The notes below the pieces were generated by a model. It was given only the letters and a program-made list of their open reading frames with translations, made no database searches and had not been told where the DNA came from. A DNA stretch of 64,000 nucleotides from Bacillota bacterium (lineage in GTDB: Bacteria; Bacillota; Dethiobacteria; DTU022). The stretch spans positions 1 to 64,000 of the forward strand of contig JAABTH010000003.1 of NCBI GenBank assembly GCA_011389985.1. The letters are read 5' to 3'. The position numbers and the translations under genes were made by a program. Below are positions 1 to 64,000 of the stretch, one piece after another; the first letter of the stretch is position 1, and every line of letters starts with the position of its first letter.

Positions 1-420
1 GCTCTTGAACAGGCAAGAGAAGCCGCTGTTGCAGGTGAAATTCCGATAGGGGCTGTGCTCGTCAGGGACGGTAAAATAGTTGCTGCCGATCGTAATCGCC
101 GGGAAGAGCTAAATGATGCTACAGCACATGCTGAAGTTTTAGTCATACGCCGGGCCGGTGAGCTGCTCGGAGGCTGGCGTATTTTTGGTTCAACGCTATA
201 TGTAACCCTCGAACCCTGTCCCATGTGTGCCGGAGCTATGGTGCAGGCCCGTATTGACCGCCTGGTATTTGGCGCTGCCGATCCCAAAGGCGGTGCGGCC
301 GGAACCCTTTATGATCTAGTTCGTGACCAGCGTTTGAACCACAGGCTGGAAGTAATAGGCGGAATTATGGCAGAAGAAAGTGCCGAGGTTTTGCAACAAT
401 TTTTTAAAGAGAGGCGGTAG
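1..420 (+). CDS. tadA: tRNA-specific adenosine deaminase TadA (5' end cut off)
   Basis: TadA deaminates adenosine-34 of tRNA-Arg(ACG) to inosine in the cytoplasm. The frame is open from base 1 and has no start codon in the window, so about ten N-terminal residues are missing. The visible 139 residues carry the zinc deaminase signature: HAE at fragment residues 43-45 (zinc His and proton-shuttle Glu) and PCPMC at 72-76 (the two zinc cysteines). Length and motif spacing fit TadA rather than cytidine or guanine deaminases. Position just upstream of a tRNA-Ser, SRP RNA and dnaX matches the B. subtilis order, although a peptide transporter is inserted here. Function is family knowledge; the motifs are seen directly. 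Confidence 0.95.
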   Translation, partial: ALEQAREAAVAGEIPIGAVLVRDGKIVAADRNRREELNDATAHAEVLVIRRAGELLGGWRIFGSTLYVTLEPCPMCAGAMVQARIDRLVFGAADPKGGAAGTLYDLVRDQRLNHRLEVIGGIMAEESAEVLQQFFKERR

Positions 421-507
421 AATATATAGCGCAACATTGCAGACGGGTTTTATTATATTAATCCTGCTGCACCATAATTAAAGGTAATCGAAAAAAGATA
501 CGTTAAC

Positions 508-535
508 TTTACAAATCAACTCTTACTGATATAAT
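508..535 (+). promoter_or_regulatory. Promoter for tRNA-Ser(CGA)
   Basis: TTTACA (508-513), a 16-bp spacer and a perfect TATAAT (530-535) lie 15 bases before the tRNA. Sigma-A type; inferred from consensus only. Confidence 0.6.
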
Positions 536-550
536 AGAAAAGCTGAATAT

Positions 551-641
551 GGAGAGATGGCCGAGTCCGGTTGAAGGCGCACGACTCGAAATCGTGTGTG
601 CCCAAAAGGCACCGTGGGTTCGAATCCCACTCTCTCCGCCA
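551..641 (+). tRNA. tRNA-Ser (anticodon CGA)
   Basis: The acceptor arms ggagaga and tctctcc pair perfectly and are followed by G and an encoded CCA (639-641). The anticodon stem is cacga/tcgtg with loop ctcgaaa, so the anticodon is CGA, reading UCG. A long variable arm, typical of class II serine tRNAs, sits between the anticodon arm and a canonical T arm (gtgggttcgaatcccac). It has its own promoter upstream and a terminator downstream. Confidence 0.97.
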
Positions 642-657
642 AATAGAATTAGCAAAT

Positions 658-697
658 AAAGGGTTTGCGGGTACTGTCTGCAAGCCCTTTATTTTTA
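658..697 (+). terminator. Rho-independent terminator of tRNA-Ser(CGA)
   Basis: An 11-bp stem (658-668 with 680-690, one G-T pair), an 11-base loop and a short T-rich tail. Confidence 0.75.
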
Positions 698-903
698 ACA
701 AAACCAGCTATTTCTATGTCATTTATTCTCTAATATTAAAAAGAAACAATTGAATGTCGGAGCTGATTATCACGGGTACGATTTTTACCAGGCAGTTCAA
801 ATTCTTGAAGAGATAGAGCAGAATAAAACTAATCATTAGTTTATATCGTCATAGATAAATAGTAGCTTGTAGCAGAAAACTGTTCTAGCTATAATCTGCA
901 GGA
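698..903. other. Intergenic, possible coding remnant
   Basis: Between the tRNA terminator and the 3' end of the minus-strand transporter operon. Bases 750-839 can be read as TTG plus 29 codons on the plus strand with coding-like composition (it includes HGYDFYQAVQILEEIEQ), but there is no ribosome binding site and I do not recognise the peptide. It may be the tail of a decayed gene. No clear terminator for the minus-strand operon was seen. Confidence 0.3.
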
Positions 904-1896
904 TTAATCTTTATAAATCTCTTCAAAAAAGTGACATGCTGAATAATGGCCTGGTGCTGTTTGTGGGACAGGCCGCAGTTTAGGCATATCTTCCATACAT
1001 TTTTCAGCGGCAAAGGGGCAGCGGGTATGAAACCTGCAGCCTTCAGGCGGATCTATCGCGGAAGGAACATCTCCTGTTAATACAATACGCTTTTTCTCTC
1101 TGCCCGGTTTCGGTACAGGAATTGCCGAAAGAAGCGCACTGGTATAAGGGTGTTTTGCGTGATCAAATAGTGTTTTTTTATCGGCAACTTCAACTATACG
1201 CCCTAAGTACATCACGATTACCCTGTCTGATATATGACGTACCACCCCGAGGTCATGTGATATAAATAAATAGGTCAGCTTATAATCTTTCTGTAAATTT
1301 TTTAGTAAGTTTAATATCTGAGCCCGTATTGATACATCCAATGCCGAAACGGCTTCATCACAGATAATCAGTTTCGGATTTAGAGATAAAGCCCGGGCAA
1401 TACCAACCCTTTGTCTTTGGCCGCCGCTGAATTCATGTGGGTAACGGTCAACCTGGTGAGAGGCCAGGCCTACAGTTTCCAGTAGTTCAATCGCCCTGGC
1501 TTTACGTTCTTCGCGAGGAACGATATTCTGGATATGCAAAGCTTCCTGAAGTATCTGGGCAACAGTTTGCCTGGGGTTAAGTGATGCGAAAGGATCCTGA
1601 AATATGATCTGCATATTTTTCCGGGTTTTGCGAAGTTGTTTATTTGAAAGGGTGGTCAGGTCTACTCCGTCAAAATAAACTGTTCCGGCAGTAGGTTCTT
1701 CCAAACGCAGGATTGTACGTCCTGCTGTAGATTTGCCACAGCCCGATTCTCCGACGATACTTACAGTTTCGCCTTCGTTAACAGCGAACGAGATGTCATC
1801 CACAGCTTTCACATGGTTAACAGTTTGACCGAGAAAGCCGCCTTTGATCGGATAGTACTTCTTCAAATTGGTTACTCGCAGAAGCTCTTTACTCAT
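904..1896 (-). CDS. oppF: Oligopeptide/dipeptide ABC transporter ATP-binding protein (OppF/DppF type)
   Basis: One of the two ATPases that drive peptide import on the cytoplasmic face of the membrane. Its 330 residues carry Walker A (GESGCGKST, 49-57), a Q-loop (FQDPF near 99), the ABC signature SGGQRQR (157-163) and Walker B with catalytic Glu (LIICDE, 176-181). The C-terminal oligo_HPY extension has the cysteine pattern seen in this family ([14 protein letters not shown]), which in related transporters can hold an iron-sulfur cluster. ATG start preceded by gaggtgat; it overlaps the end of oppD by 8 bases, so the two are translationally coupled. Last gene of the operon. Peptide, rather than nickel, transport is the likeliest role but is not proven. 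Confidence 0.9.
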
Positions 1897-2902
1897 GGCT
1901 ACGGATCACCTCTTTTGAACCCTTCCATTGATCTGTGTAGATCCAGCACCTGACCAAAGTATTATTTTCACCATTTTGTAATTGAGGAAACCTAACATGG
2001 CATATATCATCTGCATAAGCGCAGCGCGGTGAAAAGCGGCATCCGGCTGGCATTTCGGCCGGTCCTGGAACAAAGCCTTTTATTGCCTCCAGTTCTTCCA
2101 TGTCGATATCATGTCTTGGAAGGGAATTAAAAAGCCCAATAGTATAAGGGTGCTTCGGATTATTAAACAAAGTATCGACATCTGCATATTCAACTATACT
2201 GCCGGAGTACATTACAGCAACTTGACTACAGGTTTCTGCAACTATACCGAGGTCATGAGTAATGATCATTACCGACATTGATAGCTTCTGTTGAAGCTCC
2301 TTGATCAGCTCCAGGATCTGGGCCTGAATTGTAACATCCAAAGCTGTTGTCGGTTCATCGGCGATAAGCAGGTCGGGAGCGCAGGCCAGGGCCATAGCAA
2401 TCATTACTCTCTGCCTCATCCCACCTGACAGTTCATAAGGATACTGGGAAGCCCTTTTCCCAGGTGAAGGAATCCCGACCAGTTTAAGCATTTCGATCGA
2501 TTTTTCCCATGCTTCTTTTGCACCCATCTTTTGATGAACCCGGTAAGATTCGCTAATTTGTTCGCCTATAGTCAGAACGGGGTTTAAAGAAGTCATTGGC
2601 TCCTGAAAAATCATTGATATCCGGTTGCCCCTTATTCCAAGCATTTCTTTTTCAGTAAATTTTGTAATGTCTTGTTCGTTAAAAAAAATTTTGCCGCTGA
2701 CTATTTTGCCCGGTTTTTCGATTAACTGCAATAAAGATAAGGCCATAACGCTTTTGCCGCAGCCTGATTCACCGACAATGCCCAAAGTATCTCCCCTAAG
2801 AATATCAAGTGTTACTCCATCAACGGCCTTTACCTCGCCGTCATCGGTAAAAAAAGAGGTATACAGATTACAAATTTGTAATATAGGTTCCTTCGACTTC
2901 AT
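1889..2902 (-). CDS. oppD: Oligopeptide/dipeptide ABC transporter ATP-binding protein (OppD/DppD type)
   Basis: Partner ATPase of OppF. The 337 residues show Walker A (GESGCGKS, about 43-50), the signature LSGGMRQR, Walker [13 protein letters not shown] and the C-terminal oligo_HPY region with CRFSPRC and two further cysteines. The LSGGMRQR form separates OppD from OppF. ATG start with a gaaaggga site 8 bases upstream. It lies 31 bases after oppB in the order of transcription and overlaps oppF. Family assignment is firm; substrate cannot be told from the ATPase. Confidence 0.9.
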
Positions 2903-2933
2903 TATGTGTCCCTTTCCTATCGACCTTCTGATA

Positions 2934-3854
2934 CTAATTAAGATCTATCCGTTTGTTAAGGTAACGGTAAGATATATCAACCAGCATATTTACAAGCACA
3001 AAAGTCAGGGCAAAAATTAATACGATTCCCTGGACGACAGGAAAATCCCTGGCCCTGATCATATCTATAGCCAACCTGCCCATGCCGTTTATGGCAAAAA
3101 CAGTTTCTGTTAAAACTGTACCTGAAAGAAGCATGCCCATTTCAATGCCAATGATTGTCACAACAGGAATAAGGGCATTTTTTAGTCCATGCTTGTAAAT
3201 AACCACGCGCTGTTTTAACCCTTTGGCCCGTGCTGTACGCATATAGTCCTGGTTAATAACATCAAGCATGCTTGATCGGGTCATGCGGGCTATGATGGCT
3301 GCTCCGGCAGTACCGAGGGTGATGACCGGCAGTATAACCTGTTGTGGACTCCCCCAGCCCGACGGCGGCACCAGCGTTAGTTCAACAGCTACATATTTTA
3401 TAAGCATGAGGCCAAGCCAGAAGTTGGGCATGGATAATCCGAATAGGGCTACGAGCATCAGTAAAGAATCTAACAGGCTGTACTTGCGGACAGCAGAAAT
3501 TACACCGGTAATTATGCCTATGAATACACTTAAAGTCATGCTGTATAATGCAAGGCGCATTGTAATCCAAAATCTTGGTTTGATCTCTTCAAGAACGGGT
3601 CGGCTGCTGCGAACTGATTGTCCCAAATCTCCCTGGAGAAGGTTGCTCATATATTTTCCGTACTGAACGTGTAAAGGTTCGTTTAGCCCCAGTCTTTCTC
3701 TAATCGCTTCAACCTGGTCATCGGGAGCGGCTTCACCGGCAATTATTTGGGCCGGATCGCCCGGAATAAGGTGCATAAGCGAGAAAACAAGTATTGTTAC
3801 GCCGATAACAACCGGTATTGTTTGTAAAAGTCTGCGGACAATAAATTGCAGCAA
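2934..3854 (-). CDS. oppB: Peptide ABC transporter permease (OppB/DppB type)
   Basis: Integral membrane permease of 306 residues. The N-terminal region RRLLQTIPVVIGVTILVFSL followed by HLIPGDPA is the hallmark of OppB/DppB. About six membrane segments follow, with the EAA-type loop (residues near 200-225, DYMRTARAKGL) that docks on the ATPases. TTG start with gaggtg 7 bases upstream. In the usual peptide operon B precedes C; here B is transcribed after C, 17 bases downstream of it. Confidence 0.9.
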   Translation of the reverse strand: MLQFIVRRLLQTIPVVIGVTILVFSLMHLIPGDPAQIIAGEAAPDDQVEAIRERLGLNEPLHVQYGKYMSNLLQGDLGQSVRSSRPVLEEIKPRFWITMRLALYSMTLSVFIGIITGVISAVRKYSLLDSLLMLVALFGLSMPNFWLGLMLIKYVAVELTLVPPSGWGSPQQVILPVITLGTAGAAIIARMTRSSMLDVINQDYMRTARAKGLKQRVVIYKHGLKNALIPVVTIIGIEMGMLLSGTVLTETVFAINGMGRLAIDMIRARDFPVVQGIVLIFALTFVLVNMLVDISYRYLNKRIDLN

Positions 3855-3871
3855 GTAATGGCACCTCTTTT

Positions 3872-4765
3872 CTAAGCTTTCATTTTGGGATCAAAAGCAT
3901 CCCGCAGTCCGTCACCAAAAATATTGAAGGCCAGCACTACAATCATAATTGCCAGACCCGGGTAGAGGGCTACATGGGGGTGATCAAACATGTAGCTTCG
4001 TCCCTGGCTGAGCATTGCCCCCCACTCAGGTGTGGGTGGTTGAGCGCCCAGACCCAGAAAAGAAAGACCGCTGGCGATTAAGATGGCAATTGCAATTCTG
4101 ATGGTTGCCTGAACAATTATTGGAGACAGTATGTTCGGCAGTATATGTAAAAAAATAATACGAAAATCGCCTGCACCAAGTGCGCGGATGGCATCAATAT
4201 ATTCCAGTTTGCTCACAGCCAGGGTAGATCCCCTGGTAATTCTGGCAAAACCGGGTACAGAAAAAATACCGACAGCAAGAATTACGTTTGATATACTGCC
4301 GCCAAGCACACTAACCAGTGCTATGGCCAGCAGAATGCCGGGAAATGCAAGAAGGATATCAATAAAACGCATAATAACGCTATCAAGCGCTTTGCCGTAA
4401 TAGCCTGCCACGATGCCCAGTGGAACGCCAATTAACAGCCCGACCAGAACGGAAAGAAATCCAATGTAGAGTGTTATAGACATTCCGTGAATCAGTCTTG
4501 AAAAAATATCGCGTCCGTTATGATCGGTACCGAGCCAGTAAGTAGATGATGGGCTTAAAAGTTTGGTAGAATAATCAACCTTGAGTGGATCATGAACGGT
4601 AAAATAGGGGCCAACCAGAGCAACAATAATAAAAAAGAGGATTAGGTAGCCACCAATAAGAGCTGCTTTATTTTTTTTAAGTTTCTTAAAGATGGTTTTT
4701 CGACCCGAGTGGTTCTTTAAGTCTGGGCTTACAAAGTCCGCAGAAGCAGCCTGTGACTTGCTCAT
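3872..4765 (-). CDS. oppC: Peptide ABC transporter permease (OppC/DppC type)
   Basis: Second membrane permease, 297 residues, with a cytoplasmic N-terminus of about 30 residues, a first membrane helix near 34-53, the periplasm-facing HDPLKVD stretch and the GTDHNGRDIFSRLIHG motif typical of OppC/DppC. The EAA loop is DAIRALGAGDFRIIFLHILPN. ATG start with gggagg 7 bases upstream. It is the first gene of the minus-strand operon C-B-D-F and faces the divergent binding-protein gene across 274 bases. The C-first order is unusual for this family. Confidence 0.9.
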   Translation of the reverse strand: MSKSQAASADFVSPDLKNHSGRKTIFKKLKKNKAALIGGYLILFFIIVALVGPYFTVHDPLKVDYSTKLLSPSSTYWLGTDHNGRDIFSRLIHGMSITLYIGFLSVLVGLLIGVPLGIVAGYYGKALDSVIMRFIDILLAFPGILLAIALVSVLGGSISNVILAVGIFSVPGFARITRGSTLAVSKLEYIDAIRALGAGDFRIIFLHILPNILSPIIVQATIRIAIAILIASGLSFLGLGAQPPTPEWGAMLSQGRSYMFDHPHVALYPGLAIMIVVLAFNIFGDGLRDAFDPKMKA

Positions 4766-4881
4766 TAAGCATCCTCCCTTTTACAAAATAGTTATTGAAT
4801 TAAAATCAATCTTAAAGAGTTCTTTGAGAATCACACAGGAATTTTGAGACATTACAGTTAACAGGCAATATGTTTTACTCT

Positions 4882-4910
4882 TTTCAAATAATATTATTAT
4901 ATAGTATAAT
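4882..4910 (+). promoter_or_regulatory. Possible promoter of oppA
   Basis: A perfect TATAAT (4905-4910) with a poor -35 (tttcaa, 4882-4887) 17 bp upstream, in the AT-rich 274-base divergent region. The start codon is 130 bases downstream, so a long leader would result. I saw no operator or riboswitch in that leader. Confidence 0.4.
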
Positions 4911-5039
4911 CATACGTGCTGCACCTACTTAGTTGTAATTATATTACTTAAATATCTTTACCATGAAAATTGAAAATTTGATTATAACTATCATGGCAGC
5001 ATAATAAATCTTTATCAAATAGGGGGGAATGATTCAGCA

Positions 5040-6629
5040 ATGAAAATTAAGAGGTTTTTCTTTTTGACCCTGATTCTGCTTCTGATTCCGCTTGTATTGA
5101 TTGCCTGTGGCCCTGGAGAAGATGTGGATGACGGAACACCGGATTCCGATGAAGCTGCCGGGGGTGATTTAGTTATTGCTACACTTTCAGATGCAGTCGC
5201 TCTCGATCCGCATGGTTCAAATGATGTGCCCTCAAGCAACGTTGCATTTAATATTTATGAATCACTAGTGGTTTTTAACAGGGAAAGCGAGCTGCAGCCG
5301 CTGCTGGCTACAGACTGGGAAGCTCTAAACGAATTGACCTGGGAATTCAAACTGCGTGAAGGTGTTAAGTTCCACGACGGCTCAGACTTAAATGCAGAAG
5401 TGGTTAAGGCTAACTTTGATCGTTTACTGGATCCCGATATTGCCTCACCACGACTTTTCCTCTTTTCAATGATTGAAGAAGTTGTGGTAATTGATGACTA
5501 CACTGTGCAATTTGTTACTGCATTTCCATTTGCTCCACTGCCGGCACACCTTGCTCACAGCGGTGGTGCATTAATTAGTTTGCCGGCCATTGAAGCTGAT
5601 TATGCTGAAATGGCTGCCGGAAATGAACCCGGAACATATATTTCTGCAAACCCGGCCGGTACTGGATACTTCCAGTTTGATTACTGGGAGCCCGGCAGTG
5701 AAATCAGGCTGATTCGCAACGATGAATACTGGGGTGAACCTGCCAAACTTAACAGTATTACTTTTAAGGTGGTTCCGGAAGATCTTACCCGTCTTTCCGA
5801 GCTTGAAACCGGTTTTGCCCATATAGCCGACCCGATTCAGCCAAGCGATGCGTCACGCGTCGAGAATATGCCCAATGCTTACTTAAACGTTCAGTCAAGC
5901 ACATCGTTGGCCTACATAGGGTTTAACTGTGAAAAAGCTCCCTATGATGATGTTCGTGTTCGCCAGGCAATTTCTATGGCCATAGACAAGGAAGACATTA
6001 TTGAAGGTATTTATGAAGGCACTGCAATTCCAGCTGTTGGCCCGATTGCTCCCGGGGTGTTTGGTTACGATCCGTCTGTAACCCCAATTCCGTACGATGT
6101 TGATCAGGCAAAAGAGTTGATGGCTGAAGCCGGTTATGCAGATGGCTTTGAAGCAACGATATGGACTAATGACAACCCGGCCCGCATTCAGATTGCCGAG
6201 TACGTGCAGTCCAAGTTAAGTGAGCTCAACATTGATTTGAGCATTGAAGTTCTCGAGTGGGGAGCTTACCTGGACGGTACAGCGGAAGGCAACCATGAAA
6301 TGTTTATTTTAGGCTGGTCTACCCCGACCCTTGATGGCGACTACGCCATGTATGCTCTGTTCCACTCAAGCAACATTGGCGCACCGGGTAACCGCTCATT
6401 CTTCAGCAATGATGAAGTTGATGAACTGCTTGATCTTGGCCGTCAGGAATCAGACCCTGAACTGCGCGCCCAGTATTACAGGGAAGTCCAGGAAAAACTG
6501 GTTGAGCTGGCACCGATGCTTTATCTGCTCCATATCGAAGATTTAACCGGTGTGAATAACGCAGTTAAAAACTTCTACATGACTTCTGCCAGAATATTCC
6601 AGCTGCATGATGTGTATATTGAGGAATAA
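5040..6629 (+). CDS. oppA: Peptide-binding lipoprotein (SBP family 5, OppA/DppA type)
   Basis: Extracellular solute-binding protein that captures the substrate and delivers it to the OppBC permease. The 529 residues begin with a lipoprotein signal peptide (KIKRF, then a leucine-rich core) ending in lipobox LIAC, with the lipidated Cys at 23. An acidic linker follows, then a family 5 binding fold (TWEFKLREGVKFHDG near 95-110 is the family signature). ATG start; a gggggg site sits 12 bases upstream, slightly far. It is divergent from the permease/ATPase operon and ends in its own terminator, which allows it to be made in excess of the membrane parts. Confidence 0.93.
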   Translation: MKIKRFFFLTLILLLIPLVLIACGPGEDVDDGTPDSDEAAGGDLVIATLSDAVALDPHGSNDVPSSNVAFNIYESLVVFNRESELQPLLATDWEALNELTWEFKLREGVKFHDGSDLNAEVVKANFDRLLDPDIASPRLFLFSMIEEVVVIDDYTVQFVTAFPFAPLPAHLAHSGGALISLPAIEADYAEMAAGNEPGTYISANPAGTGYFQFDYWEPGSEIRLIRNDEYWGEPAKLNSITFKVVPEDLTRLSELETGFAHIADPIQPSDASRVENMPNAYLNVQSSTSLAYIGFNCEKAPYDDVRVRQAISMAIDKEDIIEGIYEGTAIPAVGPIAPGVFGYDPSVTPIPYDVDQAKELMAEAGYADGFEATIWTNDNPARIQIAEYVQSKLSELNIDLSIEVLEWGAYLDGTAEGNHEMFILGWSTPTLDGDYAMYALFHSSNIGAPGNRSFFSNDEVDELLDLGRQESDPELRAQYYREVQEKLVELAPMLYLLHIEDLTGVNNAVKNFYMTSARIFQLHDVYIEE

Positions 6630-6658
6630 AGAATTGTAAATCCTTTAAACATCTAGCA

Positions 6659-6685
6659 GGGCTGCTCATACGAGCAGCCCTTTTT
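6659..6685 (+). terminator. Terminator of oppA
   Basis: Perfect 9-bp stem (6659-6667 with 6672-6680), 4-base loop, TTTTT tail. Confidence 0.9.
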
Positions 6686-6706
6686 ACGAATATCTGTTTC
6701 GGGTAG

Positions 6707-6735
6707 TTGATACGACTTTCTTTTCATTGTATAAT
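6707..6735 (+). promoter_or_regulatory. Promoter for tRNA-Ser(GGA) and probably the SRP RNA
   Basis: TTGATA (6707-6712), 17-bp spacer, TATAAT (6730-6735). No other promoter or terminator is evident between the tRNA and the SRP RNA 11 bases downstream, so both may come from one precursor. Confidence 0.8.
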
Positions 6736-6765
6736 ATGGCCTGAAGCTAACTAAGCTTACGGCGT

Positions 6766-6857
6766 GGAGAGATGGCTGAGTTGGTCGAAGGCGCTCGCCT
6801 GGAAAGCGAGTAACGGTGTTAAGCCGTTCGAGGGTTCGAATCCCTCTCTCTCCGCCA
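6766..6857 (+). tRNA. tRNA-Ser (anticodon GGA)
   Basis: Acceptor arms ggagaga/tctctcc, discriminator G and encoded CCA (6855-6857). The anticodon stem ctcgc/gcgag closes loop ctggaaa, giving anticodon GGA (reads UCC and UCU). A long variable arm and a canonical T arm (gagggttcgaatccctc) are present. The acceptor stem is identical to that of the other serine tRNA in the window. Confidence 0.97.
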
Positions 6858-6868
6858 ATTTTAAGTTT

Positions 6869-7137
6869 GGCCGTGCTAGACGGGGAGGTAGCGGTGCCCT
6901 GTACCCGCAATCCGCTATAGCGGGGTTTAATTCCTGTCCCCGGCCGCGCATTTTTAGGGTCAGCGCCATGTAAGTGGTGTCGAAGGCCCGGTCCCGTGCG
7001 GCGCAAGCTCATGAACCCCGTCAGGTCCGGAAGGAAGCAGCGGTAAATGAGTTCTTGTGGGTGCCACGGGGTTACCGGGCTGGAGCTAACTGCCTGGTAA
7101 GCGCCTGGGGGTGCCGGTCAAAGGCAGGTGCGCGGCC
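6869..7137 (+). ncRNA. ffs: Signal recognition particle RNA, long Bacillota type
   Basis: The 4.5S-like core of domain IV is unmistakable (GTCAGGTCCGGAAGGAAGCA, about 7020-7039), which binds Ffh. The 5' part contains the Alu-type domain (gtgctagacggggaggtagc), as in the long scRNA of Bacillus and Clostridia. The ends ggccgtgc (6869-6876) and gcgcggcc (7130-7137) pair and define a 269-base molecule, the usual length. Location between a tRNA-Ser and dnaX matches B. subtilis scr. Ends are inferred from pairing, not mapped. Confidence 0.95.
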
Positions 7138-7146
7138 TAAATAATT

Positions 7147-7527
7147 ATGGAAAAACTAATTTTAACGTTGTTACCTGATAAACTGGGAGTATGCCGTATG
7201 GAAAGCGGGGTGCCGCTACAGGAACTGCCGCCGTTCGGCAGTGGTTTCTACTCGGTTACCCTTACTGTTGATGAAACTTCGCTGGTTTGTTCTGAAGAGC
7301 TGATACCGGCTGATATTCCTTCTGAGAAATATTTCCGTATTTTTAAAGTTGAGGGTCCTTTAGAATTCGACCTTACCGGTATTCTGGCTTCATTATTAAA
7401 GCCCCTGGCTGACGCGGGTATACCTGTATTTACTCTATCTACATATGATACAGACTACCTGATGATTAAGGAAGAAAATCTTGAAAGAGCTATTCGTGCT
7501 TTAAATACTGTAGCTACAGTAATTTGA
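7147..7527 (+). CDS. ACT domain protein
   Basis: Small cytoplasmic protein of 126 residues. The N-terminal LILTLLPDKLGVCRM and the C-terminal region (PLADAGIPVFTLSTYDTDYLMIK, roughly 85-110) match the paired ACT domains of COG3603/CASTOR-type proteins, which bind amino acids; the ligand is unknown. It begins only 9 bases after the predicted end of the SRP RNA and has no recognisable ribosome binding site, so translation may be weak or depend on read-through of the SRP RNA transcript. It sits 23 bases upstream of dnaX, which has its own site. Confidence 0.75.
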   Translation: MEKLILTLLPDKLGVCRMESGVPLQELPPFGSGFYSVTLTVDETSLVCSEELIPADIPSEKYFRIFKVEGPLEFDLTGILASLLKPLADAGIPVFTLSTYDTDYLMIKEENLERAIRALNTVATVI

Positions 7528-7550
7528 GAATAATCTGAGGTGTTATATAT

Positions 7551-9284
7551 TTGGCTTACCAGAGTCTTTACCGGAGACGCCGGCCACTTAAATTTTCCGA
7601 TATGATCGGGCAGGATCACATAACCCGTACTTTAAGCAACGCGCTTATTAATGAACGCTTAACTCATGCCTATCTTTTTAGCGGCCCCAGGGGAACGGGT
7701 AAAACCACGGCTGCCAAAATATTTGCGCGGGCTATGAATTGTGTGGAATATCCTACTGCTGAGCCTTGTGGTAAATGTTCATCCTGCCATAATATATATG
7801 ATGGAGTATCTATAGATGTAATAGAAATGGATGCCGCATCAAACCGCGGAATAGATGAAATTCGTGAACTCCGTGAAAGAAGCCGGTTTGCAAGTGGCGA
7901 GAGCCGCTTTAAAGTTTATATCATTGACGAAGCCCATATGCTGACACCGGAAGCCTGCAACGCCTTTCTGAAAACTCTTGAAGAACCCCCAAAAAATGTA
8001 GTCTTTATTTTAGCTACAACCGACCCTTCAAAGTTACCGGCTACGATTGTTTCCCGCTGTCAGCGCTTTGATTTTCATCTTTTAACAGTTGAGCAGATTC
8101 GAATGCGGCTGGAACAGATTTTGGAAAAAGAGGGTTGGAAAGGCGATAGTGATGCGATTGCCTTGATCTCAAGGTTGGCTGAAGGTTCTTTACGCGACGC
8201 TCTTGGTATTTTGGAACAGTGTTCAGCTTATGGGGATGAATCGATAACTGCAGATCATGTCCGTAATGTTACCGGAGCCACCAGGGTCGAAGCAACAGCT
8301 GAATTAGTTGGTGCTTTAGTTAATAATGATCTTGACACAGGATTAGGTGTACTGGAAGAGGTAGTATACAGTGGTCGTGATTTAAATCTTTTTTTTCGCG
8401 ACTTAACCTATGTATTCAGTCGGCTGCTTCTTGTTGGGGCAGCCGAGGAGATAAAGAGTAATAATGATCTTCACGGTTTTGATGAGATCATAAAAAATTA
8501 CACTGGTAAAATTGAACGGTTAAAACTGCTTGATCTGGTTGAGCTAATGCATGAGGCAGATGGTGAACTTCGCCATGCTCATTTTCCACAGTATATCCTG
8601 GAAATTACTTTTATTCGCCTGATCAGGCTTATTCACGGACGTCTGAAACCTGCCGAACCCCTTCATGTTGAATCATATAAGGCTGATCGGTCAGAGGAAC
8701 CGACTGATTCTGCCATATCAAAATCAGTTGATTCGAAAACATTAAAAACAAGCTCTGAACCTATCGGAAAAAATTCTGCAGATAAAACTTCTGCTGAAAA
8801 GGTTGAGGTTGAAAAGAGATGGGATCAGGAAGAGAAACCGGGGGATAGCCCTGTGGATAATGATGACAGACTGGCTTCGTTAAAAAATGCATGGCCAAGA
8901 CTTCTTGACGAGTTAAAGAAAAGACAGAAGACTACTGCTGCCTGGCTTGAACCTGCAGTGATAACCGACTGCCGGGGCCACCTGGTGGTACTTACCTATG
9001 CTAATGAGTACCAGATTCACCAGGAGCGTTTGATGGGAGATAACCACCGTAAGCTGGTTGAATCGGTGCTTTCAGCTTTTTGTGACGAAAAGATAGAAAT
9101 ACGTGCCGAAATTGGTGATATTGAGAGCAAAACACCGGAGGTTTTTGAAGAAGAATCTAAAGCAAAAATAAAAGATGAAACAACTGAAAATTTTGGACAA
9201 GAAAAACCTGAAACTAAACATAAAGGGCCCAGCCCTGAAGAAGCAATGGAAATATTTGGTGGAAAAATAATAGATTCTGATTGA
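7551..9284 (+). CDS. dnaX: DNA polymerase III subunits gamma/tau
   Basis: Clamp-loader ATPase of the replisome, 577 residues. It has Walker A GPRGTGKT (45-52), the four-cysteine zinc module (Cys 64, 73, 76, 79), Walker B IIDEAHML (about 126-133) and the SRC sensor (SRCQRFDF near 171). After the AAA+ and collar domains (to about 365) comes a charged, low-complexity linker and a C-terminal tau-like domain. TTG start with tgaggtg upstream. It overlaps nothing but is followed within 14 bases by ybaB and then recR, the conserved Bacillota trio. I saw no slippery A-run that would suggest a frameshifted gamma form. Confidence 0.96.
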   Translation: MAYQSLYRRRRPLKFSDMIGQDHITRTLSNALINERLTHAYLFSGPRGTGKTTAAKIFARAMNCVEYPTAEPCGKCSSCHNIYDGVSIDVIEMDAASNRGIDEIRELRERSRFASGESRFKVYIIDEAHMLTPEACNAFLKTLEEPPKNVVFILATTDPSKLPATIVSRCQRFDFHLLTVEQIRMRLEQILEKEGWKGDSDAIALISRLAEGSLRDALGILEQCSAYGDESITADHVRNVTGATRVEATAELVGALVNNDLDTGLGVLEEVVYSGRDLNLFFRDLTYVFSRLLLVGAAEEIKSNNDLHGFDEIIKNYTGKIERLKLLDLVELMHEADGELRHAHFPQYILEITFIRLIRLIHGRLKPAEPLHVESYKADRSEEPTDSAISKSVDSKTLKTSSEPIGKNSADKTSAEKVEVEKRWDQEEKPGDSPVDNDDRLASLKNAWPRLLDELKKRQKTTAAWLEPAVITDCRGHLVVLTYANEYQIHQERLMGDNHRKLVESVLSAFCDEKIEIRAEIGDIESKTPEVFEEESKAKIKDETTENFGQEKPETKHKGPSPEEAMEIFGGKIIDSD

Positions 9285-9298
9285 GAGGAGGTTGCCCC

Positions 9299-9619
9299 AT
9301 GTCAAATGGAGGTATGGCAAAAATGATGAAACAGCTGCAGAAGGCACAGGCAGAAATGAGCAGGATGCAGGAAGAGGTTGCGCAGAAAACTGTTGAAAGC
9401 TCCAGCGGTGGCGGCGCGGTAAGAGTTGTAGCAAATGGGCAGAAGCAGCTTATTTCGCTCCAGATTGAAGCCGAAGCGCTCGGTGAAGATAATAAGGAAA
9501 TGCTTGAAGATATGATTATTGCTGCAGTGAACGAAGCTTTTAACCGGGTTGATGAAATGGTAGCTTCTGAAATGCAAAAACTGACCGGTGGACTTAATCT
9601 TCCTCCGGGAATGTTTTAA
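9299..9619 (+). CDS. Nucleoid-associated protein YbaB/EbfC family (YaaK)
   Basis: DNA-binding protein of 106 residues that dimerises through a helical hairpin. The start MAKMMKQLQKAQAEMSRMQ (from residue 6) is the family signature, followed by a beta region with VVANGQKQLISLQI and a C-terminal helix. A longer reading from a TTG at 9281 is possible, but gagaggagg at 9283-9291 places the true start at ATG 9299. Located between dnaX and recR as in most bacteria. Confidence 0.93.
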   Translation: MSNGGMAKMMKQLQKAQAEMSRMQEEVAQKTVESSSGGGAVRVVANGQKQLISLQIEAEALGEDNKEMLEDMIIAAVNEAFNRVDEMVASEMQKLTGGLNLPPGMF

Positions 9620-9650
9620 AGTCCGGTAGTAAAGGCGGTTAATTTTTCAG

Positions 9651-10247
9651 ATGGTGTATCCGGGATCTTTCAAAAAACTGGTTGAGGTGCTCTGCCGTTT
9701 TCCGGGTGTGGGGCCTAAGACTGCTCAGAGGCTGGCTTTTTATCTGCTGGGGTTATCGCGAGATGATGTTGTTGCTATTGCAAGGGCAATGGTTGAAGCA
9801 AAAGATAAACTGGGTTTTTGTCCCCTTTGTGGTTGTCTGTCCGAGTTGGATAGTTGTTCTTACTGTAATGATGCAGGACGGGACCAGTCTATTCTTTTAA
9901 TAGTGCAAGAGGCGCGTGATGTACTGGTTATGGAAAGAACCGGACAGTACCGCGGCCTTTACCATGTACTGCACGGCGCTCTGTCGCCTCTGGATGGTAT
10001 CGGACCAGAAGAACTTAAGCTGGATCGACTGGAGAAACGGATAGCTGAAAAAGAGGTAAGTGAAGTGATCATTGCCACTAACCCGAATGTCGAAGGAGAT
10101 GCTACGGCAGGTTATCTGGCTCGGCTGCTGAAGCCTTATTCGGTCCGGGTCACTCGTATTGCCTTTGGCCTGCCGGTTGGGGGCGATATTGAATATGCCG
10201 ATGATCTGACTTTAAGCCGTGCCCTGGACGGAAGGCGTGAAATGTAG
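9651..10247 (+). CDS. recR: Recombination protein RecR
   Basis: RecR works with RecF/RecO to load RecA at gaps. The 198 residues show the N-terminal helix-hairpin-helix (PGVGPKTAQRLAFYLL, 18-33), a C4 zinc finger (Cys 57, 60, 69, 72) and a Toprim domain (DVLVMERTGQYRGLYHVL onward) ending with the conserved GLPVGGDIEYADDLTL. Full length. ATG start with a distant aaggcgg site. The stop lies two bases from the stop of the convergent DUF3786 gene, without an obvious terminator. Confidence 0.96.
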   Translation: MVYPGSFKKLVEVLCRFPGVGPKTAQRLAFYLLGLSRDDVVAIARAMVEAKDKLGFCPLCGCLSELDSCSYCNDAGRDQSILLIVQEARDVLVMERTGQYRGLYHVLHGALSPLDGIGPEELKLDRLEKRIAEKEVSEVIIATNPNVEGDATAGYLARLLKPYSVRVTRIAFGLPVGGDIEYADDLTLSRALDGRREM

Positions 10248-10249
10248 GG

Positions 10250-10867
10250 TTACACTTTATTTTTTAATGCTCCGTTTACAAGTGCCGGTAAGTGAGCATA
10301 ATCTTCGGTAGGCAGGTAATCAGGAGCAGATTCATCAAATAGGATGTTAGCGGATGCGGGCATTTCTTCGTCACCGGGCCACAAAATGAAACAAACAGGT
10401 ACTCTTGGCAGAACAGGAATGACCATACTTATTCCGCTTTGAGAAATTTCTTTTCCCCCCAGGGCAAGCGCTGCTTTTCTAAAATCTTCCGGGACGTCGC
10501 CAAAAGTATTAAGAAACGGTGTTATGGCACGTTTGTGAAATGGCCCAATATATATATCACCGCCGGGCAGATGACGGTAGGCTATCCAGCGTCCTTTAAG
10601 CGGGGTGCCCTCCGCGGTAATTAGGTAGTGCAGAATGATTATAGCAATATAGAGAGATGCATCTTCCCTTTTTGAATCGGTCACTTTGCCGTCGGGGTGG
10701 CTAATTGTATAGCTTTCTAATAAAAAATCAAGGGTAATACTTTTGTCATCCCCGTTATAGTGAGCCCCCGCTTTGCCAGCAACTTCGGCAGCATCAAGGC
10801 TGGAAAACTGTTCAACAGCCTGTCTAAGAGTTTCCTCCAGGTTAAAGTAACTCTTTTTTTTATCCAA
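10250..10867 (-). CDS. DUF3786 domain protein, function unknown
   Basis: A soluble protein of 205 residues with no signal peptide or membrane segment. The C-terminal part, with PRVPVCFILWPGDEEMPASA (about 157-176) and then LFDESAPDYLPTEDYAHLP, resembles the DUF3786 family of anaerobic bacteria and archaea. No catalytic motif is recognisable to me. TTG start with gggaggag just upstream. It lies 45 bases downstream of the alpha/beta hydrolase on the same strand and may be co-transcribed. Family assignment rests on memory of the conserved tail and should be verified by a profile search. Confidence 0.6.
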   Translation of the reverse strand: MDKKKSYFNLEETLRQAVEQFSSLDAAEVAGKAGAHYNGDDKSITLDFLLESYTISHPDGKVTDSKREDASLYIAIIILHYLITAEGTPLKGRWIAYRHLPGGDIYIGPFHKRAITPFLNTFGDVPEDFRKAALALGGKEISQSGISMVIPVLPRVPVCFILWPGDEEMPASANILFDESAPDYLPTEDYAHLPALVNGALKNKV

Positions 10868-10912
10868 TAACGGCTCCTCCCATGTTGTGCAGTATAGTCC
10901 TACATATTAAGC

Positions 10913-11689
10913 TTAATTGTTCCGGACATTTTCAACAATATCTCTGATAAAGCCTGTGATGACACGGTTAAGCTCTTCCGGTTGTTCCAGCATTACCATA
11001 TGGCCGGCATCTTTTATAATTTCTAGACGGCTTTCAGGCAGATTTTCTCCCATGAAATAACTGTATTTTGCCGGGGTTAACTGATCTTCACTACCGCAGA
11101 TGATCAGGGCCGGCCTACTGATGCGGTGCAGCTCTTCCATGATATCAAATTCATTACAGGCACACAGGTCTGCGTAATATAAGGAAGGTTCAGTATTTAG
11201 AACTTCTTTTCTGCCTCTGCGCAGCATTTCATCAGGAGCTTTGGGACTGTAAAGAAAATCAGAAAAAGTTTCCGGTACGCTTCCTTTTTCCAGTGATTCC
11301 AAAAAAGCCGGCAGAACCTTTAGACGTCCTCCTGTGCCGATGAGAATCAGGCCGCTGATATCTTCTGGATAATTTAGGGCATAGTCAAGTGCTATTGCTC
11401 CCCCCAGTGAATGTCCTGCCGGAACAAAGGGCGCGATTCCGGCTGCCCTACTAAAATTATGAAGCCATTCCCGGTAACCGGCGACAGTATTTAGCGACAC
11501 CCCTTCAGAACGCCCGTGACCGGGCAGGTCTATTGCAATAGGATTGACCGGTTCCTTTAGAGAATTTAACTGAAGCAACCAGTGATGGTGTCCGCCACCT
11601 GAACCGTGACAGAATAAAACCGGCAGTCCCTCACGCTTAAAGTTTCCGGCGTAATAATAACGGGTTTGATCAAACTTAAGATAAGGCAT
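10913..11689 (-). CDS. Alpha/beta hydrolase
   Basis: Cytoplasmic hydrolase of 258 residues. It has the oxyanion motif HGSGGG (28-33), the nucleophile elbow GHSLGG with Ser 94, the acid Asp 202 (CGSEDQLTP) and His 230 (DAGHMVMLEQPEE), so the triad is complete. The arrangement resembles carboxylesterases and C-C bond hydrolases; the substrate cannot be told. ATG start with an aggagagg site. Probably forms a two-gene minus-strand unit with the DUF3786 gene, both inserted into the recR-guaB interval. Confidence 0.85.
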   Translation of the reverse strand: MPYLKFDQTRYYYAGNFKREGLPVLFCHGSGGGHHHWLLQLNSLKEPVNPIAIDLPGHGRSEGVSLNTVAGYREWLHNFSRAAGIAPFVPAGHSLGGAIALDYALNYPEDISGLILIGTGGRLKVLPAFLESLEKGSVPETFSDFLYSPKAPDEMLRRGRKEVLNTEPSLYYADLCACNEFDIMEELHRISRPALIICGSEDQLTPAKYSYFMGENLPESRLEIIKDAGHMVMLEQPEELNRVITGFIRDIVENVRNN

Positions 11690-11796
11690 GGTAACTTTCC
11701 TCTCCTGCTGATATCATAATCAATTCGTTTAAGTTATTCTTTAATCCTGCAAAAGGCCTAATTTTCCCTTGTTTCCTGATTAAAAGGTTGATCTTG

Positions 11797-11825
11797 TTGA
11801 CACTGCAGGGGCTGTTTGTTATGAT
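11797..11825 (+). promoter_or_regulatory. Promoter of guaB
   Basis: TTGACA (11797-11802), 17-bp spacer, TATGAT (11820-11825), 43 bases before the TTG start. Near-consensus sigma-A type. No G-box or riboswitch was recognised in the short leader. Confidence 0.85.
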
Positions 11826-11832
11826 CATTTAA

Positions 11833-13323
<1,491 letters not shown>

Positions 13324-13344
13324 ATATTTCAGCCTGGTCCGCAG

Positions 13345-13377
13345 ACCGCAGGCCTGCAGAGCCTGCGGTTTTTTTTA
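13345..13377 (+). terminator. Terminator of guaB
   Basis: Perfect 9-bp GC-rich stem (13345-13353 with 13361-13369), 7-base loop and a run of eight T. Confidence 0.95.
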
Positions 13378-13402
13378 AGCTTACCGAACCATTTAGGCGG
13401 TA

Positions 13403-13431
13403 TTGACATGAACTATTAGGCCGGGTATTAT
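13403..13431 (+). promoter_or_regulatory. Promoter of tmk-holB-ricT
   Basis: TTGACA (13403-13408), 17-bp spacer, TATTAT (13426-13431). Transcription would begin near 13438, only about six bases before the ACG that should be the tmk start, which would leave the ggggtg site outside the message. If so, tmk is nearly leaderless. Confidence 0.65.
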
Positions 13432-13443
13432 GGGGTGTTTTAA

Positions 13444-14073
13444 ACGCGCGGTAAATTTATAACTTTAGAAGGAATAGATGGTTGTGGAAAGTCTACACAG
13501 ACCGAAATGCTCATCAGAAAGCTTGATGAACACAAAGTAGACTATATCCATGTTCGTGAACCGGGAGGCACAGCCGCAGGAGAAGCGATCAGACAGATAT
13601 TACTGGATAACAGTTTTTCACTTTCACTGCAGACTGAACTTCTTTTGTACATGTCAGCCCGTTCAGAAGTAACAGAACAGGTTATTATTCCTGCCTTAAA
13701 AACCGGACAGGTTGTTCTTTGTGACCGCTTTACCGACTCAACCCTTGCCTATCAGGGATATGGTGGCGGTGCAGACCTTGGATGGATACGCACCCTGAAC
13801 CGAGAAGCCACTTGCGGTATTTTCCCCGATCTGACAATATTACTTGATCTTTCGGTTAAGGATGCTGCTGAAAGACGGGGAAATAAATCGGATCGAATGG
13901 AAAGTAAGGATTATTATTTCCACCAGCGTGTCCGCCGGGGATATCTAGAATTAGCTGGTTATGAACCTCATAGAATTAAATTACTGAATGCGACCGAAGA
14001 GCGCGATCTATTACACCACAAAATATGGTCCTTCACTGAGAAACTGATTCAGGGTTTAGGGAGAACTTCTTAA
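13444..14073 (+). CDS. tmk: Thymidylate kinase, with apparent ACG start codon
   Basis: Phosphorylates dTMP to dTDP. Read from 13444 the protein has 209 residues, the normal size, with the P-loop EGIDGCGKST (9-18), the DRF/Y motif in CDRFTDSTLAYQGYG and the lid region around ERRGNKSDR. The first ATG in frame (13507) is codon 22 and would delete the P-loop, so it cannot be the real start. The frame is closed by a stop at 13441-13443, and the codon at the expected position, 6 bases after ggggtg, is ACG. Either a near-cognate start is used, or there is a T-to-C change or sequence error. Followed at 2 bases by holB. Confidence 0.85.
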   Translation, partial: TRGKFITLEGIDGCGKSTQTEMLIRKLDEHKVDYIHVREPGGTAAGEAIRQILLDNSFSLSLQTELLLYMSARSEVTEQVIIPALKTGQVVLCDRFTDSTLAYQGYGGGADLGWIRTLNREATCGIFPDLTILLDLSVKDAAERRGNKSDRMESKDYYFHQRVRRGYLELAGYEPHRIKLLNATEERDLLHHKIWSFTEKLIQGLGRTS

Positions 14074-14075
14074 TT

Positions 14076-15056
14076 ATGAGTTATGATCAATTAACAGGGC
14101 AGAATGAACTTCGCAGGATGTTATCGGCAGCTCTCGAAAATGGCAAACTGAGTCATGCAATTCTTTTAAGCGGCCCTTCGGGCAGCGGTAAAACCAGTTG
14201 GGGAAAGTTATTATCCCAGGCTATACTTTGCCCTGATCATAAAGGAATAAAGCCATGTATGATTTGTAGGTCATGCCGTATCTTTTTAAGTGGCAACCAT
14301 CCCGAGTTTTATTACCTGGAACCGGAAAAACGAAAATTGAAAACAAAACAGTTCAGGTTAATACGCGAACATTTATACCTTGGCGGTAATACAAAAGTTT
14401 GTCTGATTGATCAGGCTGAAACAATGACTGCCGAGACATCTTCTTCACTGTTAAAAATACTGGAAGAACCACCTAAAGGCTTAACATTTATTTTACTGGC
14501 GGACCAGCCAGGGGCACTCTATGATACGATTTTGTCAAGATGTCAGCGTTATGCCCTGCAGCCAATGAGCAGCAGTGAAATATATGAACTGCTTGTTAAA
14601 AATAACAAGGCCGACGAAGATAAAGCTGATCTTTTGGCCCGATTAAGCAGCGGCCTTCCCGGATATGCTTTTGACATGGCTGATGATGCTGATTTTGACG
14701 AGCGGTTCAGGGAAGCAAAAACACTGGCATATAATATTGCAACGGGACGCGATTCTGCGGTTCAACTGTTGTCGTGGGCAGCATCGCTTGCTGAAAGAGA
14801 CGATCTGATCTATTTACTCGAGCTGGTAGCGTTAATTTATCGAGATGGATTAATGCAAAGTCTTTGCCGCCGGGGTGATAATATTTACCGGTTTGAAAAA
14901 CCCCTGGTTTGGACCGAGACTGTTTCTTCAGCTGGGCTGGAAGAAGCTATTTTATTGATTAACACTACTATATATGAAGTAGTGGCTACTAATGTTAATC
15001 GTCGATTATTGCTTGAAAAGATGCTAATAATGCTTCAAAGGAGACTCGCCTTATGA
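14076..15056 (+). CDS. holB: DNA polymerase III subunit delta'
   Basis: Clamp-loader subunit of 326 residues, partner of DnaX. It has a P-loop-like GPSGSGKT (33-40), a zinc module (Cys 52, 61, 64, 67) and the SRC motif (SRCQRYAL near 158), then a helical C-terminal collar. Similarity to the dnaX product over the N-terminal half is visible by eye. Start ATG, with agggag 13 bases upstream. The stop overlaps the start of ricT by 4 bases. The small genes yaaQ and yaaR, which separate tmk and holB in B. subtilis, are absent. Confidence 0.93.
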   Translation: MSYDQLTGQNELRRMLSAALENGKLSHAILLSGPSGSGKTSWGKLLSQAILCPDHKGIKPCMICRSCRIFLSGNHPEFYYLEPEKRKLKTKQFRLIREHLYLGGNTKVCLIDQAETMTAETSSSLLKILEEPPKGLTFILLADQPGALYDTILSRCQRYALQPMSSSEIYELLVKNNKADEDKADLLARLSSGLPGYAFDMADDADFDERFREAKTLAYNIATGRDSAVQLLSWAASLAERDDLIYLLELVALIYRDGLMQSLCRRGDNIYRFEKPLVWTETVSSAGLEEAILLINTTIYEVVATNVNRRLLLEKMLIMLQRRLAL

Positions 15057-15853
15057 CCAGAGTAGTCGGAATACGGTTTAGAGAAGCCGGCAAAACATAT
15101 TATTTTAAGCCTGATTCGAATGAATTAGAGCAGGGAGTTCAGGTTATTGTGGAAACAGCTCGCGGCCAGGAAATTGGTACAGTTGTAATTACAGCCAGGG
15201 AAGTGCCTGATGAAGATTTGGTGCTGCCCCTTAAGAAAGTTATACGTATTGCCACTGATAGTGATCTACAGCGATCGGAAGAAAACAGGCAGAAGGAAAA
15301 GGTTGCGTTTATTCGCTGCCAGCATAAAATTAAAGAACACGGACTCGAAATGAAGCTGGTTAGTGTGGAATATACTTTTGATCGTAATAAAATCTTATTC
15401 TACTTCACTTCTGAAGAAAGAGTGGATTTTAGAGAACTGGTAAAAGACCTTGCTTCCATTTTCAAAACAAGAATTGAGCTGCGTCAAATTGGTGTCAGGG
15501 ATGAGGCGAAAATCAAAGGTGGTATTGGACCCTGTGGGCGGGCGTTTTGTTGCACCACATTTCTGGAAGAATTTGAGCCAGTATCGATTCGGATGGCCAA
15601 GGGACAGAATTTGTCCCTTAATCCCACTAAGATATCAGGTGTATGTGGAAGATTAATGTGCTGTCTGCGGTTTGAAGCAAGTTCTTACGAAGATTTACAC
15701 GATGACATGCCTAATAAAGGCGATATTGTAATAACTCCGGATGGCGATGGTACGGTTAAAGAAATTAATTATAAGAAAAAAACGGTAACAGTTAAGCTGC
15801 AGGATTCCGGATATGTGAGGGAATTTCCTGTTGAGGAAGTTGATCAACCTTAA
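15053..15853 (+). CDS. ricT: PSP1 domain protein RicT (YaaT)
   Basis: Member of the Ric (YlbF-YmcA-YaaT) complex, which in B. subtilis influences RNA processing by RNase Y and binds iron-sulfur clusters. The 266 residues contain the PSP1 domain with the two cysteine groups GPCGRAFCC (from Cys 161) and VCGRLMCC (from Cys 198), and the KISGVCGRLMC segment diagnostic of the family. ATG start after aaaggagac, overlapping holB by 4 bases. Last gene of the tmk operon; a strong hairpin follows. Confidence 0.93.
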   Translation: MTRVVGIRFREAGKTYYFKPDSNELEQGVQVIVETARGQEIGTVVITAREVPDEDLVLPLKKVIRIATDSDLQRSEENRQKEKVAFIRCQHKIKEHGLEMKLVSVEYTFDRNKILFYFTSEERVDFRELVKDLASIFKTRIELRQIGVRDEAKIKGGIGPCGRAFCCTTFLEEFEPVSIRMAKGQNLSLNPTKISGVCGRLMCCLRFEASSYEDLHDDMPNKGDIVITPDGDGTVKEINYKKKTVTVKLQDSGYVREFPVEEVDQP

Positions 15854-15866
15854 TGTGAAAGAAAAA

Positions 15867-15900
15867 CAGGAGCGCGGAAAATCCGCGCTCCTGTATACTT
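15867..15900. terminator. Bidirectional terminator between ricT and abrB
   Basis: Perfect 12-bp stem (15867-15878 with 15882-15893), 3-base loop. On the minus strand it is followed at once by TTTTTC, ending abrB; on the plus strand by tatacttttt, ending ricT. Confidence 0.92.
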
Positions 15901-15919
15901 TTTACTGTCTTTATTTAAA

Positions 15920-16162
15920 TTAGTCTTTTGCCAGTTTTTCGATACACTCCCGGCAAACAATGCGATTACCGAAGTGTTTTACGTTGTCTGCATTTCCGCA
16001 GAAAAGACAGGCAGGTTCATATTTTTTAAGGATAATTTTTTCTGCGTCAACGTAAATTTCCAGGGCATCTTTAACTTCGATCCCCAAAGTTCTTCTTAAT
16101 TCTATAGGGATCACTACTCTTCCAAGTTCATCTACTTTTCTAACAATTCCTGTTGATTTCAA
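15920..16162 (-). CDS. abrB: AbrB-family transition-state regulator with C-terminal zinc ribbon
   Basis: DNA-binding protein of 80 residues. Residues 1-48 are a standard AbrB/SpoVT swapped-hairpin domain (STGIVRKVDELGRVVIPIEL). Instead of the multimerisation domain of Bacillus AbrB, the tail carries two CxxC pairs (Cys 52/55 and 70/73), which should bind zinc. TTG start with aaggagg 8 bases upstream. Position beside metG matches B. subtilis abrB. Global regulation of stationary-phase genes is inferred from the family. The promoter holds an inverted repeat that could be an autoregulatory site. Confidence 0.9.
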   Translation of the reverse strand: MKSTGIVRKVDELGRVVIPIELRRTLGIEVKDALEIYVDAEKIILKKYEPACLFCGNADNVKHFGNRIVCRECIEKLAKD

Positions 16163-16207
16163 GGCATTTCCTCCTTTTCTTCAATATGGAACAAGGCTGG
16201 TCTGGAT

Positions 16208-16237
16208 ATTATACCAGTAATTGACATGGTAAGTCAA
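16208..16237 (-). promoter_or_regulatory. Promoter of abrB with overlapping inverted repeat
   Basis: On the minus strand: TTGACT (16232-16237), 18-bp spacer, TATAAT (16208-16213). The repeat TTGAC-N7-GTCAA (16221-16237) covers the -35 and would block it if bound by a repressor. Confidence 0.75.
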
Positions 16238-16347
16238 TAGTTTTTTTCCCAATATACTCATCTTTACAAGAATATTACATGAGTAAGAATACCATAGAAG
16301 GTACATATTGTCATTAAAACCTAATAATTGGAAACAAGAAGGCTGTC

Positions 16348-16375
16348 TTGACAGTAAGATCAGCTCTGATATAAT
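16348..16375 (+). promoter_or_regulatory. Promoter of metG-tatD
   Basis: TTGACA (16348-16353), 16-bp spacer, TATAAT (16370-16375), 35 bases before the TTG start. No T-box leader is present. Confidence 0.85.
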
Positions 16376-16410
16376 TACTTCATCATTTATAGCTTTGAGG
16401 AGGCCCGACA

Positions 16411-18360
16411 TTGGCGGAAAAAAATACATTTTATATTACAACTCCGATTTATTACCCGAGTAACAAGCTTCATGTTGGAAATTCATATACAACGGTGGCT
16501 GCCGATGCGCTGGCCCGTTTTAAAAGGTTGACCGGATATGATGTATGGTTTCTTACCGGGACAGATGAACATGGGCAGAAAATACAGAGACAGGCCGATG
16601 CATCGGGTAAAAAACCAATTGAATTTGTTGATGAAATAGTAGCCTGGATCAAGGAGTTATGGGAAGAGTTGGATATCGCCTATGACGATTTTATCCGGAC
16701 AACAGAGCCAAGGCATAAGGAAAAAGTGGCCGACATCTTTACTCGCTTTCACGAGCAGGGCGATATTTACAAAGGCAAATATGAAGGTTGGTACTGCACT
16801 CCCTGCGAAGCATATTGGACAGAGAGGCAGTTGGCTGAAGGCAAATGTCCTGATTGCGGTCGCGATGTTGAACTGATTGCTGAAGAGGCTTATTTCTTCC
16901 GGATGTCAAGGTATGCAGATCGCTTAATGAAACATATTGAAAACAATCCGGATTTTATTCAACCTCCTTCGCGGAAAAATGAAATGATCAATAACTTCCT
17001 CAAGCCTGGTCTTGAAGATTTATGTGTATCCAGAACATCTTTTAACTGGGGCATCCCCGTGCCTTTCGATCCTGAACATGTAATATATGTCTGGCTCGAC
17101 GCACTCAGCAATTATATAACTGCTCTAGGCTATGGCGAAGAAGGAAGTAATTTTGATAAGTTCTGGCCTGCCGACGTTCAGTTGATCGGTAAGGATATTT
17201 TACGCTTTCATACAATTTACTGGCCTATATTCCTAATGGCGCTTGATCTGCCTCTCCCGAAAACTGTTTTTGGTCACGGCTGGCTTATGCTTCAGGATGG
17301 TAAAATGTCAAAATCAAAGGGCAATGCAGTTGATCCACGGGTCTTGGCCGGTCGTTACAGTTCAGATGCCCTGCGCTATTTCCTGCTGCGTGAAATACCT
17401 TTTGGCCAGGATGGAATATTTAGTCTTGAGAATTTCATAGTCAGGATTAATACTGATCTGGCAAATGATCTTGGCAACCTTGTCAGCAGAACGCTAACTA
17501 TGGCTGAGCGCTATTTTGAAGGGGTTCTTCCTGAACCGGTAGAAAGTGGGGAAGCCAGCGATGCTGATTTGAAAACTATTGCTCTCGAAACTCCTGCAGC
17601 AGTTGAAGCTTTCATGGATCAACTTAAAACCAGCGATGCTTTGGCTGAGCTGTGGAAACTTGTACGCCGCAGCAACAAATATATAGATGAAAATATGCCT
17701 TGGAATCTTGCCAAAGATCCCGCAAAAAAAGAAAGACTGGGCACTGTTATCTATAACCTGATTGAAAGCATCCGCTTTATTGCCGTAATACTGCAGCCCT
17801 TTATGCCCCGTTCGCCCCAGATAATCTGGGAACAGATCGGTTTAAAGGGAGAGACTCAATTGCAGAACTGGTCTAGTCTGAGAAACTGGGGAGAAATTAA
17901 GCCCGGTATTAAAGTGGAACGTGGTGACGATTTATTTCCCCGACTGAACTTGCAGGCTGAAATTCGCGAAATGCAGGATGGACAGCCCAGCGAAAAAAAA
18001 GCTGAATCAGAAAAAACTACAGAAAAAGATGACCTGATCAGTCTGGATCAATTTCAACAGGTAGATCTAAGGGTAGCCGAGATAAAATTTGCTGAGAGAA
18101 TACCAAAATCTGATAAGCTTTTAAAAATTGAAGTATCACTTGGAGAAGACGAAAAGCGCCAGGTGGTAGCCGGAATTGCCGAGCATTACCAACCTGATGA
18201 ACTGGTCGGCAAAAAAGTGCTGTTTGTTGCCAATCTTAAACCGGTTAAACTGCGCGGAGTTTTATCCCAGGGGATGCTGCTTGCCGCTACAGCTGAAGAT
18301 GGGAACCTTTCACTGACAGCTCTTGACCGGAAAATGCCGGCGGGAAGCAGGATAAGTTAA
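16411..18360 (+). CDS. metG: Methionyl-tRNA synthetase
   Basis: Charges tRNA-Met with methionine. The 649 residues comprise the class I catalytic domain, a zinc knuckle (CTPC and CPDCG, about 128-153), the KMSKS loop (298-302), the anticodon-binding helical domain and a C-terminal tRNA-binding OB fold (ISLDQFQQVDLRVAEI onward) that makes the dimeric form typical of Bacillota. The HIGH signature reads HVGN (21-24), with Asn for the last His, a variant known among class I synthetases. TTG start with gaggagg 8 bases upstream. tatD starts directly after the stop. Confidence 0.97.
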   Translation: MAEKNTFYITTPIYYPSNKLHVGNSYTTVAADALARFKRLTGYDVWFLTGTDEHGQKIQRQADASGKKPIEFVDEIVAWIKELWEELDIAYDDFIRTTEPRHKEKVADIFTRFHEQGDIYKGKYEGWYCTPCEAYWTERQLAEGKCPDCGRDVELIAEEAYFFRMSRYADRLMKHIENNPDFIQPPSRKNEMINNFLKPGLEDLCVSRTSFNWGIPVPFDPEHVIYVWLDALSNYITALGYGEEGSNFDKFWPADVQLIGKDILRFHTIYWPIFLMALDLPLPKTVFGHGWLMLQDGKMSKSKGNAVDPRVLAGRYSSDALRYFLLREIPFGQDGIFSLENFIVRINTDLANDLGNLVSRTLTMAERYFEGVLPEPVESGEASDADLKTIALETPAAVEAFMDQLKTSDALAELWKLVRRSNKYIDENMPWNLAKDPAKKERLGTVIYNLIESIRFIAVILQPFMPRSPQIIWEQIGLKGETQLQNWSSLRNWGEIKPGIKVERGDDLFPRLNLQAEIREMQDGQPSEKKAESEKTTEKDDLISLDQFQQVDLRVAEIKFAERIPKSDKLLKIEVSLGEDEKRQVVAGIAEHYQPDELVGKKVLFVANLKPVKLRGVLSQGMLLAATAEDGNLSLTALDRKMPAGSRIS

Positions 18361-19149
18361 ATGCCGCTATTGATCGATACACATGCTCATCTCGATTTTC
18401 CGCAATTCAGTCAGGATTTTGAGCTTGTTTTAGAGCACGCCCGCGAAGCAGGAGTTATTGCTATTCTAAATGCCGGCGCTGACGAAGAAAGTTCCAAGCG
18501 TTCGGTTGAGATCAGTCTTAAATATCCCTGGATCAGCGCATCCGTAGGTGTTCATCCACACAGTGCGGCTAAAGTTTCAGGCGGCTGGTTGAGCAGAATG
18601 AAAAAGCTGGCTGAGAATGACACCGTGTTGGCGATTGGCGAAATGGGGCTCGATTTTTACCGAAATCTTTCTCCACGTGAAGATCAGGAGCTAATCTTTC
18701 GTGAACAGCTCCGACTGGCCTGTCAAGTAGACAAGCCGGTGATTATTCACAGCCGCCAGGCCCATGCAGAAACTTTGAAAGTACTGAAAGAAGAGGAATT
18801 GCCTTCGCCTGCAGGAGTGATGCATTGTTTTTCGGGAAGACTTGATCAGATGGAATCATTCATAGATCTCGGTTTTTACATCTCCATAGCGGGTCCTGTG
18901 ACCTACCCCAAGTCGCATGATCTTCGAAATCTACTCAAATTTATTCCTGCTGACAGGTTGCTGCTTGAGACAGATGCCCCATATTTGCCGCCCCAGGCTT
19001 ACAGGAGCGAGCGAAATGAACCGGCCTATGTCAGGTTAACTTACGAACGTGTTGCCCTGGCGCTTGAGCAGGACTTAGAAGGCCTCTCAAAACAGGTATA
19101 TCTTAACGCTATTCGTCTTTTTTCCGACAAACTGGTCGACAGAAAATAG
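18361..19149 (+). CDS. tatD: TatD family metal-dependent hydrolase
   Basis: Metal-dependent deoxyribonuclease of the TatD/YabD family, 262 residues. All metal-ligand motifs are present: DTHAHLDF with His 8 and 10, the Glu in IGEMGLDFYR, the His in IIHSRQA, the His in MHCFSG and the Asp in ETDAPYLPP. ATG start immediately after the metG stop, so it belongs to the same operon, as in B. subtilis (metS-yabD). The exact physiological substrate of this family is unsettled. The usual downstream genes yabE and rnmV are missing. Confidence 0.93.
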   Translation: MPLLIDTHAHLDFPQFSQDFELVLEHAREAGVIAILNAGADEESSKRSVEISLKYPWISASVGVHPHSAAKVSGGWLSRMKKLAENDTVLAIGEMGLDFYRNLSPREDQELIFREQLRLACQVDKPVIIHSRQAHAETLKVLKEEELPSPAGVMHCFSGRLDQMESFIDLGFYISIAGPVTYPKSHDLRNLLKFIPADRLLLETDAPYLPPQAYRSERNEPAYVRLTYERVALALEQDLEGLSKQVYLNAIRLFSDKLVDRK

Positions 19150-19191
19150 GCATATCAACTAAAAATTTGCTGGACCGGCGGGGTAAAAATA

Positions 19192-19235
19192 AATCGGCAT
19201 CCAAACTGAAAAATGGCTGGACGCCGATTCTTTTT
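19192..19235 (+). terminator. Probable terminator of metG-tatD
   Basis: A 7-bp outer stem (19192-19198 with 19223-19229), a partly paired interior and a CTTTTTC tail. Confidence 0.65.
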
Positions 19236-19262
19236 CTATCGTGTTACAGAAAAAAGTTTATA

Positions 19263-19589
19263 TTATCCTAGCAGGCTCTGCAGTTTCATTGCCAGCGACA
19301 TATCGCCTTTTACTTTCAGCTTGCCGGCCATGAAAGCGGAAGTTGCATTAAGTTTGCCATCGAGCATGGCATCGAAGTCATCTGCTGCCATGGAAATAGT
19401 GATATTGGGACTGTCATGAGCGCCCTCAACAACTGTGGCTTTGCCATCGTCAACCACGGCATGAAAAACTCCGCCATTGTCTCCTGAAAGATCAAACTGG
19501 TATACTGCGCTGACGCCTTTCATTTTTGAAGCATCTGCAGCCTCGATTTTCTTGTTAAGGTTATCTAAAAGCGTTTTAAATTCTGCCAT
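19263..19589 (-). CDS. SCP2 sterol-binding-domain protein
   Basis: Soluble protein of 108 residues. The whole protein matches the SCP-2 fold: an N-terminal helix, AVYQFDLSGDNGGVFHAVV, a DSPNITISMAADDFDAML strand-helix and the C-terminal KLNATSAFMAGKLKVKGD motif. In the family this domain binds lipids or acyl-CoA; the bacterial single-domain forms have no proven role. The frame is open much further upstream, but aaggagg lies just before ATG 19589. It stands alone on the minus strand where B. subtilis carries rnmV. Confidence 0.85.
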   Translation of the reverse strand: MAEFKTLLDNLNKKIEAADASKMKGVSAVYQFDLSGDNGGVFHAVVDDGKATVVEGAHDSPNITISMAADDFDAMLDGKLNATSAFMAGKLKVKGDMSLAMKLQSLLG

Positions 19590-19819
19590 CTTATAATTTG
19601 CCTCCTTAAAATTATAAATAAACGAAACAGTCAGGATAAGCTGATTTAATTCGCGGCCCTCCTTTCTGAGTCTCAATTGCTTAAACAGGTGAATTATTAC
19701 TCTTGTTAAATATATTATAAGGCATAAATGCCGATTTGTCATTATATTTTTGCAATAAATCAGTCTAAACAAAATATTATTCAGCCAAATCTCAATAATC
19801 AGCTATAGCATAGACAGGT

Positions 19820-19849
19820 TTGACCTTAATAGAGTTAGAGGGATAAAAT
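19820..19849 (+). promoter_or_regulatory. Promoter of rsmA
   Basis: TTGACC (19820-19825), 18-bp spacer, TAAAAT (19844-19849), 37 bases before the TTG start. Confidence 0.6.
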
Positions 19850-19885
19850 AAGAAAGTAATTATATATATGTCGGGAGGGTGTAGA

Positions 19886-20755
19886 TTGACCAATATCCCG
19901 GATGTAACTTCACCACGGGTGCTCAGAGAGTTATTAGAAAGTCACTGTCTTCACCCGCACAAACAATGGGGGCAAAACTTCCTGATCGACGGTAATATTG
20001 TCCGGAAGATAATAACCGCTTTGGAGGCAGAGCAAGGGGATTCTGTTGTAGAGATTGGACCCGGTGCGGGCGCTTTAACAGTTGCCCTGGCCGGTAAAGG
20101 TGCTGACGTTCTTGCTGTTGAAATTGATCGCGGTCTTGGTGCCATGCTGGGTAAAATACTTCAGCCTCTTCCTAATATTGAACTGCTCATAAAGGATGCT
20201 CTCGGGATAAATTGGCGTGATCTTATTGCTAAAAAGTTTCCTTTCGGCCATCCTGTTAAACTTGTTTCAAACCTGCCTTATGTAATATCAGGACCATTTA
20301 TGTATAATATCTTTCAAGAAAGATTTCCTTTTTCCCGCGCTGTTTTAATGTTTCAGAAAGAAGTCGCTGGGCGGCTTGTTGCCGGGCCGGGAGAGAGTGA
20401 CTACAGTGCCCTTTCCGTGCTTTGCGGTTATTTTTGCAAAGGTGAAATATTATTTAACGTTGGCAGCAATGTTTTCTGGCCCAAGCCTAAAGTAGGCTCG
20501 GCTGTAATACTTTTGCTGCCAAGAGACCGGATGCTTGGTGATGAGGAGGAACACTTCATTAAAATGGTCCAGGGACTATTTCGACATCGGCGAAAAACAG
20601 TTCTTAACAACATGGTTAGTTATTATAATTTATCACGTAAAAAAGTTTTATTGTTACTGGATGACTCCGGAATTATACCTACTGAACGCCCTGAACGGTT
20701 AAGTGTGGAACAGTTTGCATTGTTAGCCCGGATAACTTATAATTACCTAAACTAA
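19886..20755 (+). CDS. rsmA: 16S rRNA dimethyladenosine transferase RsmA (KsgA)
   Basis: Dimethylates two adjacent adenosines near the 3' end of 16S rRNA. The 289 residues have the signature GQNFLID (29-35), the SAM-binding VVEIGPGAGALT (54-65), and the catalytic NLPY (129-132), followed by the helical C-terminal domain. An ATG at 19868 is in frame but precedes the gggaggg site (19873-19879), so TTG 19886 is the likely start. Next in line is a YkuK-family gene instead of the sporulation protease gene yabG. Confidence 0.95.
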   Translation: MTNIPDVTSPRVLRELLESHCLHPHKQWGQNFLIDGNIVRKIITALEAEQGDSVVEIGPGAGALTVALAGKGADVLAVEIDRGLGAMLGKILQPLPNIELLIKDALGINWRDLIAKKFPFGHPVKLVSNLPYVISGPFMYNIFQERFPFSRAVLMFQKEVAGRLVAGPGESDYSALSVLCGYFCKGEILFNVGSNVFWPKPKVGSAVILLLPRDRMLGDEEEHFIKMVQGLFRHRRKTVLNNMVSYYNLSRKKVLLLLDDSGIIPTERPERLSVEQFALLARITYNYLN

Positions 20756-20780
20756 ATAACAATGAAAGGTCGCAGACCGG

Positions 20781-21257
20781 ATGTTCTTTACAAGCCCGTC
20801 AATGGGTCAGATATCTTTTCAGGAACTGTTTGATGATTTGGTTGGCTATACGAACCAGTATCCTGATGATACTTACAAGCTTATTATAGGCACTGACTCC
20901 CACTCTTTCCTCAATAGTTCTGTTATCTTCGTTACCGCTGTTGTTGTGCACCGGATCGGTAAAGGTGGCCGTTTCTATTATCATAAGCAAAAAACGCGAT
21001 ACATGGAGAGCCTTCGCCAGAGGATCTATTATGAAACATTTTTAAGCCTTGAGGTTGCGACCCGTCTGACAGAGCAGCTTGCGCAAAACGGTGAAACTCG
21101 GCTTAATGTGGAGATCCACCTTGATGTGGGCGAAAAAGGTGAAACCCGGGATATTATCAAGGAAGTTGTAGGAATGGTCATCGGCAGCGGATACCAGGCA
21201 TGCATCAAGCCGGATTCTTATGGCGCGACAACAGTGGCCGATCGTTTTACAAAATAG
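20781..21257 (+). CDS. YkuK/DUF458 family RNase H-like protein
   Basis: Soluble protein of 158 residues. The core IIGTDSHSF (about 33-41) supplies a leading Asp on an RNase H-like first strand, and LDVGEKGETRD (112-122) a second acidic cluster, as in the DUF458/YkuK family, which is predicted but not shown to be a nuclease. ATG start, with gaaagg 12 bases upstream; 25 bases after rsmA and probably co-transcribed. Its place between rsmA and veg is not the B. subtilis one. Confidence 0.8.
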   Translation: MFFTSPSMGQISFQELFDDLVGYTNQYPDDTYKLIIGTDSHSFLNSSVIFVTAVVVHRIGKGGRFYYHKQKTRYMESLRQRIYYETFLSLEVATRLTEQLAQNGETRLNVEIHLDVGEKGETRDIIKEVVGMVIGSGYQACIKPDSYGATTVADRFTK

Positions 21258-21316
21258 CCAAAATATAATCTTTATCCTCTTTGTCCCCTGATTAGAGCCC
21301 TATATCTCCCGCTTTC

Positions 21317-21346
21317 TTGACATAATGGCTGATATTATGTTATACT
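21317..21346 (+). promoter_or_regulatory. Strong promoter of veg
   Basis: TTGACA (21317-21322), 18-bp spacer with TG at 21338-21339, TATACT (21341-21346). The B. subtilis veg promoter is a well-known strong sigma-A promoter, and this one is similarly near consensus. Confidence 0.85.
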
Positions 21347-21377
21347 CATACTCAGAATAATTATAAGGTGGTTTTAA

Positions 21378-21644
21378 ATGGTGGCTAAAGATGTCCTATT
21401 TGAAATCCGCAAGAAGCTTGAGTCGCATATAGGTGAGAAGATAAAGCTGCGGGCAAATCGCGGCAGGCGTAAGACCTACGAAAAAGAGGGAGTTTTGGAA
21501 AGCATATATCCTTCAATCTTTATAGTCAGGGTAGATGAAAACAATTACTTCCAAAGGCTGTCATTCAGCTACGCGGATGTACTGACCGAAACTGTGGAAC
21601 TAAGCTTTAATGAAGGTGAACTGCGCCGAACAGTCGGCTTGTAG
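21378..21644 (+). CDS. veg: Veg protein
   Basis: Small protein of 88 residues, nearly colinear with B. subtilis Veg (LFEIRKKLESHIGEKIKLRA, about 7-26; then ANRGRRKTYEKEGVLE). Veg is a short beta-barrel protein reported to influence biofilm genes; its molecular role is unclear. ATG start with aaggtgg upstream, own strong promoter and terminator, so it is probably highly expressed. The sspF spore protein gene that follows veg in Bacillus is absent here. Confidence 0.92.
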   Translation: MVAKDVLFEIRKKLESHIGEKIKLRANRGRRKTYEKEGVLESIYPSIFIVRVDENNYFQRLSFSYADVLTETVELSFNEGELRRTVGL

Positions 21645-21733
21645 AGCCTGGTGGAAAATAATGCTTATTGATTTGCCCGGCGTGGCAAATGAAAGAAGTC
21701 TTAAAAATGTCGCTAATTAAATCTAGCGCGTAA

Positions 21734-21761
21734 GTCGGATCTGCAAAGATCCGGCTTTTTT
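21734..21761 (+). terminator. Terminator of veg
   Basis: 9-bp stem (21734-21742 with 21747-21755), GCAA tetraloop, run of T. Confidence 0.9.
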
Positions 21762-21790
21762 ATTTAGAAAAAAGGAGGGTTCAATAGGCG

Positions 21791-22660
21791 ATGAAATTAA
21801 AAGACATTAATAAGATCTGTGTAGTCGGAGCAGGTAACATGGGACACCAGATCTCCATGCTTGCAGCATTAAATGGTTTTAAAGTTGACTGCATCGATTC
21901 CAGCCGGGAACAACTGGATAAAGCTGAAGAATTTGCGGATTCTTACCTGCCCGGACGTGTTTCAAAGGGTAAGTTAACTGAAGAAGAGGCATCCAGAATC
22001 AGGGCAAACCTGGTTTTTACCCAGGATATCGAGGCAGGTGCGGCAGAAGCTGATTTTGCAGTCGAAGCGGTTACAGAAGTGCTCGAAGTGAAAAAAAAGA
22101 TATTTAGGCAGCTTGATCGGATTATGCCCCCGAAAGCCGTAATAACCACAAACAGTTCATTTTTTGTTAGTTCTTTGCTTGCTGGAGAAACAAAACGGCC
22201 TGATAAAGTATGTAACATGCACTTTTTTAACCCAGCCCTGGTAATGAAATGTGTAGAAGTGGTTAAAGGGCAGCATACAGCTGAAGAAACAGCCGAGTTA
22301 ACAATGGAACTTGCAAGATATCTTGGTAAGGTGCCTGTTTTGCTGAAAAAAGAGATATACGGATTTCTTGTGAACAGGATCCTGGCGGCAATAAATAATG
22401 AAGCTTTATATCTATTGGAAACTGAAGTTGCGTCTGCCGAGGATATCGACAGCGCAGTGACAAATGCGCTTGGACATCCGCTTGGACCATTCAGCCTGAT
22501 GGATCTAACCGGCATAGATCTTTCATATCATATCACGATGGAAAGATACCGCGAAACAGGAGCGGCTGCAGATAAACCCTCGCCGACAATCGTTGAAAAG
22601 TATGCTAAAGGTGAGTGGGGTAAAAAGACCGGTATTGGTTTTTATTGCTATACAGACTAA
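21791..22660 (+). CDS. 3-hydroxyacyl-CoA (3-hydroxybutyryl-CoA) dehydrogenase
   Basis: NAD-dependent oxidation or reduction of 3-hydroxyacyl-CoA, as in butyrate metabolism or beta-oxidation. The 289 residues show a Rossmann motif GAGNMG (13-18), the TTNSSFFVSSLL segment, the catalytic His in MHFFNPALVMKCVEVV and the C-terminal dimerisation domain (GHPLGPFSLMDLTGIDL). The size matches Hbd/PaaH. ATG start after aaaggaggg. It stands alone, without crotonase, thiolase or acyl-CoA dehydrogenase beside it, so the pathway cannot be fixed from this window. Confidence 0.88.
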   Translation: MKLKDINKICVVGAGNMGHQISMLAALNGFKVDCIDSSREQLDKAEEFADSYLPGRVSKGKLTEEEASRIRANLVFTQDIEAGAAEADFAVEAVTEVLEVKKKIFRQLDRIMPPKAVITTNSSFFVSSLLAGETKRPDKVCNMHFFNPALVMKCVEVVKGQHTAEETAELTMELARYLGKVPVLLKKEIYGFLVNRILAAINNEALYLLETEVASAEDIDSAVTNALGHPLGPFSLMDLTGIDLSYHITMERYRETGAAADKPSPTIVEKYAKGEWGKKTGIGFYCYTD

Positions 22661-22777
22661 TTATTCTGTTATACTTTCAATATATCCAGCATACACAATA
22701 ACGGCAGGATTAAGCTTATCTTTGTAGAATAGCGATTGCAATGATAATTTATCTGGTTTTATCGGGAGGGATTAATT

Positions 22778-23293
22778 TTGAAAGCTTTATTGGTGATTGA
22801 TATGCTCGTCGATTTTATTGATCCTTCAGGCGCGCTTTACATAGGGCCTGTAGCCGGAGAGCTGACTTCAGCTGTCAGGGATCGCCTGGAATCTTACCAT
22901 GTTTCGGGAGATACAGTTATTTATATATGCGACCGTCATCTTGAAGATGATCGGGAATTTGATATCTTCCCGCCGCACTCTATCGACGGCACCGGTGGAA
23001 GCGATATTGTGAGCGAACTCACACCTCGTAATGGTGAAAGGGTAATCTATAAAAGGCGTTACAGCGCTTTTTATGGAACGGATCTGGATCTTACCCTCCG
23101 TGAAAAGGGTATAACAGAACTGGAATTGGCAGGTTGTGTTACAAACATCTGTATTCTTTATACGGCAGCTGAAGCGCGCATGCTAAATTACAAAGTTATC
23201 GTATTTGAAAAAGCAGTTAATGGATTTGATCCTGAAGCGCACCGTTTCGCCCTGCAGGAAATGGAAAAAACATTAGGAGTTACCCTTAAATAG
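22778..23293 (+). CDS. Nicotinamidase/isochorismatase family hydrolase
   Basis: Cysteine hydrolase of 171 residues with the complete triad: Asp 8 (LLVIDMLVDF), Lys 92 (YKRRYSAF) and Cys 125 (GCVTNICILYTA). A metal site is suggested by DRH at 52-54. It is followed after 18 bases by a nicotinate phosphoribosyltransferase, which makes nicotinamidase (nicotinamide to nicotinate) the best guess. TTG start with gggaggg upstream. With the next gene it forms an NAD-salvage pair inserted before ispE. Confidence 0.82.
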   Translation: MKALLVIDMLVDFIDPSGALYIGPVAGELTSAVRDRLESYHVSGDTVIYICDRHLEDDREFDIFPPHSIDGTGGSDIVSELTPRNGERVIYKRRYSAFYGTDLDLTLREKGITELELAGCVTNICILYTAAEARMLNYKVIVFEKAVNGFDPEAHRFALQEMEKTLGVTLK

Positions 23294-23311
23294 CAGACTT
23301 GGAGGTATCAG

Positions 23312-24352
23312 ATGAAAGGCAAAGATTTTATCACGCTAGAAGATGTAGCCACTATAGAGGTAAAAGCTGATGCGCGTTATTTTTCAGCTTCCGGCGCTGA
23401 AATAGAAAAGGGATTGACCAGCGACATCTACTTTATTCGTACCAGGGATCTTCTTGGATCAATGAATCTTGCAGATACAGTTGTAACTGCCGAGATATTT
23501 TCATCAAAAGGGGGAACTTTGGCTGGAATAGATGAAACTTTGTATATGCTGCGCAATCGCGATCTTGAAATATGGGCCCTCTCTGAAGGAGAAAAAATGT
23601 CTGCTAAAGAGGTAGTGATGCGTATAAAAGGCCGATACAGTGATTTTGGTATCTATGAAACGGCACTTCTCGGTATTCTTTCCAGCTCCAGCGGTTGGGC
23701 CACTGCGGCGGGAGAATGCAAGGAGGCAGCGGGAGGTCGCACAGTAATCAGCTACGGGGCAAGGCATTTGCATCCCTCTGTTGCTCCCGTTATGGAAAGA
23801 GCTGCAGTTATTGGCGGCGCTGATGCCTGCAGTTGTGTTCTCGGAGCACTGTTGCTGGGTAGGGCACCTGTAGGAACAGTGCCCCATGCTGCCTTTCTGA
23901 TAGCTGGAGATACTGTTGAACTGGCAAAAGCATACGATAAATTTGTGCCTGAAGAGGCTCAGCGTATTATTCTTGTTGATACCTTCAAAGATGAAGCTGA
24001 AGAAGCCTTACGTGTGGCCGAAGCTCTGGGTCAAAATCTAAATGGGATTCGCCTTGATACCCCCGGCGAAAGAGGTGGAGTGACCGCAGGCTTGGTTAAA
24101 GAAGTTAGAGCCCGCCTTGACCAGGCAGGTCATGAACATGTTCAGATTATTGTTTCAGGTGGTTTAAACTTAGAGCGTATTGCTTCACTTGCTGAGGCAG
24201 GAGCTGATGTCTTTGGCGTTGGCAGCTATATTTCACGCGCTCCGGCAATTGACATGACCATGGACTTAAAAGAGGTGAGCAACCTGGCAGTAGCGAAAAG
24301 AGGCCGCATACCGGGAATTACCGACAACAAGCGCCTGCAAAAGATTAACTGA
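23312..24352 (+). CDS. Nicotinate phosphoribosyltransferase
   Basis: Joins nicotinate and PRPP to nicotinate mononucleotide. The 346 residues fit the short bacterial/archaeal form: an N-terminal domain ending near residue 115, then the barrel with ISYGARHLHP, GTVPHAAFL (a substrate-binding segment), LVDTFKDE, GIRLDTPGERGG and IIVSGGLN. ATG start after ttggagg. The stop overlaps the ispE start by one base, so expression is coupled to isoprenoid synthesis. Assigned as NAD salvage from sequence and the neighbouring amidase. Confidence 0.88.
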   Translation: MKGKDFITLEDVATIEVKADARYFSASGAEIEKGLTSDIYFIRTRDLLGSMNLADTVVTAEIFSSKGGTLAGIDETLYMLRNRDLEIWALSEGEKMSAKEVVMRIKGRYSDFGIYETALLGILSSSSGWATAAGECKEAAGGRTVISYGARHLHPSVAPVMERAAVIGGADACSCVLGALLLGRAPVGTVPHAAFLIAGDTVELAKAYDKFVPEEAQRIILVDTFKDEAEEALRVAEALGQNLNGIRLDTPGERGGVTAGLVKEVRARLDQAGHEHVQIIVSGGLNLERIASLAEAGADVFGVGSYISRAPAIDMTMDLKEVSNLAVAKRGRIPGITDNKRLQKIN

Positions 24353-25245
24353 TGCAAAGAGTCCTACGGGTTAAGGCTCCAGCTAAAATTAATCTAGGCT
24401 TAAATGTTTTGAGTAGACGACCGGATGGCTACCATGATATTGAAACAGTTATGCAGCAGATATCTCTTGCTGATACAATTTTAATAGAGCCAAATTCTTC
24501 TCCGGAAAGAATATTTTTCTGTACAGATCCCGGTCTGTCAACTGAAGACAACCTTGTTTGCAGGGCATCTGATCTGATGGTAAAAGAGGCCGGAAATAAG
24601 GCATCGGGAATGAAGATTACTCTTTATAAAAATATACCCGTTGCTGCCGGACTGGCCGGAGGCAGCAGTGATGCAGCTGCTGTTCTGCGAGGACTGAATC
24701 GTTTTTGGAAACTTGATTTTGATGAGCAGGTTTTAATGGAAATAGGTGCCCGAATTGGTTCAGATGTACCGTTTTGTCTTCGTGGTGGGACGGCTCTTGC
24801 CCGGGGACGTGGAGAAAAACTTGATTCACTTCCACCTCTTCCATTTTACTGGGTCACCCTGGTTCTTCCGCTAGGAATAAAAATATCTACTGCCGAGGCA
24901 TATAGATCTTTTGATCATAAAATGATCGGTAAGCTTTCCCTAAAGCCTCTTTTAAAAGCGATAAAGAGTCGAAACAGGCTTAAAGTAGAATCTTGGATGA
25001 CAAAAGAAACAGTTAATACACTGGAATCGGCTGAGCTGCCCGGAACTGATTTAATCAGAACGCTAAAAGCAAAACTACGTGATCATGGGTTGTGGCCAAT
25101 TTATTCCGGCAGTGGACCTGCTTTTTTTATGCTCTTTAAAGAGTATTCAATTGCTGTAACTGCTGCACGGTTGGCCGAAACTTTAGGGGCTGATGCTTAC
25201 CTCTGCTGGACAGAAAATAATTTAGAGGGGTGTTTTTATGTTTGA
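24352..25245 (+). CDS. ispE: 4-diphosphocytidyl-2-C-methyl-D-erythritol kinase
   Basis: GHMP kinase of the MEP isoprenoid pathway, 297 residues. The start VKAPAKINLGLNVLSRRPDGYH, cut here to its first part VKAPAKINLGLNVL (residues 6-19), the ATP loop PVAAGLAGGSSDAAA (about 97-111) and the C-terminal SGSGPAFFML are diagnostic. ATG start overlaps the preceding stop; no clear ribosome binding site, consistent with translational coupling. The next gene overlaps by 8 bases. In B. subtilis ispE also lies between veg and spoVG. Confidence 0.95.
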   Translation: MQRVLRVKAPAKINLGLNVLSRRPDGYHDIETVMQQISLADTILIEPNSSPERIFFCTDPGLSTEDNLVCRASDLMVKEAGNKASGMKITLYKNIPVAAGLAGGSSDAAAVLRGLNRFWKLDFDEQVLMEIGARIGSDVPFCLRGGTALARGRGEKLDSLPPLPFYWVTLVLPLGIKISTAEAYRSFDHKMIGKLSLKPLLKAIKSRNRLKVESWMTKETVNTLESAELPGTDLIRTLKAKLRDHGLWPIYSGSGPAFFMLFKEYSIAVTAARLAETLGADAYLCWTENNLEGCFYV

Positions 25246-25987
25246 CGCAATTGTGTTGGCCGGCACCGGAAAACCGGAGCCGTTAACTGAACAGGAAAAG
25301 GTCTTAAATAAAGCGTTCATAACTATACATGAAAAACCGCTAATTGCTTATATTTTGGAGGCACTTAAGAAAGCTTCATCTATCGGGAAGGTGGCAGTTG
25401 TCGGCCCTGTAGAAGGTCTAGAAGAGATTCATCTTGAAAGATATGATTTTGAACTGGTTCCAGAGCAGGGAACAATGTTGGATAATGTGGCTGCCGGTTT
25501 TAATGTTGTTAATAATAATCGTCTCTGTCTGGTTGTAACAGGAGATATACCCCTGATTACCCCTGCAGTTATTGATCAGTTCATTGAACAATGTCAACCA
25601 TACGATTACGACCTGTACTATCCCGTTTTAAAGAGTGAAACATGTCTGAAAAGATTTCCGGACACCGAGCGTACTTATGTGCGGCTAAAAGAGGGTTTGG
25701 TGACCGGCGGAAATATAGCACTGCTCAATCCGGAATGGTTTCTCGCGAGCAGATCCAGGCTTGAAATGTTTATATCATACAGGAAAAAACCTCTGAAACT
25801 TTTACGTATTTTTCCACCCCTGTTTATATTAAAATACCTTTTTAAAACACTTTCGGTAACTGATCTTGAACTTTTTCTATCGCATCTATTCAATTTTAAA
25901 GCCAGGGCTGTATTCAGCCAGTCTGCTGAAATTGCTATTGATGTTGATAAACTAAGTGACTTGGAACTGGTGAGGAATAATTTATAA
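25238..25987 (+). CDS. MobA-like nucleotidyltransferase
   Basis: Protein of 249 residues with an NTP-transferase fold: IVLAGTGKPEPLT at the N-terminus is a modified form of the LAGGxSxRMG loop (no Arg), and VVTGDIPLITPAVIDQF is the metal-binding DxP strand. The C-terminal third is rich in hydrophobic and basic residues (KKPLKLLRIFPPLFILKYLF), suggesting membrane association. ATG start with gaggggtg upstream, overlapping ispE. Similar genes occur after ispE in many Clostridia; substrate unknown. Confidence 0.75.
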   Translation: MFDAIVLAGTGKPEPLTEQEKVLNKAFITIHEKPLIAYILEALKKASSIGKVAVVGPVEGLEEIHLERYDFELVPEQGTMLDNVAAGFNVVNNNRLCLVVTGDIPLITPAVIDQFIEQCQPYDYDLYYPVLKSETCLKRFPDTERTYVRLKEGLVTGGNIALLNPEWFLASRSRLEMFISYRKKPLKLLRIFPPLFILKYLFKTLSVTDLELFLSHLFNFKARAVFSQSAEIAIDVDKLSDLELVRNNL

Positions 25988-26321
25988 AAAGAGGATATGG
26001 TGCTTTTGATGTAAACTCTTGCCTGGTTTGAGAAAAATGTACGAAAATTTGTACGCTGTATTACAAAAAAACGTAATATTGTGCTGTGTATTAACCTGCC
26101 AGATTGTTTATAATGAAATTTAAAGATACTGGCAATTGGCACTATTTATATGAAATCCTATAGATTTTGTATTCTTCTTACTTTTTGCTACTTTCGTAAA
26201 TTATTTGTCACTAAGCAGGAACTTCATTTGAATTGTCGAAGTATTAAAATAATATTTGTTGAAGTTAAAATAATAATCGATAGGAATAATACTTAAAATT
26301 ACTTTGGAAGGTGGGCTTGGT
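25988..26321 (+). other. AT-rich spoVG upstream region
   Basis: 334 bases without a gene. It holds a TATAAT at 26109-26114 without a good -35, short hairpins (for example TATTAC/GTAATA near 26060-26080), two near-repeats gaagt(at)taaaataata, and a candidate sigma-H promoter (separate entry). Confidence 0.5.
26215..26243 (+). promoter_or_regulatory. Candidate sigma-H-type promoter of spoVG
   Basis: GCAGGAACT (26215-26223), 11-bp spacer, GTCGAAGTA (26235-26243). Against the Bacillus sigma-H consensus RNAGGAWWW-N11/12-RNNGAATWW there is one mismatch in each element, and the spacer equals that of B. subtilis spoVG. By inference only. Confidence 0.45.
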
Positions 26322-26597
26322 TTGGTCATAACCGATGTTCGCATCAGGAGATTGACTCAGGAAGGTAAAATGAGGGCTATCGTTTCAATTACTCTTAATG
26401 ACAAGTTTGTAGTACACGATGTAAGGGTTATAGAAGGTAATAATGGTTTGTTTGTAGCGATGCCCAGTAAAAGGACCCCTAATGGAGAGTTCCGGGACAT
26501 TGCACACCCTATTAACATGGAAGCGAGACAGGTGATCCAGAAATCAGTTCTCGATGCTTATAACCGTGAACTGGAAACCGTGTCTGCTAAATCCTGA
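26322..26597 (+). CDS. spoVG: SpoVG family regulator
   Basis: DNA/RNA-binding protein of 91 residues, almost colinear with B. subtilis Spo[22 protein letters not shown] at the start, [20 protein letters not shown] and the invariant [11 protein letters not shown]. SpoVG is widespread beyond spore formers and regulates division, virulence or metabolism genes. A TTG at 26304 is in frame but overlaps the ggaaggtggg site; TTG 26322 gives the normal N-terminus. It is the only classical spo-named regulator in the block. Confidence 0.93.
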
Positions 26598-26617
26598 TTG
26601 TTTATTAAGGATGAATT

Positions 26618-26647
26618 TTGCTTCTCCCTGGCTTCCTGCAGTATAAT
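26618..26647 (+). promoter_or_regulatory. Promoter of glmU-prs
   Basis: TTGCTT (26618-26623), 18-bp spacer, TATAAT (26642-26647), 35 bases before the ATG. Confidence 0.7.
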
Positions 26648-26682
26648 AGATTTATTAATCTATACTGACGGGAGGTAAGTTG

Positions 26683-27675
26683 ATGGAACAGCCTTGGGCT
26701 GTAGTTTTAGCAGCGGGAGAAGGAAAAAGAATGTATTCGAGCCTGCCTAAAGTGTTGCACACACTTTGCGGCAGGCCAATGATTGATTATATCTTAAATA
26801 GCGCTGCTGAACTGACTTCAAATGTAGTAGTTGTTGTCGGTCACGGCGCTTCGCTCGTTAAAGAGAAATTGGGAGAACGATGGTTTTATGCTCTCCAAGA
26901 ACAGCAGTTGGGAACCGGTCATGCGTTAATGCAGGCTTTTAACCGGTTACCGGAAGAAGGAACACTTTTAGTGCTTTGCGGTGACACGCCCCTCTTAACG
27001 GGAGAAGATCTCAGGACCCTTTCAAGTAATAGATCAAATAGCGCTGCAACGGTTGCTACTGTTTCTGTAGAAGACCCTACTGGTTATGGTCGTATTGTTC
27101 GGAGCAATAATAATATTGTTGAACGTATCGTTGAAGAGAAAGATGCATCAGTAAAAGAAAAAAGGATAGTTGAAATAAATACTGGAACCTATAGTTTTGA
27201 CCTCCGATTAATAAAACATTACCTGCCGTTGTTGAAAAATGAAAATGCACAGGGCGAGTATTACCTTACTGATGTGATCAACATGTTGTATCAGGACGGT
27301 TACAGGGTAGAGGCTTTTCAGCTTGAAGATCACCGTGTTGGCCTGGGTATTAACAACCGGGTTCAGCTTGCTGAAGCAGCCAGGTTGATGCGGGATAGAA
27401 TAAACCGCAAATTGATGTGCAAAGGGGTAACTATAGAAGATCCTGCTGCAGTTTATATTGATTCTGGCGTAGAGGTTGGCGTTGACACAATAATTCGTCC
27501 TTCATCAATAATAGAGTCAGGTACTGTCATCGGTTCCGGTTGTATAATCGGGCCTGGAGCACACCTGCGCCAGGTTTTTATCGGTGACGGAGCGGTTATT
27601 GTAAATTCATACCTCCATAACTGCACTGTTGAAAAAGGAGCTAAAATAGGTCCTTACAAAGTGTTGAAGCCATAA
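26683..27675 (+). CDS. glmU: GlmU, C-terminally truncated (uridylyltransferase part only)
   Basis: GlmU normally acetylates glucosamine-1-phosphate (C-terminal domain) and adds UMP to make UDP-GlcNAc (N-terminal domain). The 330 residues keep a complete pyrophosphorylase domain: LAAGEGKRM (9-17), QLGTGHA, CGDTPLL, EINTGTYSF and GINNRVQLAEAARLMR. The left-handed beta helix begins near 250 but stops after a few hexapeptide turns at IGPYKVLKP, where E. coli GlmU continues for about 120 residues including the acetyltransferase centre. Only 135 bases lie before prs and they encode no remnant, so this is a deletion, not a simple stop. ATG 26683 follows ggagg. Confidence 0.9.
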   Translation: MEQPWAVVLAAGEGKRMYSSLPKVLHTLCGRPMIDYILNSAAELTSNVVVVVGHGASLVKEKLGERWFYALQEQQLGTGHALMQAFNRLPEEGTLLVLCGDTPLLTGEDLRTLSSNRSNSAATVATVSVEDPTGYGRIVRSNNNIVERIVEEKDASVKEKRIVEINTGTYSFDLRLIKHYLPLLKNENAQGEYYLTDVINMLYQDGYRVEAFQLEDHRVGLGINNRVQLAEAARLMRDRINRKLMCKGVTIEDPAAVYIDSGVEVGVDTIIRPSSIIESGTVIGSGCIIGPGAHLRQVFIGDGAVIVNSYLHNCTVEKGAKIGPYKVLKP

Positions 27676-27810
27676 ATTAAAGATTTAGTTCTGTATGGTT
27701 CTCTCCCGGCAGGAAATCAGGATCTTTAAAGAGAAGAGAATAAATCCCGTTAAGGTTTTATTCAGTTAACCATTCGGAAAACAAGGAATTATACTTCAGG
27801 AGGGTTCAAA

Positions 27811-28764
27811 TTGGTAAATGGTGAAGAGCTGAAAATATTCTGTGGAAGCGCTAACCGCGGTCTTGCTGAACAAATATCAGACTATATTAAAGTGCCTTTA
27901 GGTGACTGCGAGGTTAACCGTTTTAGTGATGGTGAAATTTCTATAAGTATCGGAGAAAGTGTGCGTGGCACGAATTCGTTCTTAATACAACCATTATGCG
28001 GCCCTATAAATGAAAGTATTATGGAGCTGCTAATAATAATTGATGCTCTTAAACGGGCTTCAGTTAAAACTGTGAATGCGGTAATACCTTATTATGCCTA
28101 TGCCAGGCAGGATCGCAAAACAAAAGCCCGCGACCCAATTACAGCGAAACTTTTGGCTGATTTAATTACAGCTGCCGGAGCCAGTCGCGTCGTTGCCATG
28201 GACTTGCATGCCGGTCAGATTCAGGGTTTTTTTAACATTCCCCTTGATCACCTGACTGCATTACCGATACTGGCCAACTATTTTAAACAAAAAAATATTG
28301 AAAACGGTGTGGTAGTTTCTCCTGACCTGGGAGGGGTAACCCGGGCCCGTGATCTGGCTAACCGCCTTGGAATGCCGATAGCAATTATTGAGAAGAAAAG
28401 ACCAGCTCCGAACCGGGCCGAAATAATGAATATAATTGGCGATGTCAAAGGTAAAACAGCAATTTTTATTGATGATATGATCGATACTGCAGGAACTTTA
28501 ACCCTTGGAGCCGAAGCATTGATTGGAGCGGAAGCCCGGGATGTTTATGCCTGTTGTACCCATCCTGTTTTTTCCGGTCCGGCGTTGAAGCGGCTCAGTG
28601 ACTCTTCTATTTCTGAAGTCGTTTACACCAATACGATACCTGTTGATAAAGGAATGCTCAGCGGATTAAGGGATTGTTTTAAGGAATTGTCAGTAGCTCC
28701 CCTGATTGGTGAAGCAATAATGCGGATACAAAATAAAATTTCGGTAAGCGAACTTTTTGATTAA
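27811..28764 (+). CDS. prs: Ribose-phosphate pyrophosphokinase
   Basis: Makes PRPP from ribose-5-phosphate and ATP. The 317 residues have the usual length and motifs: FCGSANRGLAEQI, the flexible loop YYAYARQDRKTKARDPI, DLHAGQIQGFF and the PRPP-binding loop FIDDMIDTAGTL. TTG start with aggaggg 8 bases upstream. Follows glmU as in B. subtilis (gcaD-prs-ctc). Its product feeds hpt and the nicotinate phosphoribosyltransferase in this window. Confidence 0.97.
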   Translation: MVNGEELKIFCGSANRGLAEQISDYIKVPLGDCEVNRFSDGEISISIGESVRGTNSFLIQPLCGPINESIMELLIIIDALKRASVKTVNAVIPYYAYARQDRKTKARDPITAKLLADLITAAGASRVVAMDLHAGQIQGFFNIPLDHLTALPILANYFKQKNIENGVVVSPDLGGVTRARDLANRLGMPIAIIEKKRPAPNRAEIMNIIGDVKGKTAIFIDDMIDTAGTLTLGAEALIGAEARDVYACCTHPVFSGPALKRLSDSSISEVVYTNTIPVDKGMLSGLRDCFKELSVAPLIGEAIMRIQNKISVSELFD

Positions 28765-28765
28765 G

Positions 28766-28794
28766 TTGATCTTAGTCGCTTCCTGAAGTATACT
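28766..28794 (+). promoter_or_regulatory. Promoter of ctc
   Basis: TTGATC (28766-28771), 17-bp spacer, TATACT (28789-28794), just after the prs stop. Sigma-A type rather than the sigma-B promoter of Bacillus ctc. Confidence 0.65.
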
Positions 28795-28817
28795 ATTTCA
28801 GAAGGAGGCTGGAATGA

Positions 28818-29510
28818 ATGGACAGAATGATATTGGAAGCACAGCTTCGTCCGACCATGACCAAAGGTGAACGCAAGCTACTGCGCTCTGAAGATAAAGT
28901 ACCTGCGGTTATTTATGGCAGGGGCGAAGACACACTACCCCTGACACTTGACGGACGTACTTTAAGACAAGTCTTAACATCCGGGGGAAGCAACGTTCTA
29001 GTTGATCTGGCAGTTAAAGCAAAAGGTAAAAAGACTCGCCAGGAAGCGGTAATGTTCAAAGATATTCAAAGGGATATCCTTGTTCAGGATCGGATTATTC
29101 ATGTTGATTTTATCCGAATTTCTATGACGGATAAAATTGAGGTTGCAGTTCACCTTAACTTTATCGGTGATCCTGCCGGTATTGATGAAGGCGGAGTGCT
29201 ATCATTGGTTAACAGGGAAGTTCAGGTTAAATGTTTGCCTGGTGATATTCCTGAGCAGTTCGATGTTGATATTTCAGAATTGAATATTGGTGACAGTGTC
29301 ACCGCAGATAGCCTGGTTTTAGAAGGTGAACTTGAACTTATTACTCCGCTTGATACAGTTCTTGCCCAGGTGCTGGCACCAATGGCGGAAGAAGAGCTTG
29401 AACCTGCTGTCGAGGAAGAACTTGAAGAAGGCGAAGAGGCTGCAGACGAAGAGACTGCTGAAGAAGCAGAAGACGAAGCCGAAGCTGATAAAGCAGAGGA
29501 AGAAAGCTAA
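28818..29510 (+). CDS. rplY: Ribosomal protein bL25, Ctc long form
   Basis: Binds 5S rRNA in the large subunit. The 230 residues contain the N-terminal L25 domain (KGERKLLRSEDKVPAVIYGRG, cut: KLLRSEDKVPAVIYG) and the C-terminal TL5/CTC beta domain (IHVDFIRISMTDKIEV). The last 45 residues are almost entirely Glu, Ala and Asp, an acidic tail. ATG start with aaggagg upstream. General stress role in Bacillus is known for Ctc; here only the ribosomal role is supported. Confidence 0.94.
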   Translation: MDRMILEAQLRPTMTKGERKLLRSEDKVPAVIYGRGEDTLPLTLDGRTLRQVLTSGGSNVLVDLAVKAKGKKTRQEAVMFKDIQRDILVQDRIIHVDFIRISMTDKIEVAVHLNFIGDPAGIDEGGVLSLVNREVQVKCLPGDIPEQFDVDISELNIGDSVTADSLVLEGELELITPLDTVLAQVLAPMAEEELEPAVEEELEEGEEAADEETAEEAEDEAEADKAEEES

Positions 29511-29537
29511 AATATTTGTAATAACAGTTTTTCCTGG

Positions 29538-29560
29538 TGCCCCTTTACGGAGGGGCATTA
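29538..29560 (+). terminator. Weak hairpin after rplY
   Basis: 7-bp stem TGCCCCT/AGGGGCA (29538-29544 with 29551-29557) with only a broken T-rich tail; pth follows at 29600. Probably partial termination. Confidence 0.45.
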
Positions 29561-29599
29561 TTCTTATTTATCTTTTTATCCGGTATTGGAGTGTAGTTA

Positions 29600-30178
29600 A
29601 TGTATCTTATAGTAGGGCTTGGCAATCCAGGAAAAGAATATGCCGGCAGCAGACATAACCTCGGTTTTCAAGTTGTTGAGGCGCTCTCACACCACCTGCA
29701 GATAAAAGGAACCAGCAATAAGCATTGGGCAATCATAGCCGCATCAAATTACAAGGGTGAGAAAGTTATGTTGGCCCAGCCAATAACTTACATGAACCTG
29801 AGTGGACGTGCCGTCAGGGAACTGGTGCGATACTATAAGGTTGAATTGTCCGATCTGCTGGTAATGTATGACGATTTGGATATTCCCCCAGGGTCTATTC
29901 GATTGCGGGCCGGGGGGGGCAGCGCCGGACACAGGGGTCTTCAATCTATCATTGATTCGCTTGGCACAAGTGAATTTCCCCGCCTGCGGATAGGCATCGG
30001 TAAAGCTCCGGATGGCATAGAAGCAGCCGAATATGTGCTTCTCCCTGTTGAAGAGCCTGACAAAACCCTTTTAAAAGAAGCAATAGAGCGGTCTGTAGAA
30101 GCAGTTCTCAATTTTATTGACAGCGGTTTGGAATCGGCAATGAATATTTATAATAAGGGGTTGTCATCTGCCGATTGA
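29600..30178 (+). CDS. pth: Peptidyl-tRNA hydrolase
   Basis: Releases peptides from prematurely dropped peptidyl-tRNA. The 192 residues are full length: IVGLGNPGKEYAGSRHNLGF with the catalytic His near 20, the YMNLSG loop, MYDDLDIPPGSIRLR with the conserved Asp, and GGSAGHRGLQSI. ATG start with a gag site. Equivalent to B. subtilis spoVC. A hairpin overlaps the stop codon. Confidence 0.96.
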   Translation: MYLIVGLGNPGKEYAGSRHNLGFQVVEALSHHLQIKGTSNKHWAIIAASNYKGEKVMLAQPITYMNLSGRAVRELVRYYKVELSDLLVMYDDLDIPPGSIRLRAGGGSAGHRGLQSIIDSLGTSEFPRLRIGIGKAPDGIEAAEYVLLPVEEPDKTLLKEAIERSVEAVLNFIDSGLESAMNIYNKGLSSAD

Positions 30179-30197
30179 TGTGATAACCCTTTATTTC
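30155..30197 (+). terminator. Probable terminator of pth
   Basis: 12-bp stem (30155-30166 with 30181-30192, two G-T pairs) spanning the stop codon, followed by attttc-like T-rich sequence. Confidence 0.65.
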
Positions 30198-30227
30198 AAT
30201 ATAAATATAATTAAATGTGATGCAGAA

Positions 30228-30380
30228 GGAAAGTAGATCGGACAGGCTTTCCATCCAGAAAGGTTGGATCACAGGCTGAAAGTCCTTTCCGGCAGGTAGG
30301 GCGCATACAGAGGTGACGAAAAAACGTCATATTATTGACCCGACCACTTTCTTCAGGGGTTAATAGTGGCTGTTCCTCTG
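30228..30380 (+). ncRNA. Unidentified structured RNA element upstream of mfd
   Basis: The 309 bases between pth and mfd contain dense nested pairing. Domain 1: GGAAA/TTTCC (30228-30232 with 30286-30290), GGAC/GTCC (30240-30243 with 30282-30285), ATCC/GGAT (30253-30256 with 30266-30269), with a 5' bulge gtagatc and a GGCTGAAAG segment reminiscent of a T-box stem I. Domain 2: CAGAGG/CCTCTG (30308-30313 with 30375-30380) enclosing TGACG-A6-CGTCA (30314-30329) and a 9-bp stem TATTGACCC/GGGTTAATA (30333-30341 with 30357-30365), whose loop CCACT can pair with AGTGG just downstream as a pseudoknot. No T-box sequence or known riboswitch core was recognised. Confidence 0.45.
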
Positions 30381-30398
30381 CAGGCACTATTTAAGCTG

Positions 30399-30407
30399 TG
30401 GTATAAT
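30399..30407 (+). promoter_or_regulatory. Extended -10 promoter of mfd
   Basis: TGgTATAAT (30399-30407) with no good -35. Transcription would start near 30414, directly before the hairpin at 30419. Confidence 0.55.
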
Positions 30408-30418
30408 GTAGAAATCAA

Positions 30419-30446
30419 CGGGGGATCAAATAATTCCCCGCTCTTT
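30419..30446 (+). terminator. Attenuator-like hairpin before mfd
   Basis: 8-bp stem CGGGGGAT/ATTCCCCG (30419-30426 with 30433-30440), 6-base loop, then CTCTTTT. It ends 41 bases before the mfd start, so it could stop transcripts from upstream or attenuate mfd. Confidence 0.55.
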
Positions 30447-30487
30447 TGGTGTACTCTTAATAATGTAATCCCAGGGGGATAAAAATT

Positions 30488-33400
30488 TTGCTTGGAGATC
30501 TTTTAAAATTATGGCATGGGGATAAATCATTTAAATCCCTTTCTGAAGGTTTAATGAAGAATAATAGTTACAGGGCTGCTGTTACAGGACTGGATGGCAG
30601 CGCTCGCATATATTTTATGGCTGCCCTGGCAATGTTGCATGATCAGAAGACGGTTGTGATCACAGCAGATATGGCCCGGGCTGAAAAAGTTTTTACGGAG
30701 CTTGATGCATTCATGCCCGGATCGGTTGGTTTAATGCCAGCCCGTGAATTTTTTGTAAGCGCTGAGGTGGAATCACGTAGTGAAGAAATGCAGCATAAGC
30801 GCCTTCGTTACCTTCAATGGGTAAACAATGATGAAAAGGGAATTTGTGTTGCGCCGGCTTCTGCTTTTATTACAAGAGCTATTCCGCCTGCAATATGGAA
30901 CAGCCTTGGCTTAGAACTTGAAATAGGGCAGCGGCTGAACCGGCAAGATCTGATTGACCATTTGTTTGAAAGTGGTTATGAAAGGGTATCGTTAACTGAA
31001 ACAGCTGGACAATTCAGTGCCCGTGGTGATATTGTCGATATTTTCCCGCCCGGACAGGAAAATCCAGTAAGGGTTGAACTTTTTGATGAAGAGATCGAGT
31101 CACTCCGTTACTATGATCCGGCCACCCAGCGAACTACTGAAAAACTAAAGAACATTTATGTTTTTGCCGCACGAGAATTGATGCTACCGGCAGCTTACCT
31201 GGAAGATGGCATTAAATTAATCAATAAAAGACTGGAAAAAGCTCTTTCGGGTTTGCGGCGCCGCAGTGAAAATGAGGCTGCCGCGAAACTTAATCAACAG
31301 GTAATCAGGCATCTTGAACGATTGGAACATCCTGAAGGACTTGATTTACTCAGTTCATACCTGACTTTTTTCTACACCGGAGAGTACTCTATGCTTGATT
31401 ACCTTCCTGAAGGAAGCTTGGTTATAGCTGAAGAACCTCACGATATAGTAGAAAAGAGCAGAAGATTACATAAAGAATTAAAAGAATACAATACCGGACT
31501 TTTACTTGAGGCGGAAATGGTCGATTCAGGTCAAGAGCAGCTCTGGAGGGTAGAAGAAGTTTTATCCCGTCCTTCATACCCTCTAATTGGCTGTTCACTG
31601 TTTTCCGGAACGGGAGGTTTATTTGCTCCAGGGGCAAGCTACAGTATTGATACAAAAGCTGCACCTGTTTATCATGGCCAATGGGATTTATTAAAAAGTG
31701 ATTACTATAAATGGCTTGTAGAAGGTTTTAAGATTTACCTTGTAGCTGGTTCAGAGCAGCGAGGACAGGGCATGCGCGATATAATTACAGAACAGCTAAA
31801 AGGAAGCATGATTGACGGAGATAATTATGCCGAATCAGTTGGAGACAGCGATCAGCTGAAACTTGAGCTGATTACCGGTAACCTTGAAGAGGGTTTTATT
31901 GCTCCATCAATGAAAATAGTTGCTTTAACAGAGCACAATATAATCCCTCGCAGGAAAAAGAAAAGGCGGTTTGTAGCTAAAGATGAAGGCATCAGGTTAA
32001 GTGATTATCGTGAGCTGGCAGTGGGCGATTATGTGGTTCATGAACAGCATGGCATCGGGCTTTATCAGGGACTGCACACTTTGGAAGTGAGCGGTGTCAA
32101 ACGGGACTATCTCTTATTAAAATACAGGGGCACAGATAAACTATACCTGCCAATTGAACAGGTTGGTATGATCCAGAAATATTCAGGCGGTAACGGTCCT
32201 ACTCCCAGGTTACACAGCCTTGGCGGAGCAGAATGGCAGCGTCTTAAGAATAGAGTTAACCGCTCAGTTGAAGAGCTGGCCCGGGAGTTGTTGTCGTTGT
32301 ATGCCGCGCGCCAGGCGGTGGAAGGATACCGGTTTGGCCCCGATCATCCCTGGCAGCAGGAATTTGAGACAAACTTTCCATACGAAGAAACCCCTGATCA
32401 GGTGCGCGCCATTGCGGAAGTGAAAAGTGATTTGGAAAAAATTAATCCTATGGATCGCCTCATTTGTGGTGATGTTGGTTACGGTAAAACAGAAGTGGCT
32501 ATGCGGGCAGCTTTTAAAGTGGTATTGGAAGGCAAACAGGTAGCTGTACTTGTGCCCACAACAGTTTTAGCCCAGCAGCATTATCGCACTTTCAGGGAAA
32601 GATTTAAGGGTTTCCCGGTTAAAGTGGCTCAGCTAAGTCGTTTTGTATCTAGCTCAGCGCAAAAACAAATTATCAAAGATTTGGCTGACGGCAAAATTGA
32701 TATTGTTATAGGAACGCATCGCCTGCTATCAAAAGATATCAGTTTTAATGATTTGGGTCTGCTGGTGGTCGATGAGGAACAGCGCTTCGGGGTTAAGCAG
32801 AAAGAAAAGATGAAGCAGATGAGGCTGGAAGTTGATACTCTTGCTATGACTGCAACGCCAATTCCCCGAACACTTCACCTGTCGCTTGCAGGGGCACGGG
32901 ATTTTAGCATTATAGATACACCTCCCGAGGATCGTTACCCGGTTCAGACTTATGTAATGGAATACTCGGAAAACCTGATCAAAGAGGCAGTGCATCGTGA
33001 AATGAATCGCCAGGGTCAGGTATTTATTGTATTTAACAAGGTTGCCCGAATCAATGCTTTTGCTGAAAAAATTCAGGATCTTTTTCCTGGTGTTGAAATT
33101 GCCGTAGGGCACGGACAGATGCCGGAAAAAGTTCTGGAAAGAGTAATGACTGATTTCCAGGAAGGGTATTACCAGGTCCTGGTTAGTTCAACTATAATTG
33201 AATCAGGGCTTGATATACCAAATGTGAATACCCTGATTGTATGTGAGGCGGATCAATTTGGCCTTGCACAGTTATACCAGATCAGGGGCAGGGTTGGTCG
33301 TTCGAACCGCTTGGCCTATGCCTACCTTACTTACCGGAAAGATAAAGTAGTGTCAGAAGCGGCCCGGAAACGCTTGAGAGCAATTAAAGAATTTACTGAA

Positions 33401-34045
33401 CTTGGATCTGGTTTTAAAATCGCACTGCGCGATCTTGAAATAAGGGGAGCAGGCAATATACTTGGTGCCGAGCAGCACGGTTTTATAGCAGAGGTGGGGT
33501 TTGACCTGTATGTCAAATTGCTTGACCAGGCTGTCGCCGAACTGAAAAATGAAAAACCAGAAGTCAAGGCCGAGCCACGCCTTGAGCTTCTGGTTAGCGC
33601 TTTTCTCCCCTCCTCATATATTACGGCTCAGGATCAGAAGATTGATTTTTACCAGCGAATATTCAAAGCTTCGTCTAATGAAGAGTTAGCTGAAATTGAG
33701 GAAGAAATGATTGATCGTTATGCTTCCCCGCCGGAACCTGTTCGAGCCCTTCTTAAGGTAGCCTATATCAGGATTCTTTCTACCCAATTAAGGATTGAAT
33801 TGATCAAACAGAAGCAGAACGAGATAATAATTCAATTTGCAAGAAGTGTATTTTCCGATCCGGCACAGGTTAGCCAGGTGACGGATACATTTAAAGGTCA
33901 TTTCAAAATTGTGTCAAGACATCCCCTCTCTTTAAAGTTAGCTAATAGTGACAGGCGGGTGATTACGCTTAATGAACTGGCAGCCTTTCTCGACTCTCTT
34001 CAAACAATTAATGCTGCTGAAGTCGGTAGTAACCAGAATGTTTAG
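30488..34045 (+). CDS. mfd: Transcription-repair coupling factor
   Basis: Removes stalled RNA polymerase from DNA lesions and recruits UvrA. The 1185 residues include the UvrB-like N-terminal module (TAGQFSARGDIVDIFPPG), the RNA-polymerase-interacting CarD-like domain (GDYVVHEQHGIGLYQGL, about 515-531), the RecG-like translocase with Walker A GDVGYGKTE and VVDEEQRFG, the TRG-type motif region and a C-terminal TRCF domain. TTG start with ccaggggg upstream. Full length, no interruption. The fin/yabK gene found before mfd in Bacillus is absent. Confidence 0.97.
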   Translation: MLGDLLKLWHGDKSFKSLSEGLMKNNSYRAAVTGLDGSARIYFMAALAMLHDQKTVVITADMARAEKVFTELDAFMPGSVGLMPAREFFVSAEVESRSEEMQHKRLRYLQWVNNDEKGICVAPASAFITRAIPPAIWNSLGLELEIGQRLNRQDLIDHLFESGYERVSLTETAGQFSARGDIVDIFPPGQENPVRVELFDEEIESLRYYDPATQRTTEKLKNIYVFAARELMLPAAYLEDGIKLINKRLEKALSGLRRRSENEAAAKLNQQVIRHLERLEHPEGLDLLSSYLTFFYTGEYSMLDYLPEGSLVIAEEPHDIVEKSRRLHKELKEYNTGLLLEAEMVDSGQEQLWRVEEVLSRPSYPLIGCSLFSGTGGLFAPGASYSIDTKAAPVYHGQWDLLKSDYYKWLVEGFKIYLVAGSEQRGQGMRDIITEQLKGSMIDGDNYAESVGDSDQLKLELITGNLEEGFIAPSMKIVALTEHNIIPRRKKKRRFVAKDEGIRLSDYRELAVGDYVVHEQHGIGLYQGLHTLEVSGVKRDYLLLKYRGTDKLYLPIEQVGMIQKYSGGNGPTPRLHSLGGAEWQRLKNRVNRSVEELARELLSLYAARQAVEGYRFGPDHPWQQEFETNFPYEETPDQVRAIAEVKSDLEKINPMDRLICGDVGYGKTEVAMRAAFKVVLEGKQVAVLVPTTVLAQQHYRTFRERFKGFPVKVAQLSRFVSSSAQKQIIKDLADGKIDIVIGTHRLLSKDISFNDLGLLVVDEEQRFGVKQKEKMKQMRLEVDTLAMTATPIPRTLHLSLAGARDFSIIDTPPEDRYPVQTYVMEYSENLIKEAVHREMNRQGQVFIVFNKVARINAFAEKIQDLFPGVEIAVGHGQMPEKVLERVMTDFQEGYYQVLVSSTIIESGLDIPNVNTLIVCEADQFGLAQLYQIRGRVGRSNRLAYAYLTYRKDKVVSEAARKRLRAIKEFTELGSGFKIALRDLEIRGAGNILGAEQHGFIAEVGFDLYVKLLDQAVAELKNEKPEVKAEPRLELLVSAFLPSSYITAQDQKIDFYQRIFKASSNEELAEIEEEMIDRYASPPEPVRALLKVAYIRILSTQLRIELIKQKQNEIIIQFARSVFSDPAQVSQVTDTFKGHFKIVSRHPLSLKLANSDRRVITLNELAAFLDSLQTINAAEVGSNQNV

Positions 34046-34091
34046 CTGTTATAATACAGGTCAGAAATAACTATGAGGCAGGTTTTATAAT

Positions 34092-35723
34092 TTGACCAGC
34101 AGTAATGTTTCATTTGTCAGGGGTGCAGCTATACTTGCTCTAACCGGAGTGGTTGCACGGGTAATAGGGGCGGTCTTTCGAATTATATTAGCCGCAATAC
34201 TCGGAGATGAGGGGATTGGTCTATATCAGTATGCTTACCCAATATATTCAACCTTACTGGTAATTTCAACAGCCGGTGTTCCGGTTGCCCTTTCAAAAAT
34301 CATGGCAGAAAAAATTGCTCTTAACGATTATAATGAAGCTTTACGTGTTTTCCGCATCGCATTTGCCATTTTGACTTTGAGCGGTTTGGTCATTGCCATT
34401 GCCTTGCTGCTGGGTGCCGAATATATTGCTTTATACCTGGTAAAAGATATTAAAGCCTATTATCCCCTGCTTGCCGTTTCGCCCGCAATATTTTTTGTTA
34501 CTATAATGGCTTCCCTGCGCGGATTCTTCCAGGGACAACAAAATATGACTCCGACAGCGGTTTCGCAACTTCTGGAACAGCTTGTCAGAGTTGGTTTTTC
34601 TATATTTATGGTTGTTCTTTTGTTGCCTTTGGGGCTTGAATATGCATCAGCAGGAGCAACATCCGGCGCTTCAGCCGGCGGTCTGGCTGGTCTTGTAATG
34701 CTCGGTCTCCTCTATTTCAGGCGCCGGCGTCTGCTTACCAATGAAGCCGGTGCTGTACGGCTGACTGAACCGGAAACTGCATTTAAGATTATCAGACGTA
34801 TTTTCAGCCTGGCTATCCCCGTTACAATAGGCGGTCTGGTTATACCACTAATTAACCTGATTGACCTTGCTGTTGTGCCGCGGCAGCTTCAGGCGGCCGG
34901 ATTTGATATCGAAACTGCGCGGGCGCTTTACGGACAGTTGACCGGAATGGCCGGCTCAGTTGTTTATTTTCCAAATGTAATTGCTCTTGCTCTCAGTATT
35001 AGCCTGGTTCCGTCTATTTCGGAAGCTGTTACTCTTGGAAACAGAACTCTTATTCAGAACCGTTCTAACATTGCCGTGAAGCTGACTGTCCTATTTTCAC
35101 TGCCATCTGCTCTGGGGCTGTTTCTGCTGGCTGAGCCGATAACGGTTCTGCTTTTCAAAAATGCTCAAGCAGGTTTTGCACTGTCCTATTTATCATGGTC
35201 GGTCATTCCCCTCTGTCTTTATGTTACAACTACCGGTTTAATACAAGGTTTGGGCAAACCGATTATTCCGGCCTTCAATATGCTTTACGGAGGTATCGTA
35301 AAGACTGTTCTTGCCTGGTTTTTGACAGCAGTACCAAGCCTCAACGTAGGTGGCGCTGCGCTTGCCTCGGTTATTGGCATCGGTGTAGCTGCCGCCCTTA
35401 ATTTATATCAGGTTCACCGTCTGACGGGCTGGCGCGGTAGTATACGTGAACTGGTTTTACTGCCATTGGCAGGGGTGTCGCTGATGTCGGTATTGGTATA
35501 CACAGCTTATCATGGCCTGACCTATATTGGGGAACCAATGCTATCTTCCGGGCGACTGAATGCGGTTGCCACCCTGTCAGCAATCATTATTGGAATTGCT
35601 GTATATGGCATTATGCTTTTATTGTCCGGTGGCCTGACCAAAGATGAGCTGGTTATGGTTCCTTATTTCGGTCCGTACCTGGTGCGATTAGTAGAGCGAT
35701 TCAGTATTATACGTGATTCCTGA
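34092..35723 (+). CDS. MOP/MATE-type flippase (SpoVB/YabM, MurJ-like)
   Basis: Polytopic membrane protein of 543 residues with about 14 hydrophobic helices. The start FVRGAAILALTGVVARVIGA and GDEGIGLYQYAYPIYSTLL belong to the polysaccharide-biosynthesis branch of the MOP superfamily that includes SpoVB and the lipid II flippase Amj/MurJ group. TTG start with gaggcagg. Located between mfd and yabN exactly as yabM in B. subtilis. A role in moving lipid-linked envelope precursors is inferred; a sporulation-specific role is not supported here. Confidence 0.85.
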   Translation: MTSSNVSFVRGAAILALTGVVARVIGAVFRIILAAILGDEGIGLYQYAYPIYSTLLVISTAGVPVALSKIMAEKIALNDYNEALRVFRIAFAILTLSGLVIAIALLLGAEYIALYLVKDIKAYYPLLAVSPAIFFVTIMASLRGFFQGQQNMTPTAVSQLLEQLVRVGFSIFMVVLLLPLGLEYASAGATSGASAGGLAGLVMLGLLYFRRRRLLTNEAGAVRLTEPETAFKIIRRIFSLAIPVTIGGLVIPLINLIDLAVVPRQLQAAGFDIETARALYGQLTGMAGSVVYFPNVIALALSISLVPSISEAVTLGNRTLIQNRSNIAVKLTVLFSLPSALGLFLLAEPITVLLFKNAQAGFALSYLSWSVIPLCLYVTTTGLIQGLGKPIIPAFNMLYGGIVKTVLAWFLTAVPSLNVGGAALASVIGIGVAAALNLYQVHRLTGWRGSIRELVLLPLAGVSLMSVLVYTAYHGLTYIGEPMLSSGRLNAVATLSAIIIGIAVYGIMLLLSGGLTKDELVMVPYFGPYLVRLVERFSIIRDS

Positions 35724-35736
35724 GGAGTTGTTGTTC

Positions 35737-37191
35737 ATGGGTAAAATAATTATTATCGGCCTTGGGCCGGGTAGCCCAGGGAATGTGACAGAAGAAGCCA
35801 GGCGTTACCTTGCCGGGGCTAATCCTGTTTATTTCCGAACACTGAAGCATCCTGCCGCCCGTTATTTTGCTGGTAAAAGAAAAGATAGTGTGTCTTTTGA
35901 TCAGCTTTATGCAAAAAGTAAAAACTTTGAAGAAGTATATCGTTCTATAACAAAAAAGTTGCTTTTATCTGCCCAGAATAACAACACAGTTTGTTATGCC
36001 GTGCCCGGACATCCTTCCGTGGGTGAAGCAACCGTAGACCGATTGCGTCGTATCGCCCCAAAGCTAGGCGTAAAATTAAAAATTGTGGCCGGTTTGAGCT
36101 TTCTTGAGCCTATCATGAATCTTCTGAAAATTGACCTGCTTGAGGGCGTAACTGTATATGACGCTCTTGCTCTCGATGATCTGAAAGAACCGTGTAGAAC
36201 CCATTTTATTCTGGCCCAGGTTTATAACCGGGTTATTGCTTCAAGGGTGAAGTTAAAGCTGCTTGATTTATATCCTCCTGATTACCCGGTAACTATTATT
36301 ACAGCAGCCGGTATGTCCCGGGAAGAAACGAAAACATTTCATTTGTCTGCCATTGATCATCAGGACAGTTTTAACCATTACACAACCCTGTATCTACATC
36401 CTTTTCAAACTCCGGGTATGGGTGAGCTAATTGAAATAATGGCCAAACTTCGTGCACAGGATGGCTGCCCCTGGGACAGACAGCAGACTCATCTCAGCCT
36501 GAGACAATATTTGGTAGAAGAAGCCTACGAAGTTGTGGCTGCTATTGATCAGAATAATGATGCTGAGTTGAAGACAGAGTTGGGAGATCTGTTGCTTCAG
36601 GTGGTGTTTCACAGTCAGATTGCCCGTGAAGAAAACCGTTTTGATTTTTCAGAGGTAATAAAAGCTATTTGCACAAAACTGGTCAGGCGCCACCCTCATG
36701 TTTTTGGTGCGGAGAAAGCTGCTGATGCATCAGAAGTTAAAGCGCTGTGGGAGCAGATCAAGGCTGATGAGCGAAATGATGGAAGAGATGGTAATAAGAT
36801 ATTTGTTGATCATGCCCTGCCGGCGCTCTTAAAAGCATACAAACTGCAAAAAAGGGCTGCTGATCTCGGGTTTGACTGGCCCACTGTTCGAGGTCCGCTT
36901 GAGAAAGCCGATGAAGAGCTGGGTGAGCTGAAAGAAGCCTTTCAAAATAATGATACGGCGGCAATTGAAGAAGAGCTGGGTGATTACCTGTTTACCATAG
37001 TTAACATAGCCCGTTTCCTTAAGGTAAACCCTGAGATAGCGCTGGGCAAGACGATCGATAAATTCATTGAACGGTTTAAATATATATTGGATCAAGTGGA
37101 TAAAACAGGAAAAGATATGGAAGATTTTAACCTGGAAGTGCTCGATCATTGGTGGAATGAGGCTAAAAAAATAAGGAAAGTAAGTAAATAA
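35737..37191 (+). CDS. yabN: MazG nucleotide pyrophosphohydrolase with tetrapyrrole-methylase domain (YabN)
   Basis: Fusion protein of 484 residues. Residues 1-220 are a SAM-dependent tetrapyrrole-methylase-like domain (IGLGPGSPGN at 6-15; YAVPGHPSVGE). Residues 230-484 hold two MazG modules (LRAQDGCPWDRQQTHLSLR with EEAYEV, and LGDLLLQVVFHSQIAREE; then a second EExGD set) that hydrolyse NTPs to NMPs. ATG 35737 is preferred over an upstream in-frame ATG at 35713 because it follows tgaggag. Overlaps nothing; HU follows. Confidence 0.93.
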   Translation: MGKIIIIGLGPGSPGNVTEEARRYLAGANPVYFRTLKHPAARYFAGKRKDSVSFDQLYAKSKNFEEVYRSITKKLLLSAQNNNTVCYAVPGHPSVGEATVDRLRRIAPKLGVKLKIVAGLSFLEPIMNLLKIDLLEGVTVYDALALDDLKEPCRTHFILAQVYNRVIASRVKLKLLDLYPPDYPVTIITAAGMSREETKTFHLSAIDHQDSFNHYTTLYLHPFQTPGMGELIEIMAKLRAQDGCPWDRQQTHLSLRQYLVEEAYEVVAAIDQNNDAELKTELGDLLLQVVFHSQIAREENRFDFSEVIKAICTKLVRRHPHVFGAEKAADASEVKALWEQIKADERNDGRDGNKIFVDHALPALLKAYKLQKRAADLGFDWPTVRGPLEKADEELGELKEAFQNNDTAAIEEELGDYLFTIVNIARFLKVNPEIALGKTIDKFIERFKYILDQVDKTGKDMEDFNLEVLDHWWNEAKKIRKVSK

Positions 37192-37269
37192 AGCAGGAAT
37201 CTTCAAAATAAAAGCGAATAACGTTAAACATTAAGGGAATCTTATTATGTATGAGGAGGGCTTTATAAA

Positions 37270-37542
37270 GTGAATAAGTCTGAACTGGTAGATCTTGTTG
37301 CAGAGAAAGCAGGAATGTCGAAGAAGGATAGTGAAAAAGCAGTTAAAGCGGTACTTGACAGCATTTCCGACGGTTTGGTAAAAGGTGACAAAGTGCAACT
37401 GGTGGGTTTCGGGACATTTGAAGTCCGCAATCGTAAAGCACGCGAGGGGCGTAACCCGGCAACAGGAGAAAAAATCAAGATTAAAGCTTTGAAGGTTCCG
37501 GCTTTTAAACCGGGTAAAGCCTTAAAAGAAAAAGTAAAATAA
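37270..37542 (+). CDS. hup: DNA-binding protein HU
   Basis: Histone-like protein of 90 residues. MNKSELVDLVAEKAGMSKKD and the beta-arm GRNPATGEKIKI followed by VPAFKPGKALKEKV are diagnostic. GTG start, the only clear GTG start in the window, with ggaggg upstream. Monocistronic with a strong terminator. HU at this place, after yabN, is common in Clostridia. Confidence 0.97.
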   Translation: MNKSELVDLVAEKAGMSKKDSEKAVKAVLDSISDGLVKGDKVQLVGFGTFEVRNRKAREGRNPATGEKIKIKALKVPAFKPGKALKEKVK

Positions 37543-37577
37543 AATTCTTGTTCTTATTAAATTTAAAAAAGAATGGT

Positions 37578-37608
37578 ATCCCCCTATCCGACCGGTAGGG
37601 GATTTTTT
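37578..37608 (+). terminator. Terminator of hup
   Basis: Stem ATCCCC(C)TA/TAGGGGAT (37578-37586 with 37595-37602) followed by seven T. A second C/G-rich repeat of the same arms follows. The 185 bases to divIC contain no RqcP-like S4 gene. Confidence 0.85.
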
Positions 37609-37736
37609 TCCCCTGCCGGCTAAACGGGGATCGTCATTTCCGGATATTAGCGCCTGCAAATAAGCAGGATTACCATAAATTGTGTCGAATTAATAGATAT
37701 ATTAACTTATGGTAATTAAAGAATGCAGTGGTTAAA

Positions 37737-38072
37737 ATGGCTAATAAAACAAGTAAAAAAAGGAAACCTCTGGCGGACTTTCCCCGGCGCTATCAGGGAA
37801 ATAAGTATGGTATGTACAAATTAATCAGCACTATTGGTATTTTTATCATTGTCGGCCTTTTTATAATTATTGGTGCACAATATTTTCAGTACTTCAAAGC
37901 TGCCCAGGAATTAGCCCGTTTTGAAGAAAGGGTCAGCGAGCATGAAACCAGGCAGGAGATGCTTCAGGAGGAAGTTGAAAAGCTGCAGCATATCGATTAT
38001 ATAGAGGTTCTTGCCCGGGATCGATTAGGTCTGGTTAAGCCCGGTGAGATAATTTTCCAGATAGAGGATTGA
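37737..38072 (+). CDS. divIC: Septum formation protein DivIC/FtsB family
   Basis: Small bitopic membrane protein of 111 residues: basic cytoplasmic N-terminus (about 25 residues), a single membrane helix (TIGIFIIVGLFIIIGAQYF), then an extracellular coiled coil (about 60-95) and the typical end IEVLARDRLGLVKPGEIIF. It forms the FtsL-DivIB-DivIC division complex. A GTG nine bases upstream is an alternative start; neither has a clear ribosome binding site. The yabP and yabQ spore genes that precede divIC in spore formers are missing. Confidence 0.88.
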   Translation: MANKTSKKRKPLADFPRRYQGNKYGMYKLISTIGIFIIVGLFIIIGAQYFQYFKAAQELARFEERVSEHETRQEMLQEEVEKLQHIDYIEVLARDRLGLVKPGEIIFQIED

Positions 38073-38096
38073 CATTAAAGCTAAAAAAGTTATAAT
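38069..38096 (+). promoter_or_regulatory. Promoter of yabR
   Basis: Consensus TTGACA (38069-38074), overlapping the divIC stop, 16-bp spacer, TATAAT (38091-38096). Confidence 0.85.
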
Positions 38097-38136
38097 AACC
38101 TTAGTCTTCAAGTATTTTATCAAGGAGGAGTTTTTT

Positions 38137-38550
38137 ATCAAGAAAGAGATCGTTGTTGGAAGTATAATGGAAGGGGTGATAACCGGTATAACTAAATTCG
38201 GAGCTTTTGTTGAGCTGCCTGGAGGAACAACCGGTCTGGTTCATATATCCGAAATAGCGGACGAGTATGTCAAAGATATTAATGATTTCTTTAAAAAGTC
38301 CGAAAAGGTCAAGGTTAAAGTCCTGACGGTTGAAAACAATGGGAAAATAGGTCTTTCTATACGCCAGGCTGTTGAGGGCTATACCCCGGAGAAAAAAAGT
38401 GGACGCGGTAAACCGGCACCAGTAAATAAAGCTTCATTTGAAGATAAAATGAACCGTTTCCTGAAGGAAAGTGATGAGCGGCTGTTGGATCTGAAGCGCA
38501 ATACTGAATCAAAAAGGGGCGGTCGCGGCCCTTTTAAGGAAGCTTTTTAA
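38137..38550 (+). CDS. yabR: S1 RNA-binding protein YabR, with apparent ATC start codon
   Basis: General-stress-type S1 protein. The S1 domain VGSIMEGVITGITKFGAF followed by LVHISEIADEYVKDI is complete only when read from about 38137; the tail is basic and Gly-rich. The only canonical start in frame, ATG 38167, would remove the first beta strand and has just a weak site. The strong aaggaggag (38122-38130) instead points, at 7-8 bases, to the codon ATC (38137). A near-cognate ATC start giving 137 residues is therefore the best reading, unless the G of ATG was lost or misread. Neighbour order divIC-yabR matches B. subtilis; spoIIE does not follow. Confidence 0.8.
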   Translation: MKKEIVVGSIMEGVITGITKFGAFVELPGGTTGLVHISEIADEYVKDINDFFKKSEKVKVKVLTVENNGKIGLSIRQAVEGYTPEKKSGRGKPAPVNKASFEDKMNRFLKESDERLLDLKRNTESKRGGRGPFKEAF

Positions 38551-38581
38551 ATAGATAATCATTACTTGGTTTTACTGTTAG

Positions 38582-38610
38582 AAAGGCACTCTGGTTCAGG
38601 GTGTTTTTTT
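38582..38610 (+). terminator. Terminator of yabR
   Basis: 10-bp stem with G-T pairs (38582-38591 with 38599-38608), 7-base loop, run of T, 23 bases before tilS. Confidence 0.7.
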
Positions 38611-38632
38611 ATCTTTGTCAAGCGGTGATAGA

Positions 38633-40069
38633 ATGAGAAAGCAGTACTTAAAAGTATATAATTTTGTTAAAGAATTTGAGTTGCTTCGCCGGAATGAAAC
38701 TGTTGTGCTTGCTGTGTCCGGCGGGCCCGACTCGCTGTGCCTCCTTTACATATTTAAAAACCTTGCAGCGGAATTTAAACTAAACTTAATTATTGCACAT
38801 CTTAATCACTGTTTAAGGCCGGAAGGTGACCATGAAGCTGCTGCAGTTGCAGCTTTAGCCAAAGAGCTTAATCTGCCCTGCGAAGTTAAGGCAGTAGATA
38901 TAAGAGTATATAAAAAAACACTGGGTGTTGGTGAAGAAGAAGCAGGCCGCAGCGCTCGCTATTTATTCTTGCTGGAGGTTGCTCGTAAATACGGAGCTTC
39001 AAAAATTGCGACAGGTCATCATAGAGATGATCAGGCTGAAACAGTGTTGTTAAATATTATCCGGGGCAGCAGTGTTGACGGTCTTTCTGGCATTCTTCCA
39101 ATTCGCAAGTGGAAAGGTTTAGAGTTGATCAGGCCTCTTCTCTGCCTTTGGCGCGATGAAATCGAAAGTTTTTGCATGTATCATCAACTGAAGCCTTTTA
39201 TCGACAGCAGCAATCTGGAGACTGAATATAAAAGGAATAAGCTGCGTCTTGAACTTATACCCCATCTTGAAGAAAAATACAATCCAAAAATTCGGCAAAG
39301 TCTGGCCCGCTTGGCAGACCTGGCAGCCCGGGATCGTTTATTTCTACAAACGCTGGCCAGGTTGAATTACAGGAAGATAACCCATTTTGCCGGTGACGAT
39401 ACTATTATTAACCGGCAATCATTGAAAGCATTGCCGCCAGCCCTACAAGGCAGGATAGCCCATATCGCCTTAAAAAAATATTTGCCGACCGGGAAAATTA
39501 ACCGTGTTCATATCGAGCAGGTACTGAAGATTTTACAGAACAGTAGCACCGGTAAAAAACTTACTTTACCTGACGGGTTACAATTAGAGCAGTCATATGA
39601 TCGTATTATAATATCTAGTCGTCATTTACAGGGTAGTGATATCATTAAACCTGTTATAGTACCGATACCGGGCCGGGTTCGTATTACGGATCGATTTGGT
39701 ATAGAATCAAGAGTTGTTTCAGTAAATAAGCTATCCTGGCCTCCCGGCAAATATGAAGCTTATCTGGATTACAGTAAAATTCCTGCCGGGGCCATTTCTG
39801 TCAGGTCCCGCAAACCGGGAGATCGTTTTTTCCCGCAAGGTTCTGCCGGAAGGAAAAAGCTTAAAGATATATTCATCGATCACAAAATACCCAGAAAGCG
39901 AAGAGATACAATACCAGTAGTTACTGCGGGAGATAAAATTATCTGGCTGGCCGGTTTTAGAATTGCTGAACCTTACAAGGTAACAGAAAAAACTAAGCAG
40001 GTTTTGCTGCTTCAGTATAAAGCTTATATTAAGAAAAATAATGGAAAAGGTGGCCCTCATAATGACTGA
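38633..40069 (+). CDS. tilS: tRNA(Ile)-lysidine synthase
   Basis: Converts C34 of tRNA-Ile(CAU) to lysidine. The 478 residues have the N-type ATP pyrophosphatase loop AVSGGPDSL (about 29-37), HLNHCLRPEGDHEA and TGHHRDDQAETVL in the catalytic half, then the tRNA-binding C-terminal domain ending in RKPGDRFFPQGSAGRKKLKD (cut: KPGDRFFPQGSAGRKKLK) and IWLAGFRI. ATG 38633 follows ggtgat; a TTG at 38615 is less likely. Overlaps hpt by 8 bases. Confidence 0.95.
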   Translation: MRKQYLKVYNFVKEFELLRRNETVVLAVSGGPDSLCLLYIFKNLAAEFKLNLIIAHLNHCLRPEGDHEAAAVAALAKELNLPCEVKAVDIRVYKKTLGVGEEEAGRSARYLFLLEVARKYGASKIATGHHRDDQAETVLLNIIRGSSVDGLSGILPIRKWKGLELIRPLLCLWRDEIESFCMYHQLKPFIDSSNLETEYKRNKLRLELIPHLEEKYNPKIRQSLARLADLAARDRLFLQTLARLNYRKITHFAGDDTIINRQSLKALPPALQGRIAHIALKKYLPTGKINRVHIEQVLKILQNSSTGKKLTLPDGLQLEQSYDRIIISSRHLQGSDIIKPVIVPIPGRVRITDRFGIESRVVSVNKLSWPPGKYEAYLDYSKIPAGAISVRSRKPGDRFFPQGSAGRKKLKDIFIDHKIPRKRRDTIPVVTAGDKIIWLAGFRIAEPYKVTEKTKQVLLLQYKAYIKKNNGKGGPHND

Positions 40070-40583
40070 AGAAAAAATGGAAATACTTCTGGCGGCAGAG
40101 GACATTGAAAAACGAATATGTGAATTAGCCAGAACTATATCTGACGATTATAAAGGGCAAAAAATATTGCTTATTGGGGTACTCAAAGGAGCTGTGATTT
40201 TTTTAAGCGATCTGATCAGGCATCTCAAAATACCAGTAGAGATAGACTTTATGGCGGTTTCGAGTTACGGAGCCGATACTACCTCTTCAGGTGTGGTCCG
40301 GATACAAAAAGATCTTGAACAAAGCATAACAGGTAAAGATGTTTTAATAGTTGAAGACATAGTCGATACCGGACTTACTCTTAATTACCTTTATGATAAC
40401 TTGTTCAGCCGGGGGCCTCAAACACTCAGGGTAGTTACTCTGCTTGACAAACCCAATCGCCGTAAAGTTGAATTTAACCCTGATTATTGTGGTTTTGCTA
40501 TTCCGGATGAGTTTGTAGTCGGCTATGGCTTAGATTTTAACGAAGACTACCGCCACCTTCCCGATATATGTATACTGAAGTAA
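40062..40583 (+). CDS. hpt: Hypoxanthine-guanine phosphoribosyltransferase
   Basis: Purine salvage enzyme of 173 residues. The PRPP loop VEDIVDTGLTLNYL (about 98-111), the LIGVLKGAVIFLSDL segment and VGYGLDFNEDYRHLP near the end are typical. An ATG at 40041 is in frame but aaaggtgg (40046-40053) places the start at ATG 40062 inside the end of tilS, so the two are coupled. Order tilS-hpt-ftsH is the conserved Bacillota arrangement. Confidence 0.96.
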   Translation: MTEEKMEILLAAEDIEKRICELARTISDDYKGQKILLIGVLKGAVIFLSDLIRHLKIPVEIDFMAVSSYGADTTSSGVVRIQKDLEQSITGKDVLIVEDIVDTGLTLNYLYDNLFSRGPQTLRVVTLLDKPNRRKVEFNPDYCGFAIPDEFVVGYGLDFNEDYRHLPDICILK

Positions 40584-40601
40584 TATAATATATGTTCTGT
40601 T

Positions 40602-40640
40602 ATAATTGAAGTGAATAATTGAAGTGAATAATTGAAGTGC
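40602..40640 (+). repeat. Three tandem 13-bp repeats upstream of ftsH
   Basis: ATAATTGAAGTGA occurs at 40602-40614 and 40615-40627, and once more with a final C at 40628-40640. The array ends 10 bases before the ftsH -35 element and may be an operator or a slippage-prone repeat. Confidence 0.9.
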
Positions 40641-40650
40641 TTTGGTTTTA

Positions 40651-40679
40651 TTGCTTCTGTTATCACGGTGTGTTAAAAT
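40651..40679 (+). promoter_or_regulatory. Promoter of ftsH
   Basis: TTGCTT (40651-40656), 17-bp spacer with TG at 40671-40672, TAAAAT (40674-40679). Confidence 0.65.
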
Positions 40680-40722
40680 TGAGTTTAGGCTTTTATGGCC
40701 TTGTATGAAAGGAGGTAACTTC

Positions 40723-42720
40723 TTGAGCCCATTTTTACGGCAAATAACATTCTACCTGGTTATAGCTTTGGTAGTGTTTGCATTACTGGCGACTTTCAAT
40801 AATGGCACACCGCCGGAAGAAATTCGTTATGATCAGTTTATTCAAAAAATAGATCAGGGTGAAGTGGACGAGGTTATAATCTACGGCAATGATATCGAAG
40901 CTGTTCTTGTTGACGGATCCCAGGTTATTACTGTAAGACCTGAAGATCATAATCTTACAGAAATCTTGCTGGAAAACAATATACATTATGAAACAAATAA
41001 GGCACGAACTCCGGCCTGGTGGCAGAGTGCCCTTACTTACATGATTCCTTTTCTACTGATTATAGGGATATTCTTTTTCTTTATGAATCAGACTCAGGGT
41101 GGCGGAAACAAGGTAATGAACTTTGGAAAAAGCCGCGCCCGCCTACAAGAAAGTGACAAGAAAAAAGTTACATTTAAAGATGTGGCAGGTGCTGATGAGG
41201 AAAGAGCCGAACTATCTGAGATTGTTGATTTTCTGAAAGATCCCCGCAAATATATTGAAATTGGTGCGCGAATTCCTAAAGGAATCTTGCTGGTTGGTCC
41301 TCCGGGTACGGGTAAAACCCTGCTTGCCAGGGCCGTAGCAGGTGAAGCCGGTGTGCCATTCTTCAGTATCAGCGGTTCCGATTTTGTTGAAATGTTTGTC
41401 GGTGTTGGTGCTTCGCGTGTCAGGGATATGTTTGAAAATGCAAAGAAAAACTCACCCTGTATTGTATTTATTGATGAGATTGATGCTGTCGGGCGCCAGC
41501 GTGGCGCGGGACTCGGCGGCGGACATGATGAACGTGAGCAAACCCTTAATCAGCTTCTTGTTGAAATGGATGGTTTCGATGTAAACGAAGGTATAATTAT
41601 TGTTGCCGCAACTAACCGACCGGATATTCTTGATCCGGCTTTGCTGAGGCCTGGTAGATTTGACCGCCAAATAACAGTTGGTCTGCCAGATGTCAAGGGT
41701 CGGGAAGAAATTTTGAAAGTACATTCCCGCAATAAACCGCTTGCAGGAGAGGTAAATTTGAAAATAGTGGCACGCGGTACGCCTGGTTTTACGGGCGCCG
41801 ATCTCGAAAACGTGGTCAATGAGGCGGCTTTGTTAACCGCCCGTATTTCTGGTAAAAGAATTGGCATGAAAGAGATGGAAGAAGCGGTTGAAAGAGTTGT
41901 TGCCGGCACTCAGAAAAAAAGTCGCATTATCAGCGCTTTTGAGAAGAAAATTGTTGCCTATCATGAAGCAGGCCATGCTTTGGTTGGCTATCTGCTTCCG
42001 CATACCGATCCCGTCCACAAGGTTTCGATCATTCCCCGTGGTCGGGCAGGTGGTTACACCCTGATGTTTCCGGAAGAAGATCGTTACTATATGACCCGTT
42101 CAGAGTTACTTGACCGGGTTAGCACTCTTTTGGGCGGCAGGGTTGCTGAAAAACTGGTTCTTAACGATATCAGTACAGGCGCTCAAAATGACCTTGAAAG
42201 AGCAACATCAATTGTGCGTCAGATGATTATGGAGTATGGTATGAGCGATGCCCTGGGTCCAATTACGCTTGGCAAAAAGCACGACCAGGTTTTTCTTGGC
42301 CGCGATCTTGCCCGCGACCGTGATTACAGTGAAGAGATTGCTAAGGCCATAGATCAGGAAGTGCGCAAGACAATGGATAACTGTTACCAGCAGGCACAGG
42401 ATATCCTGGAGAAGGAACGTGACAAACTAGAGCTCATCGCCCAGGCGCTGTTGGATAAAGAGACCATTGACGCCGAGGAAATTAAGGCTCTTGTAGAGGG
42501 GAAACCTTTGCCCAAGAAGGAAAAACAGGAGGTAACCAACCCTGATGATTCTTCTGAAGATAAAGGTTCTGATCAGGAAGGTAAGACGGCAGACAGCCTG
42601 AGTGAAAGGGAAATAAAAGAGGCAGCTGTAAAAACAGAAAAGATAGAAGTGGTAAAGAAAAAAGAAGAACGTCGCGCATCGTTTCAGCAGCGTGCAGATC
42701 ATAATGAAAAAACAAAATAA
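40723..42720 (+). CDS. ftsH: ATP-dependent zinc metalloprotease FtsH
   Basis: Membrane-anchored AAA+ protease, 665 residues from TTG 40723, which follows aaaggaggt. Two membrane helices (about 9-27 and 107-125) flank a small extracellular domain. The AAA module has Walker A GPPGTGKT (192-199), Walker [12 protein letters not shown] and the SRH region; the protease has HEAGH (414-418). The C-terminal 60 residues are charged and low complexity. The frame continues upstream to 40642 but without a site. Monocistronic. Confidence 0.97.
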
Positions 42721-42726
42721 AGCATG

Positions 42727-42753
42727 AAGGAGCCTTCGGGTTCCTTTTTTTTT
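42727..42753 (+). terminator. Terminator of ftsH
   Basis: 8-bp stem (42727-42734 with 42739-42746, one G-T pair) with a TTCG tetraloop and a run of T. Confidence 0.93.
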
Positions 42754-42767
42754 GGGAGTGATTGACT

Positions 42768-43715
42768 TTGGCGCCGGGCATAACCGACATAAAAGGTATC
42801 AAAGTGGGCGTTGCTTCTGATTCGCAGGCAGCAACCGGTGTAACCGTAGTTCTGGTAGAAGAAGGGGCGCGTGCAGCAGTTGAAGTCCGGGGTTCTGCTC
42901 CCGGAACCAGGGAGACAGATTTGTTAAACTCCTGCCAGTTGGTTCGTGAGATACAGGCTTTGGTTCTATCAGGCGGCAGCGCTTTTGGTCTTGATTCTGT
43001 TGCGGGAGTTATGAAATTTCTGGAGGAAGCAGGATGCGGTTTTCCTGTTGGTCCACTGGTTGTGCCAATTGTGCCTGCAGCAGTTTTATTTGATCTATTT
43101 ATTGGTGATAGCAATATTCGCCCGGATGCTGCCATGGGCTATCAAGCCTGCCTTGCTGCCTCTGCCGGTTTGGTGCCTGAAGGTTCTGTGGGAGCCGGTA
43201 CAGGCGCAACTGTGGGAAAAATAAATGGTATGGCAGGCGCTATTAAAACAGGACAGGGTTCGGCAGCAATAAATAGAGCAGGCCTGGTTGTTGCTGCACT
43301 GGTTGTTGTAAATGCTTTTGGAGATATTTATAACGTTGACAATACGCTCTTAGCCGGTCCACGTAATAGTGAAACAGGCGAGATGGAAAAGACGGTCGAA
43401 CTTTTAATTAACAAAAAATCTGATGGATTTCCCGGCAACACAACTTTGGGCGTTATTGTCACTAATGCTTCTTTCGACAACAGCGAGCTGAAAAAGATCT
43501 GCCAGATGACTCATGATGGCCTTGCCCGCTCAATCTGGCCGGTACACACAATGTGGGACGGCGATACAATATTTGCGCTCTCTAAAGGCAATCTTGATGC
43601 GGATATAACCACAGTTGGCGTAATGGCGGCAGAAGCTGTGGCAGCAGCAGTCAGGAGAGCAGCATTAACGGCTTCATCTCTGGCCGATGTTCCGACACTA
43701 ACTGATCTAAAATAG
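42768..43715 (+). CDS. P1 family (DmpA-like) N-terminal nucleophile hydrolase
   Basis: Protein of 315 residues in the DmpA/peptidase S58 group, which cut themselves to expose a Ser or Thr nucleophile. ALVLSGGSAFGLDSVAGVM (about 63-81), GAGTGATVGK and NTTLGVIVTNASFD (about 225-238) match the family; the nucleophile is probably the first Thr of NTTLGV, but I cannot confirm it. Members include aminopeptidases and amide hydrolases, so the substrate is open. TTG 42768 lies 8 bases after gggagtg; the TTG at 42762 is too close. Stands alone between ftsH and fhs. Confidence 0.82.
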   Translation: MAPGITDIKGIKVGVASDSQAATGVTVVLVEEGARAAVEVRGSAPGTRETDLLNSCQLVREIQALVLSGGSAFGLDSVAGVMKFLEEAGCGFPVGPLVVPIVPAAVLFDLFIGDSNIRPDAAMGYQACLAASAGLVPEGSVGAGTGATVGKINGMAGAIKTGQGSAAINRAGLVVAALVVVNAFGDIYNVDNTLLAGPRNSETGEMEKTVELLINKKSDGFPGNTTLGVIVTNASFDNSELKKICQMTHDGLARSIWPVHTMWDGDTIFALSKGNLDADITTVGVMAAEAVAAAVRRAALTASSLADVPTLTDLK

Positions 43716-43862
43716 GATTTGCTGTAATAATATTTATAAATTATTTGTGAACCAGGTAACTTTAAGGCAGGATTTTATTCGGTTTTGTTGAAGTAAACAA
43801 ATTGTCTGCGTATTTATGTTGGAGGTTAGTGCAAAATTAAAAATATTAAGGAGGTTGTTTTA

Positions 43863-45626
43863 ATGCCGTTAGACCCAACCAAACATGCTGACTGGGAAAT
43901 AGCTGAAGCTGCAGAAGCGCATATGAAAGAGGTATACCAGTTGGCAGAGGAGTTAAAGCTTCAAAAAGAAGAACTCCTGCCCCACGGCCACTATGTGGCA
44001 AAAGTTGACTACAAAAAAGTGTTGGAAAGACTTAAAGACAAGCCTGATGGAAAGTACATTGACGTAACTGCAATCACTCCTACACCACTCGGAGAAGGCA
44101 AATCAACATCAACCATGGGTTTGACCCAGGGAATGGGTAAACTTGGTAAGAATGTCATAGCTACAATTCGTCAGCCATCCGGCGGCCCGACCATGAACGT
44201 AAAGGGTTCCGCAGCCGGTGGTGGTCTGGCTCAGTGTATCCCTTTGACTCCCTTTTCTCTTGGGCTTACCGGGGATATTAATGCAATCATGAATGCGCAT
44301 AACCTGGCCATGGTAGCCCTTACTTCCCGTATTCAGCATGAATTTAACTCGTCGGATGCTTTCCTTGAGCGCAGCGGACTGAAAAGATTAAATATTGACC
44401 CGCGTAATGTTGAGATGAAATGGATAATTGATTTCTGTGCCCAGGCTTTAAGAAACATTATCATTGGTCTCGGTGGCAGAAAAGACGGTTTTATGATGAA
44501 CTCTAACTTTGCTATCGCGGTATCGTCTGAAGTTATGGCTATTCTTGCCGTTGCCAAAGACCTGAAAGATATGCGTGAACGTATGGCTAAGATTGTGGTA
44601 GCATATGATAAGAGAGGCAATCCTGTTACTACCGGTGATCTGGACGTTGCCGGGGCGATGACAGCTTGGATGGTTGAGGCGATTAACCCGAACCTTTTAC
44701 AGACAATTGAAGGGCAGCCTGTATTTGTCCACGCAGGCCCCTTTGCTAATATTGCTATTGGTCAGTCTTCAATTATCGCCGACCGTATTGCTTTGAAGCT
44801 AAGTGATTATGTCGTAACTGAATCGGGTTTTGCTGCAGATATCGGGTTTGAGAAATTCTGGAACCTGAAGTGTCGTATGTCCGGTCTTACTCCGCACTGT
44901 GCAGTTATTGTTGCCACAATTCGTGCTTTGAAATGTCATGGCGGCGCTCCTCTTCCCCTTCCAGGCCAGCCGCTTGACCCTTCTTACAACCAAGAGAATG
45001 TCGAATGGGTTGAGAAAGGGTGCGAAAACCTTATCCATCATATTAAAACAGTTAAAAAGGCTGGTATCAATCCGGTGGTTTGCATTAACCACTTCTACTC
45101 CGATACCGATAATGAAGTTAAAGTTGTTCGACGCCTGGCTGAAGAGGCAGGCGCCCGTGTTGCACTTTCAAAACACTGGCAGTACGGTGGCGATGGTGCA
45201 TCAGAGTTTGCTGAAGCTGTTGTTGAAGCATGTAACGAAGAACCGAACTTCAAGTTTCTTTATGAGCTAGAAACTCCGCTTCGCAAACGTATTGAACTGA
45301 TTGCGAAAGAAGTATATGGGGCTGATGGTGTTGAATATTCACCTGAGGCGCTTGATAAAGCGAAGAAAATGGAAGCAGATCCAAAATTCCAGAAGATGGG
45401 TACCTGCATGGTTAAAACACACCTTAGTCTTACCGATAACCCCATGCTCAAAGGGGTTCCCAAGGGGTGGAACCTTAATGTTCGCGATATTCTTACCTAT
45501 GGTGGAGCTGATTTTGTAGTTCCTGTCGCCGGAGCAATCTCGCTGATGCCGGGAACAGCAGCCAACCCAGCCTACCGCAGAGTCGATGTTGATGTCGATA
45601 CCGGCAAGGTTGAAGGTCTTTTCTAG
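43863..45626 (+). CDS. fhs: Formate-tetrahydrofolate ligase
   Basis: Forms 10-formyl-tetrahydrofolate from formate and ATP, the first folate step of the Wood-Ljungdahl methyl branch and of anaerobic one-carbon metabolism. The 587 residues show the P-loop [10 protein letters not shown] (73-82), [18 protein letters not shown] and the potassium/folate-site region near the end. It is about 30 residues longer than the 556-560-residue Clostridium enzyme, with an N-terminal extension. ATG start after aaggagg. Downstream strong terminator. No other Wood-Ljungdahl gene is in the window. Confidence 0.96.
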
Positions 45627-45666
45627 AAGAATTAAATCTTGCTAAAGGTTAAAGGGAAGCTTAAAG

Positions 45667-45698
45667 AAAGGAGACACCGTTGCGGTGTCTCCTTTTCT
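45667..45698 (+). terminator. Terminator of fhs
   Basis: Perfect 12-bp stem (45667-45678 with 45684-45695), GTTGC loop, then TTCT. The group II intron fragment begins 6 bases after the stem. Confidence 0.92.
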
Positions 45699-45700
45699 AG

Positions 45701-45795
45701 GTGCGCCCGGCATGGGCGTTAATTTGGCGGTTAAAGTCCGCCGTGGGCTTGGCAGTGAGAATCATTAGCTTAGGGCAAGGGTTCCCACCGCAAGA
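45701..45795 (+). mobile_element. Group II intron 5' fragment (domain I remnant, class C-like)
   Basis: GTGCGCCCGGCATGGGCG (45701-45718) is the typical 5' end of bacterial group II introns, followed by the hairpin GGCGG-ttaaagt-CCGCC (45726-45742) and TTAGCTTAGGGCAAGGGTT-like sequence, as in intron domain I. The match stops near CCACCGCAAG (45786-45795); no reverse transcriptase gene, no domain V and no 3' end follow. It lies directly behind the fhs terminator hairpin, and class C group II introns are known to insert after such hairpins. A dead remnant is the likely state. Confidence 0.75.
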
Positions 45796-45804
45796 AAAAG
45801 TATA

Positions 45805-46308
45805 CTATACCTCCCAGTCTCGGGACAAATACAATTTAATATTTCCAGTCAGGTCATGCCTGGTTATTAGTTCATAAACGGATTTGTTGCAGCCTGGGAT
45901 CAGCAGATTTGGGGCTATATCCGCCATTGGAATGAGTACAAAATCACGCTCACACATGCGCGGATGTGGAAGTTCAAGTAAAGGTGTGTTCATAATTATA
46001 TTTTCATAGACAAGCAGATCGAGATCAATTACCCTCGGCCCCCATCTCACTTCCCGCACCCGGCCAATTAGATTTTCCAGGTCAAGCAGCTTCAGTAATA
46101 GTCTAGTCGCTGAAAGTTCGGTGCTAACAGCTACGCAGGCATTAAGATAAGGTCCCTGATCCGGTCCTCCTACGGGGGCAGTTTCGTAAACGGCAGAAAG
46201 GTTTTCAATAGTTATGGTTTCTTCAGCCTGGAGCAGTTTAACTGCATGTTTTAAATAATTCAGCCGTTTTCCCATATTAGAGCCAAGTCCTAAGTAAGCG
46301 ATGCTCAT
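45805..46308 (-). CDS. folK: 2-amino-4-hydroxy-6-hydroxymethyldihydropteridine pyrophosphokinase
   Basis: Transfers pyrophosphate from ATP to hydroxymethyldihydropterin. The 167 residues are full length: AYLGLGSNMGKRLNYL at the start, the loop YETAPVGGPDQGPYLNA and the signature RWGPRVIDLDLLVY (about 90-103), HPRMCERDFVLIP. ATG start; its start codon overlaps the end of folB by one base. Last gene of the minus-strand folate operon; the intron fragment lies just beyond it. Confidence 0.96.
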   Translation of the reverse strand: MSIAYLGLGSNMGKRLNYLKHAVKLLQAEETITIENLSAVYETAPVGGPDQGPYLNACVAVSTELSATRLLLKLLDLENLIGRVREVRWGPRVIDLDLLVYENIIMNTPLLELPHPRMCERDFVLIPMADIAPNLLIPGCNKSVYELITRHDLTGNIKLYLSRDWEV

Positions 46309-46661
46309 TATTTGCCCCTGGTAACTATAACTGAAACTCCACCCTGTACTCCGGGAATAGGTGGATTTGGTTTACGAACTTCTACGGTAACCTCAAGAAC
46401 ACCATGAATAGTCAGCAGTTTATCGGCGATCAGGCATGCTAAAGTTTCAAGAAGGCGCTGTGACCGGCCATACATAACTTCTTCTACAATAGATACAGCA
46501 GCTCGGTAATCAGGTACTGCATCAATCTGATCATCGCGGTGTTCGGAAAGGTTAACGCCAAGCTCCAAACTGACCTGGAATTCCTGGCCAAGAGTCTGTT
46601 CTTCCAGCAGAACTCCGTGGTAGGCAAAACATACAATTCTTTCAACTATAACACGATCCAT
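46308..46661 (-). CDS. folB: Dihydroneopterin aldolase
   Basis: Cleaves dihydroneopterin to hydroxymethyldihydropterin and glycolaldehyde. The 117 residues show VERIVCFAYHGVLLEEQTLGQEF, cut: IVCFAYHGVLLEEQTLGQ (8-25), the AVPDYRAAVSIVEEVM-like region and VRKPNPPIPG with the catalytic Lys near 98. ATG start with ggaggtgatc upstream. One base overlap with folK and 7 bases from folP. Confidence 0.95.
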   Translation of the reverse strand: MDRVIVERIVCFAYHGVLLEEQTLGQEFQVSLELGVNLSEHRDDQIDAVPDYRAAVSIVEEVMYGRSQRLLETLACLIADKLLTIHGVLEVTVEVRKPNPPIPGVQGGVSVIVTRGK

Positions 46662-46668
46662 TTTGAGA

Positions 46669-47841
46669 TCACCTCCGAGTCATTGCATCAGTCATAACTG
46701 CAACTCTCTTCATTTGTTTAACATCATGAACTCTTACAATATCAGCGCCGTTACTGATTCCATATGCAATAGTGGCTGCTGTTCCTTCAATGCGATCGTC
46801 AACCGGCAAATTCAGGGTCTTCCCAACTATACTTTTACGTGAAGTTCCAAGTAAAAGCGGGTAACCCAAATCTTTTATTTCGCGCAGATGCAGCATAACC
46901 TCAAGGTTTTGCCTATAATCTTTTCCAAATCCTATCCCTGGATCAATAATAATGCGGCTATCTTCTATTCCTGCCTTATGAGCAAGCGCGATTGAATCTT
47001 TCAATTCGCTGACAATATCCGGTATCAGATCCTTATAGTCAGTGTTTCTACGATTATGCATCAGACAGACAGGAACCTTGTAGCGTGCTGCCGCAGCAGC
47101 AATGTCACTGTCCTCTTTGAACCCCCATACATCATTTAGCATCTCAACTCCAGCTTCAAGAGCTTTTTCTGCCGTTTCTGCTTTATAAGTATCGATTGAT
47201 AGCGGCAGCTTAAAAGAATTATCTTTTTTAAGCGTTTCAATAACGGGCATTACACGTTTAAGTTCTTCTTTTGCCGAGACTCTCTCGACATTTTCATAGC
47301 CCGGGCGTGTCGACTCTCCCCCAATATCAATGATATCAGCTCCTTCTGCAGCCATTTGGTGAGCCTGGGAAAGGGCCTGTTCCAAACTGTAAAACCTGCC
47401 GCCGTCTGAAAAAGAATCAGGGGTTAAATTTAAAATGCCCATTATAAGAGTTCTTTTTCCAATCGAGTAGCGCTGTTTCCCCAGTTGTAGTTCGACTGGT
47501 GGGGGGTTAATCGCTCTGCTTAGAGTTTGGCTCAAGATAATGCCCAACTCAGCGGCACTGCCACCGGTTGATTTGAGCTTATCAATTACTCCGAGCAGTT
47601 CTGCTTCGGTGCCGGAAATAATTGCACTGGTACTTTCGGCAGGATCACGGTACGAGTAAATAGCAGCATTACTTCCAGATATAAGTTTTTCCAACTCTGG
47701 CAAATCGGTATGCGAGATATGCCTGAGTTTTAGATTGTGACAGACGCTGTGAAAAATAAAGCGATCAGTGATATCTGTAGCCAGTCCGATATGTTTTAGC
47801 TCAAGTTTTATCAAATTATGATCAAGGTATACAGCATGCAA
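46669..47841 (-). CDS. folP: Dihydropteroate synthase with N-terminal extension
   Basis: Condenses hydroxymethyldihydropterin pyrophosphate with p-aminobenzoate. The catalytic barrel begins near residue 125 with LIMGILNLTPDSFSDGG and continues with DIIDIGGESTRPG, PLSIDTYKAETAEKAL and the final RVHDVKQMKRV; all substrate loops are present. The first 120 residues are an extra domain of unknown role that is also seen in other clostridial and some archaeal FolP proteins, so 390 residues rather than about 275. ATG start with ggagtgag upstream. Confidence 0.95.
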   Translation of the reverse strand: MHAVYLDHNLIKLELKHIGLATDITDRFIFHSVCHNLKLRHISHTDLPELEKLISGSNAAIYSYRDPAESTSAIISGTEAELLGVIDKLKSTGGSAAELGIILSQTLSRAINPPPVELQLGKQRYSIGKRTLIMGILNLTPDSFSDGGRFYSLEQALSQAHQMAAEGADIIDIGGESTRPGYENVERVSAKEELKRVMPVIETLKKDNSFKLPLSIDTYKAETAEKALEAGVEMLNDVWGFKEDSDIAAAAARYKVPVCLMHNRRNTDYKDLIPDIVSELKDSIALAHKAGIEDSRIIIDPGIGFGKDYRQNLEVMLHLREIKDLGYPLLLGTSRKSIVGKTLNLPVDDRIEGTAATIAYGISNGADIVRVHDVKQMKRVAVMTDAMTRR

Positions 47842-47859
47842 TTTAGCTCACTCCGTTAA

Positions 47860-48354
47860 TCAGTATTCCAGCCTGTATGCATGTGGCTGTTTATCAAACT
47901 TTTTGCATTGTTCACGGGTACTGCATTGAAAACAGAACCTTGAATATTTATCTGCCCGGTTTAACGCTATGCTGAGAGGTGATTTGTGCCTGTTGTTATT
48001 TGCGCTGTCCCCATGCTGTTTTATAGCTTTTATTATCAACTTACTTTCAGTATTCGAAAAACCAGCCTTCTGTAAAAGAGGTGCGGCAATTTCTGCACTG
48101 TATAATGCATGGTCTCCGCCTTCCCGGTATTCGCGCCACCTGCCTAAATCGTGTAAAAGTCCGGCAGCATAAGCTATTTCCCGGGAAATATATGGTGAGT
48201 CTTCTTCTAGTAATAAAATCCAGGTGAGTCGAGCGGTAGAAACCAGGTGTTCAAAGTGGTGTGAACAAAAAATCCTGCTTTCTTCCGCTTTACTGTTACT
48301 TTGCAGGTAATCACTGAACTTGGGGTTAGCAAGAATTTTGTTCACCCTATCCAT
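47860..48354 (-). CDS. HD-domain hydrolase in the folate operon
   Basis: Soluble HD-superfamily phosphohydrolase of 164 residues. Metal ligands are visible: His 36 (HFEHLVST), HD at 68-69 (AGLLHDLGRW), His 114 (IKQHGD) and Asp 135 (NRADKYSR). The C-terminal tail has CFQCSTREQC (Cys 141, 144, 150), which with Cys 30 might hold a metal. It sits between folE and folP with short gaps, so it is probably co-expressed with them. Removing phosphates from dihydroneopterin triphosphate is an attractive but unproven role. Confidence 0.8.
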   Translation of the reverse strand: MDRVNKILANPKFSDYLQSNSKAEESRIFCSHHFEHLVSTARLTWILLLEEDSPYISREIAYAAGLLHDLGRWREYREGGDHALYSAEIAAPLLQKAGFSNTESKLIIKAIKQHGDSANNNRHKSPLSIALNRADKYSRFCFQCSTREQCKKFDKQPHAYRLEY

Positions 48355-48373
48355 ATAATCACTCCCGCTAATT

Positions 48374-48940
48374 CTATTGGCTGCTCTGAATCAGGCTGAA
48401 TACTTCGACACGCGAACTGGGATTTCTTCTGAATAAGCCTCTTACAGCTGAAGTAACTGTTACTGCTCCTGGTTTTCCGACTCCACGAATGCTCATGCAG
48501 AGGTGCTCGGCTTCAATAACTACAACCACACCCTTGGGATCAAGTTCTTCAGTTATAATGTCTGCGATATTACTAGTCAACCTTTCCTGCAACTGTGGTC
48601 TTCTTGAAACGGTCTCGATTACACGCACCAGTTTACTTAAACCAACTATTCGTCCGCCCGAGGGTAGGTAAGCTACATGTGCTTTGCCGTAGAAAGGCAG
48701 AAAGTGATGTTCACACATGGAGTAAAAAGAAATATCTTTTACCAGCACAATTTCGTCATGCCCATCTTCTACAAAACAAGTTTGCAGATGTTTACGCGGA
48801 TCCTGGTGGAGTCCTCCAAAAAGCTCAGCATACATGTTTGCAACACGTTTTGGTGTGCCGATAAGCCCTTCGCGATTGGGATCTTCGCCAACTGCTTCAA
48901 TTATCATTTCTACGGCTTTGATAATTTTTTCTTTATCCAA
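48374..48940 (-). CDS. folE: GTP cyclohydrolase I
   Basis: Converts GTP to dihydroneopterin triphosphate, the first folate step. The 188 residues contain the zinc and active-site segments [20 protein letters not shown] (Cys and His, about 75-94), [10 protein letters not shown] and [10 protein letters not shown] (second zinc Cys), and the C-terminal [13 protein letters not shown] start with aaaggcgg 7 bases upstream. It follows the CPBP-like gene by 18 bases. Confidence 0.96.
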
Positions 48941-48958
48941 TGTAATTCCGCCTTTCCA

Positions 48959-50392
48959 CTAATAGAGAATTATACCGGGCAGCCATAAAATAAGACTGTG
49001 CAGAAGCGCACAGGCCAGAATGTTTTCTGTGCGCAGGTACAGATATCCGAGTATGGCAGCCAGGCCCGGAACCAAAACAGCCAACTCCAGGTATGTATAA
49101 GGGTAAGCCAGCATCCAGGGAGCTGTTATAGCGATTATAACTGTACGTGTGACAGCAGCAAGGATTATCGTAGCAATTAGGCCTTTTGTCGGGCCGATTT
49201 GTCTGCTGATAACTGCCTGGATATAGCCACGCCATACCAGTTCACGCGGTAACCCGTAAACTGCAAATATAATCGGCAGATGTAGAAAAATAAATAAATT
49301 ATCTGTACAAATGCTTTGCGGCAGACCGCGAACAGTAGCTATTATGAGAATTGCAGTAAAAATAGCCAAAAAGTATCCATGTTGTAGTCTGTCACGCCGC
49401 AGGCCAAGGTCCAGATAATCAATTCTACCGCTACCTGATAAAGCAACAAGCAATACAATTACTATAGCATAACCGGAAGATGAAAGCATCTCATGCCAAC
49501 CCATGATTTTTATTAAAATAACGCTGGAAATTATCAGCATAAGGGATAAAGGAACCAATAACAAGCTAAATCGGCCTGGCGGTGTTTTGCCAAGGTAAAA
49601 CCAGTACCGGGAATATTTATGATCAAGAGTAAATATTGTGATCAGCAGCAGCATGATTAGCACAAAAAGAAAATAAACAGTAAACGTTCCGAATAACTGC
49701 CAGAAGGTATAATTGGCTTGCGGAGGAAGGATCGGTTCCCCCTCGGTTGTTATAAAGTAGTAATAAAACAAGCCTTCGTGTGCATGAAATAAAAGTGGTA
49801 TTGTTTCAGACCATACCGTCGGTATGCCGATTTGCTTTTCAGAAAATGCAGATATCCGATTGTGGATTATTTCGTCCACCAGGGGAATAAAAATATTACT
49901 ACCCCGGATTTCTTCAAAAAAGAAATCTTCAACCACTATGAATATGCCGCCAGGTTTTTCAGTGTCAGGAATCTTATTTTCGGGTTCGTAAATTCCCTCA
50001 CCTACAAGTAAATAACTCCGGCTGTTATCGGTTTCACTAAGAGTTGTTATGATGCCGCCTTCTGGAAAGTTTACCTTTAAACCATTAGCTTCAAAAGTCC
50101 ATGGCTCAAATTCATTAACTGAAGTTACGTTGTACTCAACCGGTTTCAATCCAATAGTATCGGGAATTAAGGCTGTCAGTAAAAAAAATGAAATTATCAG
50201 TAAGGTTGCTACGCCGAGTAATATTAAAAGAGCGACAAAATAGTTCTTGCCGGCTAATTTTTTTATAAACAAAAGGTATTCCTCCTCCAGCTCATCTTGT
50301 TGCCAAATCATTTTCCAATACTTCGACGAAAGCTTAAATTTTCCTTTAAAAATAGTTTGTTTCAGCTTGAACAAGGCCGGTATTCTTTTCAA
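48959..50392 (-). CDS. CPBP-like membrane protein with large external domain
   Basis: Membrane protein of 477 residues. After a cytoplasmic N-terminus of about 50 residues comes one helix (VALLILLGVATLLIISFFLL), an external domain of some 160 residues (about 75-235), then about eight helices. The segment PRELVWRGYIQAVISRQIGP near 395 resembles motif 1 of CPBP (Rce1/Abi) proteases, but the usual EE is RE, and the motif His near 420 is Arg. The final LLHSLILWLP resembles the last motif. It may be a non-catalytic relative. TTG start without a clear site; ATG 28 codons in is an alternative. Probably first gene of the fol operon. Confidence 0.6.
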   Translation of the reverse strand: MKRIPALFKLKQTIFKGKFKLSSKYWKMIWQQDELEEEYLLFIKKLAGKNYFVALLILLGVATLLIISFFLLTALIPDTIGLKPVEYNVTSVNEFEPWTFEANGLKVNFPEGGIITTLSETDNSRSYLLVGEGIYEPENKIPDTEKPGGIFIVVEDFFFEEIRGSNIFIPLVDEIIHNRISAFSEKQIGIPTVWSETIPLLFHAHEGLFYYYFITTEGEPILPPQANYTFWQLFGTFTVYFLFVLIMLLLITIFTLDHKYSRYWFYLGKTPPGRFSLLLVPLSLMLIISSVILIKIMGWHEMLSSSGYAIVIVLLVALSGSGRIDYLDLGLRRDRLQHGYFLAIFTAILIIATVRGLPQSICTDNLFIFLHLPIIFAVYGLPRELVWRGYIQAVISRQIGPTKGLIATIILAAVTRTVIIAITAPWMLAYPYTYLELAVLVPGLAAILGYLYLRTENILACALLHSLILWLPGIILY

Positions 50393-50470
50393 AATATAGC
50401 TTATCTGCTATAGTGTAATTATTCAAAATGTCACCGTTTATCACAATTAAACTCAGCTGAGGTGAATAAT

Positions 50471-51235
50471 TTGTTTCTGGCAATAGATGTTGGTAATACA
50501 CATATAATGCTTGGAGTTTATCATGAAGATAAAGTGGTAGTTTACTGGCGTTTGGCTACAACCCGAAGCAGTACTGAAGATGAATTAGGGATGATTCTAA
50601 AAAACCTTCTCCATAACAGCAATCTAAATATGAGTGATATCGACTCCATTGCCATATCGTCGGTAGTCCCTCCGCTTATGTATTCCCTGGAGCGAATGGC
50701 CAGGAAATATTTCGAAGTTGAACCACTGATTATTGGGCCGGGTATAAAAACCAGCTTAAACATTGTAACAGATAATCCACGTGAAGTGGGAGCTGATCGT
50801 ATCGTAAATGCAGTTGCGGCTTTAAGCTTCTACGGCAGCCCCTTAATTATAGTTGATTTTGGTACTGCAACAACGTACTGTGCGATAGCAAAGAACGGAG
50901 ACTACCTGGGGGGGGTTATTGCTCCCGGGATTGGTATTTCCATGGAAGCTCTTTTTGAGCGTGCAGCTAAGCTGCCTCGTGTTGAAATTATCCGCCCGCC
51001 ACGGGTAATAGGAAGAGATACAATAACCAGTATGCAGTCTGGCATAGTTTTTGGTTTTGTCGGACAGGTTGATGGAATTGTCCGCAGGATCTATGCAGAG
51101 CTTGATGGAAATCCTTTTGTCGTGGCAACAGGAGGATTTGCAAGCCTGATTGCACGTGAATCGGAGACAATACAGGAAGTTAATCCCCTTTTAACTCTTG
51201 AAGGTCTGCGGATTATTAATCATCTGAATGAATAG
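50471..51235 (+). CDS. coaX: Type III pantothenate kinase
   Basis: First step of coenzyme A synthesis. The 254 residues show LAIDVGNTHIMLGVY (3-17), TRSSTEDELGM, GADRIVNAVAA, the second phosphate loop IVDFGTATTYCAI and GGVIAPGIGISMEALFERAAKLP, cut: GGVIAPGIGISMEAL. The frame also opens with a GTG at 50462, but gaggtg overlaps that codon, so TTG 50471 is preferred. CoaX follows ftsH in B. subtilis; here it is separated by the P1 hydrolase, fhs and the inverted fol operon. Confidence 0.94.
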   Translation: MFLAIDVGNTHIMLGVYHEDKVVVYWRLATTRSSTEDELGMILKNLLHNSNLNMSDIDSIAISSVVPPLMYSLERMARKYFEVEPLIIGPGIKTSLNIVTDNPREVGADRIVNAVAALSFYGSPLIIVDFGTATTYCAIAKNGDYLGGVIAPGIGISMEALFERAAKLPRVEIIRPPRVIGRDTITSMQSGIVFGFVGQVDGIVRRIYAELDGNPFVVATGGFASLIARESETIQEVNPLLTLEGLRIINHLNE

Positions 51236-51255
51236 TTATTTAAGGAGGTAAAAAA

Positions 51256-52068
51256 ATGAAAATAGGACTGGCTTTAAGTGGTGGCGCGGCACATGGTATT
51301 GCCCATATCGGGGTATTAAAATATCTTGAAGAAAAAGATGTTAAGCCTTGCTGCATTGCCGGAACTAGTGCCGGCAGTATCGTAGGTGCAATGTACTGCT
51401 CCGGTAAAACACTTGAAGAAATTAAAAAAACAGCAGAAACAATTTCCTGGAAAGATTTTCTTAAAATTTCTATTCCACGTAAAGGATTAATTAAATCATC
51501 CATGCTTCTTAAAATTTTGGAAGAGTATTTAGGGGATCTTGAGTTTTCCGATTTAAAAATTCCGCTTATGATAAATGCAGTCGATTTGTTAAGCGGTGAA
51601 GAAGTTGTCATTAAAGAGGGTAACGTGGCTGAAGCCGTTCATGCCAGTTGCGCCATACCGGGAATATTTACACCGGTAAAAATCGGTGATCACTTGCTGG
51701 TTGACGGAGGACTTCTAGACAATGTACCTGTTACTGTTTTGAAGGACGTAGATCTTGACTACTTAATTGCGGTTGATGTTGGGTCTGAGATACCTTTTCA
51801 GAAGGATCCGGATAGTATCTTGGAAATAATCATGCAATCTTTCGAAATAATTCGCCGCCATAGAGATAAGCCTGCGCATGAACATGCAGATATTATAATT
51901 GAACCTGAACTCGGCGACATTATGCTCTGGGATATCTCCAAGATTGATCTTTTGATTGAACGCGGTTACGAAGCTGCAAGCAAATCTTTAAATGATCTAG
52001 ATCTGCATAAGAAACAGGGCAAAATCGCCAAATGGTTCAGCCGTCGCAGAAAAAAGAAAGAGGGGTAA
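51256..52068 (+). CDS. Patatin-like phospholipase
   Basis: Serine lipid hydrolase of 270 residues with a catalytic dyad: Ser 38 in GTSAGS and Asp 150 in LLVDGGLLDN. The oxyanion motif SGGAAHG (8-14) precedes it. This architecture matches the bacterial RssA/YlbK group. No signal peptide, so it acts in the cytoplasm. ATG start with aaggagg. It lies 20 bases after coaX and just before a nitroreductase. Substrate not known. Confidence 0.88.
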   Translation: MKIGLALSGGAAHGIAHIGVLKYLEEKDVKPCCIAGTSAGSIVGAMYCSGKTLEEIKKTAETISWKDFLKISIPRKGLIKSSMLLKILEEYLGDLEFSDLKIPLMINAVDLLSGEEVVIKEGNVAEAVHASCAIPGIFTPVKIGDHLLVDGGLLDNVPVTVLKDVDLDYLIAVDVGSEIPFQKDPDSILEIIMQSFEIIRRHRDKPAHEHADIIIEPELGDIMLWDISKIDLLIERGYEAASKSLNDLDLHKKQGKIAKWFSRRRKKKEG

Positions 52069-52075
52069 TAATAAA

Positions 52076-52684
52076 TTGTTAAGTTGTTTTGAAGCGATCA
52101 CGCAAAGACGCAGCATCAGAAAATTTAAGGAACGCCCGGTAACTGAAGAATATCTAAGTCAGCTTATTGAAGCAGCCAGGCTTGCTCCATCCGGAACCAA
52201 CCGTCAGCCATGGCGATTTGTTCTTTTGCAGGGAAATGCAAAGGATAAAATTGCCGGTGCTGTAGTACAGCCTTTTGTATTAAAAGCTCCTGCTATTTTT
52301 GTTTGTTGTCTTGATAAGCATGCATATGTTAAGCAACTGGTGGAAGAAAGATTAAACGAACTTGTTCAGGCCGAAGTGGTCAGTAAAGAGGCAGCAGGAG
52401 TACTTTACCATAGAAAGATGCCCGATCAAGTTGAAGATGTCATTCTTCCCTCTTCGGCTTATCTTGATCTTGGTATAGCTATTGAAAATATGGCCCTGAT
52501 GGCGACATCGCTTGGATTGGGCAGCTGCTGGGTGCGTCTGTTTAACCCGGCCCAGGTCCATAAAGCTCTGGCCCTTCCTGATCACATTGAAGTTGTGGTT
52601 TTGCTGCCCGTTGGTTATCCCGACCAGGATCCGCCTCAAAGACCCCGGTTGAGCCGGGATGAGATTATGATTACGGTTAAATAA
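52076..52684 (+). CDS. Nitroreductase family FMN protein
   Basis: Flavin-dependent reductase of 202 residues. RRSIRKFKERPVTEEYLSQL (10-29), LAPSGTNRQPWRFVLL (about 38-53) and IAIENMALMATSLGLGSCWV are hallmark segments of the fold; the dinucleotide phosphate site (RRS...R) is intact. TTG start, 8 bases after the patatin stop, with aggggt upstream. Physiological substrate unknown; nitro compounds, quinones or flavins are possible. The unit ends in a strong bidirectional terminator. Confidence 0.88.
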   Translation: MLSCFEAITQRRSIRKFKERPVTEEYLSQLIEAARLAPSGTNRQPWRFVLLQGNAKDKIAGAVVQPFVLKAPAIFVCCLDKHAYVKQLVEERLNELVQAEVVSKEAAGVLYHRKMPDQVEDVILPSSAYLDLGIAIENMALMATSLGLGSCWVRLFNPAQVHKALALPDHIEVVVLLPVGYPDQDPPQRPRLSRDEIMITVK

Positions 52685-52766
52685 CCTGAACGAGCAGCGG
52701 GTTTAATCTGTAATGAGTTTATAAACTTGTAATAAGGGCATAAATTATGGCTTCTGGTAAATGTTG

Positions 52767-52813
52767 ACAAACTATCAGGAGGCGCCAACGGTAAGCGCCT
52801 CCTGATAGTTTGT
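52767..52813. terminator. Bidirectional terminator between nitroreductase and PFOR
   Basis: Perfect 19-bp inverted repeat (52767-52785 with 52795-52813), 9-base loop. Both flanks end in short T/A tracts within the arms. It serves the two convergent genes. Confidence 0.9.
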
Positions 52814-52852
52814 GCTAAATATGGCAAGCTGTCTGGATAATCTAAGAAAACA

Positions 52853-56404
<3,552 letters not shown>

Positions 56405-56412
56405 TTATTCCG

Positions 56413-56444
56413 AAAACGGTTAATTTTACAAATATTACCGTTTT
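56413..56444 (-). promoter_or_regulatory. Inverted repeat upstream of PFOR
   Basis: AAAACGGT (56413-56420) and ACCGTTTT (56437-56444) are perfect 8-bp arms around an AT-rich 16-base centre, 30-61 bases before the PFOR start. It is not followed by a T-run and looks like an operator. It does not match the Rex or CcpA consensus. Confidence 0.5.
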
Positions 56445-56507
56445 AATTCCCGTTTAAATCTTAACACTTTAAACCGATGCTGACAAGTCTATCCAGAGAG
56501 ACATGGA

Positions 56508-56539
56508 CTTGTCTGATCCTTGATCCTTGTCTGATCCTT
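56508..56539. repeat. 14-bp direct repeat between PFOR and alcohol dehydrogenase
   Basis: CTTGTCTGATCCTT at 56508-56521 and again at 56526-56539 (18-bp period). The first copy is also part of an inverted repeat GACAAGTC (56482-56489) / GACTTGTC (56506-56513). Function unknown; position suggests control of one of the divergent genes. Confidence 0.8.
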
Positions 56540-56639
56540 AAGAGTATGGTATTAATTTATCAAGATGATATCGTTTTTATAAAAGGGGCTTAAAAAAATC
56601 AGGCAAATCCCTGTCCTTTTGTCTGAAGGGGTGATTATA

Positions 56640-57806
56640 TTGCAGCAGAGGTTTGGTTTTCATTTACCGACACGGATTGAGTTTGGCAAGGGCTTGCTAA
56701 ATTATCTGGGTGAACTGGTAATCAGTATAACCGGGGGCAAGAAGATTTTTATAGTTACTGATACAGGTATAGAAAAAGCAGGTTTGCTCAGCCCGGTTCT
56801 TAACTCCCTCGAAAAAGAAAATTTCAACTACCACATTTTCAACAGGGTTACACCGAATCCAAGGGATGTGGATTGTGAAACCGGTGGAGAGGAAGCAAAA
56901 AGTTTTGGGGCCGAACTGATTGTGGCTTTGGGAGGTGGCTCAGTAATTGATTCAGCCAAGGCTATCGCCTTGTTGCACCGCCACGATGGCCCGCTTAAAG
57001 CATTTGAAGGAAAAGGTAAAGTGACACGACCGATTATTCCCATAGTTGCCGTTCCCACTACTGCCGGAACAGGCTCAGAAGTTACCAGGTCGGCTGTTAT
57101 TACCGACACCAAGAGAAAATTTAAAATGACAGTTAAAGATATTATGCTTGCACCGAAATTGGCTATTGTAGATCCCGAAACGACCTACTCGCTTCCTGCG
57201 GAACTGACAGCTTCTACAGGTATGGATGCCTTTGTTCATGCGATAGAGGCCTATACCTGCCGCGAATCTAATCCCTTTGCAGATATATTTGCCCTGGCTG
57301 CCATTGAAAAAATTTATCATGCACTGCTTCCTGCAGTAGAGGATGGTGATAGGTCTGCGCGTGATTACCTGATGCTGGGCTCGCTTCTGGCCGGTCTGTC
57401 ATTTTCACATGCTGACGTTGCTGCAGTTCACTGTATGGCTGAAGCTGTCGGCGGTTTATATGATATTCCCCACGGTGTTGCCAACTCAATATTTCTTCCT
57501 TATGTAACCTCCTTTAATGTTTCGGCTGACCCGGCAAAACATGCAAAGGTTGCCGGGGCATGTGGCCTTCCCGTTGAAAATATGGAAGATCGGGCGGCAG
57601 CAGAACTGCTGATCACTGATCTCAAAAAGCTTTCTAAAAAGATAGGCATTCCTACTTTTTCCAGCCTTAAAGGTATTGTACCTGCCGACTTTCCCCGTTT
57701 AGCGGAAGCATCGGTAGTTAACGGCTCAACTTCCAGTAACTGCCGCGAAATAAAAGAAAAAGATTACCTGGATCTGTTTCAGGTTGCCTACTATGAGAAC
57801 AGCTGA
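56640..57806 (+). CDS. Iron-containing alcohol dehydrogenase
   Basis: Group III alcohol dehydrogenase of 388 residues. The NAD(P) loop GGGSVIDSAKAIAL (about 96-109), the PTTAGTGSEVT segment and the metal ligands (Asp and His in TGMDAFVHAIEAY, then HCMAEAVGGLYDIPHGVAN with two His) are all present. TTG 56640 follows gaaggggtg; an in-frame upstream start at 56619 lies ahead of that site. Divergent from PFOR. It may reduce aldehydes to alcohols for redox balance, or oxidise alcohols; direction and substrate are open. Confidence 0.92.
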   Translation: MQQRFGFHLPTRIEFGKGLLNYLGELVISITGGKKIFIVTDTGIEKAGLLSPVLNSLEKENFNYHIFNRVTPNPRDVDCETGGEEAKSFGAELIVALGGGSVIDSAKAIALLHRHDGPLKAFEGKGKVTRPIIPIVAVPTTAGTGSEVTRSAVITDTKRKFKMTVKDIMLAPKLAIVDPETTYSLPAELTASTGMDAFVHAIEAYTCRESNPFADIFALAAIEKIYHALLPAVEDGDRSARDYLMLGSLLAGLSFSHADVAAVHCMAEAVGGLYDIPHGVANSIFLPYVTSFNVSADPAKHAKVAGACGLPVENMEDRAAAELLITDLKKLSKKIGIPTFSSLKGIVPADFPRLAEASVVNGSTSSNCREIKEKDYLDLFQVAYYENS

Positions 57807-57911
57807 TTACAGAAGAAATTTTGTATTCATCATGGTCGAAATAAAGTGATGCTGATCTTTATTAATAATTAAATGATGATACCCCGGCAGAAACAATGAT
57901 TAGTACAGCTG

Positions 57912-57925
57912 ATCATAGCTATGAT
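57912..57925. promoter_or_regulatory. Perfect 14-bp palindrome upstream of phoP
   Basis: ATCATAGCTATGAT, 96 bases before the phoP start. Possible operator; nothing else supports it. Confidence 0.4.
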
Positions 57926-58005
57926 TTATTTATTGTTGTAAGAAAAATACTGTAAAAAGCTTCTATATTTTTATTGATGAATAAGGGCAAATTAACTGTT
58001 AAATA

Positions 58006-58014
58006 TGCTAAAAT
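58006..58014 (+). promoter_or_regulatory. Extended -10 promoter of phoP-phoR
   Basis: TGcTAAAAT (58006-58014) ends 6 bases before the ATG, so the message would begin at or near the start codon (leaderless). No -35 consensus and no ribosome binding site were seen. Confidence 0.5.
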
Positions 58015-58020
58015 GATTAT

Positions 58021-58770
58021 ATGGATAATTCTATTAGCGATCGCAAGCAACGAAATATTTTGGTGGTTGAAGATGAAGAAGACATCCTTAGGCTCCTCTT
58101 ATTTCATCTTGAAAAAGAGGGATACCGGGTAGTAAGCGCCACCAGCGGTACCGAAGCGCTTGATATTGCCTTCAGGGATGTGCCCGACATAGTCATTCTC
58201 GATATTATGCTTCCCGAGATGGATGGGCTTGAGGTTTGCCGGCGTCTGCGTGGAAACCCTCGAACTGCTCAAATACCTGTAATGATTCTATCGGCAAAAA
58301 AAGAAGAACTTGACAAGGTTTTGGGCCTTGAACTCGGTGCCGATGACTACATGGTTAAACCTTTCAGCGTGCGTGAGCTTATCGCCAGGGTCAGGGCAAT
58401 GCTAAGACGTTTTGATCAAAAAGTCCAGTCGCCGCCAGATCTTTTATATAATGAAGAAATAATACGTAGTGGTAGAATTATAATATATCCTGAAAGACAC
58501 CAGGTGACTGTAGATGGCGAACTATGCAATCTCACCCACAAGGAATTTTTATTGCTGCAATTGCTTATCAGTAATGCAGGCAAGGTATTAACCAGAGAAT
58601 TGCTGCTTGATAAAGTTTGGGGCTATGAAGTAGAAGTTGACACACGTACAGTTGATGTGCATGTACGTTACCTCCGCCAGAAGGTTGAAAAAGATCCTGC
58701 CAACCCTGTTTATATAGAGACTGTACGCGGGGTCGGTTATCGTTTTTCCATGGCTGGTAAACCTGAATAA
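58021..58770 (+). CDS. phoP: Phosphate-regulon response regulator (PhoP/PhoB type)
   Basis: OmpR-family transcription factor of 249 residues. The receiver has the acidic pair at 17-21 (VVEDEED), phospho-acceptor Asp 61 (VILDIMLPEMDG) and Lys 93. The winged-helix DNA-binding domain (about 145-245) holds LTHKEFLLLQLLISNAGKVL and TVDVHVRYLRQKVE. Twenty-eight bases separate it from the kinase gene. The phosphate role is inferred from the downstream pst genes and their Pho box. ATG without a ribosome binding site, see promoter entry. Confidence 0.9.
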   Translation: MDNSISDRKQRNILVVEDEEDILRLLLFHLEKEGYRVVSATSGTEALDIAFRDVPDIVILDIMLPEMDGLEVCRRLRGNPRTAQIPVMILSAKKEELDKVLGLELGADDYMVKPFSVRELIARVRAMLRRFDQKVQSPPDLLYNEEIIRSGRIIIYPERHQVTVDGELCNLTHKEFLLLQLLISNAGKVLTRELLLDKVWGYEVEVDTRTVDVHVRYLRQKVEKDPANPVYIETVRGVGYRFSMAGKPE

Positions 58771-58798
58771 TTTAGGACATATAATTGGAGGTTCTGTA

Positions 58799-60592
58799 TT
58801 GTTCAAAGGAATTCGCCGTCGTATGATTGCTTATTACCTTGTTGTTATAGCTGTCATCGTAGTGCTTATGGGGGCTTTATTTGTCTGGTTTCTCAATTAC
58901 TTCTACATGCAGACCCTTCGTGAAAATCTCTATACGCAAGCCCGTCTGGCCGCTGCTCTGATTGAGGAAATGGCTGACAACGGCGCATATCCCGAAAAGT
59001 TTGATATTTTAAGTAAAAATCTTAGCAGTGAGCTGGGGCTTCGCTTTACACTTGTTGATAATGATGGTCTTGTTCTTGCCGATTCGTCAGAAAACCCTGC
59101 ATTAATGGAAAACCATGCTAACCGTCCTGAAATTATTGAAGCTCTGGAAAAGGAAAAAGGAGAAGCTGTTCGTTATAGCGTTACGCTCGATGAGCAAATG
59201 TTTTATCTCGCCGTTCCTCTTCGGATATCATTTTCAGGCGACAACACTGACAGCCCTGCTGTGATCCGCCTGGCCCTTCCACTCGCTGCTATTAACCAGG
59301 CCATATTTAATCTTATGCTCTATATAATTGGCGCTTTACTTTTATCTTCAATAGCTGCCCTGGCCGCAGCGATTATTATATCTTCGCGTATTACCGGACC
59401 TATTCAAAAAATAAGTAAAGCTTCAAAAGCAATCGCAAATGGCGATTATTATCCGGATCTTGCAATTGAGGGCAACGATGAGCTAGCTGATCTCGCAGTG
59501 AATATCAGCGAAATGGGCCAAACCATGGATAGAAGAATTGAACAGGTTCTCTTTGAAAAAAATAAGCTTGAAACTGTAGTTTCTTCTATGAGCAGCGGTA
59601 TTATTTTTGTTGACAGTGACCTTAAGATTGAGCTGATTAACCCTGCGGCAGAAGCTCTCTTTGAAGTAAGCCGTAATCAGGTTACCGGTAGCCCTGTTCA
59701 AAATATTGTCCGTTACTACGCTCTTTACGAAAACCTTAAAATTGTAAATAGGGATGGTAAGTCGCGTTTGATGGAAATGAATCTTTATTATCCCCGCAAT
59801 GTTATTCTTGAAACCTATATCCTGCCGGTTTCGGGTGCAGAAAATCGGATTAGCGGTATTCTGCTTCTTTTTCATGAAGTAACCCTTCAGCGGTCTCTTG
59901 AAAAAATGCGCAGTGATTTTGTGGCCAATGTATCACATGAACTGCGCACCCCTCTGACTTCAATCCGTGGTTATGCGGAAACCATTATGAATGAAAAACT
60001 TTCAGAACAACAGCTTCTTGAATTTCTACAGATAATTGACCGTGAAGCCGGCAGGCTCTCAAACCTTTTGGATGATCTGTTGGATCTTTCGCAAATAGAA
60101 AATGAAAAAAGTTTTGTTAAAAAAGAAATAGTTAGTATGGCTTCAGTTATAGAAGAAGCGATTAGAAGGGTGGAGGGCTCAAGGAAAAAGAAAAGTTTTC
60201 TGATAGAGCAACTTAAATCTGATCCGACTCTTCGGGTAATGGGTAATCATGAATGGCTTTGCCAGGCGCTTGTCAATATTCTTGAGAACAGTATCAGGCA
60301 TGGCTTCTCCGGAGGAAAAGTTATGATTAAAACGTCTCTTAAAGATAAAAACGTTGTTACAGAAATAACTGATAACGGCCCTGGCATTCCGAAAGCCGAC
60401 CTTCCCTATCTTTTCGAACGTTTTTACCGGGTTGACAAAGCCCGTTCGCGCAAAAGCGGCAGTACAGGCCTGGGTCTTTCAATTGTAAAGCATATAATGG
60501 AAGCGCACGGAGCTAAATATACCCTGGAAAGCCGCGAAAACTTGGGTACCACCTTCCGCTTTACACTCCCTCTTGCTGAGGAATTAAGTTAA
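58799..60592 (+). CDS. phoR: Phosphate-regulon sensor histidine kinase (PhoR type)
   Basis: Membrane sensor kinase of 597 residues. Two membrane helices (about 11-32 and 170-195) flank an external domain; then HAMP (SSRITGPIQKISKASKAIA), a PAS domain (about 255-360), the phospho-acceptor His 380 in VSHELRTPLTSIRGY, and an HATPase with N box (NILENSIRHG), G1 (DNGPGIP) and G2 (GSTGLGLSIVKH). This layout matches Bacillota PhoR, and PhoU-dependent signalling would be expected from the family. TTG start with ggaggtt 7 bases upstream. Confidence 0.92.
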   Translation: MFKGIRRRMIAYYLVVIAVIVVLMGALFVWFLNYFYMQTLRENLYTQARLAAALIEEMADNGAYPEKFDILSKNLSSELGLRFTLVDNDGLVLADSSENPALMENHANRPEIIEALEKEKGEAVRYSVTLDEQMFYLAVPLRISFSGDNTDSPAVIRLALPLAAINQAIFNLMLYIIGALLLSSIAALAAAIIISSRITGPIQKISKASKAIANGDYYPDLAIEGNDELADLAVNISEMGQTMDRRIEQVLFEKNKLETVVSSMSSGIIFVDSDLKIELINPAAEALFEVSRNQVTGSPVQNIVRYYALYENLKIVNRDGKSRLMEMNLYYPRNVILETYILPVSGAENRISGILLLFHEVTLQRSLEKMRSDFVANVSHELRTPLTSIRGYAETIMNEKLSEQQLLEFLQIIDREAGRLSNLLDDLLDLSQIENEKSFVKKEIVSMASVIEEAIRRVEGSRKKKSFLIEQLKSDPTLRVMGNHEWLCQALVNILENSIRHGFSGGKVMIKTSLKDKNVVTEITDNGPGIPKADLPYLFERFYRVDKARSRKSGSTGLGLSIVKHIMEAHGAKYTLESRENLGTTFRFTLPLAEELS

Positions 60593-60624
60593 ATATAGCT
60601 GAATCTTTACTCCTGAACTAAAAA

Positions 60625-60674
60625 TTAACCTTAATTTAACAACAATTTTACCTGAAATTCCTCATTCTTTAACT
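60625..60674 (+). promoter_or_regulatory. PhoP-binding box array upstream of pstS
   Basis: TTAACC (60625), TTAACA (60636), TTTACC (60647) and TTAACT (60669) sit in an exact 11-bp register, with one degenerate slot at 60658. This matches the direct-repeat PhoP boxes of B. subtilis (TTHAYA with 5-bp gaps). A TATGCT at 60684-60689 may be the -10, with the boxes replacing the -35. Confidence 0.8.
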
Positions 60675-60724
60675 TTGATCATTTATGCTGGTTAAGGTTA
60701 AATAATTTGTACAGGAGGAAAAGA

Positions 60725-61681
60725 ATGAATCAGAAAAGGTGGCTGACTTTATTAGGTTTAGTAGTAATGGTATCCATAATGCTTGTAGCAGGTTGCGGCA
60801 GTGAGGTTGCAACGGATGAAGCACCCGATGCCGAAGCTGATAACGGAGGGATTGAAGAAGATGTTGCCGCAGAAACGTCTTCAATTATGATTGCCGGCTC
60901 TGACTCCGAAGTAAACCTCGTAACAAGGCTGGCTGAAGAGTACATGAATGCCAATCCCAATGTTTCAATTGCGGTTACAGGTGGCGGTTCGGGCGTGGGC
61001 ATTTCATCGCTTATTGATGGCGATGTTGATATTGCCAATTCTTCCCGGCCAATGAAAGACGAAGAAATAGATGCTTTGAAAGCTAACCAGGGTGAAGATG
61101 TTTATGCTGTTCGCTTTGCTGTTGACGGTGTGGCTGTTGTCATTAACGAAAATAATCCCGTATCTGAACTTACTGTTGATCAAATTGGTGCTATCTACCG
61201 CGGTGAAATTACCAACTGGTCTGCAGTCGGCGGTGAAGATTTGGAAATTACTCTCTATGGTCGTCAAAGCACTTCGGGCACATACGTGTTTTTCATGGAA
61301 AAAGTTGTTCAGGCTGACTATTCACCGGAGATGCGTAACCTGGCAGGTACTTCCGATATCGTTGAAGCAGTAACCGGCGATGTAGGTGGAATCGGTTATG
61401 CGGCCATCGGTTATGCAACCAAGGACGGGATCAAGGCTATTAATGTCAAGGCCGATGACAATGCTTCCGCTTACGACCCGACCGTATTGGAAAATGTAAC
61501 TAGTGGCAACTATGCGCTAACCCGCCCGCTTTATCAGTATGTTTCCGGTAAGCCCAGCAGCGCAATCCTCGAATTCTTTCTTTTCGAAGTTAGTGAAGAA
61601 GGCCAGAACATTGTTCTGGATGAAGGGTTTTACCCGATTACAGCTGCTGATCTAGATTTTAATAAAGATGCTTTGGAATAG
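60725..61681 (+). CDS. pstS: Phosphate-binding lipoprotein PstS
   Basis: High-affinity phosphate-binding protein of the Pst importer, 318 residues. Signal peptide with lipobox LVAGC (Cys 24), an acidic linker to about 55, then the periplasmic-binding fold: IMIAGSDSEVNLVTRL, TGGGSGVGISSLIDGDVDIANSSR (phosphate-contacting Ser and Asp), GRQSTSGTYVFF. ATG 60725 follows aggagga; an earlier in-frame TTG has no site. A stable hairpin separates it from pstC. Confidence 0.94.
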   Translation: MNQKRWLTLLGLVVMVSIMLVAGCGSEVATDEAPDAEADNGGIEEDVAAETSSIMIAGSDSEVNLVTRLAEEYMNANPNVSIAVTGGGSGVGISSLIDGDVDIANSSRPMKDEEIDALKANQGEDVYAVRFAVDGVAVVINENNPVSELTVDQIGAIYRGEITNWSAVGGEDLEITLYGRQSTSGTYVFFMEKVVQADYSPEMRNLAGTSDIVEAVTGDVGGIGYAAIGYATKDGIKAINVKADDNASAYDPTVLENVTSGNYALTRPLYQYVSGKPSSAILEFFLFEVSEEGQNIVLDEGFYPITAADLDFNKDALE

Positions 61682-61729
61682 GCATAGGATCCAGTTAGAA
61701 ACTTTATTACTTTTAAAACCCCTCTTGCA

Positions 61730-61772
61730 GCCCTACGGCATAGTGTTAAATTTATACATTATGCCGTAGGGC
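61730..61772 (+). terminator. Hairpin between pstS and pstC
   Basis: Perfect 13-bp stem GCCCTACGGCATA/TATGCCGTAGGGC (61730-61742 with 61760-61772) with a 17-base loop and no T-run. It probably protects the pstS message or reduces downstream expression rather than terminating fully. Confidence 0.65.
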
Positions 61773-61825
61773 GGATTGATTATCAGTGTGCAATTGCAGA
61801 GGCGGTCTAACGAAGGAGGATTTAA

Positions 61826-62704
61826 TTGCATTCCCGGACAGAGTTGATCATGAAAATATTATTTTGGGCAAGTGGAATAGCCATTATTTTGTTTCTAGTT
61901 GGTATTCTCTTTACCCTGCTTTCTAATAGCATCCCTGCCCTGGGTGAAATTGGTATTGGATCTTTTTTCACTTCAGGTCTTTGGAGGCCCGGGGCTTATG
62001 GTGAGCCAACCTACAGTATTAATAATTTTATTCTGGGGACTTTTATGGTGACTGTGGGAGCGCTTGCTTTTGCTGTTCCGATGGGAGTAGCGGCTGCAGC
62101 CTACCTGGCTGAAATAGCTTCACCCTGGGAAAGGGAGTTTTTTAAACCGATAGTAGAGGTGTTGGCAGGCATACCCTCGGTAGTGCTAGGCTTTATCGGT
62201 TTGGTAGTTTTGGCCCCTTTGATCGCCCGATTCTTTAACATTCCAAGTGGTATAAACGCTTTAAACGGGGCAATTCTAGTCGGTATTATGGCTCTTCCCA
62301 CTATAATTACTTTGGCCGAAGATGCAATTACCGCAGTTCCCAAAGAATACCGTCATGCTTCACTGGCGTTGGGCGGCACCCAATGGCAGACAATCTGGAA
62401 GGTAACTGTACCAGCCGCTTTTTCCGGTATAACTGCTGCTGCTATGCTCGGTATGGGCAGGGCGATCGGTGAAACTATGACAGTGTTAATGGTTACAGGA
62501 AACATGATTGCGCGGCCGGAATCTTTTCTTGATTCGGTAAGAACCCTCAGTGCCAACATTGCTATTGAGATCGGCGACGTTGCTTTCGGATCGGTCCACT
62601 TCCATGCTTTATTTGTAGTAGGCCTGGTTCTTTTTATAATTACCTTTATTGTTAATCTGCTTGCTGATATTCTGATTCACCGGAAACCGGAGGTGAACAA
62701 ATGA
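61826..62704 (+). CDS. pstC: Phosphate ABC transporter permease PstC
   Basis: Membrane permease of 292 residues with six or seven helices. PMGVAAAAYLAEIASPWEREF (about 72-92), the EAA loop KEYRHASLALGGTQWQTIWK, and GRAIGETMTVLMVTGN are typical PstC features. TTG start with aaggagga. The stop overlaps pstA by 4 bases. Confidence 0.94.
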   Translation: MHSRTELIMKILFWASGIAIILFLVGILFTLLSNSIPALGEIGIGSFFTSGLWRPGAYGEPTYSINNFILGTFMVTVGALAFAVPMGVAAAAYLAEIASPWEREFFKPIVEVLAGIPSVVLGFIGLVVLAPLIARFFNIPSGINALNGAILVGIMALPTIITLAEDAITAVPKEYRHASLALGGTQWQTIWKVTVPAAFSGITAAAMLGMGRAIGETMTVLMVTGNMIARPESFLDSVRTLSANIAIEIGDVAFGSVHFHALFVVGLVLFIITFIVNLLADILIHRKPEVNK

Positions 62705-63588
62705 GAGCTGTTAGTGAAAAAGGAAGGACAAAACAATGGCGTGGTTCTGAGATAATCGGCTACTGGTTGTTACGGTTTTCTCTGATTCTGGTTCTTTTCA
62801 TCCTCGGTTTTATTATTGTTGATATTTTTACAAAGGGGATTGGTGTTATAAATTGGGAATTCCTGACTACTGCTCCCCGGGTAGGTATGACCGAAGGGGG
62901 GATTTTTCCAGCCATCGTAGGAACCCTGTATGTAACCCTCATCACGATAGCATTTGCCGTACCTCTTGGTGTTGCTGCAGCAATTTACCTGAATGAGTAT
63001 GCTGTACAGGGTCGATTAACGAGACTGGTCAGAATGTCTTTGCGCAATCTGGCCGGAGTGCCTTCAATTGTTTTTGGTCTTTTTGGTATGGCAGTATTTG
63101 TTAAATTTTTTGGTTTTGGTCCCTCACTTATTGCTGCTGGTTTTACACTGGGACTGTTGACGCTGCCTGTAACAGTTACTGCAGCAGAAGAAGCCTTGAT
63201 TACCGTGCCTCGTTCCTACCGGGCAGGATCATTTGCCTTGGGTGCAACCCGCTGGCAGGTTGTGCGTACAGTAGTACTGCCAAGAGCTATCCCCGGTATT
63301 CTAACCGGGACAATATTGGGCCTGGCTCGGGCGGCCGGTGAGACAGCGCCAATTTTGGCTACAGGGGCAGCATTTTTTTTGCCGTACCTGCCCGATTCAG
63401 TTAAGAGCCAGTTTATGGCTCTGCCTTACCATCTTTTTATCATGTCAACCCAGCACCATGCCCTGGCTGTGGTTCGGCCCATTGCTTACGGTACTGCTCT
63501 TGTATTGGTAACACTGGTAACCCTGCTCAACCTCGCAGCAGTTCTTTTACGTAAAAGATATCGTGATAAAGTGGCGAAAGGTCTGTAA
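62701..63588 (+). CDS. pstA: Phosphate ABC transporter permease PstA
   Basis: Second permease, 295 residues, six helices. PLGVAAAIYLNEYAVQGRLTR (about 82-102), the EAA loop RSYRAGSFALGATRWQVVR and GLARAAGETAPILATGAAFF identify PstA. ATG start overlapping the pstC stop. The region to pstB (57 bases) contains aggag. Confidence 0.95.
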   Translation: MRAVSEKGRTKQWRGSEIIGYWLLRFSLILVLFILGFIIVDIFTKGIGVINWEFLTTAPRVGMTEGGIFPAIVGTLYVTLITIAFAVPLGVAAAIYLNEYAVQGRLTRLVRMSLRNLAGVPSIVFGLFGMAVFVKFFGFGPSLIAAGFTLGLLTLPVTVTAAEEALITVPRSYRAGSFALGATRWQVVRTVVLPRAIPGILTGTILGLARAAGETAPILATGAAFFLPYLPDSVKSQFMALPYHLFIMSTQHHALAVVRPIAYGTALVLVTLVTLLNLAAVLLRKRYRDKVAKGL

Positions 63589-63645
63589 TGCAAGGCACAA
63601 TAATCAGAACAAAAGGTTCAGAATTCAGAAGTCAGGAGAATATAA

Positions 63646-64000
63646 ATGCAAATTCTAAATAGCGGAATCAGAAAAACAGATAAAATGGAGAATAACTTAA
63701 ATCCAAATTTTGCCTGTGAAACTAATGACAGCGGGAACAGCTATTGTGAAGTTCAAGTTGAGGGCCTTAATTTTTACTATGGCTCAAAACAGGCGCTGTT
63801 TGATGTGAATATTGAAGTTAAAGAAAAGGGTGTTGCGGCGTTAATCGGCCCTTCAGGCTGCGGTAAATCAACATTTTTACGGGTTCTTAACCGCATGAAT
63901 GATTTAATTCCGGGAACACGTCTTGAAGGCAGGATCAATGTCCACGGTGAGGATATTTATGATCCCTCAACCGATGTTGTTGAATTGCGTAAAAAAGTGG
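63646..64000 (+). CDS. pstB: Phosphate ABC transporter ATPase PstB (3' end beyond window)
   Basis: The reading frame opens at ATG 63646 after caggag and is still open at the window end. After an N-terminal extension of about 33 residues without parallel in E. coli PstB, the ATPase begins at [14 protein letters not shown] and has Walker [10 protein letters not shown] (68-76) and [14 protein letters not shown], which is specific for PstB. An alternative ATG at 63685 would shorten the extension to about 20 residues. Last visible gene of the pst operon. Confidence 0.95.

Follow-up and report, generated by a model that had tools for sequence, protein, structure and literature searches.

The pth–mfd gap of a Bacillota genome as a probable deletion scar holding a T-box relic, fdhC-side control DNA and a conserved mfd leader

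In the window, a 64,000-nucleotide stretch of DNA from a Bacillota bacterium, the gene for peptidyl-tRNA hydrolase (pth, plus strand, 29600–30178, Pfam PF01195) is separated by 309 bases from mfd (plus strand, 30488–34045, Pfam TRCF, CarD_TRCF_RID, UvrB_inter and DEAD), which encodes the transcription-repair coupling factor and starts with TTG. Gene orders in relatives identify pth as the anchor of a T-box locus. An earlier note had described 293 nt of this gap as one structured RNA element with two dense paired domains, and the motifs quoted there were all found in a sequence check, at about the places given. The 293 nt as a whole fold better than dinucleotide shuffles (z −2.8, 2/200). Dense pairing holds for domain 2, which is significantly structured on its own (30305–30383, z −3.7, 0/200 shuffles), but not for domain 1 (30225–30295, z −1.3, 21/200 shuffles), and the hairpin in front of mfd is significantly structured by itself (z −2.5, 3/200 shuffles). 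The Rfam search that the note had proposed covered the entire window and, at a permissive E ≤ 10, the element itself, where it returned no real family; the matches to FTX_2 and L13 are chance. A genome search found no further copies of the 293 nt. Elsewhere in the window, Rfam places a bacterial large SRP RNA at 6871–7135 (209 bits), with a tRNA at 6766–6854 just before it.

BLAST of the element against 60 related genomes returned matches in nine genomes of the same family (E 1.4e-11 to 5.6e-4), each lying within query positions 1–101 and always just after pth. In these relatives, a full T-box leader extends from the matched region, with a terminator and with GGGTGGTACCGCGG or a close variant of it; the Rfam T-box (RF00230) threshold is exceeded by eight leaders of the locus, and the genes behind the T-box encode DAHP synthase and prephenate dehydratase. 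A UUC (Phe) specifier, GAAGUUCC, is present in 15 of 15 aligned relatives and absent from the window. By this homology and synteny with intact T-boxes, 30161–30285 is identified as the decayed 5′ end of a phenylalanine-sensing T-box leader; the T-box resemblance noticed earlier in domain 1 is thereby borne out, and the option of a decayed leader, offered among others, proves correct for this domain.

Specifically, the plus-strand segment 30161–30189 aligns with 15 relatives and putatively represents the remains of the promoter from which the lost T-box operon was transcribed, with a −35 element TTGTCA (30161–30166) within the 3′ end of pth, a 17-nt spacer, and a decayed −10 element TAACCC (30184–30189). 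The aligned relatives keep the TTG, and their −10 elements mostly end in T (TAAAAT, TAAACT, TAAGAT, TAGAAT). The plus-strand segment 30195–30285, recognized by BLAST and alignment, is what remains of the 5′ portion of a leader of the tRNA-Phe type, through its distal loop GGCTGAAAGTCC: similarity to relatives runs through the promoter, GATGCAGAAGGAAAGTAG and the distal loop, and then ends. The 18-nt GATGCAGAAGGAAAGTAG (30219–30236) is identical to the T-box consensus of the relatives, and the GAGA bulge is altered in the window (CAGAAAGG). Homology to 15 relatives covers the 5′ half of stem I and its distal loop; the lower 3′ strand of the stem is missing. The fragment is like T-box leaders of the tRNA-Phe type (RF00230, DAHP synthase–pheA) in its position after pth, its −35 site, GATGCAGAAGGAAAGTAG, an AGAGAGG-type motif and the distal loop GGCTGAAAGTC, and is 72–80% identical to the family's intact leaders. 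Unlike them, it has no specifier loop, stem II/III, antiterminator or terminator, its −10 element is decayed, and it has no Rfam match. The absence of a T-box antiterminator had been seen correctly, as GGGTGGTACCGCGG is missing from the gap and present after pth in intact relatives.

Because the specifier, antiterminator and terminator are gone and the −10 element is damaged, the fragment can, to judge from its sequence, no longer act as a T-box. The operon genes are gone as well; aroF–pheA have been deleted at the locus, and the next gene is mfd rather than one for a tRNA synthetase or for amino-acid biosynthesis or transport, as a T-box would control. The window genome carries nine other T-box matches, seven of them above the cut-off, and, at another place, a distant pheA (37% identity, C35); such switches are therefore missing only at this locus and not from the cell. 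The very good conservation of the retained stem I motif could reflect recent loss or some retained use. We nevertheless consider it very unlikely that the fragment is transcribed today and serves some purpose, such as that of a small RNA binding tRNA or of a component in a new leader for mfd: the consensus match of the 18-nt GATGCAGAAGGAAAGTAG and the better-than-chance folding of the 293 nt would fit such a use, but domain 1 by itself folds at chance level, the −10 element reads TAACCC, the specifier has been lost, and the congener G001 has no trace of the fragment.

An intact UUC T-box directly after pth, in front of DAHP synthase and pheA, occurs in 13 genomes of the same family, with the complete operon in G027, G015, G003, G005, G034, G028, G065, G060, G063, G002 and G010, and with the T-box, aroF and the start of pheA, where the locus is cut, in G031 and G014. 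Two further genomes keep the T-box without one or both genes: in G016 (L097 667–2000) the T-box is followed by pheA, with no aroF found between them, and in G030 (L083 726–1418) a complete orphan T-box lies directly upstream of mfd, with pheA gone and an aroF fragment left. Remnants of pheA, both of them 3′ fragments, also occur between pth and mfd without a T-box, one frame-broken (L179 6831–7195, the same locus as G035) and one in G006 (L023 5231–5461). The T-box operon is wholly gone from G001, G007, G020, G033, G023, G004, G018, G025 and G013. As read from these comparisons, deletion is recurrent at the locus and the window is one more stage of decay. The named relatives are Syntrophomonadaceae MAGs with sediment-type isolate names (CSSed, T1Sed, T3Sed), and appear to be of the type that PMC6146748 describes from hypersaline soda lake sediments.

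Downstream of the T-box relic, window positions 30294–30479 match the congener G001 (69%) directly upstream of mfd and downstream of fdhC. The G001 neighbourhood consists of a divergent fdhC (formate/nitrite transporter), then an iron alcohol dehydrogenase, a histidine kinase and an NtrC-type sigma-54 activator. The window genome (G000) has no fdhC by a search whose query matches relatives at 74–83%. In all seven relatives with fdhC, a sigma-54-type TGGCAC-N5-TTGC precedes the gene and a TGACG-N7-GTCA lies ~80–160 bp upstream of the predicted fdhC promoter (at most one mismatch in each case), and the relatives' locus also encodes an NtrC-type regulator. In the leftover DNA of the window (~30295–30385), the inverted repeat alone remains; the sigma-54-type promoter and the genes are gone. 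The repeat is the palindrome TGACGAAAAAACGTCA (30314–30329), a perfect TGACG-N7-GTCA that forms the inner hairpin of domain 2 and is equally an inverted repeat in DNA. On the layout seen in the relatives' fdhC promoters, TGACGAAAAAACGTCA is probably the leftover enhancer (UAS) of a lost fdhC promoter. The relatives resemble known sigma-54 promoters with NtrC-type enhancers in having TGGCAC-N5-TTGC at fdhC, the palindrome upstream, and genes for the sigma-54 activator and its kinase within the block, whereas the window has the palindrome only, as a putative binding site. In loci L078–L091, the interval between the alcohol dehydrogenase gene and mfd contains a divergent sigma-54-type fdhC promoter with the conserved TGACG-N7-GTCA, in some cases TTRACC-N5-AGGTAA sites as well, and the block is linked to an NtrC-type regulator and kinase; these fdhC promoter sites may possibly belong to a formate or alcohol regulon.

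Since TGACGAAAAAACGTCA is linked to the relatives' fdhC promoter, the strongest fold of the element contains a conserved DNA palindrome, and this bears on the proposal that domain 2 acts on mfd as a conserved structured RNA containing the nested CAGAGG/CCTCTG helix. Such an RNA would agree with the low folding z of domain 2 and with the 15 of its 23 pairs that can still form in G001. The outer helix described in the earlier note is indeed present in the window, but G001 can form only 2/6 of its pairs while keeping those of the palindrome, so conservation as an RNA structure does not extend to the nested domain. Furthermore, domain 2 is located upstream of the mfd promoter and therefore outside the mRNA made from it, and its inner hairpin coincides with the conserved palindrome tied to the divergent sigma-54-type promoter. 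An RNA of this kind is accordingly judged very unlikely, and domain 2 is better read as fdhC-side DNA. The element as a single folded RNA was rejected because its parts have different origins, and the suggestion of a stand-alone small RNA finds no support, given three pieces of different origin and a domain 2 unconserved as structure.

The stretch in front of mfd (30399–30455) is still conserved and, as the alignments indicate, is the living piece of the gap. All of its features are on the plus strand. The putative mfd promoter has an extended −10 element, TGGTATAAT (30399–30407), with TGTTATAAT at the same place in G001; an extended −10 element is found in the window's genus, and TTGACG/TATAAT pairs are found at a similar place in several other genera. 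It is followed by a leader hairpin, CGGGGGAT-loop-ATTCCCCG (30419–30440), which is picked up by a terminator-type scan and by covariance model R1, and by a U-rich stretch and TGTAC (together 30441–30454, with TGTAC at 30450–30454), aligned in A1 and A4. A Shine-Dalgarno-like AGGGGG of mfd (30473–30478) is aligned in G001. The extended −10 element and terminator-like hairpin reported earlier are thus both real and both conserved.

Across the family, the layout is a G4-5/C4-5 hairpin (G4/C4 in the window), a U-rich stretch and TGTAC, mostly 32–57 nt before the mfd start. TGTAC is invariant in the 21-sequence alignment A1 and kept in 24/25 sequences of A4. Model R1 gives one strong match per genome, in 24 genomes at E ≤ 3e-5 and in G035 at 0.002, including G005, G061 and G066, which were left out of model building; the next gene is mfd in all but G061, where the contig ends right after the element. 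Matches weaker than that of G035 were rejected, those checked by protein (L168, L170–L173) having no locus genes nearby. All 25 leader elements fold into the hairpin (mean z −2.1). In the alignment, 81% of cells are paired and G-U pairs are tolerated. The covariation score is reached by 12 of 500 shuffles and the three double-change pairs are at chance level, so that covariation of the hairpin is suggestive and not proof. The element matches no Rfam family, and outside the family the pattern CCCY-TTNTGNTGTAC is unlinked to mfd, except in G053, where it lies upstream of mfd.

In G049 and G053, from another family of the order, a hairpin and then GTGTTGTAC precede mfd, and in further families of the order (L261, L260, L268, L270, L271, L269, L263) a longer hairpin with a GTCTATTTCTGTTTTAT-type U-rich tail lies upstream of mfd, preceded in two of these genomes by TATAAT ~18 nt before the hairpin. 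These hairpins differ in sequence from those of the window's family and are compared with them by layout. Because hairpins with U-rich leaders, for example GTCTATTTCTGTTTTAT, precede mfd in a second family, the architecture is perhaps wider.

The hairpin at 30419–30440 might serve only to terminate transcription from upstream (pth), with no role for mfd. It is G/C-rich and followed by U's, the scan (G/C hairpin, then at least five T in 8 nt) matches it with an 8-pair stem, and in genus g4 (e.g. G004) the hairpin lies close behind pth with no evident promoter between them. However, the tail is weak (CTCTTTTGGT; U-tract CTCTTTTGG), and where a TATAAT is nearby, the hairpin lies ~9–31 nt downstream of it. 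In addition, the short distance from TGTAC to the mfd start leaves little room for another promoter, conservation of TGTAC goes far beyond the need of a terminator tail, and the element stays at mfd even in genomes whose pth lies kilobases distant (G027, G003, G007, G020, G033). A terminator serving pth alone is hence rather unlikely, and a leader of mfd is preferred.

Transcription of mfd probably begins from 30399–30407, which would place the hairpin, the U-rich stretch and TGTAC near the 5′ end of its mRNA, where they most likely affect early elongation into the gene. By analogy, hairpin-U-TGTAC probably tunes the entry of RNA polymerase into mfd via pausing or partial termination. The proposal of a new cis-regulator of mfd finds no support for either dense domain and may hold only for the last 45 bases (hairpin-TGTAC). 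The Mfd enzyme acts on stalled RNA polymerase, pushing or releasing it. We regard as quite improbable the idea that the leader serves mfd alone, as a promoter-proximal pause or attenuator through which Mfd monitors and restrains its own amount; dedicated control of mfd rather than a regulon is a fair guess only, because the element is single per genome and found at mfd only. Open-access text, titles and abstracts yielded nothing relevant on mfd autoregulation or an mfd leader attenuator. Hairpin-/NusG-stimulated pauses in Bacillus subtilis 5′ leaders (PMC12288461) have a hairpin directly before a T-rich stretch of the non-template strand, and the mfd leader resembles them in its RNA hairpin, adjoining T-rich stretch and promoter-proximal position. 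It differs in its fit to TTNTTT, which is good in some members (G003, G018) but loose in the rest, the window among them, and in that the conserved TGTAC is outside the known signal.

Taken together, the pth–mfd gap is very probably a deletion scar, composed of a dead T-box 5′ fragment, probable fdhC enhancer DNA, and a living mfd promoter and leader. The ancestral order would have been pth, the Phe T-box, aroF (DAHP synthase), pheA and then mfd, and in several genera the ancestral locus would also have had a divergent RR-HK-Fe-ADH-fdhC block before mfd. A deletion running, in one step or more, from T-box stem I into the intergenic DNA between fdhC and mfd would have fused the three leftovers. 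The junction is placed at 30286–30295, where T-box similarity stops (~30285) and G001 similarity begins (~30294). The assembly is a draft in 45 contigs, probably a MAG, and the precise junction could therefore have arisen as a join during assembly, although pth and mfd are commonly adjacent in the family. The closest congener, G001, has lost the T-box separately or completely, and no sister genome confirms the window's junction. The T-box relic and the fdhC-side DNA most likely have no effect on mfd.

This reading removes a candidate new RNA class: a deletion scar that brings part of a riboswitch, operator DNA and a promoter next to each other is found to mimic one. A further outcome is the short, conserved leader element of mfd, unmatched in Rfam, which makes the regulation of this gene testable. 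For Syntrophomonadaceae-type MAGs, the locus documents a T-box-controlled aroF–pheA operon that has been lost repeatedly, with several stages of its decay preserved.
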